DNA of 64,000 bases from assembly GCF_018406645.1 (NCBI RefSeq), contig NZ_AP024546.1:1922001-1986000 (forward strand), written 5' to 3'. Made by a program: the position numbers and the translations under genes. Shown here piece by piece: positions 1 through 64,000 of this stretch. Under the pieces are notes generated by a model, which saw nothing but the letters and a program-made list of their open reading frames with translations, did no database searches and had not been told where the DNA came from. Position 1 is the first letter of the stretch; every line of letters starts with the position of its first letter. Source of the DNA: Lysobacter helvus (GTDB taxonomy: Bacteria; Pseudomonadota; Gammaproteobacteria; Xanthomonadales; Xanthomonadaceae).

Positions 1-29
1 CGTGCGTGTCGTGTGCCATGGCCGCGAGT

Positions 30-722
30 CTATGCCTTCGGCGGTCGCGCGCCGAACAACGCCGTGCCCACGCGCACCAGCGTCGCGCCTTCGGCGATGG
101 CGAGTTCGAAATCGTCGCTCATGCCCATCGACAGGGTGTCCACGCCCGGATGCCGCGCGGCGATCGCATCGAACAACGCGCGCATGCGGGCGAAGGCGGC
201 ACGGCGCGCGGCCGGATCTTCCGCCGGCGCCGGGATTGCCATCAGCCCGCGCAACGCGAGCCGCGGTTGCGCGGCCACCAGGTCGGCCAGGGCCGCCGCG
301 TCCTCCGGGCGACAGCCGTGCTTGCTCGCTTCGTCGTCGATGTTGACCTGCACCAGCACGTTCAGCGGCGGCCGGTCGGCGGGGCGCGCGGCGGCGAGCA
401 GGGGCACGAGTTTGGCCCGGTCGACGGTCTGCACCCAGTCGAACAACGTCGCGGCGAGCGCGGCCTTGTTGGATTGCAGGGCGCCGATGAGATGCCACGC
501 CAGGCCCTGCGCGCGCGGGTCGCCCGAGAGGGCCACCTGCCGGGCCTGCGCTTCCTGGACATAGTTGTCGCCGAAGTCCCGCTGGCCGGCGGCGGCCAGT
601 GCGGCGACCGCCTCCGCGGGCTGGCCCTTGCAGACCGCAAGCAGCACGGGCCGTGGCCGACCCGACTGCCGGGCCGCGTTATCAAGACGTTGAACGAGCA
701 CGTTCAGGGCAGAACCAAGCAC
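30..722 (-). CDS. yggS: YggS-family PLP-binding homeostasis protein
   Basis: A 230-residue protein of the YggS/PROSC family, a single-domain PLP-binding TIM barrel. The family keeps cytosolic pyridoxal phosphate and amino/keto-acid pools balanced rather than catalysing a defined pathway step. The PLP lysine lies in the early strand LLAVCKG (about residue 32). The HLIGALQSNK segment (about 77-86) and the C-terminal GMSDDFELAIAEGATLVRVGTALFG phosphate-binding region are also typical, and the length is normal. It is transcribed away from pilT, as in other Xanthomonadaceae where yggS adjoins the pilTU genes. Its TAG stop lies only 29 bases from the window edge. Confidence 0.93.
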   Translation of the reverse strand: MLGSALNVLVQRLDNAARQSGRPRPVLLAVCKGQPAEAVAALAAAGQRDFGDNYVQEAQARQVALSGDPRAQGLAWHLIGALQSNKAALAATLFDWVQTVDRAKLVPLLAAARPADRPPLNVLVQVNIDDEASKHGCRPEDAAALADLVAAQPRLALRGLMAIPAPAEDPAARRAAFARMRALFDAIAARHPGVDTLSMGMSDDFELAIAEGATLVRVGTALFGARPPKA

Positions 723-758
723 TTCGTCTCAACCTCGTGGCCGCGCTGGGAATCGCGG

Positions 759-789
759 TTGACACCGCGGGTGGGGCGGCGCCCATACT
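759..789 (+). promoter_or_regulatory. putative sigma-70 promoter for pilT
   Basis: A perfect TTGACA -35 hexamer at 759-764 is followed by CATACT at 784-789. The 19-base spacer is slightly long. It lies about 65 bases upstream of the pilT start, in the divergent gap with yggS. This is inferred from sequence only. Confidence 0.4.
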
Positions 790-853
790 GCCCGCCGGGG
801 GGTGCCCGGCACCAGTCGTACATCGTTTCAACTCGTGCGGGGGAGCACGTTCA

Positions 854-1891
854 ATGGATATCGCCGAACTCCTGGCGTTCTCGGTCAAGAACAAAGCGTC
901 CGACCTGCACCTGTCCGCAGGCCTGCCGCCGATGATCCGCGTGGACGGCGACGTCCGGCGCATCAACATCCCCGCGCTCGACCACAAGCAGGTCCACGCG
1001 CTCGTCTACGACATCATGTCGGACAAGCAGCGGCGCGATTACGAAGAATTCCTCGAGGTCGACTTCTCCTTCGAGATCCCGGGCCTGGCGCGCTTCCGCG
1101 TGAACGCGTTCAACCAGAACCGCGGCGCCGGTGCGGTGTTCCGCACGGTGCCCTCGGAGGTGCTGACGCTCGAAGACCTCGGCTGCCCGCGCATCTTCAA
1201 GGAACTCATCGACCAGCCGCAGGGCCTGATCCTGGTGACCGGCCCCACTGGCTCGGGCAAGTCCACCACGCTGGCGGCGATGCTCGACCACGTCAACAAG
1301 AGCGAGTACGCGCACATCCTCTCGGTGGAAGACCCGATCGAGTTCGTGCACACCTCGCAGAAGTGCCTGATCAACCAGCGCGAAGTGCACCGCGACACGC
1401 ACGGCTTCAACGAAGCCCTGCGTTCGGCACTGCGCGAAGACCCCGACTACATCCTGGTCGGCGAAATGCGCGACATCGAAACCATCCGCCTGGCGCTCAC
1501 CGCCGCGGAAACCGGCCACCTCGTGTTCGCGACGCTGCACACCTCGTCGGCCGCCAAGACCATCGACCGCATCATCGACGTGTTCCCCGCCGGCGAGAAG
1601 CCGATGGTGCGCTCGATGCTGTCGGAGTCGCTGCGCGCGGTGATCTCGCAGGCGCTGCTGAAGAAAGTGGGCGGCGGTCGTACCGCGGCGTGGGAAATCA
1701 TGGTCGGCATCCCGGCCATCCGTAACCTGATCCGCGAGGACAAGGTCGCGCAGATGTATTCGGCGATCCAGACCGGCGGCGCGCACGGGATGATGACCCT
1801 CGACCAGCACCTGCAGGACCTCGTGAAGCGCAGCATGGTCACGCGCCAGCACGCCAAGGAATACGCGAAGGACAAGCGGCTGTTCGAGTGA
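854..1891 (+). CDS. pilT: type IV pilus retraction ATPase PilT
   Basis: A 345-residue hexameric ATPase that powers type IV pilus retraction, and so twitching motility and DNA uptake, at the cytoplasmic base of the pilus machine. Seen directly: the N-terminal KNKASDLHLSAG signature (about 12-23), Walker A GPTGSGKS (130-137), the LVGEMRD Walker B region, and the TGHLVFATLHT histidine box. The ATG at 854 was chosen because it gives the canonical MDIAELL start and follows a GGGGGAG ribosome site. The longer in-frame extension upstream is not family-like. It is followed 16 bases later by pilU. Length and motifs are complete. Confidence 0.97.
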   Translation: MDIAELLAFSVKNKASDLHLSAGLPPMIRVDGDVRRINIPALDHKQVHALVYDIMSDKQRRDYEEFLEVDFSFEIPGLARFRVNAFNQNRGAGAVFRTVPSEVLTLEDLGCPRIFKELIDQPQGLILVTGPTGSGKSTTLAAMLDHVNKSEYAHILSVEDPIEFVHTSQKCLINQREVHRDTHGFNEALRSALREDPDYILVGEMRDIETIRLALTAAETGHLVFATLHTSSAAKTIDRIIDVFPAGEKPMVRSMLSESLRAVISQALLKKVGGGRTAAWEIMVGIPAIRNLIREDKVAQMYSAIQTGGAHGMMTLDQHLQDLVKRSMVTRQHAKEYAKDKRLFE

Positions 1892-1907
1892 CAGCCTGGA
1901 GCACACC

Positions 1908-3038
1908 ATGAGCAGCATCGATTTCACCTCGTTCCTCAAGCTGATGGCGCACCAGAAGGCGTCGGACTTGTTCATCACGGCCGGCATGCCGCCGTCGATG
2001 AAGGTCCACGGCAAGATCTCGCCCATCACCCAGAACCCGCTCACGCCGCAGCAGAGCCGCGACCTGGTGCTGAACGTGATGAACCCGCAGCAGCGGGAAG
2101 AGTTCGAAAAGACGCACGAGTGCAACTTCGCCATCGGCGTGGCCGGCGTCGGCCGCTTCCGCGTGTCGTGCTTCTACCAGCGCAACCAGGTCGGCATGGT
2201 GCTGCGCCGGATCGAGACCAAGATCCCCAGCGTCGAAGAGCTCAATTTGCCGCCGGTGATCAAGACGCTGGCGATGACCAAGCGCGGCATCATCATCTTC
2301 GTCGGCGCCACGGGTACCGGTAAGTCCACGTCGCTGGCCGCGATGATCGGCTACCGCAACCAGAATTCCACCGGCCACATCATCACCATCGAAGACCCGA
2401 TCGAATTCGTGCACAAGCACGAGGGCTGCATCATCACGCAGCGCGAAGTGGGCATCGACACCGACAGCTGGGACGCCGCGCTGAAGAACACGCTGCGCCA
2501 GGCGCCGGACGTGATCATGATCGGCGAGGTGCGCACGCGCGAAGGCATGGACCACGCCATCGCCTTCGCCGAAACGGGCCACCTGGTGTTGTGCACGCTG
2601 CACGCCAACAACGCCAACCAGGCGATGGACCGCATCATCAACTTCTTCCCGGAAGACCGTCGCAACCAGTTGCTGATGGACCTCTCGCTCAACCTCAAGG
2701 GCGTGGTCGCGCAGCAGCTCATCCCCACGCCCGACGGCAAGTCGCGCCGCGTGGCGATGGAAATCATGCTGGGCACGCCGCTGGTGCAGGACTACATCCG
2801 CGACGGCGAGATCCACAAGCTGAAGGAAGTGATGAAGGAATCCACCAACCTCGGCATGAAGACCTTCGACCAGAGCCTGTTCGAGCTGTACCAGGCCGGC
2901 GAGATCTCCTACGAGGACGCCCTGCGCTACGCCGACTCGGCGAACGAAGTACGCCTGCGCATCAAGCTCGCCCAGGGCGGCGATGCGCGCACCTTGTCGC
3001 AGGGGCTGGATGGCGTCGAGGTCGCCGAAGCCCGCTGA
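1908..3038 (+). CDS. pilU: PilT-dependent retraction ATPase PilU
   Basis: A 376-residue PilT paralogue. PilU is the accessory retraction motor that works with PilT and raises retraction force. It has the [15 protein letters not shown]-terminal signature, Walker A GATGTGKS (133-140), [13 protein letters not shown] (Walker B) and [13 protein letters not shown]. The C-terminal extension past residue 345 distinguishes it from PilT. It lies directly behind pilT with a short gap, so the two are probably cotranscribed. A hairpin at 3066-3087 may end the transcript. Confidence 0.96.
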
Positions 3039-3065
3039 GGCCACCGCCGCTGCAGGGTCCAACGG

Positions 3066-3087
3066 AAGGCGCGGGCAACCGCGCCTT
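3066..3087 (+). terminator. terminator-like hairpin after pilU
   Basis: A perfect 9-bp stem AAGGCGCGG/CCGCGCCTT closes a GCAA loop 28 bases after the pilU stop. Only three T residues follow, so termination strength is uncertain. Confidence 0.5.
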
Positions 3088-3120
3088 TCGCGTGCTTGGA
3101 TCACCGCGGGCGTGTCGGGC

Positions 3121-3126
3121 TAGAAT
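3121..3126 (+). promoter_or_regulatory. putative -10 element of yqgE (near-leaderless transcript)
   Basis: TAGAAT ends seven bases before the yqgE ATG. A TTGGAT at 3096-3101 could serve as -35 with a 19-base spacer. Transcription would then start at or next to the start codon. No Shine-Dalgarno sequence precedes this ATG. Confidence 0.35.
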
Positions 3127-3133
3127 CGCCCCC

Positions 3134-3700
3134 ATGCAGGCCACCCCCACGCCGCTCGCCAACCGCTTGCTCATCGCGCTGCCGGCGCTCGCCGACCCGC
3201 AGTTCGCACGCAGCGTCACCCTCGTCTGCCAGCACGACGAAGAAGGGGCGATGGGCGTGGTGGTCAACAAGCCCTCCGAATACACGCTGGGCGACGTCTT
3301 CCAGCAGATGGGCATCGAAGCCGAGGATCCGGCGCTGCTCGGGCAGGTCGTGCTGTCCGGCGGCCCCGTGCATCCCGAACGCGGCTTCGTGCTGCACGAT
3401 GGTGGCGACGGATTCGATTCCACGCTCGCGGTCAGCGACAAGCTGTACCTGACGACCTCGCGCGACATCCTCGAGGCGATGGCCGGCGGCAAGGGCCCGA
3501 AGCACGCCGTCGTGGCGCTCGGCTGCGCCGGGTGGGGCGCGGGACAGCTCGAACACGAACTCACCGAAGACAGCTGGCTGATGGTGCCCGTGGCGCCCGG
3601 CCTGCTGTTCGACACGCCCATCGACGCGCGCTGGCAGGCCGCCGCCGGCAGCATCGGCGTCGACCTGGCCCAGGTCGCCGATTACAGCGGGCACGCGTGA
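3134..3700 (+). CDS. yqgE: YqgE/AlgH family protein
   Basis: A 188-residue cytosolic protein of the UPF0301 (YqgE/AlgH) family, whose biochemical role is unresolved. In pseudomonads AlgH was linked to alginate expression. Characteristic motifs are [12 protein letters not shown] near the N-terminus, [12 protein letters not shown] (about 37-48), [15 protein letters not shown] (about 74-88) and the C-terminal [12 protein letters not shown]. As in most proteobacteria it sits just upstream of ruvX; the gap is four bases, implying one transcript with ruvX and pyrB. The ATG at 3134 fits the family N-terminus. Confidence 0.93.
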
Positions 3701-3704
3701 CCCC

Positions 3705-4187
3705 ATGAAACTCGACGGCACCGTGCTCGGCTTCGACGTCGGCGCGCGCCGCATCGGCGTGGCGGTTGGCAGTGCGTACGGCAGCGGGGCGCGCGCGCTC
3801 GCGGTGATCGACGTGCACGCGCATGGTCCCGACTGGTCCGCGATCGACCGCATCCGCGCCGAATGGCGGCCCGATGGCCTCGTCGTCGGCGATCCGATGA
3901 CGCTCGACGGCGGCGACCAACCCATCCGACAGCGTGCGCAAGCGTTCGCGCGCGCGTTGTCCGGGCGCTATCGCCTGCCGGTGGTGATGGTGGACGAGCG
4001 CATGAGTTCGATCGAAGCCGCGCAACGCTTCGCCGCCGACCGCGCCGAAGGCCGCAAGAAACGCCGCGACGCCGCGGCGCTGGACGCCGTCGCCGCCGCC
4101 GTCATCGTCGAACGCTGGCTCGCCGCGCCCAACGACGCCATCACCGTCGACCCCGACGCCCCCTTGCAACCCGGAGCCGCAGAGTGA
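3705..4187 (+). CDS. ruvX: RuvX/YqgF Holliday junction resolvase-like nuclease
   Basis: A 160-residue RNase H-fold protein of the YqgF family, predicted to act as a Holliday junction resolvase or in 16S rRNA 5'-end maturation (YqgF is essential in E. coli). The first catalytic Asp is in LGFDVGARRIGVAVG (about 8-22), the middle strand is GLVVGDP, and a later acidic site is VVMVDERMSS (about 92-101). Its TGA overlaps the GTG start of pyrB (GTGA), so translation of the two is probably coupled. The C-terminal tail is slightly long. Confidence 0.93.
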   Translation: MKLDGTVLGFDVGARRIGVAVGSAYGSGARALAVIDVHAHGPDWSAIDRIRAEWRPDGLVVGDPMTLDGGDQPIRQRAQAFARALSGRYRLPVVMVDERMSSIEAAQRFAADRAEGRKKRRDAAALDAVAAAVIVERWLAAPNDAITVDPDAPLQPGAAE

Positions 4188-5131
4188 CCGTCGCCCAGGT
4201 GGACGCGCAGGGACGCCTGCGCCATTTCCTCACGCTCGAAGGCTTCCCGCGCACGGTGCTCGTGCGCCTGCTTGACCTGGCGCAACACTTCGACGAACGC
4301 CGCGGCGATCCCGCGTTGCGCCACACGCTCGCCGGCCGCACGGTGTGCACGCTGTTCTTCGAACCGTCCACGCGCACGCGCTCCAGCTTCCAGATCGCCG
4401 CGCAGTCGCTCGGTGCGGACGTGCTGAACTTCGATGCGTCCACGTCGTCGACCAGCAAGGGCGAGACCGCGCGCGACACGCTCAAGACGCTCGAAGCGAT
4501 GGGCGTGCACGGCTTCATCGTGCGCCACAAGGACGATGGCGCCGTCGCCGCGCTCGCGGCCGAAGCGCGTCCCGGCACCGCACTGATCAACGCTGGCGAC
4601 GGACGCATCGCGCATCCCACGCAAGGCGTGCTCGACATGCTCACGCTGCGCCAGGCCAAGGGCGCGGACTTCTCGCGGCTCAAGGTTGCGATCGTGGGCG
4701 ACGTGAAGCATTCGCGCGTGGCGCGCACCGACCTGCATGCGCTGCGCACGCTGGGCGCGGGCGAGATCCGCGTGTGCGGGCCGGCGTCCTTGCTGCCCAC
4801 CGATGCCACGCTGGAAGGTTGCACGGTCACGGACGATTTCGATGCGGCGCTGGAAGGCGTCGACGCCGTGATGATGCTGCGCCTGCAACGCGAGCGGATG
4901 GAGGAAGGCCTGGTGGGTTCGCTGGCCGACTACCACCGCGATTACGGCTTGAGCGCAGCGCGCCTGAAGCGCGCCGCGCCCGGGGCCGTGGTGCTGCATC
5001 CGGGGCCGATGAACCGCGGGGTCGAGATCGACGACGACGTGGCCGATGGTCCCCAGTCGCTGATCCTGCGCCAGGTCGCCAATGGTGTCGCCGCGCGCAT
5101 GGCGGTGCTCGAGGTGCTGCTCGGGGCGTGA
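4184..5131 (+). CDS. pyrB: aspartate carbamoyltransferase catalytic chain
   Basis: A 315-residue cytosolic enzyme that joins carbamoyl phosphate to aspartate, the first committed step of pyrimidine synthesis. The carbamoyl-phosphate signature FFEPSTRTRSSF is at about 53-64, HPTQG at about 143-147, and LHPGPMNRGVEI follows toward the C-terminus. The start is GTG at 4184, overlapping the ruvX stop by four bases; a longer reading to the left would not match the family. No pyrI or inactive pyrC-like partner is encoded next to it in this window. Confidence 0.95.
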   Translation: MTVAQVDAQGRLRHFLTLEGFPRTVLVRLLDLAQHFDERRGDPALRHTLAGRTVCTLFFEPSTRTRSSFQIAAQSLGADVLNFDASTSSTSKGETARDTLKTLEAMGVHGFIVRHKDDGAVAALAAEARPGTALINAGDGRIAHPTQGVLDMLTLRQAKGADFSRLKVAIVGDVKHSRVARTDLHALRTLGAGEIRVCGPASLLPTDATLEGCTVTDDFDAALEGVDAVMMLRLQRERMEEGLVGSLADYHRDYGLSAARLKRAAPGAVVLHPGPMNRGVEIDDDVADGPQSLILRQVANGVAARMAVLEVLLGA

Positions 5132-5171
5132 TGCATCCGCTTTGGGGGTGTGCGGTCGCGCGGCCGCAGTC

Positions 5172-5196
5172 CATAATCCGCGCCATGAACGCCTGA
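5172..5196 (+). other. leader minigene (Met-Asn-Ala) with -10-like CATAAT upstream of mgtE
   Basis: CATAAT at 5172-5177 is followed seven bases later by ATG AAC GCC TGA (5185-5196). If transcription starts where the -10 predicts, the minigene would be almost leaderless, with the mgtE ATG 47 bases further on. A peptide this short may be chance. No M-box or Mg-sensing fold was recognised in the 111-base gap between pyrB and mgtE. Confidence 0.2.
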
Positions 5197-5242
5197 CCCC
5201 TGTCGCGCACCTGCCGTCGCGACGCGCCATTGGAACTCCCGC

Positions 5243-6604
5243 ATGGCCGAAGCGATCCGCCACGAGAAAACCGCGCGCCAGCTGCGTCTGTTGTCGGACG
5301 CGCTCGACAGCGGCCGCCTCGGTCCCGTGCGGCGTCTCGTCAACACGCTCTCGCCGGCGGAAATCGGCAACCTGCTGGAATCCCTCCCGCCCGCCAAGCG
5401 CACCATCGTGTGGGGCCTGGTCGATGCCGAGGACGACGGTGAAGTGCTGGTGCATGTCGGCGACGACGTGCGCGAAAGCCTGCTGGCGGAAATGGACCCG
5501 GACGAAATCGTCGCGGCGGTCGAAGACCTCGACATCGACGATCTCGCGGACCTCGTCGAAGACCTGCCGGACACCGTCATCGACGAAGTCCTCAAGTCGA
5601 TGGACCGCGAGAACCGCGAGCGCCTGGAACAGGTGCTGTCCTACGACGAGGACACCGCCGGCCGCCTGATGAACCCCGACGTGGTGACGGTGCGCACCGA
5701 CACCACGGTGGATGTCGTCCTGCGTTACCTGCGCCTGCGCGGCGAACTGCCGGACCACACCGATCATCTCTATGTCGTCAGCCGCCGGCACCAGTACCTC
5801 GGGCGCATCGCGTTGCAGTCGCTGCTCACGCACGAGGCCAACACGCCGATCAACCAGCTGATCGACGACGAGCAACCGGCGATCGGCGTGGACGAATCCG
5901 CGGACGAAGTCGCGCGCCAGTTCTCCGACCATGACTGGATCAGCGCCCCGGTCGTGGACGACAACAACATCCTGCTCGGCCGCATCACCATCGATGACGT
6001 GGTCGACATCATCCGCGAGCAGGCCGAACACCAGGTGCTCGGCGCGGCGGGCCTGGACGAAGACGAAGACCTGTTCTCGCCGGTGCCGCGCGCGTGGCGC
6101 CGCCGCATCGTGTGGCTGGGCGTCAACCTCGGCACCGCGTTCCTTGCGTCGAGCGTCGTCGGCCAGTTCCAGGGCACGATCGACCACATCGTCGCGCTGG
6201 CCGTGCTGATGCCGATCGTCGCGGGCATGGGCGGCAACGCCGGCACGCAGGTGCTCGCGCTGATGGTGCGCGGTTTGGCGCTCGGCCAGGTGGGCGCGTC
6301 GAACGTGCAGGTGCTGCTGTGGAAGGAACTGCGCGTGGCCGCCATGAACGGCGTGATGCTGGGCGGCATCGTCGCGCTCGCGACATGGGCGTGGTTCGGC
6401 AACGGGATGCTCGCGCTGGTGATCGGCGCGGCGATGACATTGAACCTGTTGTTCGCCGCCAGCGCCGGCGTGCTGGTGCCGCTGACGCTCAAGCGCATGA
6501 ACCTGGATCCCGCGCTCGCGGGCGGCGTGATCCTGACGACGGTGACCGACGTGATGGGCTTCCTCGCGTTCCTCGGCCTGGCGACGTTGATCCTGCTGCG
6601 ATGA
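5243..6604 (+). CDS. mgtE: MgtE-family magnesium transporter
   Basis: A 453-residue inner-membrane Mg2+ channel/transporter. The N-terminal acidic MgtE helical domain spans roughly residues 20-135. A pair of CBS domains lies at about 140-265, with segments LYVVSRRHQYLGRI and APVVDDNNILLGRITIDDVVD. Five transmembrane helices lie from about 290 to the end, with the pore-associated MPIVAGMGGNAGTQ motif (about 325-338). The cytosolic domains normally gate the pore by sensing Mg2+. It overlaps the next gene by four bases (ATGA). Neighbourhood with the pts block is common in Xanthomonadaceae. Confidence 0.95.
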   Translation: MAEAIRHEKTARQLRLLSDALDSGRLGPVRRLVNTLSPAEIGNLLESLPPAKRTIVWGLVDAEDDGEVLVHVGDDVRESLLAEMDPDEIVAAVEDLDIDDLADLVEDLPDTVIDEVLKSMDRENRERLEQVLSYDEDTAGRLMNPDVVTVRTDTTVDVVLRYLRLRGELPDHTDHLYVVSRRHQYLGRIALQSLLTHEANTPINQLIDDEQPAIGVDESADEVARQFSDHDWISAPVVDDNNILLGRITIDDVVDIIREQAEHQVLGAAGLDEDEDLFSPVPRAWRRRIVWLGVNLGTAFLASSVVGQFQGTIDHIVALAVLMPIVAGMGGNAGTQVLALMVRGLALGQVGASNVQVLLWKELRVAAMNGVMLGGIVALATWAWFGNGMLALVIGAAMTLNLLFAASAGVLVPLTLKRMNLDPALAGGVILTTVTDVMGFLAFLGLATLILLR

Positions 6605-7353
6605 GCTGCCTCGGGCGTCTCCTGCTGGCCATCGCGCTCGTGCCCGGCATGGCCTGTGCACAGAAGGAAGTACTCGTCACGCCGGGCCGCACGAGCATCT
6701 ACAAGGCCGGCATCGGCGCGCAGTACCGCCCGGATTTCAACACGGCGATGCGCGCGCTGCAGGATGACCACGACGCCGCGAAGGCGTTGGCCTTGCTCGC
6801 GCCGATCGGCGAATTCTGCGAAGCGTTGCAGCGCCCCGGCATGCGATCGATCGCGGTCGCGGAAGAAGCGGAATACGACCGCTACCTCGCCGAGCATCCG
6901 GGCACGCCGGTCGACCTGGTGGACATGACGTGTCCGATGGCCTTCCACGCGCAGGCCTTTGCGCTCATCGAGCTCAAGCGCGAATCCGCCGAGGTCCTGC
7001 GCGCGCTCGACCGCGCCATCGCGATCGCGCCGTACTGGGCCGAACCGCACAACGAACGCGGCTTCCTGCTGGCGCAGGCCGGGCGTCGCGACGAAGCGCT
7101 GGCGTCCTATCGCCAGGCGATCGCGCTCGCGGAAGCGAGCCGCAGCAAGGAAGGCGCCGCCGTCGCGTATCGCGGCCTGGGGTACACGCTGGTCGAAATG
7201 CAGCAGTGGCAGGCAGCGCGCGAGGCGTACGACAAGTCGCTGGCCATCGAGCCGGGGAACCGGATCGCGTTGGACGAGCTGGCGTTCATCGAGAAGAACG
7301 CGCCCCAAGCGAAGCCTTCGACCGAAAAGACGCAGCCCGGGGACGCGCGATGA
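6601..7353 (+). CDS. exported TPR-repeat protein, unknown function
   Basis: A 250-residue protein with a likely cleavable signal peptide (MSCLGRLLLAIALVPGMACA, cleavage near residue 20). Tetratricopeptide repeats follow, seen as ALDRAIAIAPYWAEPHNERG and AREAYDKSLAIEPGN. TPRs bind partner proteins, so it probably has a scaffolding role in the periplasm; the partner is unknown. The start codon overlaps the mgtE stop (ATGA) and its own stop overlaps the start of the next lipoprotein (ATGA). The three genes are therefore a tight translational unit. I could not assign a named family. Confidence 0.8.
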   Translation: MSCLGRLLLAIALVPGMACAQKEVLVTPGRTSIYKAGIGAQYRPDFNTAMRALQDDHDAAKALALLAPIGEFCEALQRPGMRSIAVAEEAEYDRYLAEHPGTPVDLVDMTCPMAFHAQAFALIELKRESAEVLRALDRAIAIAPYWAEPHNERGFLLAQAGRRDEALASYRQAIALAEASRSKEGAAVAYRGLGYTLVEMQQWQAAREAYDKSLAIEPGNRIALDELAFIEKNAPQAKPSTEKTQPGDAR

Positions 7354-7844
7354 AATCGGCCCTGCGCGTGATTGCACTTACCGGGTTGCTCGCCGCCTGC
7401 ACGCAGCCTGCAGAAACGCAAGCCACATCGGCGACGGCCGCGCCCAAGGGCTTCGACGCCACCTCGCCGTACAGCAACTACGAGCTCACGATGGAGCGCA
7501 TCGACGCGATGCTCGTCGCGCAGTCGTACCTCGCCGCGGCGGTGAAGGATGATCCGACGCTCGAAGTCGCGATGAAAGCGGCCTCCGGCGAAGACGGCGT
7601 GCGTTACGCCGCGCGCCTGGAAGCCACGCCCGCGTTGCGCGATGCCATCGCGAAGTCGGGCCTGTCGACGCGCGACTACGCGCTGACGAGCGAAGCGTTG
7701 ATGACCGCGCTGATGACGCAGGAAGCGCTCACGGCCGGCCGGCTGAAGGCCATCCCGCACGGCGTGAACCGGCAGAACGTGTACTTCGTGCGCGAGCACA
7801 AGGATGCGTTGGCGGCGCGCTTCGCCGGCTACCAGCAACGCTGA
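7350..7844 (+). CDS. small predicted lipoprotein, unknown function
   Basis: A 164-residue protein with a short signal peptide ending in a lipobox LLAAC (Cys at about 16), so probably lipid-anchored. An Ala/Thr-rich linker leads to a helical domain with repeated Ala/Leu patterns (TSEALMTALMTQEALTAG). No recognised catalytic motif is present. It is the third gene of the mgtE-TPR-lipoprotein chain and ends nine bases from the convergent ptsI stop, with no terminator between them. Function unknown. Confidence 0.75.
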   Translation: MKSALRVIALTGLLAACTQPAETQATSATAAPKGFDATSPYSNYELTMERIDAMLVAQSYLAAAVKDDPTLEVAMKAASGEDGVRYAARLEATPALRDAIAKSGLSTRDYALTSEALMTALMTQEALTAGRLKAIPHGVNRQNVYFVREHKDALAARFAGYQQR

Positions 7845-7853
7845 CGCTGTCCG

Positions 7854-9575
7854 TCAGGTCGCGCCCACCGACCGCAACCAGCCTTCGATGGCGTTCCGGT
7901 CGCGCGCACGCACCAGCGCGGGCGCCTTCGCGCGCAGCGCGGCGAGGTCGAACCCGCGGATTGCGCGGCGCAATTCCAGCAGCGTATTGGGATGCAGGCT
8001 GAATTCGCTCAGCCCCAGCGCGAGCAGCATCGGTGCGAACGTGGAATCGCCCGCCATTTCGCCGCACACCGCGATCGGCTTGTTGCGCTTGTGCGCGATG
8101 CGGATCACGCCGTGCAGCAGGCGGATGAGCGCCGGGTGCAGCGGCGTGTACACGTCGCCGAGGGCTTCGTTGTTGCGGTCGGCGGCGAGCAGGTACTGGA
8201 TGAGGTCGTTGGTGCCCACCGACAGGAAATCCACCGCGCCCACGAACGTCGGCAGGGCGATCGCCGCGGCCGGCACTTCGATCATCGCGCCGAGCGGCAA
8301 GGTCTCCGCGACTTCCTGGCCTTCCTTGCGGACTTCGGCCAGTACCTCGCGCAGCATCGTGCGCACCGCGATGATCTCCTCGCGGCAGCTGATCATCGGC
8401 ACGAGCACGCGCACGGGGCCATAGCCGGAGGCGCGCACGATCGCGCGCAACTGCGTGCGGAACAACGCGTCGCGCGCGAGCGACAGGCGCACGCCGCGCA
8501 GGCCGAGCGCGGGGTTGGGTTCGTCGTCGAGCACCAGGCCGCTGCGGTCGGCCTTGTCGGCGCCGAGGTCGAGCGTGCGGATGGTGACGGTGCGGCCGGT
8601 CATGCCGAGCACGACGTCGCGGTAGGCGCGGAACTGTTCTTCTTCGTCCGGCAGTTCGTTGCGCTGCAGGAACAGGAATTCGGTGCGGTACAGGCCCACG
8701 CCCGCCGCGCCCAGCGCATGCGCTTCGGCGACGTCGGCGCGCGATTCGGCGTTGGCCCACAGCTTGATGTCCACGCCGTCGAGCGTGCGCGTGGGTTCGC
8801 GGCGCAGGCGGTTGAGCTGCCGGCGTTCGCGCACCTGGTCGCGCATGCGCGCGCGGTGGCCGCGCAGGTCTTCGGCGTTGGGTTCGACGACGACGAGGCC
8901 GCTGGTGCCATCGACCGCGAGTACGTCGCCGTCGTTGACCTTCATCAGCGCCTGCACCGCACCCACCACGAGCGGCACGTGCAGGCTGCGCGCGAGGATC
9001 GCGGTGTGCGACAGCGCGCTGCCGCCGGCGGTGACCACGGCCATCACGCCCTGCGCCTGCAACTGCGCGAGTTCCGCGGGCGCGACGTTGTCGGTGACGA
9101 GGATGTCGCCGGCGAGGCCGCGCACTTCGGTGGCGCGGCGATGCAACGCGGCGTGGATGCGGCCGATGACCTGGTCGATGTCCTCGATGCGGCTGCGCAT
9201 GTACGCATCGTCCATGCCCTTGAACACGCCGGCGATGCGGTCGCGTTGCAGGCGCAGGGCGTAGTCGGCGGTGTAGCGGCCGGTGCGGATCAGGTCGTCG
9301 AGGCCGTGCAGCAGTTCGGGATCGTCGAGCAGCAAGGCGTGCAGGTCGAGGAACTCGCCGACTTCCTGCGCGAGCGCGCCGTGCAGGCGCTGGCGCAGCA
9401 CGCGCATCTCGTCGCGCACGACGTCGATCGCGGCATGCAGGCGTTGCAGTTCGTCTTCGACGGCATCGGCGGGGATGCGTTCTTCGGCGACATCCAGCAC
9501 GTGCGGCAAGCGGACCCGGGCACGGCCGAGCGCGCTGCCGCGCGAGGCGCCGTGTCCGGGCAGGAGTTGCCGCAT
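7854..9575 (-). CDS. ptsI: PTS enzyme I
   Basis: A 573-residue cytosolic phosphotransferase that takes phosphate from phosphoenolpyruvate and passes it to HPr. The active-site histidine is in GGSALSHTAIL (His190). The PEP-binding domain shows LYRTEFLFL, the conserved VSIGTNDL-like VGTNDLIQYLLAADRNN, and the C-terminal VCGEMAGD. Its ATG overlaps the ptsH stop. No sugar EIIB/EIIC is encoded anywhere in the window, so the phosphate chain probably serves regulation through EIIA proteins and HprK. It is the last gene of the long minus-strand cluster. Confidence 0.95.
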   Translation of the reverse strand: MRQLLPGHGASRGSALGRARVRLPHVLDVAEERIPADAVEDELQRLHAAIDVVRDEMRVLRQRLHGALAQEVGEFLDLHALLLDDPELLHGLDDLIRTGRYTADYALRLQRDRIAGVFKGMDDAYMRSRIEDIDQVIGRIHAALHRRATEVRGLAGDILVTDNVAPAELAQLQAQGVMAVVTAGGSALSHTAILARSLHVPLVVGAVQALMKVNDGDVLAVDGTSGLVVVEPNAEDLRGHRARMRDQVRERRQLNRLRREPTRTLDGVDIKLWANAESRADVAEAHALGAAGVGLYRTEFLFLQRNELPDEEEQFRAYRDVVLGMTGRTVTIRTLDLGADKADRSGLVLDDEPNPALGLRGVRLSLARDALFRTQLRAIVRASGYGPVRVLVPMISCREEIIAVRTMLREVLAEVRKEGQEVAETLPLGAMIEVPAAAIALPTFVGAVDFLSVGTNDLIQYLLAADRNNEALGDVYTPLHPALIRLLHGVIRIAHKRNKPIAVCGEMAGDSTFAPMLLALGLSEFSLHPNTLLELRRAIRGFDLAALRAKAPALVRARDRNAIEGWLRSVGAT

Positions 9576-9844
9576 CAGCTGCCCTCGTCGAAGAGGCGCT
9601 GGAACAGGTCGGCCACCGCGGCGGCGGCTTCGGCTTCGTCTTCGCCATCCACGCGCAGCGTGACCGGCGTGCCCTGGCCCGCGGCGAGCAGCATCACGCC
9701 CATGATGCTCTTGGCATTCACTTCGCGACCCTTCGCGCTGAGCGTGGCGCCGCTGCGGAAGCCCGACAGCAGTTGCACGAGCTTCGCCGTGGCGCGCGCG
9801 TGCAGGCCGAGCTTGTTGGCGACGAGGAGTTCGCGTTCGATCAC
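9575..9844 (-). CDS. ptsH: phosphocarrier protein HPr
   Basis: An 89-residue HPr. The phospho-accepting His15 is in GLHARA, and the regulatory Ser46, the target of HPr kinase, is in NAKSIMGVMLLA. Both sites are intact, so it can be modified by enzyme I and by the HprK encoded about 1.4 kb away. It lies between the mannose-type EIIA and ptsI, with ptsI overlapping its stop by one base. Confidence 0.96.
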   Translation of the reverse strand: MIERELLVANKLGLHARATAKLVQLLSGFRSGATLSAKGREVNAKSIMGVMLLAAGQGTPVTLRVDGEDEAEAAAAVADLFQRLFDEGS

Positions 9845-9862
9845 GTGCAGTCCCTGGCGTTG

Positions 9863-10255
9863 TCAGGCGTCGTCATGGATCACCCCGTTGCGGGCGCCGG
9901 CGGCGGCGACGTTCGGGAGTTCGTCGAGGTCCATCTCGGCGTAGTTCATCACGCGCAGCAGCATGGGCAGGCTCAGCGCGGACACGCGGCGCACGGGCGT
10001 GCCGATGCGCGACAGGCGCGCGGCGAGGTTGCTGGGCGAGGCGCCGTACAGGTCCACCAACACCAGCACGCCCTGGCCGCCATCCACGCGCCGCAGCGCG
10101 GCGCTGGCCTGCGGCAGCAATGCGTCGGGGTCGGCGTCGAACGGGACTTCGAAGGCTTCGGTCTTCAGCGGCAACTGGCGCAGCAAACGCGTGGCCACGG
10201 CGAGCAGCGCCGAGCCGATGCCTTCATGCGTGATCAGGAGGATGCCGACGGACAT
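9863..10255 (-). CDS. mannose-family PTS EIIA domain protein
   Basis: A 130-residue protein of the EIIA-Man (ManX-like) family. The phospho-accepting His10 is in LLITHEGIG, the VLVLVDLYGASPSNLA strand-loop follows at about 63-78, and SALSLPMLLRVMNY is typical of the family's C-terminal half. It is a stand-alone domain without an attached EIIB and with no EIIC/EIID nearby. That suggests a regulatory output of the EI-HPr chain, as proposed for similar loci in alpha- and gammaproteobacteria. It lies directly between rapZ and ptsH. Confidence 0.9.
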   Translation of the reverse strand: MSVGILLITHEGIGSALLAVATRLLRQLPLKTEAFEVPFDADPDALLPQASAALRRVDGGQGVLVLVDLYGASPSNLAARLSRIGTPVRRVSALSLPMLLRVMNYAEMDLDELPNVAAAGARNGVIHDDA

Positions 10256-10313
10256 GGCTGCAACTTAGCAGAGGGACGCGACGGGCCGGAAGCGACGGAC
10301 CACACGAATGCCG

Positions 10314-11207
10314 TCAGTCGAGCTCCCGATGGTGCACTGCAACCTCGGCCCATCCCTTTTCGCGGCAATGGCGCGCGAGCCGCTCGGCCAGGTACACCGA
10401 ACGGTGCCGGCCCCCGGTGCACCCGAAGGCCACGGTGACGTAGCTGCGCGTGTCCGACTGCAGGCGGGGCAGCCAGGTGTCGAGGAAGCCTTCGATCTCC
10501 CCGGCGTACTGCACGACGTCCGGCTGGGCTTCGAGGTATTCGCACACGTCCTGGTCGCGCCCGGACAGCGGACGCAGGCGCGCATCCCAGTGCGGGTTTG
10601 GCAGGCAGCGCGCGTCGAACACGAAGTCCGCGTCCGGCGGCACGCCGCGGCGGTAGGCGAAGGATTCGAACAGCAGCGACAGGCTGCTCGCGTCGCTCAG
10701 GCCGAATTCGGTGATCACCACGCGGCGCAGCTTGTGCACGTTGAGGTGGCTGGTATCGAGCACGACGTCCGCGATCTGCCGCAGCGGCTTAAGCGCCTGG
10801 CGTTCCAGCCCGATCGCATCGGCGAGCGCGAGGCCGAGGTGGCTCAGCGGATGGCGGCGGCGCGTGTCGGCGTAACGGCGCAGCAGCACGTCGTCGGCGG
10901 CATCGAAGAACAGGAGTTTCGGATCCAGGCCCAGGCCGCCGACTTCCGACAGCACGTCCGGGATCACGCCCAGGTCGCCGCCGCTGCGCACGTCCAGGCC
11001 GACCGCGAGTTTTTCCGGGCGATCCTCGCCGCGCATCACGCGCTTGACGAATTCGGGCAGCAAATCGGCGGGCAGGTTGTCGACGCAGTAGAAGCCGAGG
11101 TCTTCCAGCGTGTTGAGCGCGACGGACTTGCCCGAACCGGACATGCCGCTGACGATCATCAGGCTCGGCGCCGGGTGGGCGGGCGGGGCGGGCGGAACGT
11201 TGCTCAC
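10314..11207 (-). CDS. rapZ: RapZ/YvcJ nucleotide-binding protein
   Basis: A 297-residue P-loop protein of the RapZ family. In enterobacteria RapZ presents small RNAs to RNase E to control glucosamine-6-phosphate synthase. Walker A GMSGSGKS is at 21-28, followed by the family segment [10 protein letters not shown]. The C-terminal domain contains [11 protein letters not shown] and the GxxVxxHHREL-like ending. The N-terminus carries a Pro/Ala-rich extension of about 15 residues. It starts four bases after the hprK stop. Whether it acts as an RNase adaptor here is inferred from the family. Confidence 0.94.
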
Positions 11208-11211
11208 GAGG

Positions 11212-12159
11212 TCAGCTCGAGCGTTCGAGGAAATGGGAATGGCGCGCCATGAAGGCGGCCGCGGGATCCACGCCTTTCGCGCGCAGGATGTGCGCGCGGG
11301 CGGCGGCTTCGGTCAGCACGGCCAGGTTGCGGCCGGGCATGACGGGCAGGGTGATCTGCGGCACGTCCAGGTCCAGCACGCGGCGCACGCTGAGGTCGCC
11401 GAGGATGCGTTCCATGCCGCTGGGCTGCGGTTCGAGGTGCGGCTTGGTCAGGTGCACGATCAGGCGCAGGTACTTGTTCTTCTTCACCGCGGTGTCGCCG
11501 AACATCTGGCGCACGTTGAGCACGCCCAGGCCGCGTACTTCCAGCAGATCCTGCAGCAGGTCGGGGCACGTGCCGTCGAGCACGTCCGGTGCGATCTGGG
11601 TGAATTCCGGTGCGTCGTCGGCGACGAGGCGATGGCCGCGCGTGACCAGTTCCAGCGCGAGCTCGCTCTTGCCCGATCCGGATTCGCCGGTGATCAGCAC
11701 GCCGATGGAATAGATCTCCATGAAGACGCCATGCAGCGTGACGCGCGGCGCGAGCGTGCGCGCGAGCTGGTACTGCATGTGGTTGAGCAGTTCGTGCCCG
11801 CGGCGCGGCGACACCCACAACGGCGTTTCGGTTTCCTCGGCCGCGGTGCGCAGGTCTTCGGGGACGCGCTGTTCCTTGCTGATCGCGATCGCGAGCGGAC
11901 GCGCATCGATGATCTTCTCGATCACTTCCCAGCGCGCGCGCGAATCCAGGCCGTCGAGCCACGCGAGCTCTTCGCTGCCGAGGATCTGCACCTTGTTGGG
12001 ATAGATGATGTTGAGGTAACCCGCGAGCGACGGGCGCCGCGCGACGGTATCCACCGCCTCGAGCACGCGCGAGGCGCCCGCTTGCCCGGCCACCCAGCGC
12101 AACGCCAGGTGCCCGACGTGGCGATCGAACAATTCCTGCGCGGTGATTCGCTGCGGCAT
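11212..12159 (-). CDS. hprK: HPr kinase/phosphorylase
   Basis: A 315-residue bifunctional enzyme that phosphorylates HPr on Ser46 and removes the phosphate. Walker A GESGSGKS lies at 158-165, followed by the [13 protein letters not shown] loop and the [11 protein letters not shown] signature (about 207-217). Its ATG overlaps the ptsN stop by one base. The substrate HPr with an intact Ser46 is encoded in the same cluster. In Gram-negative bacteria lacking sugar transport by PTS this enzyme is usually considered a regulatory element. Confidence 0.95.
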
Positions 12160-12635
12160 CAGGCCCCGCCGATGGCGACGGCGGCGCGCGCCGGGGCGAA
12201 CAGCACGGCCCGCAGCGCCTCGATGTCCGGGGCGTTGCGCAAGGCGGCGCGGAACCCCGGATCGGCGAAGCGTTCGGCCAGTTCCGACAGCAATTCGAGG
12301 TGCTGTTGCGTGAAATGCTCCGGCACCGCCATCGCATACACGAGATCGACCGGTTCGCCGTCGGCCGCGCCGAAGTCCACCGGGTGCGCGAGGCGCAGGA
12401 ACGCCCCGCGCGCGGTTTCGAAGGCGTTGGTGCGGCCGTGCGGGATCGCGATGCCGCAGCCGATGCCGGTGCTGCCGAGGCGTTCGCGCGCGCGCAGGCT
12501 GGTGCCGATGGCCTGGGTGATCACGGGCGAGCCATCGGCGAGCAGGCGCGCGGCAGCGTCGAGCACGCTGTCGCGGTCGACCGGTTCGACCAGCAGGACG
12601 ATGCGGTCGGCGGCGAGCAGCGCGTGGAGCGGCAT
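12159..12635 (-). CDS. ptsN: nitrogen-PTS EIIA protein (EIIA-Ntr)
   Basis: A 158-residue EIIA-Ntr homologue. The phospho-accepting His66 lies in [11 protein letters not shown], and [16 protein letters not shown] near the C-terminus is typical. In other bacteria EIIA-Ntr controls potassium transport and stress responses by direct protein contacts. It sits in the usual order rpoN-hpf-ptsN, followed by hprK and rapZ, with a ten-base gap to hpf. Confidence 0.94.
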
Positions 12636-12645
12636 GCGGAGGGCG

Positions 12646-12966
12646 TCAGCCGAGGTCGCCGCGGACGGTCTCGCCGCGGTGGTGGTCGACGAGCTTTTCC
12701 TTGTGCTTCATCAGCAGGCGATCGAGCTTGTCGGCGAGCAGGTCGATCGCGGCGTACATGTTTTCGGCGGAGGCATCGGCGTGCAGCGTCTTGCCGGAGA
12801 TGTTCACGTTGGCTTCGGCGCAGTGCTGCTGCTTTTCACAACTGAGTTGGGTGCGGACATCGAAGGGCTGGTCGAAGTGGCGCGCCAGCCGTTGCAGCTT
12901 GGACTCGACGTAGTCGCGCAACGCCGGGGTGACTTCGAGCTGCTGGCCATAGGTATCGATGCGCAT
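12646..12966 (-). CDS. hpf: short ribosome hibernation promoting factor
   Basis: A 106-residue HPF/YfiA-family protein that binds the 30S decoding region and supports formation of inactive 100S ribosomes in stationary phase. It starts MRIDTYGQQLEVTPALRDYVESKL and contains the EANVNISGKTLHADA and NMYAAIDLLADKLDRLL segments. The length matches the short form lacking the C-terminal dimerisation domain. It lies in the canonical place downstream of rpoN. Confidence 0.94.
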   Translation of the reverse strand: MRIDTYGQQLEVTPALRDYVESKLQRLARHFDQPFDVRTQLSCEKQQHCAEANVNISGKTLHADASAENMYAAIDLLADKLDRLLMKHKEKLVDHHRGETVRGDLG

Positions 12967-13045
12967 CGCGGGCCTCCTTCACTCACGTTCGGAGGGACAG
13001 GATACGCCGCGGCGGCGTGAGGGGAAGGGCCACGGCCGGGCAATC

Positions 13046-14488
13046 TCAGCCGATGCGCAGGCGGTCCTGCGAGGACGGGATGCTCATGGCCTCGCGGTAC
13101 TTGGCCACGGTGCGGCGGGCCACCGGGACGCCCGAGGCCTTGAGGTTCTCGGCCAGGCGCGCGTCGGAGAGCGGCTTGCGCGGGTCTTCGCCTTCGATCA
13201 GGCGCCGGATCATCGCCTGGATGGCGGTGCTGGAGGCTTCGCCGCCGCCGCCGGTGTCGATGCCGGACGCGAAGAACGCGCGCAACGGCATCGTGCCGCG
13301 CGGTGTACGGACGTACTTGCGTGCGATGGCGCGGGAAATGGTGGATTCGTGCAGGCCCACTTCGCCGGCGACTTCGCGCAGGGTGAGCGGGCGCAAGGCC
13401 TGGTCGCCGAATTCCAGGAACGCCGATTGCTGGCGCAACAGGCAACGCATCACCTTGAGCAGCGTGTCGCCGCGCGCTTCCAGGCTCTTGAGCAGCCAGC
13501 GCGCTTCCTGCAGGCGGCCGCGCAGGTAGAGCGCGTCGTTTTCGTTCGCCGAGCGGATCATGCGTTCGTAGCCGCGATGGATCGAGATGCGCGGACGGCC
13601 GCCGGCGGCGAGCGCGACGCGCCACTGGCCCTGCTGGCGCCACACGACGCAGTCGGGCGTGACGTAGGTATCCGCGGACAACCCGCCCAGCTGCGCGCCG
13701 GGGCGCGGTTCGAGCGAACGCAGCAGGTGCACGGCGCATTCGATGTCTTCGGTGGGGCGCTGCAGTTCGTGCGCCAGGCCGGCGACGCCGATCTTCGGCA
13801 GGCGTTCGAGCGGACCGTCGGCCATGCGCCGCGCGAGTTCGCGTCCGGGCGTGTCGGCGTCCAGCAGGTCGAGTTGCAGTTGCAGGCATTCGTTGAGCGA
13901 ACGCGCGCCCACGCCGGGCGGATCGAAACGCTGTACCTGGTGCAGCACGGTCAGCACTTCGTCCAGGCTCGGGTTCATGCCGGGCCGCAGGCCTTCGGCG
14001 ATGGCTTCGATCGTTTCGCGCAGGTAACCGTCGTCGTCGATCGACTCGATGATCGACACGCCGATCGTGCGGTCGCGCTGCGAGAGGTGGCTGAGGTGCA
14101 GCTGCCACAGCAGGTGGTCCTGCAGCGTCTCGCCTTCGGCGACCTGTTCGGCGAGGGGTTCGTCGTCGCTGTCGGCCGGGCCGATGCGTTCGTACCAGGT
14201 TTCGTTTTCGTCGCCGTCCCACGCGGAGGCTTCCGGCGGCGGGCGGTCGTCGTCGTGGCTGCTGCGTTCGTCGCCGGTGCCGTCGTCGCGGACGCGGGCG
14301 TCGCCGTTGCCGTCGTGGGTTTCCAGCGGCGGGGATTCCTCCCAGTCCAGCAACGGGTTGCTCTCGACCGCGCTGGCGATCTCGACTTCGAGCTCCGCGG
14401 TCGACAGCTGCAACAGGCGGATGGCCTGCCGCAACTGCGGGGTCATCACCAGGTGCTGTCCCAGCGATGTCTGGAGGCGGGGCTTCAT
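13046..14488 (-). CDS. rpoN: RNA polymerase sigma-54 factor
   Basis: A 480-residue sigma-54 factor. Region I starts with the Gln/Leu-rich MKPRLQTSLGQHLVMTPQLRQAIRLLQLS, which contacts activators. An acidic linker rich in Asp/Glu spans about 55-100. The core-binding and helix-turn-helix regions follow, and the RpoN box ARRTVAKYRE is close to the C-terminus. The start at 14488 was chosen because it gives the canonical N-terminus; the reading continues open upstream but does not match the family. It likely controls pilus and nitrogen/PTS-linked genes, as elsewhere. Confidence 0.96.
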   Translation of the reverse strand: MKPRLQTSLGQHLVMTPQLRQAIRLLQLSTAELEVEIASAVESNPLLDWEESPPLETHDGNGDARVRDDGTGDERSSHDDDRPPPEASAWDGDENETWYERIGPADSDDEPLAEQVAEGETLQDHLLWQLHLSHLSQRDRTIGVSIIESIDDDGYLRETIEAIAEGLRPGMNPSLDEVLTVLHQVQRFDPPGVGARSLNECLQLQLDLLDADTPGRELARRMADGPLERLPKIGVAGLAHELQRPTEDIECAVHLLRSLEPRPGAQLGGLSADTYVTPDCVVWRQQGQWRVALAAGGRPRISIHRGYERMIRSANENDALYLRGRLQEARWLLKSLEARGDTLLKVMRCLLRQQSAFLEFGDQALRPLTLREVAGEVGLHESTISRAIARKYVRTPRGTMPLRAFFASGIDTGGGGEASSTAIQAMIRRLIEGEDPRKPLSDARLAENLKASGVPVARRTVAKYREAMSIPSSQDRLRIG

Positions 14489-14534
14489 GGCGATATCAAC
14501 GTGGCCGGATGGTTTCGACGGCCGGGACGCGCAC

Positions 14535-15253
<719 letters not shown>

Positions 15254-15254
<1 letters not shown>

Positions 15255-15787
15255 CAGCGCGTGCCCTGCTGGGTCTTGGGCGGGAACTTCACGTGCACGC
15301 GGCCGGGGCCTTCGCCGCCACTGCCCTGCACCTGGCCGGATTTCATGTTGTACGAGATGCGACCGGCGGTGATGTTGCCGCCGCCGCGCTGGTCGATCAC
15401 CGCATTGCCGGTGAACACGACGGTGTCGGTGCTCATGTCGTAGTCGACGTTGGACGCGCGCCCGGTGACGGTGGAGCCGTCGTCGAGCTCCTGGCTCATC
15501 TGCGCGGGCGCACCCGTCAGGATGACGCGGCGGATGTCGCCGTTGGAGCGGTGTACGACGGCCTTGGCGGCCTGCACGAGCAGCGTGCCCTGGGTGAGGT
15601 GGACGTTGCCGGTGAACGAGCACGGGCCGTCGCCGGCCACCGTGCAATCGGTGCTGGTGGCTTCCACGTCGAGCGGCTGGTTGCGATCCGACGTGCGCGC
15701 AACGGCACCGGCGCACGCCAGCGCCGTGGACAGGCCGAGGGCGAGCAGGGCGGCGGGACGCAGGGATTCAGCGGGCTTGCGGCGCAT
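15254..15787 (-). CDS. lptA: periplasmic LPS transport protein LptA
   Basis: A 177-residue OstA-fold protein that forms the periplasmic bridge carrying LPS from LptC to LptD. The signal peptide is about 1-28 ([20 protein letters not shown], ending near AVA). Beta-jellyroll repeats follow, such as [20 protein letters not shown] and [17 protein letters not shown]. The start at 15787 was preferred because it places a proper signal peptide first. It overlaps the end of lptC by 20 bases. A longer in-frame start would delay the hydrophobic segment. Confidence 0.9.
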
Positions 15788-16352
15788 AGTGGACCTTGAC
15801 GTTCGACGTGAGCCGGACGCGCTTGCTGTCAAGCAACGCCTCCATGCCTTGGCCGCGCAGTATAGAACCCGGCTGCGTGACCGTGACCGTGGTGGGCGAG
15901 GTGGCGCGGTTGGCGTGCGGGAACACGTTCAGTTGCTCGGTCGCCATCTCGATGGGTTGCGCGCGCGTGCCGGCGGTCTTCGCCAGCACCGTGCCCGCCA
16001 GGCGCAGTTCGTCGCCGGCGGCGCTGACCCAGCCGGTTTGCGAGGTGACGATCCAGCCCGCTTCGCGCGTGGGCACCGCGCCCGCGGTGGCCGCGGCCGG
16101 GATGAGGAAGGTGGGCGTGGCCAGCGTCATCGTGCGGTCGCCGGGGCTGCGCGCCAGGCGCGGGGCTTGCAGCGTGAAGGACTCATGCCCGAGGTTGTCG
16201 AGCACGACCACTTCGAAATCCTGCAGCACGTAATCCGAACGCGAATCCACCGCGACCAGCGCGCTCTTCGGCGGGCGGTGCTGCCAGATCGACCAGCCGC
16301 TGATCGCGGCCGCCGCGGCCAGGCCCAGCGTCAGCCATCCGCGCGTGCTCAC
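15768..16352 (-). CDS. lptC: LPS transport protein LptC
   Basis: A 194-residue single-pass inner-membrane protein that receives LPS from LptB2FG and passes it to LptA. The N-terminal membrane anchor is at about 5-20 (WLTLGLAAAAAISGWSIW), followed by a periplasmic beta-jellyroll domain. The GTG at 16352 was chosen because it overlaps the kdsC stop (GTGA) and puts the anchor at the N-terminus; the open reading upstream is Arg/Pro-rich and unlike the family. Confidence 0.9.
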   Translation of the reverse strand: MSTRGWLTLGLAAAAAISGWSIWQHRPPKSALVAVDSRSDYVLQDFEVVVLDNLGHESFTLQAPRLARSPGDRTMTLATPTFLIPAAATAGAVPTREAGWIVTSQTGWVSAAGDELRLAGTVLAKTAGTRAQPIEMATEQLNVFPHANRATSPTTVTVTQPGSILRGQGMEALLDSKRVRLTSNVKVHYAPQAR

Positions 16353-16942
16353 GCCTGTGTCTCGACGCGCACGCCGGTGACGTGGGCGATGTCGGACACC
16401 AGGTGTTCGGCGTGGCCCTGCGCGGCGAGGATGAGGTCGCACAGTTCGCGCGCCGCGCCTTCGCCGCCGCGCGACACGGTGCGCCAGTGCGCGCGTTCGC
16501 TCGTCCAGCGATGCGCCTGCGCCGGGGCGACCGACAGGCCCACCTGCTGCATCACGCGCAGGTCCGGCAGGTCATCCCCCATGAAGGCGATTTCGTCCAT
16601 GCCGATGCCCATGCGTCCGGCGATCTTTTCCACGCAGTCGAGCTTGTCGTGCACGCCGGTGTAGGACTCGACGCCCAGTTCGTGCGCGCGGCGTTCGGCC
16701 GACGGGCTGAGGCGCGCGGTGACGAACGCGACCGCGATGCCGTGCCGCATCAGCAGCTTCATGCCCAGGCCGTCGAAGACGTGGAAGGTTTTCGATTCGC
16801 GGCCGTCGGCGTCGATGAGCAGGCGGCCGTCGGTGAGCGTGCCGTCCACGTCGAAGCACACCAGCTTGATGCGCGCGGCGCGTTCGCGGATATCGCCGGG
16901 GAAATCGTTGAGGTGGGAATACATGTCGGTTGCGTCCCTCAC
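16349..16942 (-). CDS. kdsC: 3-deoxy-manno-octulosonate-8-phosphate phosphatase
   Basis: A 197-residue HAD-superfamily phosphatase that dephosphorylates Kdo-8-phosphate in the pathway to the LPS inner-core sugar Kdo. The catalytic loop is CFDVDGTLTDG (about 29-39), HAD motif II is FVTARLSP, and motif III/IV is FMGDDLPDL. Two starts are possible: GTG at 16942, which overlaps the kdsD stop (GTGA), or ATG at 16924. The former fits the coupling seen across this operon. Confidence 0.95.
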   Translation of the reverse strand: MRDATDMYSHLNDFPGDIRERAARIKLVCFDVDGTLTDGRLLIDADGRESKTFHVFDGLGMKLLMRHGIAVAFVTARLSPSAERRAHELGVESYTGVHDKLDCVEKIAGRMGIGMDEIAFMGDDLPDLRVMQQVGLSVAPAQAHRWTSERAHWRTVSRGGEGAARELCDLILAAQGHAEHLVSDIAHVTGVRVETQA

Positions 16943-17949
16943 ACCACGCGCGCGCGCAGCAGGTCGTGGATGTTGAGTGCGCCGACGACGCGGCGGTCCT
17001 GGTCGATGACGAGCAGGGCGTTGATCTTGTGCGCTTCCATCAGCTGCGCGGCTTCCACCGCGAGCGCATCGGCGTCGATGACCTTCGGGTTGCGCGTCAT
17101 CACCTTCGCAATGGGCGTGGCGCGCACGTCGATGCTGGCGTCGTCGAGCGTGCGGCGCAGGTCGCCGTCGGTGTAGAGGCCGAGCAGCTTGTTGTCCGCG
17201 TCCACGATGGCGCTCATGCCCAGGCGCTTGCGGCTCATCTCGACCAGCGTCTCGCTGAGCGAGGCGCCTTCGCGCACGCGCGGGACTTCGTCGCCGGAAT
17301 GCATGACGTCGCGGATGTGCAGCAGCAGGCGGCGGCCGAGCGCGCCGGCCGGGTGCGAACGCGCGAAGTCTTCCGCGGTGAAGCCGCGCGCTTCGAGCAG
17401 CGCGACGGCGAGCGCATCGCCGAGCGCGAGCGCGGCGGTGGTGCTGGACGTCGGCGCGAGCGCGAGCGGGCAGGCTTCGGCCGGCACGCTGGCATCCAGG
17501 TGGACTTCGGCTTCGCGCGCCAGCGACGAACCGGGGCGGCCCGTCATCGCGATCAGCGCATTGCCCTGGCGCTTGAGCACCGGCAGCAGCATCAGCAACT
17601 CATCGCTTTCGCCGGAATACGACAGGGCCAGCACGATGTCGGCGTCGGTGATCATCCCGAGGTCGCCGTGGCCGGCTTCGCCCGGATGCACGTAGAACGC
17701 GGGGGTGCCGGTGGACGCGAGGGTGGCGGCGATCTTGCGCGCCACGTGGCCCGACTTGCCCATGCCCGTGCACACCACGCGGCCGCGGCAGGCGAGCATC
17801 AACTGGCAGGCGGCGGTGAACGCCCCGTCCAGCCGCGCGGCGACCGCTTCCAGGCCCTGGGTTTCGATGGCGATGACGCGCCGCCCGCTGGCGGCGAAAT
17901 CGAAGGCCGCCGAGGCGCTGGGTGGGAGGTGTTCCGGGTGCAGGGCCAT
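16939..17949 (-). CDS. kdsD: arabinose-5-phosphate isomerase KdsD
   Basis: A 336-residue enzyme converting ribulose-5-phosphate to arabinose-5-phosphate, the first step of Kdo synthesis. An N-terminal SIS domain (about 45-190) contains VVCTGMGKSGHVARKIAATLASTG and SYSGESDEL. Two CBS domains follow (about 210-330), with the second ending in VVGALNIHDLLRARVV. It is the first gene of the minus-strand cluster; its start is divergent from the BolA gene, so a two-way promoter probably lies at 17950-18006. Confidence 0.96.
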   Translation of the reverse strand: MALHPEHLPPSASAAFDFAASGRRVIAIETQGLEAVAARLDGAFTAACQLMLACRGRVVCTGMGKSGHVARKIAATLASTGTPAFYVHPGEAGHGDLGMITDADIVLALSYSGESDELLMLLPVLKRQGNALIAMTGRPGSSLAREAEVHLDASVPAEACPLALAPTSSTTAALALGDALAVALLEARGFTAEDFARSHPAGALGRRLLLHIRDVMHSGDEVPRVREGASLSETLVEMSRKRLGMSAIVDADNKLLGLYTDGDLRRTLDDASIDVRATPIAKVMTRNPKVIDADALAVEAAQLMEAHKINALLVIDQDRRVVGALNIHDLLRARVV

Positions 17950-18006
17950 GGGGACTGGCGCGGCCTTCCGCTAGACTGAGGGGCGCAGTTTACAGGACCA
18001 CCCCGA

Positions 18007-19519
<1,513 letters not shown>

Positions 19520-19521
19520 CG

Positions 19522-19563
19522 CGGGACCAGGGACCGGGGACCCGGGACCCGGGACCCGGGACC
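19522..19563 (+). repeat. GGGACC-type short tandem repeat after murA
   Basis: Five to six consecutive degenerate units of GGGACC(C/A/G) occupy the start of the murA/DUF3108 convergent gap. The reverse-complement form (GGTCCCC, GGTCCCG) recurs at 19607-19627 on the other side of the terminator. The whole gap is therefore one large imperfect inverted repeat. Confidence 0.7.
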
Positions 19564-19570
19564 AGTAAAG

Positions 19571-19600
19571 AAAAAGCCGCGAATCGCTCGCGGCTTTTTT
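19571..19600. terminator. bidirectional intrinsic terminator between murA and DUF3108 gene
   Basis: An 11-bp perfect stem (AAAAGCCGCGA/TCGCGGCTTTT) with a five-base loop is followed by a T-run on the plus strand and preceded by an A-run. It can thus terminate both convergent transcripts. Confidence 0.9.
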
Positions 19601-19629
19601 GCTTTTGGTCCCCGGTCCCGGGTCCCCGC

Positions 19630-20331
19630 TTAGTGCATCGCCTGCAACTTCAGGTCCATCTCGTCCTGCCCATCCTTGCGCTGCAGGATGCGCGCCGGCG
19701 CCGGCAGGCCATCGACCACCCACAGCACCGTCTGCTTGTTGCCGTCCGTGCGCGAGACCTTGGTGGCCTGGTGCGCCTTGCCGGCGAAGGTGATCTGTTC
19801 CTTGCCCGAGACCGTATACACGAGGTCCTTGGCGCGGCCTTCGTCGACCATGCGGTACTTCAGCGGCTTGCCTGCGGCGACGTCGCGCGCGATCGCCAGG
19901 TTGACCAGCATCGCGTCGAGGTCGCCGGCCTGCAGCTTCACCGGGCCGGCGCGATCGGGCTTCACGTCGCCGGTCCACGTCGCCACGCCGTGCGCCCAGT
20001 CGTACGTGGCCTGCTTGTTGACCTTCTTGATGATCACCGAGGCGTTGTCGGTGCCCGACAGCGGGCGCCACTGGCCGCCCTGTTCGTCGAAGGTGGTCGA
20101 CTGGCTGAGCGAGGCCAGGCTGCTCTTGATGCTGAGCGTGTACTTCCACTGCGCGCCGGCCTGCGCGAGCGACATGCGCGCCGAGGCTTCCATGCCCATG
20201 TAGTTGGCCACGTAGTCGGCGTTGAACGGCTTGAGCGTGGCGTCGGCGGCCATGGCGGGCGCGAGCGTCGCGGAGGCGGCGAGCACGACCACGGCGAGCG
20301 GGCGCAGGGCACGGGAGAGGATCGAATGCAT
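19630..20331 (-). CDS. DUF3108 exported protein (downstream copy)
   Basis: A 233-residue protein with a signal peptide (about 1-28, cleavage after PAMA). The rest matches the DUF3108 beta-sheet pattern: FNADYVANYMGMEASARMSL, YTLSIKSSLASLSQSTTF, WTGDVKP, and the C-terminal VLWVVDGLPAPARILQRKDG. DUF3108 proteins are secreted to the periplasm; their function is not established. Its ATG overlaps the stop of the paralogous gene upstream (ATGA), so the two are made together. It ends at a bidirectional terminator. Confidence 0.85.
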   Translation of the reverse strand: MHSILSRALRPLAVVVLAASATLAPAMAADATLKPFNADYVANYMGMEASARMSLAQAGAQWKYTLSIKSSLASLSQSTTFDEQGGQWRPLSGTDNASVIIKKVNKQATYDWAHGVATWTGDVKPDRAGPVKLQAGDLDAMLVNLAIARDVAAGKPLKYRMVDEGRAKDLVYTVSGKEQITFAGKAHQATKVSRTDGNKQTVLWVVDGLPAPARILQRKDGQDEMDLKLQAMH

Positions 20332-21125
20332 CAGGATTCCTTGTAGTCGACCAGGCGCAGGTCGATCGCGCCGTCGTCGTCTTGTTGCAGGATGCGGATC
20401 GGCGAAGGCACGCCTTCGACGACCCACAGCGTGGTGGCTTCGCCGCCGGCGCGCACGCGATCCACGCGCATGGCGTTGTACGACAACTCGTCGACGGCCT
20501 GCGATTCGCGTTGCGCCGCGACCACGTACTGCTGGTCGCGCGCGCGGCCTTCGTCGACGAAACGGTAATGCAGCGTGGTGCCGGGGACGGCATCGCGCAG
20601 CACGGCCAGGTTGATCAGCAGGCCGCTCATGTCGCCCGGTTGCAGGGCCACCGCGGTGCGGCGCGTCTTCTTGAGGTCGCCGGTCCAATGCGCGGCCTGC
20701 GCGGACCAGTCGTAGACGCCCGTGATCACCTTCTTGCTGAAGACCACCTTGCGCACGGAGCTCTGCGTGAGCGGCCGGTATTGCGTGCCGGCGACGTCGA
20801 ACAGCGTGCTCTGCTGCAGGTTCACGCCGGCGATGCCGATCAGGCCATGCGTGGCGTCGATGCGCAGGTCGACGCGCCAGCGCGCGTTGTCCAGCGCGAC
20901 GAGTTGCAGCGTGGCGTCGCCCAGCGGCTTGCCGTCGCGGAAGACCGCGTACGTGGCGAGGAAGGGGACCAACGCATGGCTTTCGACGACCGGCGCCGGT
21001 GCGGTCGTCGCCGGAGTCGCCGTCGTTGCCGGCGCCGCCACCTGGGCCACTGCGGGCGCAAGCGCGCACACGCCCGCCAGCAAGGCGGAGAGGACGAGGG
21101 GCAGGGGGCGGAAGCGGCGCTTCAC
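20331..21125 (-). CDS. DUF3108 exported protein (upstream copy)
   Basis: A 264-residue paralogue of the adjacent gene. The N-terminus is a signal peptide (about 1-27), then an Ala/Thr/Pro linker of about 20 residues. The DUF3108 core follows: FLATYAVFRDGKPLGDATL, YDWSAQAAHWTGDLKK, and ATTLWVVEGVPSPIRILQ. The GTG at 21125 was chosen because it overlaps the purN stop (GTGA) and places the signal peptide first. Residue identity with its partner is modest, so the copies have probably diverged in role. Function unknown. Confidence 0.82.
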   Translation of the reverse strand: MKRRFRPLPLVLSALLAGVCALAPAVAQVAAPATTATPATTAPAPVVESHALVPFLATYAVFRDGKPLGDATLQLVALDNARWRVDLRIDATHGLIGIAGVNLQQSTLFDVAGTQYRPLTQSSVRKVVFSKKVITGVYDWSAQAAHWTGDLKKTRRTAVALQPGDMSGLLINLAVLRDAVPGTTLHYRFVDEGRARDQQYVVAAQRESQAVDELSYNAMRVDRVRAGGEATTLWVVEGVPSPIRILQQDDDGAIDLRLVDYKES

Positions 21126-21790
21126 GGGGGCGTCGGGCCAGGCGGGGCGGGGAATGCGGCGGACTCTACGCGGAGCGGACGCAACATGGGATGACCATCC
21201 ATGAGGACCGTGCCATCGCATTCAGCGATGCGCCCGGCCACCGCGAGCGCGACCACGGCGAGCAGCAGCGGGTGTTCGACCGCGAGCACCCGCGCGGCGA
21301 GGGCGTCGGGGGTGTCGCCCGGCAACACCGGAACGGTCGCTTGCGCGATCACCGCGCCGGCATCCAGTTCCGGGCTCACGAAATGCACGCTCGCGCCGTG
21401 TTCGGCCACGCCGTCGGCGATCGCGCGCGCATGCGTCTTCAGGCCGCGATAGGCCGGCAGCAACGAAGGGTGGATGTTGAGCAGGCGGCCGCGGAACCGC
21501 GCGACGAAACCGGCATCGAGCAACCGCAGGTATCCCGCGCACACGACCCAATCGGGCGACGTGGCGGCGATGGCCTCGGCGAGTTCATCGTCGAAGTCGC
21601 TGCGGTGCGCATAGGCCTTCGCATCGCGGCTCCAGCGCTTGGATGCCTCGACGCGTTGCAATGCGGGTGCTTCGAGCTTGTCGGAAAACACGCCGACGAT
21701 CTCCGCGTCGAGCATGCCCGCCGCGATCGCATCCAGCAGCGCCTGCAGGTTGCTGCCGCGCCCGGAGGCGAGGATCGCGAGGCGACGCAT
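21122..21790 (-). CDS. purN: phosphoribosylglycinamide formyltransferase PurN
   Basis: A 222-residue 10-formyl-THF-dependent enzyme for the third step of purine synthesis. The N-terminal LAILASGRGSNLQALL binds phosphate. The catalytic Asn105 and His107 sit in LLNIHPSLLPAYRG, and the catalytic Asp is in SPELDAGAVI. It is 11 bases downstream of purM, the usual purMN operon order. The C-terminal Pro-rich tail is a little longer than average. Confidence 0.95.
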   Translation of the reverse strand: MRRLAILASGRGSNLQALLDAIAAGMLDAEIVGVFSDKLEAPALQRVEASKRWSRDAKAYAHRSDFDDELAEAIAATSPDWVVCAGYLRLLDAGFVARFRGRLLNIHPSLLPAYRGLKTHARAIADGVAEHGASVHFVSPELDAGAVIAQATVPVLPGDTPDALAARVLAVEHPLLLAVVALAVAGRIAECDGTVLMDGHPMLRPLRVESAAFPAPPGPTPP

Positions 21791-21801
21791 GGCCAACGCG
21801 A

Positions 21802-22836
21802 TCAGCCGATGCGGACGCGTTCGCCGCCGCCCGACGCCACCACCGCGCCGATCGGGCGATGCGCGAGGCCGAGGCGATCCAGGTCCGCCGACACGGCGGC
21901 GACATCGTTCGGCGCGAGGACGAGCACGAAGCCCACGCCGCAATTGAACGTGCGCCACATCTCGTCGCTCGGCACCGCGCCTTCGCGCTGCAGCCAGTCG
22001 AACACCGGCGGCAACACGATCGTCGACGCATCGATGTCGAGGCCGAGGCCGTCGGGGATCACGCGGATGATGTTCTCGGTGAGGCCGCCGCCGGTGATGT
22101 GCGCCATGGCGTGCAGGTCGTGCTTGCCGAGCAGTTCGAGGATCGGCTTGACGTACAGCTGCGTCGGCGCCATGAGCGCATCGACGAGCTTCACGCCGCC
22201 GAGGTCGAGATCGGCCGGACGGCCCGCGCGATCGTAGATGCGACGCACGAGCGAATAGCCATTGGAATGCGGGCCCGACGACGCGATGCCCAGCAGCACG
22301 TCGCCCGCGCGCACTTTCGCGCCGTCGACGATCTGCGACTTCTCCACCGCCGCGACGCAGAACCCGGCAAGGTCGTATTCGCCCGGCGGGTACATGTCGG
22401 GCATCTCGGCGGTCTCGCCGCCGATCAGCGCGCAGCCGGAGAGTTCGCAACCGCGCGCGATGCCGCCGACGACGGCGACGGTGGTGTCGACATCGAGCTT
22501 GCCGGTGGCGAAGTAGTCGAGGAAGAACAGCGGTTCGGCGCCCTGCACCAGCACGTCGTTCACGCACATGGCGACGAGGTCGATGCCGATCGTGTCGTGG
22601 CGGTTGAGCTGCTGCGCCAGCTTGAGCTTGGTGCCCACGCCGTCGGTGCCGGAGACCAGCACCGGTTCGCGGTACTTGCCCGACAGGTCGAACAGCGCGC
22701 CGAACCCGCCCAGGCCGCCCATCACCTCGGGCCGGAAACTGCGCTTGACCAGCGGCTTGATGCGTTCGACGACGGCGTTGCCCGCGTCGATGTCGACGCC
22801 GGCGTCCCGGTAGGTGAGCGGAGTGGGGGTGGTCAC
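21802..22836 (-). CDS. purM: phosphoribosylformylglycinamidine cyclo-ligase PurM
   Basis: A 344-residue AIR synthetase, the fifth step of purine synthesis. Family segments are the N-terminal [28 protein letters not shown] (about 60-73), [23 protein letters not shown] and [11 protein letters not shown]. It precedes purN. A TAAAAT on the minus strand (22867-22872) is a plausible -10 element in the divergent gap to the DUF2066 gene. Confidence 0.96.
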
Positions 22837-22960
22837 GTCGGTCCGGGAGGGCGCTGCGGGGCCGAGATTTTAACAGTGCGGGCTCGGCGCGCGCCCCCCG
22901 ATTGGACGCGCGAGGCGCCGCTGCGGCACCATGCCCCCGGTTTCGCAGCAGGGATGAACG

Positions 22961-24028
22961 ATGCGTCTGGCAATCCGGATCGCGGGCGTGGTGGCACTTT
23001 GGCTGGCGTTCGGCGCCGCGTTCGCGCAGCGCGTGGAAGGCGACCGTGCCGGCGCGCATGGCATGTACGAGGCCGAGGTCAACGTCAACGGCCAGGGCGA
23101 AACCGAGCGCAATACCGCCTTCGCCCGCGCGATGTCGCAGGTGCTGGGCAAGCTGTCGGGCAACCGCAGCGCCGCTTCGATGCCGGGCGTGGGGCAGGAA
23201 CTGCGCCGCGCCCGCGACTACGTGAAGAGCTACGACTACCGCCAGGACGAAGGCCGCTCGGCCACCGGCGCCCCCACCTACACGACCACGCTGATCGTGC
23301 GGTTCGACCAGGAGCAGGTGGACGGCATCGCCGCCACGCTGGGCCTGCCGATCTGGGCCGAACCGCGGCCCAAGCCCGTGCTGTGGCTGGCGATCAACGA
23401 CGGCCGCGGCCCGCGCCTGGTCGCGCTGGCGCAGACCGGCGCCGCGCGCGCCGTGCTCGACCGCGCGCAGGAACGCGGCTATCGCCTCGGCCTGCCGTCC
23501 GGCAGCGCCGCCGAACAAGCGGCCGTCGGCGCCATCTGGCGCGGCGACACCGCGGCCATCGCCCGCCTGTCCTCGCGCTACAGCCCGCCGATGCAGCTGA
23601 TCGGCAAGCTCTACCGCGCCGAAGGCGGGGGCTGGACCGCCGACTGGACGTTCGTCGACAGCGGCAAGGTGCTGTCCACCTGGACGTCCACGCAGCCCGA
23701 CGCGCGCCGCGCGATGGCCTCCGGCGCCGACGGCGCGGCCGACGCGCTGTCGAAGAAATACGCCAAGCGCAGCAGCGCGGCCGGCACCGCGGGGCGCTAC
23801 ACCGTGCAGATCGACGGCGTGCGCGACAGCGAGGACTACCTGCGCCTGATGTCCTACCTGCAGTCGCTGGCCGTCGTGCGCGGCATGGCGCCGGTGCGCG
23901 CGAACGCCGAAGGCCTGACGTTGGAGCTCGACCTGATCACCGGCCTGCCGGGCCTGAAGCGCGCGCTGGGCAACGGCGAAGTGCTCACGGCCGACGAAGG
24001 CGACGCCCCGGTCCTGCACCTGCGCTGA
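22961..24028 (+). CDS. DUF2066 exported protein
   Basis: A 355-residue protein with a signal peptide at about 1-21 (ending AFA). The conserved DUF2066 features are YEAEVNVNGQGETERNTAFARAM near the N-terminus, a repeated VLGKLSGN and a central ARDYVKSYDYRQDE. DUF2066 proteins have no established biochemical role but are often encoded beside a PerM-type transporter and hda, exactly as here. The stop is one base from the next ATG, so it is probably operonic with it. Confidence 0.85.
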   Translation: MRLAIRIAGVVALWLAFGAAFAQRVEGDRAGAHGMYEAEVNVNGQGETERNTAFARAMSQVLGKLSGNRSAASMPGVGQELRRARDYVKSYDYRQDEGRSATGAPTYTTTLIVRFDQEQVDGIAATLGLPIWAEPRPKPVLWLAINDGRGPRLVALAQTGAARAVLDRAQERGYRLGLPSGSAAEQAAVGAIWRGDTAAIARLSSRYSPPMQLIGKLYRAEGGGWTADWTFVDSGKVLSTWTSTQPDARRAMASGADGAADALSKKYAKRSSAAGTAGRYTVQIDGVRDSEDYLRLMSYLQSLAVVRGMAPVRANAEGLTLELDLITGLPGLKRALGNGEVLTADEGDAPVLHLR

Positions 24029-24029
24029 C

Positions 24030-25178
24030 ATGGACCTGCACGCGGCCACCCTCGCGCGCCGCTGGCAGTGGGCGCTGATCGCCGCGATCGCGGGCGTGCT
24101 GGTCTTCCTGCTCGCCCCGATCCTCACGCCGTTCGTGATCGCCGCGATGCTCGGCTGGCTGGGCGATCCCACGGTGGATCGCCTCGAACGCCGCGGCTGG
24201 TCGCGCACCACCGCGGTCGTGATCGTGTTCTGCCTGATGACGATGCTGCTGCTCATCGCGCTGGTGTTGCTGGTGCCGATGATCGAACGCCAGCTCGTCA
24301 CGCTGATGGAATCGCTGCCGACCTACCGCGACTGGTTCATCGGCACCGCGTTGCCGTGGGTCGAGCGCCGCACGGGGCTGGAACTCGCCTCGTGGCTGGA
24401 TCCGGATCGCATCGTGCAACTGATCCGCGAACACTGGGAGCGCGCGGGCGGCATCGCCACGACGATGCTCGGGTACCTGTCGGCGTCCGGGTTCGCGCTG
24501 ATCGCGTGGGTGGCGAACATCGTGCTGATCCCGGTGCTCACGTTCTACTTCCTGCGCGACTGGGATTTGCTGGTCGAACGCTTCGCCGCGCTCGTGCCGC
24601 GGGACCACATCGCCACGGTGACGCGCCTGGCGAAGGAATCGGACGTCGTGCTCGGTGCATTCCTGCGCGGGCAGTTCAGCGTGATGCTCGCGCTGGGCGT
24701 GCTGTATGCGCTGGGGTTGTGGGCCGTGGGCCTCAACGTCGGCCTGCTGATCGGCTTCATCGCGGGCATCGTGAGTTTCGTGCCGTACCTCGGGCCCGCC
24801 ACCGGCGTGGTGATGGGCGTGATCGCCGCGATGGTGCAGTTCGGCGACTGGAAGCACGTGGCGCTGGTGCTCGGCGTGTTCGGCGTCGGCCAGGTCATCG
24901 AGAGCTACGTGCTCACGCCGCGCCTCGTCGGCAATCGCATCGGCCTGCATCCGGTCGCGGTGATCTTCGCGATCATGGCGGGCGGACAGTTGTTCGGTTT
25001 CCTGGGCGTGCTGCTCGCGCTGCCCGTCGCCGCGGTGGTCAACGTGCTGTTGCGCTACGCGCACGAGCGTTACACGCGCAGTCGCCTCTACGCCGGCGAA
25101 GCGCCGCCCGGCATCGAACTGGATGCGTACGTCGACGCGGGCATCGAACGCCCGACGCCGGACGACGACCACGCCTGA
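24030..25178 (+). CDS. perM: AI-2E/PerM-family membrane transporter
   Basis: A 382-residue inner-membrane protein of the AI-2E transporter (TqsA/PerM/UPF0118) family. About eight membrane helices are visible: two near the start (WALIAAIAGVLVFLLAPILTPF), one at about 60-85, then a soluble region, then several from 145 to 350. Typical motifs are VLTFYFLRDWD and GIVSFVPYLGPATGVV. The substrate is not predictable. It is followed five bases later by hda. Confidence 0.87.
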   Translation: MDLHAATLARRWQWALIAAIAGVLVFLLAPILTPFVIAAMLGWLGDPTVDRLERRGWSRTTAVVIVFCLMTMLLLIALVLLVPMIERQLVTLMESLPTYRDWFIGTALPWVERRTGLELASWLDPDRIVQLIREHWERAGGIATTMLGYLSASGFALIAWVANIVLIPVLTFYFLRDWDLLVERFAALVPRDHIATVTRLAKESDVVLGAFLRGQFSVMLALGVLYALGLWAVGLNVGLLIGFIAGIVSFVPYLGPATGVVMGVIAAMVQFGDWKHVALVLGVFGVGQVIESYVLTPRLVGNRIGLHPVAVIFAIMAGGQLFGFLGVLLALPVAAVVNVLLRYAHERYTRSRLYAGEAPPGIELDAYVDAGIERPTPDDDHA

Positions 25179-25183
25179 CGCAG

Positions 25184-25882
25184 ATGTCGCCCGCCCCGCA
25201 GTTGCCGCTGGCGTTGCGCTATCCGCCGGACCAGCGGCTGGAAGCGTTCGTTGCCGCGCCCGACGGCGCGTTGGCGCAGGTGCGTGCGCTCGCGGAAGTC
25301 GCGCAGTCGGATTGGTTGTACCTCGCCGGGCCTGCTGGGGTCGGCAAAACGCATCTTGCGTTGGCGGCGTGCGCGGCGGCGGAAGCCGTGGGGCGCAGCG
25401 CCGCGTACGTGCCGGTGCGGGCCGCGGCGGGGCGGATGCGGGATGCGCTGGAAGCGTTCGATACGCATGCGCTGGTGGCGCTGGACGGCCTGGATGCGAT
25501 CGCCGGCGAGCGCGAAGACGAAGTGGCGTTGTTCGACTTCCACAATCGCGCGCGCAGTGCGGGCATCGCCGTGCTCTACACCGCGACGGTGTCGCCGGAT
25601 GCGTTGACGCTGGCGTTGCCGGATCTGCGTTCGCGCCTGCAGCAATGCACGCGGATCGTGCTGGCGCCGCTGGATGACGCGGGGCGGCGCGATGTGTTGC
25701 GCGACCGTGCGCAGCGCCGCGGCTTGATGCTGGATGACGCGGCGATCGATTGGCTGTTGCGGCGGCAGGGGCGCGATCTTGCGACGCTGACCGGGTTGCT
25801 GGATGTGCTCGACCGCGCGTCGCTGGCGGCGCAGCGGCGGATTACGGTGCCGTTCTTGAAGGAGACGTTGGGCGCGCGTTGA
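25184..25882 (+). CDS. hda: DnaA regulatory inactivator Hda
   Basis: A 232-residue DnaA-like AAA+ protein that, with the DNA-loaded sliding clamp, stimulates hydrolysis of DnaA-ATP and so limits initiation. It has the QLPLAL clamp-binding motif at 6-11, Walker A GPAGVGKT at 49-56, the Walker B segment ALVALDGLDAI, and no DNA-binding domain IV. The last 41 bases overlap the convergent murU gene. Confidence 0.92.
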   Translation: MSPAPQLPLALRYPPDQRLEAFVAAPDGALAQVRALAEVAQSDWLYLAGPAGVGKTHLALAACAAAEAVGRSAAYVPVRAAAGRMRDALEAFDTHALVALDGLDAIAGEREDEVALFDFHNRARSAGIAVLYTATVSPDALTLALPDLRSRLQQCTRIVLAPLDDAGRRDVLRDRAQRRGLMLDDAAIDWLLRRQGRDLATLTGLLDVLDRASLAAQRRITVPFLKETLGAR

Positions 25883-26573
25883 GCGACGCATCGAGTTCGG
25901 CCAGCCGCTGCGGCGTCCCGACATCCGTCCACGCGCCGCGGTGATGCGTACCGTCGATGGCGTTGCGGCCCATCGCGTGACGTAACAGCGGCGCAAGCTT
26001 GAACCGCGGCGGTGTCTCATCGACACCCGGCACGTTGCCGACGATCCCGCGCCAGCCATCGAACAACGACGGCCGATAAACGCCGATCCCCGCGAAGGTC
26101 AGGCGCGCTTCGCCGTCCGACGCCACCGTGCCGTCGGCGCGCAACGCGAAATCGCCGTTCGGATGCTGCGGCGGATTGTCGACGAGCACGAGATGCGCTT
26201 CGCCACGCGGCTCGCTCGGCAACCGCGCGAAATCGAAATCCGTCCACACGTCGCCATTCACGGCAAGGAACGGCGCATCGCCCAGCAACGTCAACGCATT
26301 GAAGAGGCCGCCGCCCGTTTCCAGCGGCGTCGCGCCTTCGTACGAGTAATGCAGCCGCACTCCCCATCGCGATCCATCGCCCAGCACATCCGGGAACCGC
26401 GCCGCCAACCAGCTCGTGTTGACGACGACATCGACGATGCCCATCGCCGCCAGTTTCTCCAGGTGCCACGCGATCAACGGCTTCCCGCCCGCTTCCAGCA
26501 GCGGCTTCGGCGTCGTGTTCGTCAGCGGCCGCATGCGTTCGCCGAGGCCGGCGGCGAGGACCAGTGCCTTCAT
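25842..26573 (-). CDS. murU: N-acetylmuramate-1-phosphate uridylyltransferase MurU
   Basis: A 243-residue nucleotidyltransferase. With AmgK it returns recycled MurNAc to UDP-MurNAc, bypassing MurA and so lowering fosfomycin sensitivity. The nucleotide loop LAAGLGERMRPLT is at about 6-18 and PKPLLEAGGKPLI follows. VNGDVWTDFD supplies the metal-binding Asp. Its start overlaps the amgK stop (ATGA). The 3' end overlaps hda tail-to-tail by 41 bases. Naming is by the amgK-murU pairing; another sugar-1-phosphate substrate cannot be excluded by motif alone. Confidence 0.88.
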   Translation of the reverse strand: MKALVLAAGLGERMRPLTNTTPKPLLEAGGKPLIAWHLEKLAAMGIVDVVVNTSWLAARFPDVLGDGSRWGVRLHYSYEGATPLETGGGLFNALTLLGDAPFLAVNGDVWTDFDFARLPSEPRGEAHLVLVDNPPQHPNGDFALRADGTVASDGEARLTFAGIGVYRPSLFDGWRGIVGNVPGVDETPPRFKLAPLLRHAMGRNAIDGTHHRGAWTDVGTPQRLAELDASLNARPTSPSRTAP

Positions 26574-27613
26574 CGCGTGGCGTCTTCCGCGGTGCCTTCG
26601 GTCCAGTGGCCGTATTCCTTGATCGCGGGCTTCACGCGCGTGGCGATCAGTTCGGCGAGCGGGGCGAGTTCCGGGTACTTCGGCAACACGTCGTCCAGGT
26701 AGGCGAAGAAGCGCGGCACGTCCTGCAAATACTTCGGCTTCGCATCGCGATGGTGCAGGCGCGCGAAGATGCCGATGACTTTCAGATGGCGATGCACGCC
26801 GATCAGGTCGGCGTCGCGGCGGAAGCGTTCCAGCGACGGCACCGGCAATCCGGCCTCCGCCGCACGTGCGTGGTAACGATCCAGCCAGCCGTGGATGCGC
26901 TCGACCGGCCAGCTCAGGAACGCATCCTTGAACAGGCACGTCGGGTCGTACGCGATCGGGCCCCGCACCGCGTCCTGGAAATCCAGCACGGCCGGCCCAT
27001 CGGACGCGGGCATCAAATTGCGGGGCATGAAGTCGCGATGCACCAGCACCTGCGGTTGCGCGAGCGCGGCGTCGATCAGCACGCGATGCACGCGCTCGAG
27101 GCGTTGCAGGTCGCTGTCGTCGAGCACGAGCGCGAGATGTCGCCCGAGGTACCACTCGTCGAACAGGCGCAGTTCGCGCAGCAGCAGGGGCTCGTCGTAC
27201 GCCGGGAAGTCGTCCGGCACCGGCGCGGCCTGCAGGCGCAGCAGCTGCGTGATCGCATCGTCGAACAACGCGTCGGCGTTGTCGGCGTGGATGACATGCA
27301 GGTAGGTGTCGGCGCCGAGGTCTTCGAGCAGCAGGAAGCCCGTCGCCGCGTCTTCGGCCAGCACCTGCGGCACGCGCACGCCGGCCGCTTCGAGCATCGC
27401 GCGGATGCGCAGCCACGGGCGCACGTCTTCCTTGTCGGGCGGCGAGTCCATCACGATGCGGCTCGGCTCGGGGCCCAGCGTGCGCCAGTAGCTGCGGAAG
27501 CCTGCATCCATGGAGGCGCGCGCCAGGCCCAGGTCGGCGTGGCCGGTGGCGGTGCGGGCCCAGGCGAGGCGCTGGTCGTCGCGCGAAGGCGCGGAAGCGG
27601 GGTCGGCGGTCAT
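26570..27613 (-). CDS. amgK: anomeric MurNAc/GlcNAc kinase AmgK
   Basis: A 347-residue aminoglycoside-phosphotransferase-fold kinase that phosphorylates cell-wall amino sugars at C1. The catalytic loop is LVHRDFMPRNLM and the metal-binding Asp is in VLDFQDAVRGP. The lid region FLLLEDLGADTYL is near residue 105. The ATG at 27613 was chosen because the sequence before it is not protein-like. It pairs with murU by a four-base overlap. Confidence 0.9.
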   Translation of the reverse strand: MTADPASAPSRDDQRLAWARTATGHADLGLARASMDAGFRSYWRTLGPEPSRIVMDSPPDKEDVRPWLRIRAMLEAAGVRVPQVLAEDAATGFLLLEDLGADTYLHVIHADNADALFDDAITQLLRLQAAPVPDDFPAYDEPLLLRELRLFDEWYLGRHLALVLDDSDLQRLERVHRVLIDAALAQPQVLVHRDFMPRNLMPASDGPAVLDFQDAVRGPIAYDPTCLFKDAFLSWPVERIHGWLDRYHARAAEAGLPVPSLERFRRDADLIGVHRHLKVIGIFARLHHRDAKPKYLQDVPRFFAYLDDVLPKYPELAPLAELIATRVKPAIKEYGHWTEGTAEDATR

Positions 27614-27730
27614 GCGCGAAGGGTAAACCGGCGGGCCTTCACGGCGCGAGAAGCCTGCGTGCCGGTACGGTCCGGAACTCTTGCGTACATTCCCCTTGTC
27701 GCCCGCATCGGTCCCCCCGCCGTGAATGAA

Positions 27731-28477
27731 ATGCTGTCCTACGACTTCATCGTCTACGTGGTGATCGGCTTCGCCGCGCAGCTGGTGGATGGCGCGCTCG
27801 GCATGGCCTACGGCGTGACGGCCTCCAGCCTGCTGCTGGGCGTGGGCGTGCCGCCGGCGCTGAGCAGCGCCACGGTGCACGCGGCCGAATGCTTCACCAC
27901 CGGCACCTCCGCGATCTCGCACCACGCCTTCGGCAACATCGACAAGCACCTGTTCCGCCGCCTGCTGCTACCCGGCATGCTGGGTGCGGCCGTGGGCGCA
28001 TATGTCCTGGTGCACCTGCCGGGCGATGCGATCAAGCCCTGGATCGCGGGATACCTGCTGGTGATGGGCCTGGTGATCATCGCGAAGGGCTTCCGCGAAC
28101 TCACGTCCAAGCGCGTCACCTCGCACCTGATTCCATTGGGATTCTTCGGCGCGCTGGTCGATGCGATCGGCGGCGGCGGATGGGGGCCGGTGGTCACGTC
28201 CAACCTGCTCGCGCGCGGCAACGAGGCCCGTTTCACCATCGGTACCGTCAATGCGGTGGAGTTCTTCGTCACCGTGACGGCGTCGCTGGTGTTCCTGATG
28301 ACGCTGGGCATCTCGCACTGGCAGATCGTGGTGGGCCTGGCCCTGGGCGGCGTGGCGGCGGCCCCGATCGGCGGGTGGCTGGTCAAGCGCCTGCATGCGC
28401 GCTGGCTGCTGGTGGTGGTGGGCCTGCTGGTCGTCGGCCTGAGCACGCGGACGCTCTACCTGCATTTCGCCGCGTGA
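27731..28477 (+). CDS. TSUP-family sulfite/organosulfonate permease
   Basis: A 248-residue membrane protein of the TauE/SafE (TSUP) family with about eight helices. It shows the typical IDxAAGGG-type motif as LVDAIGGGGWGPVVTSNLLARG near residue 150, and VDGALGMAYG near residue 20. Placed 45 bases before cysD, it could be a sulfate or sulfite exporter or importer for the assimilation pathway; this is inferred from context. The ATG at 27731 is used; an in-frame GTG three codons earlier (27722) is also possible. Confidence 0.85.
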   Translation: MLSYDFIVYVVIGFAAQLVDGALGMAYGVTASSLLLGVGVPPALSSATVHAAECFTTGTSAISHHAFGNIDKHLFRRLLLPGMLGAAVGAYVLVHLPGDAIKPWIAGYLLVMGLVIIAKGFRELTSKRVTSHLIPLGFFGALVDAIGGGGWGPVVTSNLLARGNEARFTIGTVNAVEFFVTVTASLVFLMTLGISHWQIVVGLALGGVAAAPIGGWLVKRLHARWLLVVVGLLVVGLSTRTLYLHFAA

Positions 28478-28502
28478 GCGTCGCACCTTCGGCCGGGGCT
28501 CC

Positions 28503-28508
28503 GTAAGA
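28503..28508 (+). promoter_or_regulatory. putative -10 element for cysD
   Basis: TAAGAT lies 14 bases before the cysD ATG, which would give a transcript with a very short leader and no Shine-Dalgarno site. The -35 region is weak. Low confidence. Confidence 0.25.
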
Positions 28509-28522
28509 TCGCGGTTCCACGC

Positions 28523-29437
28523 ATGGCGCAGAACCGCATGACCCCGAGCCACCTCGACCGCCTCGAATCCGAGAGCCTGCACATCCTGCGCGAGGTGGCG
28601 GCGAGCTTCCGCAATCCGGTCCTGCTGTATTCGATCGGCAAGGACAGCTCGGTGTTGCTGCACTTGCTGATGAAGGCGTTCGCGCCGGGGCGGCCGCCCA
28701 TTCCGCTGCTACACGTGGATACCGGCTGGAAATTCCGCGAGATGATCGAGTTCCGCGATCGTCGCGCGGCCGAGACGGGCGTGGACCTGCGCGTGCACAC
28801 CAATCCCGACGGCGTCGCGCGCGGGATCGGGCCGATCACGCACGGCGCCACCGTGCACACCGACGTGATGAAGACGCAGGCACTGAAGCAGGCGCTCGAT
28901 CAGTACGGGTTCGATGCGGCCATCGGCGGCGCGCGCCGCGACGAGGAGAAGTCGCGCGCGAAGGAACGCGTGTTCTCCTTCCGCAACGCGCAGCACCGCT
29001 GGGACCCGAAGCATCAGCGCCCCGAACTGTGGGACCTCTACAACACGCGCATCGCCGCGGGCGAGAGCGTGCGCGTGTTTCCGCTGTCGAACTGGACCGA
29101 GCTCGACGTGTGGCTCTACATCTATCGGGAAAACATCCCGGTGCCCTCGCTGTACTTCGCGAAGGAGCGCCCGGTGGTGGAACGAGACGGCGCGTTGCTG
29201 ATGGTCGACGACGAACGACTGCCGCTGCGTGCAGGCGAGGTGCCGGCGATGCGCCGCGTGCGCTTCCGCACGCTGGGCTGTTATCCGCTCACCGGCGCGA
29301 TCGAATCCGACGCCGACACGCTCGACAAGATCATCGCGGAGATGCTGGTGGCGACCACGTCGGAGCGGCAGGGCCGCGTGATCGACCACGACCCCAGTGC
29401 GTCGATGGAGAAGAAGAAGCAGGAGGGGTACTTCTGA
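28523..29437 (+). CDS. cysD: sulfate adenylyltransferase subunit 2 CysD
   Basis: A 304-residue ATP pyrophosphatase (PP-loop) subunit that makes adenosine 5'-phosphosulfate from sulfate and ATP, driven by GTP hydrolysis in CysN. The PP-loop is [12 protein letters not shown] (about 36-47); [12 protein letters not shown] and [20 protein letters not shown] follow, and the protein ends in KKKQEGYF, the usual CysD terminus. The stop and the start of cysNC share one base. Confidence 0.97.
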
Positions 29438-31338
29438 TGACGCGCGTCTACGACGATACCGACATCGCCGCGGCGCTGCGCCGCCACGAGCACAAGGACC
29501 TGCTGCGCTTCATCACCTGCGGCAGCGTGGACGACGGCAAGAGCACGCTGATCGGGCGGCTGCTGCACGACAGCAAGCGCCTGTTCGAAGACCAGCTGGC
29601 CGCGCTCGCCGCCGACAGCCGCCGCCACGGCACGCAGGGCGAGAACATCGATTACGCGTTGCTGCTCGACGGCCTGGCCGCGGAGCGGGAGCAGGGCATC
29701 ACCATCGACGTGGCGTATCGCTTCTTCGATACGGAACGGCGCAAGTTCATCGTCGCCGATTGCCCGGGGCACGAGCAGTACACGCGCAACATGGCCACCG
29801 GTGCGTCGACGGCGGACCTCGCCGTGGTGCTGGTCGATGCGCGCAAGGGCTTGTTGCCGCAGACGCGTCGGCACACGTACATCGCCTCGCTGCTCGGGCT
29901 GCGGCACGTGGTGCTGGCGGTGAACAAGATGGATCTCGTCGGCTACGACTTCGCGGTGTTCGAAACGATCGCGAACGAGTACGCAGCGCTGGCATCGTCG
30001 CTCGGGATCCCGCACGTGCAGTGCATTCCGTTGTCGGCGCTGCAGGGCGACAACCTCATCGAACGCTCGCAGGCGATGCCGTGGTACGACGGCCCGGCGT
30101 TGCTGGAATACCTCGACACGGTGCAGGTCGACCGCGTCGAAGCCGAAGGCGGCTTCCGCCTGCCGGTGCAGTGGGTGCAGCGGCCGGATCGTCGCGACGC
30201 GGATCGTGATTTCCGGGGTTACGCCGGCACCCTGGTCGCTGGGCGCGTCGCGCCGGGCGGTGCGGTGGTGGTGTTGCCGGCGGGGCGGCGATCGCGCGTG
30301 GCGCGCGTGCTCGGGCCGGAAGGCGCGCGCGAATCGGCCGTCGCGGGGCAGGCAATCATGCTGGTGCTCGAGGACGAGATCGACGTGAGCCGCGGCGATG
30401 TGATCGCGGCCGGCGACGATGCACCCGAGGTGTCGGACCAGTTCGCCGCGCACGTGCTGTGGATGGGCGAAGGACAATTGCTGCCGGGGCGTCCGTACTG
30501 GCTGAAGCTGGGCACGCGCACCGTGGGCGCGACGGTGAGTGCGCTCAAGCACAAGGTCGACGTCGATACGCAGGCCTCGCTCGCGGCGACGCACCTGGAC
30601 CTCAACGAAGTCGGTTACGTGAACCTCTCGCTCGACCAGGCGATCGCGTTCGAACCGTATGCGAAGAACCGTGCGCTCGGCGGCTTCATCCTCATCGATC
30701 GCATCGATAACACGACGGTCGCGGCCGGCACGCTCGACTTCGCGCTGCGCCGCGCAGGCAACCTGCACTGGCAGCACATCGACGTGGATCGCGCGACGCG
30801 CGCGCGCAGCCTCGGGCAGGCGCCGCGGTGCGTGTGGTTCACGGGCTTGTCGGGGTCCGGCAAGTCGACGATCGCCAACCTCGTCGATCGCCGGTTGCAG
30901 GCGATGGGGCTGCACGCGTTCGTCCTCGACGGCGACAACGTGCGCCACGGCCTCAACCGCGACCTGGGCTTCACCGACGAAGACCGCGTCGAAAACCTGC
31001 GCCGCGTGGGCGAGGTGGCCAGGCTGATGACGGACGCGGGGCTGATCGTGCTCGTCAGTTTCATCTCGCCGTTCCGCGCGGAGCGGCGCACGGCGCGTGC
31101 GTTGTTCGGCGAAGGCGAGTTCCTCGAAGTGTTCGTGGACACGCCGATGGCCGTGGCCGAAGCGCGCGACGTGAAAGGCCTCTACGCGAAGGCGCGGCGC
31201 GGCGACCTGCCGAACTTCACCGGCATCGATTCGCCCTACGAAGCGCCGGAGGCGGCGGAGCTGGTGCTGGATACGACCAGTGCGCCGGCCGAGGAACTGG
31301 CCGAACGCGTCGTTGCGATGCTGCTCGGTCGCGGATAA
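29437..31338 (+). CDS. cysNC: bifunctional sulfate adenylyltransferase GTPase / APS kinase
   Basis: A 633-residue fusion. The N-terminal CysN GTPase has [15 protein letters not shown] (about 30-44), [12 protein letters not shown] and VNKMDLV, followed by EF-Tu-like beta domains. The C-terminal CysC domain starts near 460 with P-loop GLSGSGKS (470-477) and converts APS to PAPS. It couples GTP hydrolysis to APS formation and then phosphorylates APS, so one polypeptide does two steps. The ATG shares a base with the cysD stop. A strong terminator follows immediately. Confidence 0.97.
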
Positions 31339-31368
31339 AAAAACGCCCCGCGATGCGGGGCGTTTCGT
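31336..31368. terminator. bidirectional terminator after cysNC
   Basis: A perfect stem AAACGCCCCGC/GCGGGGCGTTT with a short GAT loop starts right after the cysNC stop, flanked by an A-run upstream and TTT downstream. It can serve both cysNC and the convergent small membrane protein gene. Confidence 0.9.
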
Positions 31369-31384
31369 TGCAGGCTGCGTTGGA

Positions 31385-31645
31385 TCAGGCCGCGCGCGGA
31401 CGCTTGCCGCGGATGGCTTCCCACAGAAACAGCAGCACGATGGCCGCGACGATCGCGATCACCCAGACCAGGATGCGATTGCCGACGCCGAGCATCCCTG
31501 CGATGTAACCACCGGCCAGCGCACCCAGCGCGCCCAGCACGATCGTCATGATCCAGCCCACCGGGTCCGCGCCCGGCTTGAAGAAACGCGCAAGGATGCC
31601 GATCACCGCACCGCCGACCAGGTACATCAGGAGTCCGTCGAACAT
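31385..31645 (-). CDS. GlsB/YeaQ/YmgE-family small membrane protein
   Basis: An 86-residue protein with three predicted membrane helices and Gly-rich packing (LLMYLVGGAVIGILARFF, GWIMTIVLGALGALAGGYIAG). The family was once called transglycosylase-associated and is often induced by stress; the molecular role is unknown. The N-terminal arrangement and the basic tail GKRPRAA are typical. It lies downstream of a similar but longer protein gene. Confidence 0.88.
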   Translation of the reverse strand: MFDGLLMYLVGGAVIGILARFFKPGADPVGWIMTIVLGALGALAGGYIAGMLGVGNRILVWVIAIVAAIVLLFLWEAIRGKRPRAA

Positions 31646-31687
31646 GGTGTGCCCCTCCAGCCGCGCCGGGATGGCGCCGGGGGGATG

Positions 31688-32008
31688 CTAGCGTGGTGTG
31701 CGCCGCAGCATTCTGCCCATTGCGCCGCCCAGCATCGCCAGGACCAGGCTGCCCCCGAGGGCAACGACGAAGCGCATGCCGGGGCCGGCGGGCGTGTAAC
31801 CGGCCCAGCGCGTGGCGAACCACGCCAGCGCCGCACCCGCGATGCCCAGCGCAAACGACGACAGCAGGCCGATGCGTTTCTGCGAGGAGGTCATCCAGCG
31901 GGCGACCAGGCCCGCCAGGCAGCCGATGACGATCAGCGCGGGCCAGCCATGGCCGATGTCGCCGAAGGCGCGCGCGGCCAGGACGAACTCGATCGGTCCC
32001 TGGGTCAT
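31688..32008 (-). CDS. predicted membrane protein, GlsB-like
   Basis: A 106-residue protein with three hydrophobic segments (WPALIVIGCLAGLVARWM, LLSSFALGIAGAALAWFATRWAG, RFVVALGGSLVLAMLGGAMG). It resembles the following GlsB/YeaQ-type protein in topology, so the pair may have arisen by duplication. Function unknown. There is a 42-base gap to the next gene. The C-terminus is Arg-rich (GRMLRRTPR). Confidence 0.7.
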   Translation of the reverse strand: MTQGPIEFVLAARAFGDIGHGWPALIVIGCLAGLVARWMTSSQKRIGLLSSFALGIAGAALAWFATRWAGYTPAGPGMRFVVALGGSLVLAMLGGAMGRMLRRTPR

Positions 32009-32058
32009 CGCGCGCGCTCCCCTGGTTCGCGGACGTTGGATCGCCTAGTTGCGGTGGA

Positions 32059-33561
32059 TCAGCAGCAGCCGTGGTCCCCGTGGTCGCTGCCACCGGCCAC
32101 GTGCGCGCTGCGGCGGGTCTCGCCGCGCGTGCCCGCTTCGTGGTGGCGCGCGATCACCCGTGCGACGCACGCGGTGACGCGCTTGCCCATCGGGATGTGC
32201 AGGAATTCGTTCGGGCCATGCGCGTTGGAATGCGGGCCCAGCACGCCGGTGATCATGAACTGCGCGTCCGGGTACTTCTCGCCGAGCATGCCCATGAAGG
32301 GGATCGTGCCGCCTTCGCCCATGTACATCGCGGGCTGGCCGAAGAACTCGCGGCTCGCATCGTCGATGGCCTGGTTGAGCCACGGCGACATCGCGGGCGC
32401 ATTCCAGCCGGTGGAAGCCTTCTCGAGGTCCAGCGTGACCTGCGCGCCGTAGGGCGGATCGCGTTCGAGCGTCTGCTTGAGCAGTTCGCCGGCGCGCTTG
32501 CCGTCCAGCGTGGGCGGCAGGCGCAGCGACAGCTTCACCGCGGTGAAGGGACGCAGCACGTTGCCTGCCGACGAGAGGGCCGGCATGCCGTCGACGCCCG
32601 TCACCGACAGCGCGGGGCGCCAGGTGCGGTTGAGCACGAGTTCGGTGAGGTCGTCGGCCATCGGCACCATGCCGGGCAGGAACGGGAACTTGTCGTAGAC
32701 CGCGGTGCCGACGACCTTCGCCGCTTCCTTCGCCTGCACGAGGCGCTCGGCGGGCACTTCGCTGTGCAAGCCGTCGAGCAGGATGCGGCCGGTCTTCTCG
32801 TCTTCGATGCGCGAGAGCAACTGGCGCAGGATGCGGAAGCTCGAAGCCACGATGCCCGACGCGTCGCCGGAATGGACGCCTTCGGACAACACCTTCACCG
32901 TGAGGTTGCCGCCGGCCAGGCCGCGCAGCGAGGTGGTGCACCACAGCTGGTCGTAGTTGGCGCAACCCGAATCGAGGCACACGACGAGCGAGGGCATGCC
33001 GATGCGTGCGGCCAGGTGGTCGACGTAGGCGGGCAGGTCGTAGCTGCCGGATTCTTCGCAGGCTTCGATCAGGATCACGCAGCGCGCGTGCGGGATCTTC
33101 TGCGCCTGTAGCGCGAGGATCGCGGCGAGCGAACCGAACAATGCGTAGCCGTCGTCGGCGCCGCCGCGGCCGTACAGGCGATCGCCCTTGATCACGGGCG
33201 TCCACGGGCCGAGGTCGTCGTCCCAGCCCGTCATCTCGGGCTGCTTGTCGAGGTGGCCGTAGAGCAGCACGCAGTCGTCGTCGCTGCCGCCGTTGGCGGC
33301 GGGGATCTCGAGGAAGATCAGCGGCGTGCGGCCTTCCAGGCGCACCACGTCCACGACCATGCCGGGAATGGACTGCGCCTTCGCCCAGTCTTCCATCAGC
33401 TTGACGGCGGCATCCATGTAGCCGTGCGCCACCCAGTCGGTGTCGAACATCGGCGACTTGTTGGGGATGCGGATGTAATCGACGAGGCGGGGGACGATGT
33501 CGTCGTCCCACTTCTCGCTGACATGGCGCTCGATGGCGGGGGCGTCGAAGTTGGAATCCAT
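32059..33561 (-). CDS. M20-family dipeptidase/metallopeptidase
   Basis: A 500-residue peptidase M20 (ArgE/DapE/CPG2 type). Metal ligands are visible in LYGHLDKQPE, GRGGADDGYA and ILIEACEESGSYD. The lid/dimerisation domain occupies the middle (GNLTVKVLSEGVHSGDASG), and the last metal histidine is in GPHSNAHGPNEF. It probably cleaves dipeptides in the cytosol. The last dozen residues, AGGSDHGDHGCC, are rich in His and Cys and not part of the catalytic fold. The substrate is not predictable. Confidence 0.9.
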   Translation of the reverse strand: MDSNFDAPAIERHVSEKWDDDIVPRLVDYIRIPNKSPMFDTDWVAHGYMDAAVKLMEDWAKAQSIPGMVVDVVRLEGRTPLIFLEIPAANGGSDDDCVLLYGHLDKQPEMTGWDDDLGPWTPVIKGDRLYGRGGADDGYALFGSLAAILALQAQKIPHARCVILIEACEESGSYDLPAYVDHLAARIGMPSLVVCLDSGCANYDQLWCTTSLRGLAGGNLTVKVLSEGVHSGDASGIVASSFRILRQLLSRIEDEKTGRILLDGLHSEVPAERLVQAKEAAKVVGTAVYDKFPFLPGMVPMADDLTELVLNRTWRPALSVTGVDGMPALSSAGNVLRPFTAVKLSLRLPPTLDGKRAGELLKQTLERDPPYGAQVTLDLEKASTGWNAPAMSPWLNQAIDDASREFFGQPAMYMGEGGTIPFMGMLGEKYPDAQFMITGVLGPHSNAHGPNEFLHIPMGKRVTACVARVIARHHEAGTRGETRRSAHVAGGSDHGDHGCC

Positions 33562-33789
33562 GTTGCGCGCAATCCTGGGGGAGGCGAGCCGCGCATTCTA
33601 CCGGGTGGCCCGCGAAGCCGGTTCAGACATCCCTGACATGCGGTCGCGCCGATGCCGGACACGCGGGCGGGGGCATTCCGGATGGGGCGGGGCGGGGCAG
33701 GACGGGAGACTGTGCCTCCCGCAGCCGCTGGGCTGCAGGACACCCAGGCATCCGCATCCCGCGGGTGCCCTCGTCAAGGAGAGACCCCG

Positions 33790-34122
33790 ATGGCCCCCAT
33801 CCTTCCATCCCCGCGCAAGTTGTTCGCCTCGCTCGCGGTGGCGCTGCTGTGCGCCGGCGCGGCCTTAGCCGCAGACAAGGTCGACGTCAACACGGCCGAC
33901 GCGGCCACCATCGACAAAGTGCTGGTCAACATCGGTCCGGCCAAGGCCGAGGCCATCGTGGCCCATCGCGCGGAACACGGGCCCTTCAAAAGCCTGGAAC
34001 AGCTGGCCAGCGTCAAGGGCATCGGCCTGAAGACGGTGGAGAAGAACCGCGAGCGCATCGAGATCGGCGGCGGCGCGGCGCCGGCGCGCAAACCGGCCGC
34101 GGCGGCGGCCTCGGCGCCCTGA
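33790..34122 (+). CDS. ComEA-like helix-hairpin-helix protein
   Basis: A 110-residue protein with a signal peptide (about 1-27, ending ALA) and one ComEA-type helix-hairpin-helix domain. The domain spans VDVNTADAATIDKVLVNIGPAKAEAIVAHR and GIGLKTVEKNRERIEI. ComEA proteins bind DNA in the periplasm during natural transformation. The short form with an Ala/Pro-rich C-terminal tail is common in this family. With pilT/pilU in the window, a DNA-uptake role is plausible but inferred. Confidence 0.87.
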   Translation: MAPILPSPRKLFASLAVALLCAGAALAADKVDVNTADAATIDKVLVNIGPAKAEAIVAHRAEHGPFKSLEQLASVKGIGLKTVEKNRERIEIGGGAAPARKPAAAAASAP

Positions 34123-34187
34123 GGCGCGGTTCCTTCGGAGCAGGTGGTGTTCCGGCGGCGCACGCGCGTCGTTGGGCGGAACGCCGT

Positions 34188-34230
34188 GCGGGGGCGGGCG
34201 CAACGGACTGCGCCCGGCCCCCGCCCTTTT
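34188..34230 (+). terminator. terminator after the ComEA-like gene
   Basis: A long GC-rich stem (GCGGGGGC-GGGCGC with GCGCCC-G-GCCCCCGC, one bulged G) and an eight-base loop is followed by CCTTTT. It lies between the ComEA-like gene and hutD. Confidence 0.8.
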
Positions 34231-34247
34231 CGACGTAGTCTTCGCGC

Positions 34248-34847
34248 ATGGAAGTCCGCACCCACCCTGCGCGCTCCCGGGTCATCCCGGCCAACGAATA
34301 CCGGCGCGAACGCTGGCGCAACGGCGCGGGCTGGACGCGCGAGATCATCGCGGTGCCGGCCGAGGGCGCCTGGCAATGGCGGTTGTCGATCGCGGAGATC
34401 GAACAGGACGCGCCGTTCTCGCGCTTCGAAGGGATCGAACGCGAGATCGTGTTGATCAGCGGCAACGGCGTGCGCCTGCGCTTCGACGATGGCGACGTGC
34501 ATGCGCTCGAACCACCGCACGGGCGTTTGCGATTCTCCGGCGAACGCGCCGTGCACGGCGAACTGATCGACGGCGCAACGCAGGACTTCAACCTGATGTG
34601 GCGTCGCGACGCGATCGATGCGCAGCTGTGGCATCGCCCGCTCGTGGGCCCGATGGTGATCTTCGCCGATCCGCACACGACGTGGGCCGTGCACCTGCTC
34701 GCGGGGCAGGCGCGCTTCGCGGACGACTCCGGGTTGCCGTCGATGCATGCCGGCGACACCGCACTCCTGCAGGCGGGCGAGGCGCGCCTGCGGCATGTGC
34801 TGGAAGGTGGCGGCGAGGTGTTGCTCGCGCGGTTGCAGCCGCGCTGA
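34248..34847 (+). CDS. HutD/Ves-family cupin protein
   Basis: A 199-residue protein of the HutD/Ves cupin family. Family features are RRERWRNGAGWTREI near the N-terminus and DAPFSRFEGIEREIVLISGNG, followed by a beta-rich C-terminal half. HutD proteins were named from histidine-utilisation operons and their activity is uncertain. No hut gene is nearby here, so that link cannot be made. It ends six bases from the convergent PepSY gene. Confidence 0.85.
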   Translation: MEVRTHPARSRVIPANEYRRERWRNGAGWTREIIAVPAEGAWQWRLSIAEIEQDAPFSRFEGIEREIVLISGNGVRLRFDDGDVHALEPPHGRLRFSGERAVHGELIDGATQDFNLMWRRDAIDAQLWHRPLVGPMVIFADPHTTWAVHLLAGQARFADDSGLPSMHAGDTALLQAGEARLRHVLEGGGEVLLARLQPR

Positions 34848-34853
34848 GCGAAT

Positions 34854-35485
34854 TCAGAGCAACGCGGGCACCAGCACCAGCGCAAGCGCTGCGACCGACA
34901 CGCCGAGCACGCTCACGGCCATCTCGCGCAACGAACGTCCACGCGCCCACATGTACAGGCCCGACAGGCCCAGCAGCATCATGCAGAGCGCGAAGCTGTC
35001 GGCGAGCAGGCGCCACCCCAGGCCGCCTCCCACGCCCTTGTGCAGGCGATTGAACGCGGCCAGCAGCGTGTGTTGCGTGTGCTTGACCTCGGTGGTCGCA
35101 TCGCCCGGCACGTAGTCCACCGACCACGCATCGCTTGCCGTGCCGCCGCTGAGTGACCACTTCTGCGGCCCTTCGCGTCGCCGCCCGGAGGCGGCGACTT
35201 GCGGATTACCTGGGCATCCAGGCCTTGAGCCTGCTTGAGCCACAGCGAGAGTTGTTCCGGTGTGGCGCGCGCTTCCACCGGCACGGCGAGCGTCGCGCGG
35301 CCGGCTTCGTTGCTGTCGCCCTGCGGCCAGGCGCTGTCGCCGAAGCGATGGTTCATCACCAGGCCCGTGCACCCGTAGACGATCGCCGCCAGCGCGCCCC
35401 AGGCGCCGATCCACAGGTGCAACTGGCGGATCCAGCGGTGCCTGGTGGCAGAACGTCGGGCGGGCGTGGCGGTGGTCGCGTGCAT
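34854..35485 (-). pseudogene. PepSY-associated membrane protein, frameshifted
   Basis: The gene starts at 35485 as MHATTATPARRSATRHRWIRQ, followed by a membrane helix (LWIGAWGALAAIVYGCTGLVM). Its reading continues in the correct frame to residue about 107. The remaining homologous part (GPQKWSLSGGT, DYVPGDATTEVKHTQHTLLA, then two membrane helices and end LVPALL) is in another frame. One missing G on the coding strand, at the run near 35169-35171, would join them. It adjoins a siderophore receptor, and PepSY-TM proteins often accompany such receptors. Sequencing error, a real null or recoding are all possible. Confidence 0.75.
35177..35198. other. perfect 9-bp hairpin near the frameshift
   Basis: GTCGCCGCC and GGCGGCGAC flank a CGGA loop a few bases before the point at which the PepSY frame breaks. 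The sequence is very GC-rich and could cause polymerase or sequencing errors. Confidence 0.8.
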
Positions 35486-35507
35486 GGAGCGAGGCTCGGG
35501 TTCGGGA

Positions 35508-37640
35508 TCAGAAGTTATAACGCAGGCTCACGGTCGCGGCACGCGGGGAGCCGGGCGTGATGTTGTTGTCGCTGTTGGCGCTGACGGCGTATTCCTTGTC
35601 GAACAGGTTCTCGACGTTGAGCTGCAGCGACAGGTGATCGTTCGCGTCGAAGAACACCGCCGCGTCGTAGCGCGTGTAACTCCGCAGCGTCACCAGGTTG
35701 GTGACCTGCGCGAAGATCTCGTCGCGGTACTGCGCGCCGAAGCCCAGGCCCCAACGCTCGGTCAGGTCGAAGCGGTTCCACAGCGAGAACGTGTTTTCCG
35801 GCAACTGCGCCAGGCGCTTGCCGCGGTCCGCGCCGGCGAGGATTTCGCCGTCCTGCCAGGCATACGCGCCCATGACGTGCCAGCGATCCGTCAACGATCC
35901 CGCCAGGCCCACTTCCACGCCCTTCGCGCGCTGGCCGTCCACCAGCGTCGAGGTGGTGGCGTCTAGCGGCACGATGACGTTCGTGCGATCCAGCTGGTAG
36001 ATCGCGGCGGTCACCGCGAGGCGATCCATGACATCCCACTTCGCGCCGAGCTCGTAGTTGATGAACTTTTCCGGATCGAAGGCCTGGTTGGTCGGCGACA
36101 GCGATGCGAGCTGGTCGCCCGAGCGCGGCTGGTAGGCGACGCTGTAGCTGGCGTAGATCGAGACCGGTTCCATCGGCTTGTACACGAGGCCCGCGCGCGG
36201 CGACCACAGGTTGTCGGTGGCGGAAATGTTGCGCGCGGGATTGCCCGGCGCGAGGCGCTTGTTGGTGAAGTCGACATCGAAGCGGTCGAAACGCAGGCCC
36301 ACGATCGCCTGCCAGTGTTCGCCCAGTTCGAGCTGGTCCTGCATGTAGACGGCCGCGGTCTTCGCGACGCTGTTGTTCTCCGCGTCGGTGGCGGAAGGAC
36401 GGAACGTGATCGGGCCGTAGTAGCGCGGATTGGACAGCGGGACGTTCGCCGACGTTGCCGTCGAACCCGGCGCGCCGAAGAAGCCGGTGGTGCGCAGGTT
36501 GTCGGTGTCCTGGTGGCCGAACTCGGCGCCGGCGAGCAACGTGTGGTGCACGTTGCCGGTGTCCGCGCTCCACACCAGGTCGGTCTGGTTGAACAGGTTC
36601 CTTCGGTGGGTGCCGTTGTTGTACGCGTTGATGGCAACCTGCGTGCGCGTGGCGTCGACCGCGCCGGAGAAGATGTTCTGGTAGAACTTGTCGTAGTCGG
36701 CCAGGCGCGTGCGGTTGCGCAGGGTCGCGCCGCCGGCGAATTCGTGTTCGACCAGCGCGCCGAAGGCATCGACGTCCGCGCTCACCGGGCTGCGGAAGGG
36801 GTCGCCGAAGAACGTGGAGGGATCCACGTCGAGCGGCGTGCGGCGGCCGTTGTACGCATTGGGTTCCGATGGCACGCCGCGATCGGCGACGCGTTCGTCC
36901 TCGAAGTGTTCGTACCCCAGCGTGACGCGCGTGGACTCGCCGACGTCGAAGCCCACGGTCGGGTTGATGCCCCAGCGACGGATGTCGAAGTCGTCGCGGT
37001 AGCTGTCGGAATCCTCGAACATCGCATTGACGCGGAAGTCGACGTGTTCGTTGATCGCCTGGCCCACGTCGGCGGCGACGCGGCGCTTGTTCCAGCTGCC
37101 GAATTGCGCGCTGACCTCGCGCACGGTCTTGCCATCGGGTTGCTTGGTGGCGCGGTTGACGATGCCGCCGGAACCACCGCGGCCGAAGATCATCGCGTTC
37201 GGCCCCTTGAGTACTTCGACGCGATCGATGTTGTACAGGTCGCGGATGTACTGCACGTCGTCGCGCATGCCGTCGACGAACAGGTCGCCGGTGGTGCTGC
37301 TGCCGCGCAACACGAGGGTGTCGCGGTTGCCTTCGCCCTGGGCGACGCCCACGCCGGGCACGTAACGGAACACGTCGACCAGGCCCGACATCGCCTGGTC
37401 GCGGATCAGCTGCTGCGGGATGACGGTGATGGACTGCGGCGTGTCGCGGAGCGGGGTGGGGGTCTTCGTGGCCGTCGAGGATTCGGGGACCACGTAGGCG
37501 TCCTGCTTGCCAACGACCTCGACGTGGTCCAGCTCGCGCGGCTTGCGCGGTGCGGACTCATCGGCGGCGTGGGCGGGGGCGGCGACGGCCAGGGCGAGCG
37601 CGACCGCCAGGGGCGTGGCGCGCAGGGCGGGGTGGGGCAT
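35508..37640 (-). CDS. TonB-dependent siderophore receptor
   Basis: A 710-residue outer-membrane receptor that imports ferric siderophores with energy from TonB. It has a signal peptide (MPHPALRATPLAVALALAVA, cleavage near AHA), a plug domain with DTPQSITVIPQQLI, RDLYNIDRVEVLKGPNAMIFGRGGSGGIVNR and a 22-strand barrel ending in SLRYNF. The plug wording VGVAQGEGNRDTLVLRG and FVDGMRDDVQYIRDLYN suggests a catecholate-type (Fiu-like) receptor. The start at 37640 follows AGAGGA; an in-frame start six codons upstream is less likely. A Fur-box-like site is upstream. Confidence 0.92.
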   Translation of the reverse strand: MPHPALRATPLAVALALAVAAPAHAADESAPRKPRELDHVEVVGKQDAYVVPESSTATKTPTPLRDTPQSITVIPQQLIRDQAMSGLVDVFRYVPGVGVAQGEGNRDTLVLRGSSTTGDLFVDGMRDDVQYIRDLYNIDRVEVLKGPNAMIFGRGGSGGIVNRATKQPDGKTVREVSAQFGSWNKRRVAADVGQAINEHVDFRVNAMFEDSDSYRDDFDIRRWGINPTVGFDVGESTRVTLGYEHFEDERVADRGVPSEPNAYNGRRTPLDVDPSTFFGDPFRSPVSADVDAFGALVEHEFAGGATLRNRTRLADYDKFYQNIFSGAVDATRTQVAINAYNNGTHRRNLFNQTDLVWSADTGNVHHTLLAGAEFGHQDTDNLRTTGFFGAPGSTATSANVPLSNPRYYGPITFRPSATDAENNSVAKTAAVYMQDQLELGEHWQAIVGLRFDRFDVDFTNKRLAPGNPARNISATDNLWSPRAGLVYKPMEPVSIYASYSVAYQPRSGDQLASLSPTNQAFDPEKFINYELGAKWDVMDRLAVTAAIYQLDRTNVIVPLDATTSTLVDGQRAKGVEVGLAGSLTDRWHVMGAYAWQDGEILAGADRGKRLAQLPENTFSLWNRFDLTERWGLGFGAQYRDEIFAQVTNLVTLRSYTRYDAAVFFDANDHLSLQLNVENLFDKEYAVSANSDNNITPGSPRAATVSLRYNF

Positions 37641-37691
37641 GACGTCCTCTGTATGCAAGGGGGTTGCGGCATCCGCCGCGGCCCGGGCATG

Positions 37692-37712
37692 TTAATGAGA
37701 ACGATTCGCAAA
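37692..37712 (-). promoter_or_regulatory. fur box: probable Fur box of the siderophore receptor
   Basis: The site reads TAATGAGAACGATTCGCA on the plus strand, matching the interrupted inverted repeat AATGAGAA-C-GATTCGCATT-like pattern of gammaproteobacterial Fur boxes. It lies 52-72 bases before the receptor start. Iron repression of the receptor is inferred. Confidence 0.65.
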
Positions 37713-37739
37713 CGCAATGGAAGCGATCGGCGCGGCCGA

Positions 37740-38063
37740 TCAGCGGTCGTCCCGCGTCCAGACCGCGTTGTCTTCGACCTTCGTCGGGAACTTGGGCACC
37801 GGCGCATAGGCGGGCGCGTTGAGCGCACGGCCGTCGCGCACGTCGAACTTCGAGCCGTGCAGGACGCACTCGATCGTCGCTTCTTCCGCGTCGAACGGGC
37901 CCGACGACAGATCGAAGTCCTCGTGCGAGCACCGGTCTTCGAGTGCGTAGAAATCGCCGTCGTAGTTGAAGACCACGATCGCGGTGTCGCCGTCCCACGC
38001 GACCTTCGACTCGCCCGGGAGCAATTCCGACGTCGCGCAGACGCGCACCCAGGCTTCGCTCAC
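37740..38063 (-). CDS. Rieske [2Fe-2S] ferredoxin-like protein of the suf locus
   Basis: A 107-residue Rieske protein of the small non-haem oxygenase ferredoxin type. The cluster ligands are the pair CSHEDFDL (Cys-x-His) and CVLHGSKFD (Cys-x2-His). It is the last gene of the minus-strand suf cluster; its start overlaps the acetyltransferase stop (ATGA or near). It may donate electrons to Fe-S assembly or to an oxygenase; its role in the SUF system is unproven. Similar genes follow sufS in other Xanthomonadaceae. Confidence 0.87.
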   Translation of the reverse strand: MSEAWVRVCATSELLPGESKVAWDGDTAIVVFNYDGDFYALEDRCSHEDFDLSSGPFDAEEATIECVLHGSKFDVRDGRALNAPAYAPVPKFPTKVEDNAVWTRDDR

Positions 38064-38584
38064 AACGCTTTCTCCATGACTTCGAAGCGCAGGTCATCGC
38101 GCGTCGGGATGCCGAAGCGTTCGTCGCCGTAGGGGAAGGGCTTCTTGATGCCGGTCAATGCGTAACCGCGGCGCTCGTAGAACTTGATGAGTTCGTCGCG
38201 GATGTCGATGACGGTCATGCGCATCGTCGGCAGGCCCCAGTCGTCGCGCGCGATGCGTTCGCCTTCCGCGAGCACGGCCTTGCCGATGCCCGCGCCCTGC
38301 AGCGACGGCACCACCGAGAACATGCCGAAATACCCGGCGCCGTCTTCATCGGCGACGTGCGCGCAGGCGAGCAGTTGCCCGTCGCGTTCGGCCAGCAGCA
38401 CGCGGCTGCGCGGACGTTCGATGTCGCGTTGCAGGACTTCGCGGTCGATGCGGTTGCCATCGAGGAAATCCGCTTCGGTGGTCCAGCCCTTGCGGCTGAC
38501 ATCGCCACGGTAGGCGGAGGTGACGAGCGCGACGAGCGCGTCGAGGTCATCGACGGTCGCTGCGCGGAAATGCAGTTCGCTCAT
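38060..38584 (-). CDS. GNAT-family N-acetyltransferase
   Basis: A 174-residue GCN5-related acetyltransferase. The acetyl-CoA-binding motif is MFSVVPSLQGAGIGKAVLAEGERIA (about 92-116), with VLLAERDGQLLACAHVADED before it and YERRGYALTG in the C-terminal half. The substrate is unknown. It lies between sufS (34 bases away) and the Rieske gene; placement in the suf operon could be incidental. The ATG at 38584 gives a clean N-terminus. Confidence 0.87.
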   Translation of the reverse strand: MSELHFRAATVDDLDALVALVTSAYRGDVSRKGWTTEADFLDGNRIDREVLQRDIERPRSRVLLAERDGQLLACAHVADEDGAGYFGMFSVVPSLQGAGIGKAVLAEGERIARDDWGLPTMRMTVIDIRDELIKFYERRGYALTGIKKPFPYGDERFGIPTRDDLRFEVMEKAL

Positions 38585-38618
38585 GGATCGGATCGCGTCG
38601 GGGGAAGGGCGGGGAAGT

Positions 38619-39857
38619 CTAGCCGAGCAGGCGCCGCACCTTGCGCAGCGCGGCGATGAACGCCTCGATCTCGGCATGCGTGTTGTAGAAGGCCAGCGAC
38701 GCGCGGCACGTGGCCGGCACGCCGAGGAAGGCCATCAGCGGATGCGCGCAATGGTGGCCCGAGCGCACGGCGACGCCTTCCAGGTCGAGCAGCGTGGCGA
38801 GGTCGTGCGCATGCGCGCCTTCGACCAGGAACGACACCACCGCGGCCTTGCGCGGCGCGCGCCCCAGGATGCGCAGGCCTTCGACGCGATCCATTTCTTC
38901 GGTGAGGTGCGCGAGCAAATCGCCTTCGCGCGCGGCGATCGCGTCCATGCCGATGCCGTCGAGATAGCCGACTGCCGTGCCCAGCCCCACGTGCCCCGCG
39001 ATGTTCGGCGTGCCCGCTTCGAAGCGATGCGGCGGCTCGGCGAACACCGTGCCTTCGTAACGCACTTCCTTGATCATCTCGCCGCCGCCGAGGAAGGGCG
39101 GCATCGCCAGCAGGTGTTCGCGACGCGCCCACAGCGCGCCCGTGCCCGTGGGCCCGCACATCTTGTGGCCGGTGAAGGCGTAGAAGTCGCAGCCGATCGA
39201 CGCGATGTCCACCGCCATGTGCGGCAGCGCCTGCGACCCATCGACGACGGTGACGATGCCGCGTTTGCGTGCTTCTCGGCAGATCTCGGCGACCGGATTC
39301 ACCGTGCCCAGCACGTTCGACACGTGCGCGATGCCGAGCAGCTTCACGTCCGGCGCCATCAACGCGTACAGCGCGTCGAGGTCGAGCGAGCCGTCGGGCG
39401 CGAGGTCGGCGACGCGGATCGTCGCACCGGTGCGCTCGCAGATGAGCTGCCACGGCACGATGTTCGCGTGGTGCTCCATCCGCGTCAGCAGCACGACATC
39501 CCCGGGCTGCAACCGCGGCAGTGCCCACGAATACGCGACCAGGTTGAGCGCGAACGTCGTGCCGCTGGTGAGCACGAGATCCTCGCGCGCCACGTTGAGG
39601 TGCTGCGCCAGGCGCGCGCGCGTGCCTTCGTACGCTTCCGTGGCTTCGGCACCCAACGCATGCACCGCGCGGCTCACGTTTGCGTTGTGGCGGCGGTAGA
39701 ACGCATCCACCGCCTCGATCACGACGGCCGGCTTCTGCCCCGTGTTCGCCGAATCGAAATACACCAGCGGCTTGCCGTGCACTTCCCGCGCGAGCAGCGG
39801 GAAGTCGGCGCGGATGCGGTCCCAGTCGGGCGCGAGCGTCGGTGTTTCCGTTTTCAT
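38619..39857 (-). CDS. sufS: cysteine desulfurase SufS
   Basis: A 412-residue PLP enzyme that takes sulfur from cysteine for Fe-S clusters. The PLP lysine is in FYAFTGHKMCGPTG (about 225-238), and the catalytic cysteine is in VAVRSGHHCAHPLM (about 368-381). The N-terminus DFPLLAREVHGKPLVYFDSANTGQKP is typical of SufS. Its stop is 34 bases before the GNAT gene and its start adjoins the sufD stop by one base. SufE or SufU is not encoded in the window. Confidence 0.96.
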   Translation of the reverse strand: MKTETPTLAPDWDRIRADFPLLAREVHGKPLVYFDSANTGQKPAVVIEAVDAFYRRHNANVSRAVHALGAEATEAYEGTRARLAQHLNVAREDLVLTSGTTFALNLVAYSWALPRLQPGDVVLLTRMEHHANIVPWQLICERTGATIRVADLAPDGSLDLDALYALMAPDVKLLGIAHVSNVLGTVNPVAEICREARKRGIVTVVDGSQALPHMAVDIASIGCDFYAFTGHKMCGPTGTGALWARREHLLAMPPFLGGGEMIKEVRYEGTVFAEPPHRFEAGTPNIAGHVGLGTAVGYLDGIGMDAIAAREGDLLAHLTEEMDRVEGLRILGRAPRKAAVVSFLVEGAHAHDLATLLDLEGVAVRSGHHCAHPLMAFLGVPATCRASLAFYNTHAEIEAFIAALRKVRRLLG

Positions 39858-41082
39858 CAGGCGTCCCCGAGGGTCCTGGCGAGGGCGCGATCGAGCGCCG
39901 CTTCCGCGATCGGGCGCAACGTCGCGTCCGCGCGCGGCAACACGGCGCGGCAGAACGCGGTGGTCAGCAGGCGGCGTGCGTCTTCTTCGGGCAGGCCGCG
40001 CGAGCGCAGGTAGAACAGCGCCGTCGGATCCAGGCCGCCCACCGTCGCGCCATGCGCGGCCTGCACCTCATCGGCGTGGATTTCCAGCACCGGTTGCGCA
40101 TCAATTTCCGCCTGCGCGCTGAGCAGCAGGTTCTTCGTCGACAACGCCGCGTTGCTGCCATCGGCGCCGGCGCGGATCAGGATGCCGCCGTGCAGCACCG
40201 CGCGGCTGCGATCCGCCGCGAGGCCGCGCCACGTGAGGTCGCAGCGCGTGTCGCCGACCGCGTGGTCGATGTTCAGGCGCGTGTCGAGATGCCGGCGGCC
40301 TGCGCCGAGCAGCACGCCATCGCCCTGCACCGACGCACCCGCGCCCAGCAACGCACAGCCGAATTCGTGGCGCGACAAGCCGCCGCCGAGTTCCAGGTCG
40401 AGGCGCGCATACCGGGCGTCGTCGTGCACGCGCGCATCGGTGCGCGCGAAGCGCGTGGCGCCGGCCGCGTCGTCCTGCACGCACAGGTGTGCGAGCTGCG
40501 CGCCGCGTGCCAGCGTCACCGTCGCGGACGATGTCGAAAGATGCGCGTATTCGCCCGAGGCGATGTGATGCTCGACGACGCGCGCGGACGCGCCTTCGCC
40601 GACCGCGATCGCATGTCGCAAGTGCCACGCCTGGTCCTGCGCCGCGGAAGCGCCGACGAACATCAGGTACAGCGGCGCCGCCACGTGCGTGCCCGCCGCG
40701 ATCCGCAACGTCGCGCCCGAACGCGCCATCGCCGCATTGATGCCGGCGAACACTGCATCCGGATGCGCAGGCACGACCACCGCGTCGGCCATCGATGCCG
40801 AAAACGTCACGCCCGCAGGCAACGCATCGATGTGCGAAAGGGCGGCCGAATACACGCCATTGACGAACACCAGGCGCGGCCCGTCGATCCCCGCCAACAA
40901 TGCGGCATCGACGTCGGCGCCCGAAGCCGGCGCGAACACCCGCCGCTCCAGCGCCCGCAACGACGTGTACTTCCACGCCTCGCTGCGCGGCTTCGGCAAG
41001 CCTTCGCGCAGGACCGCCTCCAGCGTCGCGCGTCCCGCCGCGTCGCCTGCGAAGCCCTGCGCGAGCGATTCCAGCAACGCGC

Positions 41083-41086
<4 letters not shown>
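39857..41086 (-). CDS. sufD: Fe-S assembly scaffold protein SufD
   Basis: A 409-residue SufD subunit of the SufBC2D scaffold complex. Features are the N-terminal GLPKPRSEAWKYTSLRALERR and the right-handed helix domain with THVAAPLYLMFVGA. The C-terminal half contains LDTRLNIDHAVGDTRCDLTWRG and HADEVQAAHGATVGGLDPTALFYLRSRGL, the family hallmark. The ATG overlaps the sufC stop (ATGA). Confidence 0.95.
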
Positions 41087-41850
<764 letters not shown>

Positions 41851-41868
41851 GTGCGTTTGTTTTCCTGT

Positions 41869-43314
<1,446 letters not shown>

Positions 43315-43324
43315 GTCGTGTGCC

Positions 43325-43774
43325 TCACGCCGTCGCCAGCGTGGCGGGGATCGCGCGGCGCGCGGGCGGCGCCGGCGACACGAGGTCGGCCAGCGTCACG
43401 CCACGCAGCGCATCGGCGACCACGTCGTTGATGCGGCGCCAGTTCGCGCGGACGCCGCAGGAGTGTTCGATGCCGCACGCGTCGGCGTGCAGGCTGCATT
43501 CGGTCATCGCGAGCGGGCCTTCCATCGCTTCCACGATCTCGATCAGCGATATCGCGTTGGCCTCGCGCGCCAGGCGATATCCGCCGTGCGCGCCACGGAA
43601 CGACGCCACCAGCCCCGCCTGCGCGAGCGGCTTGAGCAGCTTGGCGACGGTGGTGGCTTCCAGGCCCGCGCGTTCGGCGAGCTCGGCGGCGCTGAGCACG
43701 GTGTCGGGGCCGGCGGCGGCGAGCGCCGTCAGCACGACGGTGGCGTAATCGGTGAGCTTGGTGACCCGGAGCAT
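43325..43774 (-). CDS. sufR: Rrf2-family SUF operon regulator
   Basis: A 149-residue winged-helix Rrf2/IscR-type repressor. The DNA-binding part covers [28 protein letters not shown] with [15 protein letters not shown]. Three Cys residues [14 protein letters not shown] (about 92-105) are positioned as the Fe-S cluster ligands in IscR. It likely senses cluster status and represses the adjacent suf genes. The symbol is given by context; it is not the cyanobacterial DeoR-type SufR. Confidence 0.9.
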
Positions 43775-43848
43775 CGGGGCGGCCTGGCAATGCGGACCGA
43801 AATTGTACGGTTTTAGGGTCCGGGCCGAAACCGGCGGTTGCGCCGGAT

Positions 43849-43872
43849 CGCAGCCGGGTTCATCCGGCTGCG
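43849..43872 (-). terminator. terminator-like hairpin between cytochrome c and suf genes
   Basis: A perfect 9-bp stem CGCAGCCGG/CCGGCTGCG closes a six-base loop in the 114-base gap. On the minus strand it follows the cytochrome gene and precedes the suf regulator. No T-run follows on that strand, so it may act as a boundary rather than as an efficient terminator. Confidence 0.45.
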
Positions 43873-43888
43873 GGTTTTACGCTTGGAA

Positions 43889-44464
43889 TCAGCCCGCGGC
43901 GGCGGGCTTGGCGTCGGCCTGCGCCGCGGCCGGCGGCGGGGGCAGGTTCGCTTCGAAGTACGGCACCGGGGGCGTCTGGCCCGGCGGCAGGTAGGCCGGC
44001 GCAGGTTCGCCGCCGGGGCCGAGCGACTTGATGAAACGGAAGATCGCGAGGCGGTCCTGCTCCTTCATGGCGCGGAGGGCGAAGTCCGGCATGATCGGTC
44101 GCGTGTGCAGGTTGGCCGTGTACTCGAGCCACTTCTTGTCGTCCATGTCGGCCGCCTTCAGGCGCAGGTTGGCCGCATAGGTCGTGCCCCACGGGCCGTT
44201 CCAGCCGACCTTCGATCCGACGAGCCACTGGTCGCGCGGCGCATCGCCGCCGTTCTGCGCCCAGCCCGGCGTGTGGCAATCGTTGCAGCCGGCGATGCGC
44301 ACCAGGTATTCGCCCTGCGCGAGCAATTCGGCATCGCTCGGGCCTGCGGTGGCCACCGCCACGGCGGCGGGTGCATCGGCGGCGGTGGCGTCCGTTGCCG
44401 CGGGCTTGCACGCGGACAGGGCCAGGACCAGGACGGAGGGGACGAGCAGGATCGAAGCGCGCAT
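43889..44464 (-). CDS. c-type cytochrome lipoprotein
   Basis: A 191-residue protein with a lipobox (LALSAC, Cys at about 19), an Ala-rich linker and one haem-c motif CNDCH (about 60-64). The Met ligand probably lies in MPDF near residue 125. The C-terminus is a Pro/Ala-rich tail. A lipid-anchored periplasmic electron carrier is predicted; the redox partner is unknown. It lies next to the suf operon and opposite the SET gene, with no clear functional link. Confidence 0.87.
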   Translation of the reverse strand: MRASILLVPSVLVLALSACKPAATDATAADAPAAVAVATAGPSDAELLAQGEYLVRIAGCNDCHTPGWAQNGGDAPRDQWLVGSKVGWNGPWGTTYAANLRLKAADMDDKKWLEYTANLHTRPIMPDFALRAMKEQDRLAIFRFIKSLGPGGEPAPAYLPPGQTPPVPYFEANLPPPPAAAQADAKPAAAG

Positions 44465-44589
44465 GGGCCTTGGTGACGTTCCGGATGGAATCCGTGAATA
44501 CGCACCTTGCGACTTCGACCGGCCACGCCGATGGCGGGATCACCGCGCAACCCGCACAATCCGCATCTTTCCCCCGAACGGAAGTCCGC

Positions 44590-45060
44590 ATGGCCCGCAA
44601 GATCGTCGCCCGTCGCTCGCAGATCCATGGCAACGGCGTATTCGCAGCCGCCACGCTCAAGAAAGGCGAACGCCTGATCGAATACAAGGGCAAGCGGCGC
44701 ACGCACGAGGAAGTGGACGGCGACGACACCGGCGATGTCGAAAGCGGTCACACGTTCCTGTTCACGCTCAACGACGAGTACGTGATCGACGCCAACCACG
44801 GCGGCAACACGGCGCGCTGGATCAACCACAGCTGCGATCCCAACTGCGAAGCCGTGCTGGAAGAAGACGACGGCGACGACCGTCGCAAGGATCGCGTCTT
44901 CATCGAAGCCATGCGCGCGATCAAGCCGGGCGAAGAGCTCACGTACGACTACGGCATCACGCTGGACGAGGCGCACACCGCGCGCCTGAAGAAGATCTGG
45001 GCCTGCCACTGCGGCTCGCCCAAGTGCACGGGCACGATGCTCAAGCCCAAGAAGAAGTAA
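44590..45060 (+). CDS. SET-domain protein-lysine methyltransferase
   Basis: A 156-residue protein with a complete small SET domain: HGNGVFAAATLKKGERLIEYKG (about 13-34), NHSCDPNCEA (about 79-88), and EELTYDYG (about 113-120). A post-SET zinc motif (CHCGSPKCTG) ends the protein. This layout is like eukaryotic histone-lysine methyltransferases and is known in some bacteria, where targets are usually unproven. The ATG at 44590 gives a compact N-terminus. It ends before a 184-base gap holding a palindrome. Confidence 0.92.
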   Translation: MARKIVARRSQIHGNGVFAAATLKKGERLIEYKGKRRTHEEVDGDDTGDVESGHTFLFTLNDEYVIDANHGGNTARWINHSCDPNCEAVLEEDDGDDRRKDRVFIEAMRAIKPGEELTYDYGITLDEAHTARLKKIWACHCGSPKCTGTMLKPKKK

Positions 45061-45078
45061 GCAGCACGTCGCACGGGT

Positions 45079-45092
45079 TGCCCGATCGGGCA
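45079..45092. promoter_or_regulatory. perfect 14-bp palindrome between SET gene and outer-membrane gene
   Basis: TGCCCGATCGGGCA is a perfect palindrome, extended outward by further imperfect pairs (GGT...GCC). A second inverted repeat, GCCCA/TGGGC, follows. It may be an operator or an RNA hairpin; the binding protein is unknown. The rest of the gap to 45244 contains no other clear feature. Confidence 0.3.
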
Positions 45093-45244
45093 GCCCGGCG
45101 GCACGCGATGCTGCACCGCGGGACGGCCCACCGATGGGCACGATGCCCCGCATAGGCAAAAGGTTTGCATGACTGACGGGAGTCGGCGGCGACGCTTGCC
45201 ATGAATACGCTGTCCCCATTCCGCCGCCCCCCTTGGACGACTCC

Positions 45245-47506
45245 ATGCGCCTGCTCCCCGCGACGCTTACCCTTGCCATCCTGTCCGTCCTCTCCGCCAA
45301 CGCACACGCGATCACCGTCGACGGCAAGATCGATCCCGCCGAATGGCAGGGCGCCCAGCACGTCACCGATTTCCGCATCACCCAGCCGCTGACCGGCGCG
45401 CCCGGTTCGCAGCCCACCGAAGCCTGGATCCTCGCCACGCCCGAAGGCCTGGCCATCGGCTTCCGCAACACGCAGCCCTCGTCGATCCCGCGCAACAACC
45501 AGAAGATCCGCCGCGACGAACAGGCGCAGGTGGATCGCAACAATTTGATGATCAACTTCGACGGGGGGCGCACCGGTTACAACTTCATGGTGTCGTCCAC
45601 CGACGGCATCAACGACGCGATCATCACCAACGAGAACAGCTTCAGCACCGACTGGGACGGCAACTGGCAGCACGCCGCCACGCAGGACGCGGACGGCTGG
45701 TCGAGCGAAATGCTCATCCCCTGGTACATCGCGCCGATGGACAAGGGCGCCAACGGCAAGCGCACCTTCCACATCTACCTCGACCGCGTGATCGGCAGCA
45801 CCGGCGAACGCGCGGCGTGGCCGGCGGCGAGCTTCGAGCGCCCGCGCTTCTTGTCGGACTTCATCGCCATCGAAGTGCCCGAGTACAACAAGGCGCTGAT
45901 CGCGATCACGCCGTACGTGTCGGGCGTGTACGACAACGTCAACCTCGATGGCACGCTGGACGCCGGCGCCGACATCCTGTGGAAGCCCAATGGCCAGTTC
46001 CAGCTGACGGCCACGATCAACCCGGACTTCGGCCAGGTCGAAAGCGACGACATCGTCGTCAACTTCAGCGCCAACGAAACCTTCTTCAGCGACAAGCGCC
46101 CGTTCTTCACCGAGAACCAGGGCCCGTTCGAATTCACCACGCCGTCCGACTTCAGCCAGCTCGTCTACACGCGCCGCGTGGGCGGCCCGACGGACGACGG
46201 CACCGGCGCGGGCGACATCACCGCGGCGGTCAAGGCCAACGGATCGTTCGGCGCCACGCACTACGGCGTGATGCTGGCGCAGGAAGCGGACGAGGTGGGG
46301 CGCAACTTCAGCGCGTTCCGCCTGAGCCACGACTTCTCCAAGCAGAGCATCGGCATGATGGTCACGGAAGTGGACCGTCCGTACTTCGATCGCAAGGCAA
46401 CCGTCCTGGGCTTCGACCAGAACTGGCGCCCGAACGAAAAGCTGAGCATCCAGAACCGCCTGATCTTCAGCGACATCGACGAAGGCGACATCACCTCGCC
46501 CTCGATCGGCAAGACCGAGAAGGGCGACGGCTTCACCACCATCATCGATTACGAGATGGACCACGGCTGGCGCCAGCAGTGGCTGGGCATGCATTTCAGC
46601 GACAGCCTGCAGATCAACGACTTCGGCTACCTGTCGCGCAACAACATGAACTACGCGCACTGGCAGGTGATGAAGCGCATCACCGGCATGCCGCAGACCT
46701 CGAAGTATTCCTCGCACGACTGGCGCTGGCGCATCAGCGGCAGCAACAACGACCACGGGCTGGATTTGCAGCGCCAGTTCCGCACCAGCGTGTCCAACCA
46801 GATGCGCGACGGCGACAACTCCTACGCGCAGATCAACCTCAACACGTCGGGCTACGACGACCGCCTGCTGCGCGGCAACGGCATCGTGCGCACGCCCTCC
46901 AACTTCAACGCCTTCGCCGAACGCAACTGGGCGCGCCAGGGCAACTGGGCGTTCTACGCCAACTTCGGGGCCAACAACTCCGGCATCGGCAACGACCAGA
47001 ACGACCGCCACGTGGGCTGGAATACGCAGTTCCAGCCGACGTACTTCATCAGCGACGCCTTCAGCATCTACACCACGCTCTACTTCGAGAGCACGCCGCA
47101 GTGGATGCTGTGGGAGGGCGACAACCTGCTGGGCACGTTCGACGAACACGCCACGCAAGTGGATGCGGGCCTGAACTGGAACATCGGCAGCCAGCACGAA
47201 CTGCGCGTCAAGATGCAGTCGCTGGGCCTGGACGCGAAGGTGCGCCAGGCATGGCGCGCCGCACCGGACGGCACGCCGATCCCGACCAACGATCCGATCA
47301 ACGACTTCAGCCTGAGCAACCTGGGCTTCCAGGTGCGCTACCGGTGGGAGTTCAAGCCGTTGTCGTACCTCTATGTCGTGTACGGCCGCGGCGGCGACCT
47401 GTTCAACGAGTTCTCCGAGGATGCCAACGACGCGCTGCGCGACAGCTTCGATCTGCGCGATTCGGAACAGTTCCTCGTGAAGCTGAGCTACCGCTTCGAG
47501 CTTTAA
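45245..47506 (+). CDS. CBM9-like/DUF5916 outer-membrane-type protein
   Basis: A 753-residue protein with a signal peptide (about 1-22, ending AHA). The N-terminal sugar-binding CBM9-like module (ITVDGKIDPAEWQGA) and a long DUF5916 region follow. Repeated aromatic strand patterns and the C-terminal FLVKLSYRFEL terminal-strand signal indicate an outer-membrane beta-barrel. The ATG at 45245 is preferred to a TTG four codons upstream. Its stop overlaps the stop of the convergent lipoprotein gene. Proposed role: binding or handling of a carbohydrate or polymer at the surface; unproven. Confidence 0.8.
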   Translation: MRLLPATLTLAILSVLSANAHAITVDGKIDPAEWQGAQHVTDFRITQPLTGAPGSQPTEAWILATPEGLAIGFRNTQPSSIPRNNQKIRRDEQAQVDRNNLMINFDGGRTGYNFMVSSTDGINDAIITNENSFSTDWDGNWQHAATQDADGWSSEMLIPWYIAPMDKGANGKRTFHIYLDRVIGSTGERAAWPAASFERPRFLSDFIAIEVPEYNKALIAITPYVSGVYDNVNLDGTLDAGADILWKPNGQFQLTATINPDFGQVESDDIVVNFSANETFFSDKRPFFTENQGPFEFTTPSDFSQLVYTRRVGGPTDDGTGAGDITAAVKANGSFGATHYGVMLAQEADEVGRNFSAFRLSHDFSKQSIGMMVTEVDRPYFDRKATVLGFDQNWRPNEKLSIQNRLIFSDIDEGDITSPSIGKTEKGDGFTTIIDYEMDHGWRQQWLGMHFSDSLQINDFGYLSRNNMNYAHWQVMKRITGMPQTSKYSSHDWRWRISGSNNDHGLDLQRQFRTSVSNQMRDGDNSYAQINLNTSGYDDRLLRGNGIVRTPSNFNAFAERNWARQGNWAFYANFGANNSGIGNDQNDRHVGWNTQFQPTYFISDAFSIYTTLYFESTPQWMLWEGDNLLGTFDEHATQVDAGLNWNIGSQHELRVKMQSLGLDAKVRQAWRAAPDGTPIPTNDPINDFSLSNLGFQVRYRWEFKPLSYLYVVYGRGGDLFNEFSEDANDALRDSFDLRDSEQFLVKLSYRFEL

Positions 47507-48231
47507 GGGCGCGCCGGGAAGCCGTAGACGATTTCGCCGACGACGACGTCGCGGTCCATCGTCGGGTACTTCGGATCATCGCTCCACACCTCGCCCTCGC
47601 CTTCCGGCAGGGCGATCGTGTCCGGCAGGTCCGGACGCTCGCGCAGCGAGAAGCGGCCCTGGCCGGGCATCGGTTGCAGGTGGCCGTTGTTCCAGTTCGA
47701 TACCGTGCCGCCGTAATCCCAGCCGAAGCCCGAGAACTGGATGCGCTTGCCGTTGCGCGCCACGATCTCCGACAGCGGCATGCCCATGTGCACGCCGCTG
47801 GGCAACTTCCAGTGCGATTCCCCGTCCAGCACGCGCACCAGCGACAAAGCGTGCATCTGGTCGTCGTGGAAGTACAGGTACAGGCGACGCGTCGGATCGT
47901 GCGGATACAGGATCGCGCCGGGCACCAGGTCTTCCGCGCCCGGCACCTGGCCCACTTCGATGTTCACCGCGCCGAAGCGCTTGCGCAGGGAATCGATCGA
48001 ATCGTCGCTGCCCAGCTTCGCCGGCAACACGTCGTCGCCCGCGACCGGTGCAGGCGGTGCAACCGGTGGCGGCGGGCCCGGCGGCGGCGTGGTGGCGACC
48101 GGTGCGACGGTGGCGGCGTGCGCGATCGTCGCAGGCGTGGCGGCCACATCGTGCTTGCCCGCGTCGCGATTGCACGCCGCGCCGAACACCGCGCACCCCA
48201 GCACGATGGCAAGCGCAACACGCCGCTTCAC
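47503..48231 (-). CDS. lipoprotein of unknown function (Pro-rich linker)
   Basis: A 242-residue protein with a lipobox (FGAAC, Cys at about 20) and a long Ala/Pro/Thr linker with a PPPGPPPPVAPP stretch. The globular part starts near 72 with DDSIDSLRKRFGAVNIEVGQV. A conserved-looking C-terminal half contains HDDQMHALSLVRV and FGWDYGGTV. The GTG start overlaps the stop of the next gene (GTGA). No known family recognised. It is probably a periplasmic outer-membrane lipoprotein. Confidence 0.78.
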   Translation of the reverse strand: MKRRVALAIVLGCAVFGAACNRDAGKHDVAATPATIAHAATVAPVATTPPPGPPPPVAPPAPVAGDDVLPAKLGSDDSIDSLRKRFGAVNIEVGQVPGAEDLVPGAILYPHDPTRRLYLYFHDDQMHALSLVRVLDGESHWKLPSGVHMGMPLSEIVARNGKRIQFSGFGWDYGGTVSNWNNGHLQPMPGQGRFSLRERPDLPDTIALPEGEGEVWSDDPKYPTMDRDVVVGEIVYGFPARP

Positions 48232-48917
48232 TGCGCGAGCTCCCGCAGGTCGGCCGACGCGATGCGCCATTGCTTCTGTTCCTCGGTCGCGCCATCCACC
48301 ACCGAACGCCGCAGCGTGTATGCGCCGACGTAGCGATGCGTCTTCCCGTCCTTGTCCGTGGATTCCAGCGACACCGGGATCTCGATGAAGCGCGAACCCA
48401 CCGCGCCTTCCACGCGTGCCGGGGAATCGAGCGTGGCTTCCACCTTCTGCGTGTTCGCGAAGCCCGCGGCGAACTGGTCCGCCGATTGCCCGCTCGCGCG
48501 CCCGCCGTCGCTCCACAGGCCGTAGGCCGTCGCGAAATCGCGTTCCTCGATCGCCGAGTAGTACTGGTCGATCACCGCCACCGCATCCTGCGCGGTGGGT
48601 TCGCCGGACGGGTTGGGTGCATCGGCATCGATCTGGCCGTCGCCGTCTTCGTCCAGGCCCGCTTCCGGGTTGTCGTCGGTCGCCACGTCGTCCGCCTGCG
48701 CCACGCTGCCTTCGATCGCCACGTCGCCCGGGCCCGGCGCGTCGGGCATGCCGGTGACCGATCCCTTCGCGCCTGCGGGCGCCGGCAACGCATCGGCGGT
48801 GGAACCATCGGGATTGCGCGCGCCCGGGCCGCCCTTGTCGCCGCACGCGGCGAGCAGCAGGACGCACGCGATCAGCGCGCAGGCAATCGTGGTGGACAGG
48901 GCAGGGCGGAAGCGCAT
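48228..48917 (-). CDS. acidic lipoprotein with DxDxDG calcium-binding-like motif
   Basis: A 229-residue protein with a lipobox (LLLAAC, Cys at about 24) and a long Gly/Asp/Ala linker containing LDEDGDGQIDAD, an EF-hand-like loop. The C-terminal domain (about 110-229) begins AQDAVAVIDQYYSAIEERDFATAYGLWSDGG, resembling NTF2-like or DUF4864-type lipoproteins. The start at 48917 was chosen to place the signal peptide first. It couples to the next lipoprotein through a GTGA overlap. Confidence 0.8.
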   Translation of the reverse strand: MRFRPALSTTIACALIACVLLLAACGDKGGPGARNPDGSTADALPAPAGAKGSVTGMPDAPGPGDVAIEGSVAQADDVATDDNPEAGLDEDGDGQIDADAPNPSGEPTAQDAVAVIDQYYSAIEERDFATAYGLWSDGGRASGQSADQFAAGFANTQKVEATLDSPARVEGAVGSRFIEIPVSLESTDKDGKTHRYVGAYTLRRSVVDGATEEQKQWRIASADLRELAQ

Positions 48918-48936
48918 GCGGGATTCCCTTCGCGGA

Positions 48937-49500
48937 TCATTGGTCGAGGTGGAGGGTGACGACGCCATCGCCGATCGTCGTCTCACCGATGCGACGGCCG
49001 GCCATGCGTCCCCACACAGTATCGTCGAGACGGTACACCGGCTCCTCGCGCGCGTATTCGCCGAGCCACTGGTTGAGCAGGCTGCGGGTCGCGTCGTTAA
49101 TGCGACCGCCCAGCATCGGCACGTCCACGCCGACGAGCGCGGGATCGGCCAGGTGCAGGCCGCGCGTCTGCGGATCGAAGCGCAGGCCGCTCTGCAGCGC
49201 GAAGTGCCCGGCGGGCGAATGCGAGTCCATGCCCATGCCGCCCACGCCGATGTCGAAGTCCAGCTGCAGGCGACCGCTGCCCTGCGGGATCGTCAGGCGC
49301 GGATGCATGAGCGTCAGCGTCACCAGGCCGCCGGCCTTGTCGTAGTCGCGCGGGAACCGGCGGTCGAGCTGCGACTGCAACTGCGGCGCGGTGAAGGTGA
49401 CCTGGTTGCCGACCAGCGCGGACAGCGTGGTGCAGCCCGCGAGGACGGCGCCGAGCAACAGGAACAACAGGAGCAGCAGGATCGGGGCGGTGCGGCGCAT
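48937..49500 (-). CDS. DUF1439 lipoprotein (YceB-like)
   Basis: A 187-residue lipoprotein with a Leu-rich signal and lipobox (LAGC, Cys at about 23). The DUF1439 domain shows VTFTAPQLQSQLDRRFPRDYD and LTLMHPRLTIPQGSGRLQLDFDIGV. The start at 49500 was preferred because GGAGG lies six bases before it; a start four codons upstream would contain that site inside the coding region. Family function is unknown. Confidence 0.85.
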   Translation of the reverse strand: MRRTAPILLLLLFLLLGAVLAGCTTLSALVGNQVTFTAPQLQSQLDRRFPRDYDKAGGLVTLTLMHPRLTIPQGSGRLQLDFDIGVGGMGMDSHSPAGHFALQSGLRFDPQTRGLHLADPALVGVDVPMLGGRINDATRSLLNQWLGEYAREEPVYRLDDTVWGRMAGRRIGETTIGDGVVTLHLDQ

Positions 49501-49555
49501 GGCGGCCTCCATTGGACGTGGCGGCGAGCCTGCGCCGCCGTGCGTGAACCGGCGA

Positions 49556-49933
49556 TCAGCCGGCGGGCGCGTCGGCGCGCAGGCGTTCGATCGCCGCGAC
49601 GAACGGCGCGCGCCCGGGCCACGGGCTGATCTTCCCGAGCCGTCGCTTGCCACGGAAGACCAGGAACGTCGGGATGCCATGCAGGCCGAAGCGCGTGCCC
49701 ATGCGCGGATCGTCGTAGACGTTGTCGTGCAGCCACTCGACGTCGGGCCAGGCGAATGCATCGGGCGCGTGCAGCATCTGCTGCTTGGCGATGTCGCAGT
49801 TGGGGCAGTCGCGTCCCCACAGGAACAGGATGCGCAGGCGAGCGTCGTCGGGGAGCGCACCGTCGAGCTCGGCGTCGCGCACCAGGCGCATCGGGAAGGC
49901 GTCGAAGAAGTGCGGGACGATCGTGTCGCTCAT
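49556..49933 (-). CDS. thioredoxin-like protein with CPNC motif
   Basis: A 125-residue protein with a thioredoxin fold. The active-site motif is GRDCPNC (about 40-46), and the cis-proline region is HGIPTFLVFRG. There is no signal peptide, so it is cytosolic. The CPNC motif differs from canonical CGPC but two cysteines are present. It probably acts on a specific redox partner; none is evident nearby. Confidence 0.85.
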   Translation of the reverse strand: MSDTIVPHFFDAFPMRLVRDAELDGALPDDARLRILFLWGRDCPNCDIAKQQMLHAPDAFAWPDVEWLHDNVYDDPRMGTRFGLHGIPTFLVFRGKRRLGKISPWPGRAPFVAAIERLRADAPAG

Positions 49934-49967
49934 GCGCGAAAGAGTACGCCGCTTGCCGCGCGGGCAT

Positions 49968-49994
49968 AAAAAAAGCGCCCCGGAGGGCGCTTTT
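49968..49994 (-). terminator. intrinsic terminator of the HU gene
   Basis: A 10-bp stem AAAAGCGCCC/GGGCGCTTTT with a CGGA loop; on the minus strand it is followed by seven T residues. It ends the HU transcript just before the thioredoxin-like gene. Confidence 0.9.
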
Positions 49995-50017
49995 CATGAA
50001 GCAGTTGGATCGGCGCC

Positions 50018-50398
50018 TCAGGCGGCCGCGTCCTTGAGCTTCTTCAGCGGACGCACCTTGACCTTGACGGTCGCCGGCTTGGCTGCGAACCACTGCTCTT
50101 CCTTGGTGAACGGGTTGATGCCCTTGCGCTTCGGCTTCGCCGGAACGTTGACCACGGTGATCTTCAGCAGGCCCGGCAGGGTGAAAGCGCCCGCGCCCTT
50201 CTTGTTGACCGAACCGTGCACCGCACCTTCCAGCGCCGACATCACGGCGCGCACGTCGCGCGGCGCAACGCCGGAGGTTTCGGAAATGTGCGCGACCAGG
50301 CCCGACTTGCCCAGCGCTTCCTTGATCGGCTTCGGCGCGGCCGACTTGGCTGCGGACTTCGGAGCGGCCTTCTTCGATGCGGCTTTCTTCTTCGCCAT
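50018..50398 (-). CDS. HU-family DNA-binding protein with Lys/Ala-rich N-terminal tail
   Basis: A 126-residue HU-fold protein. Residues 1-24 are a histone-H1-like tail (KKKAASKKAAPKSAAKSAAP), followed by the HU domain with VSALEGAVHGSVNKKGAGAFTLPGLLKI and the DNA-arm region NVPAKPKRKGINPFTKEE. Ordinary HU lacks such a tail. It binds and bends DNA nonspecifically. It has its own promoter and terminator, so it is a single-gene unit. Confidence 0.92.
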   Translation of the reverse strand: MAKKKAASKKAAPKSAAKSAAPKPIKEALGKSGLVAHISETSGVAPRDVRAVMSALEGAVHGSVNKKGAGAFTLPGLLKITVVNVPAKPKRKGINPFTKEEQWFAAKPATVKVKVRPLKKLKDAAA

Positions 50399-50455
50399 GT
50401 GTGTCTTACTCGATGTGAGTTGATGGAATGCCTGGTTGTCCCCCTCGGCAGGCGG

Positions 50456-50484
50456 AATGTAGGGCATGCGCAGGTGGCCGCCAA
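50456..50484 (-). promoter_or_regulatory. putative sigma-70 promoter of the HU gene
   Basis: On the minus strand TTGGCG (50479-50484) and TACATT (50456-50461) are separated by exactly 17 bases. An A-rich tract further upstream (50505-50520) resembles an UP element. The leader would be about 50 bases. Confidence 0.6.
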
Positions 50485-50551
50485 GCCCCGCAGGCGGGTT
50501 TTTTCGGGTTTTTTTCAACGCGCGGACCAACGGACGCCCGCGCGCCTGTTG

Positions 50552-52633
50552 TCAATCGTCCTCCAGGCGGGGCTTGTAGGCCTCCACCAGCCGCGATTGC
50601 ACTTGCGCCGGCACGGGTTCGTAGTGGCTGAAATCCAGCGCATACCGGCCGCGCCCGGCGGTCACGGACTTCAATTCCGCCGCATAGCCTTCCAGCTCCG
50701 ACAGCGGGACTTGCGCCTTGATCACGATCTCGCCCCCGCGCGCGGCATCGGTGCCGCTGATGCGCGCACGCTTGGAGGACAGGCCGCCGCTGACGTCGCC
50801 CATGTGCTGTTCGGGCGCGTTGACCTGCAATTCCACGATGGGCTCGAGCACCTGCGGGCGCGCCTTGGCGATGGCGTCCAGGAAGGCTTTCTTGCCCGCC
50901 GCCACGAACGCCACTTCCTTGCTGTCCACGCTGTGGTGCTTGCCGTCGTAGACCACCACGCGCACGTCCTGCAGCGGATAGCCGGCCACCGCGCCGGTGT
51001 TCAACACCTGGCGCACGCCTTTCTCCACCGCGGGCATGAACTGGCCGGGGATGGTGCCGCCCTTGACCTCGTCGACGAACTCGAAGCCCTTGCCGCGCGG
51101 CAACGGTTCGATGCGCAGGAACACCTCACCGAACTGGCCCGCGCCGCCCGTCTGCTTCTTGTGGCGATGATGGCCTTCGGCCGGCGCGCTCACGGTTTCG
51201 CGATAGGCGATGCGCGGCGGGCGCGTTTTCACTTCCACGCCGTACTTGTCCTTCAGGCGCTGCAGCATCACGCGCAGGTGCAGGTCGGACAGGCCGCGCA
51301 CGACGGTTTCGTTGAGTTCGCCGTGGTGTTCGACCGCGAACGCCGGGTCTTCCTCCGACAACTTGTGAAGCGCCGTGCCGAGCTTCTGCTCCTGGCCCTT
51401 GTGCGCCGCTTCCACCGCCAGGCCGAACATCGGCCGCGGGAAATCCATCGGCGCCAGGTGGATCTGGTCTTCGTCGTGCGTGTCGTGCAGCACCGCATCG
51501 AAGTGCAGGTCGTCGATCTTCGCGACCGCCGCGATGTCGCCGGGGATCGCTTCGGCGATCTCGACGTGGTCCTTGCCCTTGAGCTTGAACAGGTGGGCCA
51601 CCTTGAACGGCTTGCGCCCGTCGTCGATGAACAACGAGGTGTCCTTCTTCACCGTGCCCTGGTAGACGCGGAAGATGCCGAGCTTGCCGACGAACGGATC
51701 GTTGATGATCTTGAAGACGTCGGCGATCACGTGCGCCTTCGGATCGGGCTTCGCGTCGATGTGTTCGGCGTCGTCGCCCGCGCCTTTCACGAACGGCGGC
51801 GGATTGCCTTCGCCCGGATGCGGGAACAGGCGGCCGGCGATCTCGAGCAGTTCGCGCACGCCCAGGCCGCTGCGCGCGGAGACGAAGCACACCGGCACCA
51901 GGTGGCCTTCGCGCAGGCATTGTTCGAACGCATCGTGCAGTTCCTGGCCGGACAGCCCGCCTTCGCCGAGGTCGAGGTAATGGTCCATCACCGTTTCGTT
52001 CACCTCGACGACCTGGTCGAGGATCTTCTGGTGCCAGTCGGCGACCGGGCCCAAATCGCTGTCGCCCTCGGCCACGGTGCCGCTGTAGCCGAAGCAGTCG
52101 ACGATGCGCTTGCCGCCATCGGCGGGCAGGTTGAGCGGCAGCACTTCGGCGCCGAAGCTCTCGCGCAGTTCGCCGAGCACGCGCGCGCAGTCCGCATCGG
52201 CGTGGTCGATCTTGTTGACGACCACCACGCGGCACAGGTTGCGGGACCTGGCGTACTCCATCATGCGGCGCGTGCCGTATTCCACGCCGGTGTCGGCGTC
52301 GACGACGATCGCCACGGTTTCCACCGCGGCGAGCGCGGAGAGCGTGGGGCCGCGGAAATCGGGATACCCGGGCGTGTCGATGAAGTTGGCGTGCACCGGG
52401 GCGTTGTCGGTGCCTGTGGTGCTGTAGTCGACGCTCGCGATCGCCGCATCGACGCTGTGCCCGCGTTCCTTCTCGATCGGATCGAAATCGGAAACCGTCG
52501 TGCCGCGTTCGATGCTGCCTGCCGTCTGGAGTGCGCCGCCGGCATGCAGCAGGGCTTCGAAGAGCATTGTTTTGCCGGCGCCGGGGTGGCCCGCAAGGGC
52601 CACGTTGCGGATGGTTTCGGTGGTGTAGGACAT
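50552..52633 (-). CDS. fusA2: EF-G-like GTPase (FusA2 type)
   Basis: A 693-residue EF-G paralogue. The G domain has GHPGAGKT (about 15-22), DTPGYPDF and VVNKIDHAD. EF-G domains II-V follow (GIFRVYQGTV, TGGAGQFGEVFLRIEP). A canonical fusA lies in the str operon elsewhere in most genomes; this is the second type, of uncertain translational role. It stands alone between the HU gene and the divergent OsmC gene. No ribosomal gene is adjacent. Confidence 0.85.
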   Translation of the reverse strand: MSYTTETIRNVALAGHPGAGKTMLFEALLHAGGALQTAGSIERGTTVSDFDPIEKERGHSVDAAIASVDYSTTGTDNAPVHANFIDTPGYPDFRGPTLSALAAVETVAIVVDADTGVEYGTRRMMEYARSRNLCRVVVVNKIDHADADCARVLGELRESFGAEVLPLNLPADGGKRIVDCFGYSGTVAEGDSDLGPVADWHQKILDQVVEVNETVMDHYLDLGEGGLSGQELHDAFEQCLREGHLVPVCFVSARSGLGVRELLEIAGRLFPHPGEGNPPPFVKGAGDDAEHIDAKPDPKAHVIADVFKIINDPFVGKLGIFRVYQGTVKKDTSLFIDDGRKPFKVAHLFKLKGKDHVEIAEAIPGDIAAVAKIDDLHFDAVLHDTHDEDQIHLAPMDFPRPMFGLAVEAAHKGQEQKLGTALHKLSEEDPAFAVEHHGELNETVVRGLSDLHLRVMLQRLKDKYGVEVKTRPPRIAYRETVSAPAEGHHRHKKQTGGAGQFGEVFLRIEPLPRGKGFEFVDEVKGGTIPGQFMPAVEKGVRQVLNTGAVAGYPLQDVRVVVYDGKHHSVDSKEVAFVAAGKKAFLDAIAKARPQVLEPIVELQVNAPEQHMGDVSGGLSSKRARISGTDAARGGEIVIKAQVPLSELEGYAAELKSVTAGRGRYALDFSHYEPVPAQVQSRLVEAYKPRLEDD

Positions 52634-52886
52634 GAGGCCGTCTCTCCCGTGATGGGTTGCAAGAGGGCCGTCATGGCTGTCCGCATCGGAAGCCTTGCCG
52701 TCCGAGCAGCGCGGGCTCGGCGGGCGGTCATGGCGGGTGAAACCTGGCTTGGAACGCCCGGCGTCACCGCCGGGACGCAAATCTCCCGCAGAGCCGGGGG
52801 GCGGTCAAGCGCTGCCGCGTCAACGTCCCGCAATCCCGCCCGGAGTAGGCTGCCCGCTCCCCCTTTCGACCCCTCGGAGCACCACC

Positions 52887-53321
52887 ATGGCGATCACCCG
52901 TCACGCCAGCGCACATTGGGAAGGCGACCTCAAGACCGGCCAGGGCAAGCTGGACACGCCGCAGAGCGGCCTGATGACCGGCACGCGCTACGGCTTCAAC
53001 TCGCGCTTCGGCGACGAGAAGGGCACCAATCCCGAAGAACTGATCGCCGCCGCGCACGCGGCCTGCTTCACGATGGCGTTGTCGGCCAAGTTGTCCGAAG
53101 CCGGCCATCCGCCGCAGGCGCTCGACACGAAGGCCGCCGTCGAACTGTCGATGGAAGGCGGCCCGACCATCAGCCAGATCCGCCTGACGACGACGGCGCG
53201 CGTGGACGGCCTGGATGCCACGAAGTTCCGCGCGATCGCCGACGATGCGAAGCAGAACTGCCCGGTCTCCAAGGCGCTGAGCGCGGTGCCGATCTCGCTG
53301 GACGCGCAGCTGCTCACCTGA
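52887..53321 (+). CDS. OsmC-family peroxiredoxin
   Basis: A 144-residue OsmC-type hydroperoxide reductase. The two catalytic cysteines are in HAACFTMAL (about 57-65) and NCPVSKAL (about 125-132). It detoxifies organic peroxides. The ATG at 52887 follows CGGAGC. The 253-base divergent gap upstream contains a plausible -10 (TAGGCT, about 52847) and no other gene. Confidence 0.92.
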   Translation: MAITRHASAHWEGDLKTGQGKLDTPQSGLMTGTRYGFNSRFGDEKGTNPEELIAAAHAACFTMALSAKLSEAGHPPQALDTKAAVELSMEGGPTISQIRLTTTARVDGLDATKFRAIADDAKQNCPVSKALSAVPISLDAQLLT

Positions 53322-53466
53322 CGCGCGGTGCATGCGCGTCGTCGCATCGCTGTCGGCGCGCTAAACCGTTGTGGTGCAAGCGTTTCCACGCCCGGGACAT
53401 TCAGGGTGCATTGCCAGCACGGCGCCCACATTGCCCACCGCGCCATCCCGGCGCGTGGAGTCGACC

Positions 53467-54357
53467 ATGAAGCGCTTGTCCGCCACCCTTCTCGCCGCAG
53501 GCATGCTGGCCGCCGTCGGCACTGCCTCCGCGCAGACCTACGGTGGGTACAACACGTACGGCAGCAACACCGCCACGCGCACCGTGGTGCCCGATCGTTA
53601 CGGCAACACCAGCAACGCGATCTACGACTACGCGCGCGTGCTGCGCGTCGATCCGGTGATCGATTCGCGCTACGGCGGCAGCAACACGTACCGCACGGGC
53701 AACAACACGTATTCGAGCAACGGGTACGGCAACAACACGTATTCGAGCAACGGGTACGGCAACAACAACAACAACACGTATTCGAACAACGGCTACGCCA
53801 ACCAGTCCGGCCAGAATTGCTACAACTCCGCCTCGCGCGGCGGCTACACGACCGATCGCTACGGCAATCGCGTGGCGTCCAACGATCCGTACTACCCGCA
53901 GCAGGGCCATTACGGCACGGACACCGGGCGCACGGTGGCGACCGTGATCGGCGGCATCGCCGGCGCGGTGCTGGGCAGCAAGGTCGGCGGCGGCACCGGC
54001 ACGTATGCGGCGACCGCGATCGGTTCGATGGTCGGTGGCCTCGCCGGCCGCCAGGTGTACGAGAGCACGCAGCGCCGCAAGTACGAAGGCAACGCGGTGG
54101 AGGTGTGCGATCCGTCGGATGACTCGTACTACGGCAACAACAACAGCTACAACAACGGCTACAACAACAACGGCTACAACAACAACGGCTACAACAACAG
54201 CAACAACGGCTATTACGGCAATAACGTCGCCAGCAACGATGGTCGTGTGATCGGTTACGACGTGACTTACGAGTACATGGGTCGGCAGTTCGTAACGCGC
54301 ACCGACTATCACCCCGGCGACAAGATTCGAGTCAGGGTAGACGTGCGTCCGGAGTAG
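53467..54357 (+). CDS. exported Asn/Tyr/Gly-repeat glycine-zipper protein
   Basis: A 296-residue protein with a signal peptide (about 1-22, ASA). Two low-complexity Asn/Tyr/Gly/Ser tracts flank a glycine-zipper domain (VIGGIAGAVLGSKVGGGTGTYAATAIGSMVGGLAG, about 159-194), the kind seen in 17-kDa surface-antigen/2TM lipoproteins. The first tract (about 72-120) has units like NNTYSSNGYG; the second (about 221-258) has NNGYN units. The C-terminal VTYEYMGRQFVTRTDYHPGDKIRVRVDVRPE is conserved-looking. A membrane or cell-wall surface structure is inferred. Confidence 0.82.
   Translation: MKRLSATLLAAGMLAAVGTASAQTYGGYNTYGSNTATRTVVPDRYGNTSNAIYDYARVLRVDPVIDSRYGGSNTYRTGNNTYSSNGYGNNTYSSNGYGNNNNNTYSNNGYANQSGQNCYNSASRGGYTTDRYGNRVASNDPYYPQQGHYGTDTGRTVATVIGGIAGAVLGSKVGGGTGTYAATAIGSMVGGLAGRQVYESTQRRKYEGNAVEVCDPSDDSYYGNNNSYNNGYNNNGYNNNGYNNSNNGYYGNNVASNDGRVIGYDVTYEYMGRQFVTRTDYHPGDKIRVRVDVRPE
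53700..53807 (+). repeat. tandem repeats in the glycine-zipper gene, first tract
   Basis: Units of AACAACACGTATTCGAGC-AACGGGTACGGC and shorter versions repeat here and encode NTYSSNGYG-like units. Confidence 0.85.
54130..54222 (+). repeat. tandem repeats in the glycine-zipper gene, second tract
   Basis: AACAACGGCTAC-type units repeat here and encode NNGY. Slippage at these repeats would change the length of the surface region in frame. Confidence 0.85.
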
Positions 54358-54371
54358 CGAGCCGATGCGCT

Positions 54372-54398
54372 CACGTCCTGCCCTATCGGCAGGACGTG
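54372..54398 (+). other. 11-bp perfect hairpin just downstream of the repeat protein
   Basis: CACGTCCTGCC and GGCAGGACGTG flank a CTATC loop within 20 bases of the stop. It has no T-run, so it may protect the mRNA end or pause transcription before the downstream terminator. Confidence 0.6.
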
Positions 54399-54446
54399 CA
54401 TCGGGGAGCCGGGCAGCGAAAGCTGCACGCGTGCGTTTCAGGGAGA

Positions 54447-54477
54447 GGGGGGCCGCTTCGTTGGCCCCCCTTTTTTT
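54447..54477 (+). terminator. intrinsic terminator after the repeat protein
   Basis: An 8-bp GC stem GGGGGGCC/GGCCCCCC, eight-base loop and seven T residues. It overlaps the last codon of the convergent PhzF gene. Confidence 0.9.
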
Positions 54478-55363
54478 ATGTCGCGACAGGCCAATCGATA
54501 TGCCCGTCGACCACCGTGCACACGCGCCCACCCGACCAGACATCGCCGTTGCCGTCCACCTGCAGTTCGATGATCGCGTCGTGCCCGACCTCGCGGCCCT
54601 GGCTGATGCGATAGAACCCGCTGTCGCCGGGTAACGCATCCTGCGACGCCAGGTACGCGGCGAGCGTCGCGTTGGCTGCGCCCGACGCGGCATCCTCGAA
54701 CTGCGCCGGCGCGCCCACCCACGCGCGCACCGCCAGGTAATAGACCGGATCGTCGCTGCGCGCGAAGACGCACACGCCCATCGTGTCGGTGGCCTGCGCC
54801 AGGGCGCCGATCGCGGCCCAGTCCGGCGCGGCCGCGCGCAGTTGCGCCTCGTCCGCCAGTTCCACCAGCCACCAGCGGCGGCCGCCTTCGACCAGCGCCG
54901 GCGGCAAGCGCCCCAGCGGCAGGCCCGCGAGCGCGGCACGCAGGGGCGGATCCTCCGGCGATGCGGTTTCCACCACCCGCGACCGCGGCGTGCGCACCGC
55001 GATCGTGCGCGCGGGCCCCGTGCCGGTCACGCGCAACGGCAGCTGCCCCGCCAATCCGTCCTGGACGAGCAAGCCGTCGACCGGCGTGGCCAGCCCGGCC
55101 GCGAGCGCGACATGGGCGCTGCCCACGCTCGGATGCCCGGCGAAGGGCACTTCGCGGCGCGGGCTGAAGATCCGCAGGCGGTAACTGGTGCCCGGCGCCA
55201 CGGGCGCGAGCAGGAAGGTGGTTTCCGGCAGCCGCGTCCAGCGCGCGATCGCCTGCATCGCCGCATCGCCCAGGCCTTCGGCATCCAGCACCACCGCGAG
55301 GGGATTGCCGGCGCCGGGACGGTCGGCGAACACATCGACTTGCTGGTAGCGGCGCAGGCGCAT
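54476..55363 (-). CDS. PhzF-family isomerase-like protein
   Basis: A 295-residue protein of the PhzF/YddE fold. Family features are YQQVDVFADRPGAGNPLAVVLDAEGL, the catalytic Glu in RLPETTFLL and the EVPFAGHPSVGSAHVAL segment. PhzF itself isomerises DHHA in phenazine synthesis, but most homologues have unknown substrates. No phenazine genes are nearby. The ATG at 55363 gives the canonical start. Confidence 0.9.
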   Translation of the reverse strand: MRLRRYQQVDVFADRPGAGNPLAVVLDAEGLGDAAMQAIARWTRLPETTFLLAPVAPGTSYRLRIFSPRREVPFAGHPSVGSAHVALAAGLATPVDGLLVQDGLAGQLPLRVTGTGPARTIAVRTPRSRVVETASPEDPPLRAALAGLPLGRLPPALVEGGRRWWLVELADEAQLRAAAPDWAAIGALAQATDTMGVCVFARSDDPVYYLAVRAWVGAPAQFEDAASGAANATLAAYLASQDALPGDSGFYRISQGREVGHDAIIELQVDGNGDVWSGGRVCTVVDGHIDWPVAT

Positions 55364-55462
55364 CGGGGATCCAGGGGCAGGGCGGGGGCCTGCGCGGGCC
55401 GGCATTGTTGCGCGTCCCGTGTCGTCCTGCGCGCGCCGCGCGGTTTGGCGCGGCGATTTTGC

Positions 55463-55469
55463 TTAGAAT
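55463..55469 (+). promoter_or_regulatory. putative -10 of the AK-LysA operon
   Basis: TTAGAAT is 32 bases before the GTG start and has a T-rich stretch before it. The -35 is not clear. Confidence 0.35.
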
Positions 55470-55500
55470 CGCGGCTCTTTTCGCAAACCGGGAATCGGCG

Positions 55501-58086
55501 GTGCCAGGCGATCGTTGGGTGGTCTTGAAGTTCGGCGGCACGTCCGTGTCGCGTCGCCATCGCTGGGACACCATCGGCCGCCTCGCTGCCGAACGTGCAC
55601 GCGAAGAAGGCGTGCGGGTGCTGGTCGTCGTGTCGGCGCTGTCCGGCGTCACCAACGAGTTGCAGGCGATCACCGCCGCCGCGCCCGGCGAATCGCTGGA
55701 CGCGCGCTTCGATGCGCTGGTCGAACGGCATCGCGCGTTCTGCGCGGAACTCGAACTCGATGCAGACACCGTGCTCGGCGCGCGCCTTGCGGCCCTGCGC
55801 GCCCTGTCGACCGATCCGCGTGCGAACACGCGCGACCTGCCGTGGCAGGCCGAAGTCCTCGCGCAAGGCGAGTTGCTGTCCTCGACACTCGGCGCGGCCT
55901 ACCTGCAATCCACCGGCGTCCCGTTCGGATGGTGCGATGCGCGCGAATGGCTCGACGGCGTTTCGCTGCCGAACGCCAGCCCGTGGGCGCAACGCCTCTC
56001 CGTCAATTGCCGTTGCGCGCCCGATGCCGGCCTGCAGGCGCGCTTCGCCGCGCAGCCCGCGTCGTTGCTGGTGACGCAAGGTTTCATCGCGCGGCATGCC
56101 GATGGCGGCACGGCGATCCTGGGCCGTGGTGGTTCCGATACCTCCGCTGCGTACTTCGGCGCGCTGCTCAACGCGAAGCGTGTCGAAATCTGGACCGACG
56201 TCCCCGGCATGTTCAGCGCCAACCCGCGCGACGTGCCCGACGCGCGCCTGCTCACGCGCCTGGACTACGCCGAAGCGCAGGAAATCGCGACCACCGGCGC
56301 CAAGGTGCTGCATCCGCGTTCGATCGCACCGTGCCGCGACGCCAACGTGCCGATGGCCATCCTCGATACCGAACGCCCCGATCTTCCCGGCACGCGCATC
56401 GATGCCAGCGCCGCCACGGTGCCCGGCGTCAAGGCGATCAGCCGCCGCAACGGCATCGTGCTGGTGTCGATGGAAAGCATCGGCATGTGGCAGCAGGTCG
56501 GCTTCCTCGCCGACGTGTTCGAACGCTTCAAGCGCAACGGGCTGTCGGTCGACCTGATCGGTTCGTCGGAAACCAACGTCACCGTGTCGCTCGATCCGAG
56601 CGAGAACCTGGTGACGACGAATGTGCTCGAAGCGCTGTCGGCCGACCTCGCCGAAGCGTGCCGCGTGAAAGTCATCGCGCCGTGCGCGGCGATCACGCTC
56701 GTCGGCCGCGGCATGCGTTCGCTGCTGCACAAGCTGTCGGACGTGTGGGCCGCGTTCGGTCAGGAGCGCGTGCACCTGATCTCGCAGTCGTCCAACGACC
56801 TCAACCTCACCTTCGTCATCGACGAAGCCGACGCCGACGGCATGCTCCCGCAGGTGCACGCCGAACTGATCCGCGGCGGCGCGATGCCGGTGCAGGAAGC
56901 CAGCGTGTTCGGGCCGAGCTGGCGCGAGATCGCGCACGGCAAGCCCGCGAAGCGCACGCCGTGGTGGGTGGACAAGCGCGACACGCTGCTGGCGAAGGCG
57001 CAGGGCACCCCGCGTTACATCTACGATCTGGCGACCGTGCGCGCCCGTGCGCGCGACCTGTCCGGCATCGACGCGATCGACCGCCGCTACTACGCGATCA
57101 AGGCCAACGCGCATCCCGCGATCCTGCGCACGCTGGTGGAAGAGGGGTTCGGCCTGGAATGCGTGTCGCAGGGCGAACTCGACCACGTCTTCAAGCAGGT
57201 GCCGTCGCTGTCGCCGGAGCGCGTGCTGTTCACGCCGAGCTTCGCGCCTCGCCACGAATACGAAGCCGCGTTCGCGCGTGGCGTCACCGTCACGATCGAC
57301 AACGTCGAAGCCTTGCAGCGCTGGCCCGACGTCTTCCGCAACCGCACCGTGTGGCTGCGCCTGGACCTGGGCCACGGCGAGGGCCACCACGCGAAGGTGA
57401 AGACGGGCGGCGTCGCGGCGAAGTTCGGCCTGTCGCTGCAGCGCTTCGACGAATTCGTCGCGCTCGCGCGCACGCTCGACGTGCGCATCAGCGCGCTGCA
57501 CGCGCACCTGGGCAGCGGCATCGACGATCCGCAGCACTGGCGCGGCGTGTACGCCGAACTCGCGGGCCTGGCCGACAGCGTCGGCACCGTGGAGACCATC
57601 GACATCGGCGGCGGCCTGCCGATCGCCTACACGCCGGACGCCGAAGACTTCGACCTCGCCGCCTGGCGCGCGGGCCTCGACGAAATCCGCGCTGCGTATC
57701 CGCGCTTCGCCCTGGCCATCGAACCCGGCCGCTTCCTCGTCGCCGAATGCGGCGTGCTGCTGCTGCACGCCACGCAGGTCGTCGAGAAGGACGGCGTGCG
57801 CCGCGTCGGGTGCGATGCGGGCATGAACGCCCTCGCGCGCCCCGCGATGTACGAGGCCTACCACGGCATCCACAACCTCACGCGCCTCGCCGATGCCGAC
57901 ACGATGAATTGCGACGTCGTCGGCCCCATCTGCGAGAGCGGCGACGTGCTCGGCCACGCCCGCCCCCTGCCGCGCGCGACGGTCGAAGGCGACGTGATCC
58001 TCGTCGCCGACGCCGGCGCCTACGGCATGGCCATGGCCAGCACCTACAACCTGCGGGCCCTGCCGGCAGAGGACACCATCGAATGA
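55501..58086 (+). CDS. bifunctional aspartate kinase / diaminopimelate decarboxylase
   Basis: An 861-residue fusion. The aspartokinase part (about 1-460) has KFGGTS at residues 10-15, ACT regulatory segments and VGRGMRSLL. The decarboxylase part (about 480-861) has YYAIKANAHPAIL with the PLP Lys534 and FGLECVSQGELDHV. It thus joins the first and last steps of lysine synthesis. The GTG at 55501 was chosen since the upstream reading is not family-like and begins with TTG. Its stop overlaps murL (ATGA). Confidence 0.92.
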   Translation: MPGDRWVVLKFGGTSVSRRHRWDTIGRLAAERAREEGVRVLVVVSALSGVTNELQAITAAAPGESLDARFDALVERHRAFCAELELDADTVLGARLAALRALSTDPRANTRDLPWQAEVLAQGELLSSTLGAAYLQSTGVPFGWCDAREWLDGVSLPNASPWAQRLSVNCRCAPDAGLQARFAAQPASLLVTQGFIARHADGGTAILGRGGSDTSAAYFGALLNAKRVEIWTDVPGMFSANPRDVPDARLLTRLDYAEAQEIATTGAKVLHPRSIAPCRDANVPMAILDTERPDLPGTRIDASAATVPGVKAISRRNGIVLVSMESIGMWQQVGFLADVFERFKRNGLSVDLIGSSETNVTVSLDPSENLVTTNVLEALSADLAEACRVKVIAPCAAITLVGRGMRSLLHKLSDVWAAFGQERVHLISQSSNDLNLTFVIDEADADGMLPQVHAELIRGGAMPVQEASVFGPSWREIAHGKPAKRTPWWVDKRDTLLAKAQGTPRYIYDLATVRARARDLSGIDAIDRRYYAIKANAHPAILRTLVEEGFGLECVSQGELDHVFKQVPSLSPERVLFTPSFAPRHEYEAAFARGVTVTIDNVEALQRWPDVFRNRTVWLRLDLGHGEGHHAKVKTGGVAAKFGLSLQRFDEFVALARTLDVRISALHAHLGSGIDDPQHWRGVYAELAGLADSVGTVETIDIGGGLPIAYTPDAEDFDLAAWRAGLDEIRAAYPRFALAIEPGRFLVAECGVLLLHATQVVEKDGVRRVGCDAGMNALARPAMYEAYHGIHNLTRLADADTMNCDVVGPICESGDVLGHARPLPRATVEGDVILVADAGAYGMAMASTYNLRALPAEDTIE

Positions 58087-59444
58087 CCGGCTGGACCTTC
58101 TCGCGCGAATCGATCCGCGCCTTCCGTTTCGTGCGCAACACGTTCGATGCCGCCACCGGCGTCGCGCAACTCGTGTATGCGTTCGACGACGGCCCCGAGC
58201 TGATCGAAACGATCACGGTGCCCGGTGCGCCGTTCGCGCTGCAGGGCGAACGCGCCGCAGCCGCGCAACGCGCGCTGCGCCTGCTGCACCTGCTGGCCGG
58301 CGTGAGCTACTACAAGGCCGCCGTGCCGCGCGAGATCGTGATCGAAGGCGACCCGATCGACGTCGACACGGCGCTGTTGCTGGAGTCGTTCTACGTCAAC
58401 GGCCTCGGCGAGTTCGCGTATCGCAACGGCCTGCACCTGCACGACCGCATCAAGTTCCCGCACGCCGCGGGTGCGACGCCGGCTGCGCCGCAGCTCGGGC
58501 TGCGCGAGCACGCGCTCGTTGCCATCGGCGGCGGCAAGGATTCGCTCGTTTCGATCGAAGCGCTGCGCACCGCCGGCGTCGAACAGACCGTCACGTGGAT
58601 CGGCGGATCGCAGCTGATCAAGGCCTGCGCCGAACGCACGGGCCTGCCCACGCTCAACCTCGGGCGTTCGCTGGCACCGCAGTTGTTCGAGTTCAACCGC
58701 CAGGGCGCGTTGAACGGGCACATCCCGGTCACCGGCGTGAACTCCGCGATCATGCTGTTCGCGGCCATCGTGCTCGATGCGGACCAGGTGGTGTTCTCGA
58801 ACGAACGCTCGGCCAGCTACGGCAGCCTCATCGAAGGCACGGGCGAGGTGAACCACCAGTGGTCGAAGGGTTGGGCCTGGGAACAGGCGCTCGGCGACCA
58901 CGTGCAGTCGCATGTGGCCGCGGACCTGCGCTACTACTCGTTGCTGCGTCCGCTCAGCGAACTCGCCGTCGCGCGCCAGTTCGCGAAGAGCGACCGCTAC
59001 GATGCGCACTTCTCCAGCTGCAACCGCAACTTCCATTTGCTGGGCGAACGCCCGGCGATGCGCTGGTGCGGCGTGTGCCCGAAGTGCCACTTCGTGTTCC
59101 TCGCGCTCGCGCCGTTCATGCCGAAGCCGCGCCTGGTCGGCATCTTCGGGCGCAACCTGCTCGATGACCCGCAGCAGGTGGGCGGCTACGACGCGCTGCT
59201 GGAGTACCAGGACCACAAGCCGTTCGAATGCGTCGGCGAAGGCCGCGAATCGCGCGCCGCGATGGCCGCGCTCGCCGGGCGTCCCGAGTGGCGCGAAGAC
59301 GCGCTGGTCGAACGCTTTGCGCGCGAAATCCGCCCGCAGCTGGATCCGCATGAACTCGATGTCGCGGCGTTGATGGTGCTCGACGACGCGCATCGCGTCC
59401 CGGCTGCGCTTTGGGAGCGCCTGCGTGCGCATTTCGCGGCTTGA
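58083..59444 (+). CDS. murL: UDP-MurNAc-L-Ala-L-Glu epimerase MurL
   Basis: A 453-residue protein with a PP-loop motif GGGKDS (149-154) and cysteine pairs near the C-terminal third ([14 protein letters not shown]). MurL, described in Xanthomonas, inverts the terminal L-Glu of UDP-MurNAc-L-Ala-L-Glu to D-Glu, so a separate glutamate racemase is not needed. It overlaps the AK-LysA stop by four bases and murD2 by 20 bases. The assignment is by context and motif, not by homology search. Confidence 0.88.
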
Positions 59445-60831
59445 CGGCAAGCGCGTTGCGCTCTGGGGCTGGGGCCGCGAAGGTCGCGCAGCATATCGCG
59501 CGATCCGGTCGCGGTTGCCGTCGCTGCCGCTGACGCTGTTCTGTTCGCCGGACGAAGGCCACCTGGCGCGCCAGTTGGGCGATGCGATGCTGGAGGTGCG
59601 TACGTCCGTCGATGCGGATGCGCTGGCGGACTTCGAAATCGTCGTCAAATCGCCCGGCATCAGCCCGTATCGCGACGACGCACGCGCCGCCGCCGAGCGC
59701 GGCACGCGATTCATCGGCGGCACCGCGCTGTGGTTCGCCGAACACGCGGCGAGCGGCCGCGGCAGGACGCTCTGCGTCACCGGCACGAAGGGCAAGAGCA
59801 CCACCACCGCCTTGCTCGCGCACCTGCTGCGCGCCGGCGGCCATCGCACCGCGCTCGCGGGCAACATCGGCCTGCCGATGCTCGAACTGCTGGACCAGGA
59901 CACGGCGCAGGACGCGCCGGAATTCTGGGTGATCGAGCTGTCGAGCTACCAGACCGGTGACGTCGCCGACAGCGGCGCGCATCCCGACCTCGCCATCGTG
60001 CTCAACATCTTCCCGGAGCACCTCGACTGGCACGGCGGCGAAACCCGCTATGTCACCGACAAGCTGCGCCTGCTCAGCGACGCGCATCCGCGCATCGCGG
60101 TGGTCAACGCGCACGATCCCGCGATCACCGCGGTGCCGCTGCCGCACAGCGATGTGCGCCGCTTCGGCGATCGCGACGGTTGGCACCTGCAGGGCGACGC
60201 GCTGTATCGCGGCGATGCCTTGGTGATGGACACGACGCACCTGCCGCTGCCGGGCCGCCACAACCGCGGCAATTTGTGCGCAGTGCTCGCCGCGATCGAA
60301 GCCCTGGGCCTGGATGCCCCCGCGCTCGCGCCGCACGCGGCCACGTTCCGCCCGCTGCCGCACCGCCTGCAGCCGATCGGCACGCGCGAGGGCATCACCT
60401 ACGTCAACGATTCGATCAGCACCACGCCGCACGCGACGCTCGCCGCGCTCGCGTGCTACGCGGACCAGCGCGTGGCGTTGCTCGCCGGCGGCCACGATCG
60501 CGGCATCGACTGGTCGAACTTCGCCGAGGCGATGCGCACGCGTGCGCCGGCCGCCATCGTCACGCTCGGGCAGAACGGGCCGAAGATCCACGACCTGCTT
60601 GCACCGGTCGCGCGCGAGGCGGGCTTCGCCTTGTCCGCCGCCGCCGATCTTGCCCATGCCGTCGCACAGGCGCGCACCGCATTGGGCGGGGAGGGCGTCG
60701 TGTTGCTGTCGCCGGGTGCGCCCAGCTTCGGCATGTACCAGGACTACGTTGCGCGCGGCCGGCATTTCGCCGCGCTCGCGGGCTTCGATCCCGACGCCAT
60801 CAGCGCCATCCCGGGCCTCGGCATCGCGTAG
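59425..60831 (+). CDS. murD2: UDP-MurNAc-L-Ala-L-Glu ligase MurD2
   Basis: A 468-residue Mur ligase. P-loop GTKGKS (120-125), ELSSYQTGD (about 172-180) and the [13 protein letters not shown] region are typical of MurD. MurD2 adds L-Glu, not D-Glu, to UDP-MurNAc-L-Ala, and the product is then epimerised by MurL. The GTG at 59425 overlaps the end of murL by 20 bases. This pair replaces the usual MurI/MurD route. Confidence 0.88.
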
Positions 60832-60903
60832 GGATTCACGCCGGTCCAACACCGGCGGGGTAGGCTCGGCACCGCTTCGGAACGCCACACAAGGAGAGTC
60901 GTC

Positions 60904-61686
60904 ATGCGTCGCGCACTTGCAGTCGTTGCGTTGCTCCTCACCGGCCTGTCCACCGCGCACGCGGCGATGCAGGCCAGGCCCGTCGAATGGAAGGTCGGCA
61001 AGGACACCTTCAGCGGTTACCTCGTCTACGACGATACGAATGGCATCAAGCGCCCCGGCCTGGTGATGGTGCCGGACTGGAAGGGCGTGTCCGACAGTGC
61101 GATCGAAAAGGCCAAGCATGTCGCCGGCGACGACTACGTGGTGCTGCTCGCCGACGTGTACGGCAAGGGCGTGCGCCCGAAGAACGACGAAGAGTCGATG
61201 GCGCAGGTCAAGAAGCTCTACGCCGATCGCAGCGTGCTGCGCGCGCGCGTCGCCAAGGCGCTCGAGGTGCTGAAGGCTTCGAAGGACGTGCCGCTCGACA
61301 CGACGCACCTCGGCGCGGTCGGCTACTGCTTCGGCGGCGCCACGGTGCTGGAACTCGCGCGCATGGGCGCCGACGTCGACGCCGTCGTGACCTTCCATGG
61401 CGGTTTGAACACCGACATGCCCGCCAAGCCCGGCACCGTGAAAGCGAGCCTGCTGGTGCTCAACGGCGCCGACGACCAGGGCACGAAGGGCGACATCCCC
61501 GCGTTCGAGAACGAGATGAATGCCGCGAAGGTGGATTGGCAGTTCGTGAACTTCAGCGGCGCCGTGCACTGCTTCGCGCTGCCGGATGCGAACAAGCCGC
61601 CGGGCTGCATGTACAACGAACTCGCAATGCACCGCGCAGAAAGAATGATGCGCGTCTTCCTCGCAGAACGCTTCGCCACCAAATAG
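60904..61686 (+). CDS. dienelactone hydrolase-family protein
   Basis: A 260-residue alpha/beta hydrolase with an N-terminal signal peptide (about 1-21). The nucleophile is cysteine in GAVGYCFGGATV (about 138-149), and His is in GAVHCFALP (about 219-227), with an Asp in NGADDQGTK. The family includes carboxymethylenebutenolidase, but many are general esterases. It has its own ribosome site AAGGAG. The substrate is not predictable. Confidence 0.9.
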   Translation: MRRALAVVALLLTGLSTAHAAMQARPVEWKVGKDTFSGYLVYDDTNGIKRPGLVMVPDWKGVSDSAIEKAKHVAGDDYVVLLADVYGKGVRPKNDEESMAQVKKLYADRSVLRARVAKALEVLKASKDVPLDTTHLGAVGYCFGGATVLELARMGADVDAVVTFHGGLNTDMPAKPGTVKASLLVLNGADDQGTKGDIPAFENEMNAAKVDWQFVNFSGAVHCFALPDANKPPGCMYNELAMHRAERMMRVFLAERFATK

Positions 61687-61778
61687 ACCGGTGACCCAGT
61701 AACGCAGTCCCGCAGGGACTCCAATTCCCCCTCCCCGCCACGCGGGGAGGGCAGGGGAGGGGACGCCCCGAAACCGCG
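61687..61778. repeat. GC-rich hairpin-bearing spacer between DLH and ispB
   Basis: A 6-bp hairpin (AGTCCC/GGGACT) is followed by a 9-bp hairpin CCTCCCCGC/GCGGGGAGG at 61730-61750 and then a CAGGGGAGGGGAC tract. The sequence resembles dispersed intergenic repeats and may terminate one or both convergent genes. No T-run is present. Confidence 0.55.
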
Positions 61779-62792
61779 TCAGTGATCCCGAGACACCGAA
61801 TACTTGGCCAACCCCCGCAACGCATCCGTAGCCGCATTCCCCGCAATCCCGTCGAGCGCCGCCTCCGCCGCATCCGCGAATTCCATCGCCCGCTTCCGGC
61901 TGTATTCCAGCCCGCCGGTCGCATGGATCGCCGCCATCACCGCCGGCATCGCGTCCACGTCCCCATGTTCGATCGCATTGCGCAGCACAGCTTGCGTGGC
62001 CGCATCGCTGTGCGCGATCGCGTGGATCAGCGGCAGCGTCGCCTTGCCTTCGGCCAGGTCGTCGCCGAGGTTCTTGCCCAGCGTGTCGGCATCGGACGCG
62101 TAGTCCAGCACGTCGTCCGCGATCTGGAACGCATAGCCCAGCTGCATGCCGTACGCGTGCATCGCATCGCACGTTGCGGCATCCGCACCGGCCAGCATCG
62201 CACCCAGGCGCGTCGCGGCGGCGAACAACACCGCGGTCTTGCGTTCGATCACGCGCAGGTACGCCGCTTCGTCGGTGTCGGGATTGCGCACGTGCAGCAG
62301 CTGCAGCACTTCGCCTTCGGCGATCTGGTTGGTCGTGTCGGCGAGCAGTTGCATCACCGGCATGCGATCCAGTTCCACCATCAGCTGGAAGCTGCGCGAG
62401 TACAGAAAGTCGCCGACCAGCACGCTGGCCGCGTTGCCCCACACCGCGTTGGCGGTGCGGCGGCCGCGGCGCAGGTCGGATTCGTCCACCACGTCGTCGT
62501 GCAGCAGCGTCGCGGTGTGGATGAACTCCACCACGGCCGCCAGCTGGTGCGCGTCCGGTCCGCGATGCCCCAGCGCGCGCGCCGCCAGCAGCAGCAACAT
62601 CGGCCGCAGCCGCTTGCCGCCCGCGCCCACGATGTATTCGCCGACCTGGTTGATCAGCACCACGTCGGACGCCAGCCGGCGCCGGATCAGCGCATCCACC
62701 GCCGCCATGTCCTCGCGCGCGAGCGCCTGGATGGCCGGGAGGTCGGGCAGGGCGCGCGCGGACTGGGGACTTGCGGGGTCAGGGACGGACAA
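61779..62792 (-). CDS. ispB: octaprenyl/polyprenyl diphosphate synthase
   Basis: A 337-residue trans-prenyl transferase that makes the isoprenoid side chain of ubiquinone. Aspartate-rich motifs are LLHDDVVDESDLRRG (about 97-111) and the second, FQIADDVLDY (about 222-231). The GGKRLRPML segment binds diphosphate. The TTG start at 62792 was chosen because a perfect TATAAT -10 lies 33 bases upstream; an upstream TTG falls inside that hexamer. No ATG gives a sensible length. Confidence 0.88.
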   Translation of the reverse strand: MSVPDPASPQSARALPDLPAIQALAREDMAAVDALIRRRLASDVVLINQVGEYIVGAGGKRLRPMLLLLAARALGHRGPDAHQLAAVVEFIHTATLLHDDVVDESDLRRGRRTANAVWGNAASVLVGDFLYSRSFQLMVELDRMPVMQLLADTTNQIAEGEVLQLLHVRNPDTDEAAYLRVIERKTAVLFAAATRLGAMLAGADAATCDAMHAYGMQLGYAFQIADDVLDYASDADTLGKNLGDDLAEGKATLPLIHAIAHSDAATQAVLRNAIEHGDVDAMPAVMAAIHATGGLEYSRKRAMEFADAAEAALDGIAGNAATDALRGLAKYSVSRDH

Positions 62793-62824
62793 GGGAACGA
62801 CCGGTCGGGACTGATGAGGCGGCA

Positions 62825-62830
62825 ATTATA
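62825..62830 (-). promoter_or_regulatory. TATAAT -10 element for ispB
   Basis: The hexamer ATTATA on the plus strand is TATAAT on the minus strand, 32 bases before the chosen start. The -35 region is weak (GCAAAC). Confidence 0.5.
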
Positions 62831-62897
62831 GGGGGCCGTCGTTCCGCGTTTGCCCGCCGGGGCGGCCCATGCGACCATGCGCGCGCTTCCGCAGCAT

Positions 62898-63114
62898 TGC
62901 CGCGTGGGAGAGACCGGTTCGCCGGCGCCGAAGGAGCAACCGCCCCGGAAACTCTCAGGCAAAAGGACCTCGCGGCAAACACAATCTGAAAAGTGACCGT
63001 CGGTTCTTCGCGCGTCGCGCCCCGGGATCCTCCCCCTCCGGTGCCTGACACCCCTGTACGCGAATCCGTTTCGGCCCGCCGAAGGAGTAACGCTCTCAGG
63101 CGAATCGACAGATG
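62898..63114 (+). promoter_or_regulatory. tandem glycine riboswitch upstream of gcvP
   Basis: The 217-base leader carries two glycine aptamers. Aptamer 1 (62898-62977) has a 7-bp P1 (TGCCGCG/CGCGGCA), GGGAGAG, a CCGG-TTCG-CCGG hairpin, GCCGAAGGAGCAA and ACTCTCAGGCAAAAGGACC. Aptamer 2 (62984-63113) pairs ATCTG with CAGAT and retains GCCGAAGGAG-TAAC and CTCTCAGGCGAA. The canonical GAGAG of its P2 is AAAAG, and its first hairpin is long. Glycine binding would switch gcvP expression. Confidence 0.9.
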
Positions 63115-63144
63115 GGGCGCTCCTCTCACTCCGGGCGCGCCTGC

Positions 63145-64000
63145 ATGAAAACCCCCTTCGATACCCGCAATGAATTCATCGCGCGCCACATCGGCCCGCG
63201 CGACGCCGACACGCGCGCCATGCTCGAGACGCTGGGTTATGCCTCGCTCGATGCGCTGACCGACAGCGTCGTCCCCGGCAGCATCCGTGGCAGCAGCGTG
63301 CTGCCGGCCGGCGAAGGCCTGGGCGAAGCCGAAGCGCTCGCGATGCTGCGCGGCATCGCCGACCGGAACAGCGTCCTGCGCAGCTTCATCGGCCAGGGCT
63401 ACTACAACACGCACACCCCGGCGCCGATCCTGCGCAACCTGCTCGAGAACCCCGCGTGGTACACGGCCTACACGCCGTACCAGCCGGAGATCTCGCAGGG
63501 CCGCCTGGAAGCGCTGCTCAACTTCCAGACGCTGGTCAGCGACCTCACCGGCATGGAAATCGCCAACGCGTCGCTGCTCGACGAAGGCACCGCCGTCGCC
63601 GAGGCGATGACGTTCTGCAAGCGCCTGTCGAAGAACAAGGCCGCCAACGCGTTCTTCGTGTCCAACCACTGCCATCCGCAGACCATCGACGTCGTGCGCA
63701 CGCGCGCCGAACCGCTGGGCATCGAGGTCGTCGTCGGCGACGAAGGCGACCTGGCGGACGTGTCGAAGTTCTTCGGCGCGGTGTTCCAGTACCCGGCGAC
63801 CAACGGCGACGTCGTCGACCTGCGCGCGCTGGTCGAAAAATTCCACGCAGTGAACGCGCTCGTCGCCGTCTCGGCCGACCTGCTCGCGCTCACGCTGCTC
63901 ACGCCGCCGGGCGAATTCGGCGCGGACCTGGCCATCGGCAGCGCGCAGCGCTTCGGCGTGCCGCTCGGTTTCGGCGGCCCGCACGCGGCGTACTTCGCGA
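63145..64000 (+). CDS. gcvP: glycine dehydrogenase (decarboxylating) GcvP, N-terminal part
   Basis: The first 285 codons of the P protein of the glycine cleavage system, which decarboxylates glycine with PLP. The window edge cuts the gene, so the PLP lysine in the second half is not seen. The start is [20 protein letters not shown], with [45 protein letters not shown] and [15 protein letters not shown]. The gene is controlled by the riboswitch 31 bases upstream. T and H proteins are not in the window. Confidence 0.93.

Follow-up and report, generated by a model that had tools for sequence, protein, structure and literature searches.

We identified the leader of gcvP in the window (the whole stretch of 64,000 nucleotides of Lysobacter helvus DNA that was analysed) as a tandem glycine riboswitch whose second aptamer is a conserved lineage variant and not a broken copy. 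The leader as a whole is probably best explained as a riboswitch that turns gcvP on and joins a canonical aptamer 1 to an aptamer 2 of a "type-2" lineage of Xanthomonadales gcvP leaders. The variant aptamer is the less interesting result; the more interesting one is the C-rich loop at the tip of its P2 arm, which recurs in other genera.

A tandem glycine riboswitch in front of gcvP

The leader and the start of the gene are composed of the following features:

62895–62980, + strand: aptamer 1, canonical (RF00504, 69.3 bits, E 2.8e-14)
62897–62904 with 62969–62978, + strand: aptamer 1 P1
from 62908, + strand: aptamer 1 J1/2, GAGAGA
62927–62960, + strand: aptamer 1 P3
62984–63113, + strand: aptamer 2, type-2 lineage variant (RF00504, 23 bits; hold-out model R1, 67.8 bits)
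62984–62988, + strand: aptamer 2 P1 5' strand, ATCTG (R1 register; same in 5 genomes)
62989–62995, + strand: aptamer 2 J1/2, AAAAGTG, which contains AAAAG (unpaired in the Rfam and R1 structures; 5/5 genomes)
62996–63076, + strand: expanded P2 arm, a single long hairpin of 81 nt (similar predicted fold in 5 species)
63029–63036, + strand: C-rich apical loop CCTCCCCC (5/5 species, mostly unpaired; recurs in other genera)
63078–63101, + strand: aptamer 2 P3, ligand-binding core, without a P3b hairpin (intact; same in 5 genomes)
63109–63113, + strand: aptamer 2 P1 3' strand, CAGAT (R1 register)
63112–63146, + strand: putative hairpin that would block translation, formed by ATGGGGCGC and the GCGCC..CAT of the gcvP start region (predicted)
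63145–63999, + strand: gcvP, 5' part, running off the window (TIGR00461, E 1.3e-117; ATG at 63145)

The RF00504 search proposed in the first-pass annotation, together with the gene match, placed gcvP directly 3' of a tandem glycine riboswitch, as that annotation had claimed. Aptamer 1 lies above the RF00504 gathering score of 32; aptamer 2 alone, at 23 bits, does not reach it and is thus off-consensus, as had been noticed from the letters. With a glycine-related gene downstream, and because a lineage model built without the genus gives aptamer 2 67.8 bits, the tandem as a whole is assigned from its sequence to the RF00504 glycine riboswitches, with aptamer 2 as a lineage variant. A second aptamer below the Rfam cut-off means that such tandem leaders can be read as single-aptamer or degenerate ones.

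The gene and its leader differ in their affinities. The GcvP of the window shares 79% identity with a Pseudomonas GcvP and about 60% with the GcvPs of its own family, including proteins behind other type-2 leaders; the leader is of the Xanthomonadales type despite the Pseudomonas-like protein. The Pseudomonas gcvP genes examined stand close behind gcvH, without such a leader. The gcvP behind the riboswitch may have been replaced during evolution.

Aptamer 2 belongs to a lineage of its own

Type 1, to which most of the family's gcvP leaders belong, combines a divergent aptamer 1 with a canonical aptamer 2. Type 2 is the reverse: its first aptamer is canonical, and its second is divergent, with the P1 ATCTG/CAGATGGGG and no P3b. 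This type was found in the genus of the window and in other Xanthomonadales groups (f3, f11, g23, g2). Aptamer 2 of the window belongs to this lineage, having the short P1 ATCTG/CAGAT, no P3b and a J1/2 in which the second G is replaced by A.

The covariance model R1 was built from 11 type-2 aptamers, leaving out the genus of the window. Its P2 helix shows both-side changes at 5/6 pairs, and its covariation score was reached by 0/500 shuffles. R1 matched aptamer 2 of the window at 62982–63117 (67.8 bits, E 4.5e-15) and that of four sister species at 71.5–72.9 bits. A survey of 397 genomes of the order gave 16 further matches above 74 bits, of which 10 had supplied sequences to the model and 6 were new. 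The R1 alignment placed P1, P2, P3 and the conserved P3 core (63078–63101) in aptamer 2, whose core and junction are identical in 5 genomes of the genus; the Rfam alignment, by comparison, puts the P1 5' strand inside the expanded arm. A strict short-P2 pattern, which does not match the window itself, gave 0 matches in 369 genomes of the class.

Several descriptive points of the first-pass annotation held up well: the letters and positions it gave are correct (AAAAG at 62989–62993, CTCTC at 63093–63097, TTCGCG/CGCGAA arms at 63007–63012 and 63059–63064), the first hairpin of aptamer 2 is indeed expanded (81 nt at 62996–63076), and of the meanings it offered, that of a new variant agrees with the type-2 assignment. 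It had also remarked that no hairpin follows GTAAC; to judge from the hold-out model and its matches across the order, this is normal for the type.

Two more type-2 tandem glycine riboswitches were seen in genome G005, at L020 1490–1740 (contig C40) and L261 (contig C39). The former is followed not by gcvP but by a terminator-like hairpin and an ORF that resembles a TonB-dependent receptor (named by eye), and the latter likewise has no gcvP downstream.

A junction change, not a broken helix

The first-pass annotation took GAGAG and CTCTC to be the two strands of P2, so that AAAAG would disrupt this helix and possibly weaken aptamer 2. Judged by the consensus sequence, the two motifs are indeed complementary. 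The consensus structure of Rfam, however, leaves GAGAG unpaired as J1/2 between P1 and P2, and within P3 the GA and GAG of GCCGAAGGAG base-pair with the CUCUC of CTCTCAGG; the proposed pairing is absent from the structure. Since the P3 that holds CUCUC is intact at 63078–63101, AAAAG breaks no helix, and a model with the Rfam-type structure, built without the genus, fits aptamer 2 at 67.8 bits with P1, P2 and P3 in place. Related aptamers moreover retain GAAAG, also a poor partner for CTCTC, and an AAAAG-to-GAGAG "repair" would address a pairing that is no part of the family structure. A disrupted P2 is therefore very improbable. An extended AAAAGTG/CGCTCTC pairing was dropped too, because CTCTC already pairs in P3. 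Sequence error can be dismissed, as AATCTGAAAAGTG is identical in 5/5 genomes of the genus. AAAAG is thus a junction change fixed in the genus.

The junction varies together with the bases opposite to it. Type-1 aptamers of the family have GAGAG with GGA (126 rows). The type-2 set has GAAAG with ATA or CGA (11 rows), AAAAG with AGA (4 rows) or CGA (1 row, the window) and GAGAG with AGA (1 row); 4 further rows of the count were chance regular-expression matches or a misassigned leader (L018). GAAAG, not GAGAG, stands in 11/12 of the related type-2 rows. Of the 17 rows without G as the opposing base, 16 carry A at J1/2 position 3; these rows are related and do not represent independent events. 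In the aligned sequences the change at position 3 accordingly accompanies the loss of the opposing G, as expected from the homopurine pair (G-G/A-A) that was predicted in 2007, if this pair is placed, as we infer, between J1/2 positions 1–3 and the three bases preceding the P1 3' strand. The counts thereby add phylogenetic support to that prediction. In the window itself, the A at position 3 is opposed by C and not by another A. The G-to-A change at position 1 is private to its genus, and AAAAG is identical in all 5 genomes. Both features count against the preferred explanation of the leader.

Does aptamer 2 still bind glycine?

Because its P3 core is intact, aptamer 2 most likely still binds glycine. 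Aptamer 2 might instead be decaying towards a "ghost aptamer" that has lost glycine binding and supports aptamer 1 through P1 and tertiary contacts. Its score below the Rfam cut-off and the extra J1/2 substitution in the genus would agree with such decay, and GCV leaders often carry ghost aptamers beside a 3' position (PMC6944388). A ghost, however, retains mainly P1 and loses the binding core, whereas here no part of the P3 core is missing and its sequence does not differ among five species, although the P2 arm varies. We regard decay as unlikely and retain a glycine-binding aptamer 2 as the preferred reading.

A possible switching mechanism

Since gcvP breaks down glycine, an ON switch would be expected, and the leader is most likely a glycine ON switch for gcvP translation. 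ON control has been discussed for GCV riboswitches in general, which are expected to act in this way (PMC6944388). In the absence of glycine, the ATGGGGCGC strand, which overlaps and follows the P1 3' side, would pair with GCGCC..CAT and block translation at the gcvP start. Glycine would then dock both aptamers and fix P1, freeing the start, and the C-rich loop of the long P2 arm would probably help by holding a G-rich strand. The blocking hairpin has a predicted energy of -16.2 kcal/mol in the window and of -16.2 to -20.0 kcal/mol in the four other species. A63112 and T63113 belong both to the P1 3' strand and to this hairpin, so that a stabilised P1 would be expected to loosen it through the two-base overlap. 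Against the ON model, -16.2 kcal/mol looks high for a P1 of 5 bp to compete with.

Also against the model, the post-P1 strand and the start region did not pair more strongly across the family than strands swapped between genera (-13.8 versus -13.2, sd 0.4; not significant). Matching two-sided changes exist in some genera, GGGCATCC/GGATGCC versus GGGCGCC/GGACGCCC. In the g57, g70 and g73 leaders (for example L139, L231 and L211), the post-P1 CGGGCATCC is perfectly complementary to the GGATGCC that lies shortly ahead of the gcvP start; this is possibly a translation-blocking hairpin altered on both sides, which replaces GGGCGCC/GGACGCCC.

A recurrent C-rich loop

The 81-nt P2 arm is the unusual feature of aptamer 2 in the window. 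It folds as one long hairpin in 5/5 species of the genus despite sequence variation (predicted -25 to -37 kcal/mol), and its apical loop shows CCUCCCCC in all of them, with a predicted unpaired probability of 0.74–1.00 for CCTCCCCC.

A search for the motif elsewhere in the family unexpectedly found it on a different arm. CCTCCCC occurs in the aptamer 2 P3b stretch of 49/148 type-1 leaders, representing 19/35 genera; dinucleotide shuffles of the same stretch gave 2.3 leaders and 2.1 genera (maxima 8 and 6 in 300). The test was not blind, the motif having been spotted in some leaders before the count, and its margin is wide. No excess was seen in P2, upstream or downstream of the same leaders. 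Within the P3b hairpins the motif has a mean unpaired probability of 0.82, compared with 0.49 for the whole stretch, and exceeds 0.8 in 31/49. Mapped onto a GcvP tree of 43 leaders, the CCTCCCC label requires a minimum of 6 changes, of which well-supported branches force 3. The motif was not seen among the f12 leaders examined, and a literature search that reached few subscription articles found no published report of such a loop. In the leaders of g11 and g17 (L123, L200, L219 and others) and in L018 and L253 (g14), the aptamer 2 P3b loop has ACCTCGTCC or TTCCTCGTCCCC instead of CCTCCCC; the loop motifs may be related.

The genome of the window contains 93 CCTCCCCC sites on both strands, whereas the reversed pattern occurs 36 times. 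Among 30 of the 93 CCTCCCCC sites, a second family of C-loop hairpins did not clearly emerge, and at some of them the motif forms the stem of a palindrome. In this genome (G000) the motif often lies in closely spaced inverted pairs, CCTCCCCC..GGGGGAGG, which resemble palindromic hairpins, for example at C1:61303-61321, 2413833-2413853 and 2494670-2494689.

Possible partners of the C-rich loop

A G-rich strand is the probable pairing partner of the C-rich loop, and cis and trans roles appear about equally likely. As the motif can sit on either of two arms, its exposure seems to count for more than its position. We tentatively propose, with somewhat less than even confidence, that in glycine riboswitches of Xanthomonadaceae a peripheral arm of aptamer 2 (P3b or P2) exposes a CCUCCCC loop, which pairs with a G-rich strand in cis or trans and so links glycine sensing to the translation of gcvP or other mRNAs.

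The obvious partner in cis is the GGGG immediately after P1, and two species of the genus combine GATGGGG with a loop stretch, CCCCATC, that complements it exactly. Lineages with GAGCGGG retain the same C-rich loop, and no covariation of the loop with the G-rich strand after P1 was detected. A duplex scan did not single out one cis partner; its hits were mostly upstream stretches rich in G, either conserved or due to chance, and GGTGGGAG of aptamer 1 was a frequent one.

Alternatively, the leader or a piece of it might act in trans by pairing with G-rich sites on other RNAs, or the loop might bind a protein. The position of the motif on differing arms (P2 in the window, P3b elsewhere) fits an exposed site better than a fixed contact. 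No cis partner was seen to covary with the loop, and sX13, an sRNA known from these bacteria, acts on 4G motifs through C-rich loops (PMC3771888). However, any partner RNA or protein would be hypothetical, a G-rich strand adjoins P1 in every leader examined, and cobalamin riboswitches use their C-rich loop in cis; we consider the trans role possible but less likely than not. Should the loop prove functional, it would represent a lineage-specific addition to a well-studied riboswitch. That it occurs on two arms makes its mode testable, as a fixed tertiary contact or simply an exposed pairing site.

Comparison with known systems

The leader resembles the tandem RF00504 riboswitches upstream of glycine cleavage genes in its two serial aptamers, P1/P2/P3 architecture, conserved P3 core and downstream gcvP. 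Its aptamer 2 differs by AAAAG in J1/2, the missing P3b, the 81-nt P2 arm with the C-rich loop and the Rfam score below the cut-off. With the type-2 gcvP leaders of other Xanthomonadales (L024, L027, L030, L143-L150) it has in common the canonical aptamer 1 and an aptamer 2 with ATCTG/CAGATGGGG and no P3b; those leaders differ in their GAAAG junction, with G at J1/2 position 1, and in a short P2 without the C-rich loop. As in the singlet riboswitches with a ghost aptamer (PMC6944388), one domain matches Rfam and the other is sub-threshold, but the second domain of the window keeps the full P3 core.

In cobalamin riboswitches a C-rich aptamer loop pairs with a strand outside the core (PMC2258182), and the loop described here is likewise an aptamer loop free to do so, although the aptamers are unrelated and the partner is proven for cobalamin and putative for the glycine leader. 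The Xanthomonadaceae sRNA sX13, which targets 4G motifs near start codons (PMC3771888), is a separate trans-acting RNA and no riboswitch, but it carries C-rich apical loops as well and belongs to the same bacterial family.
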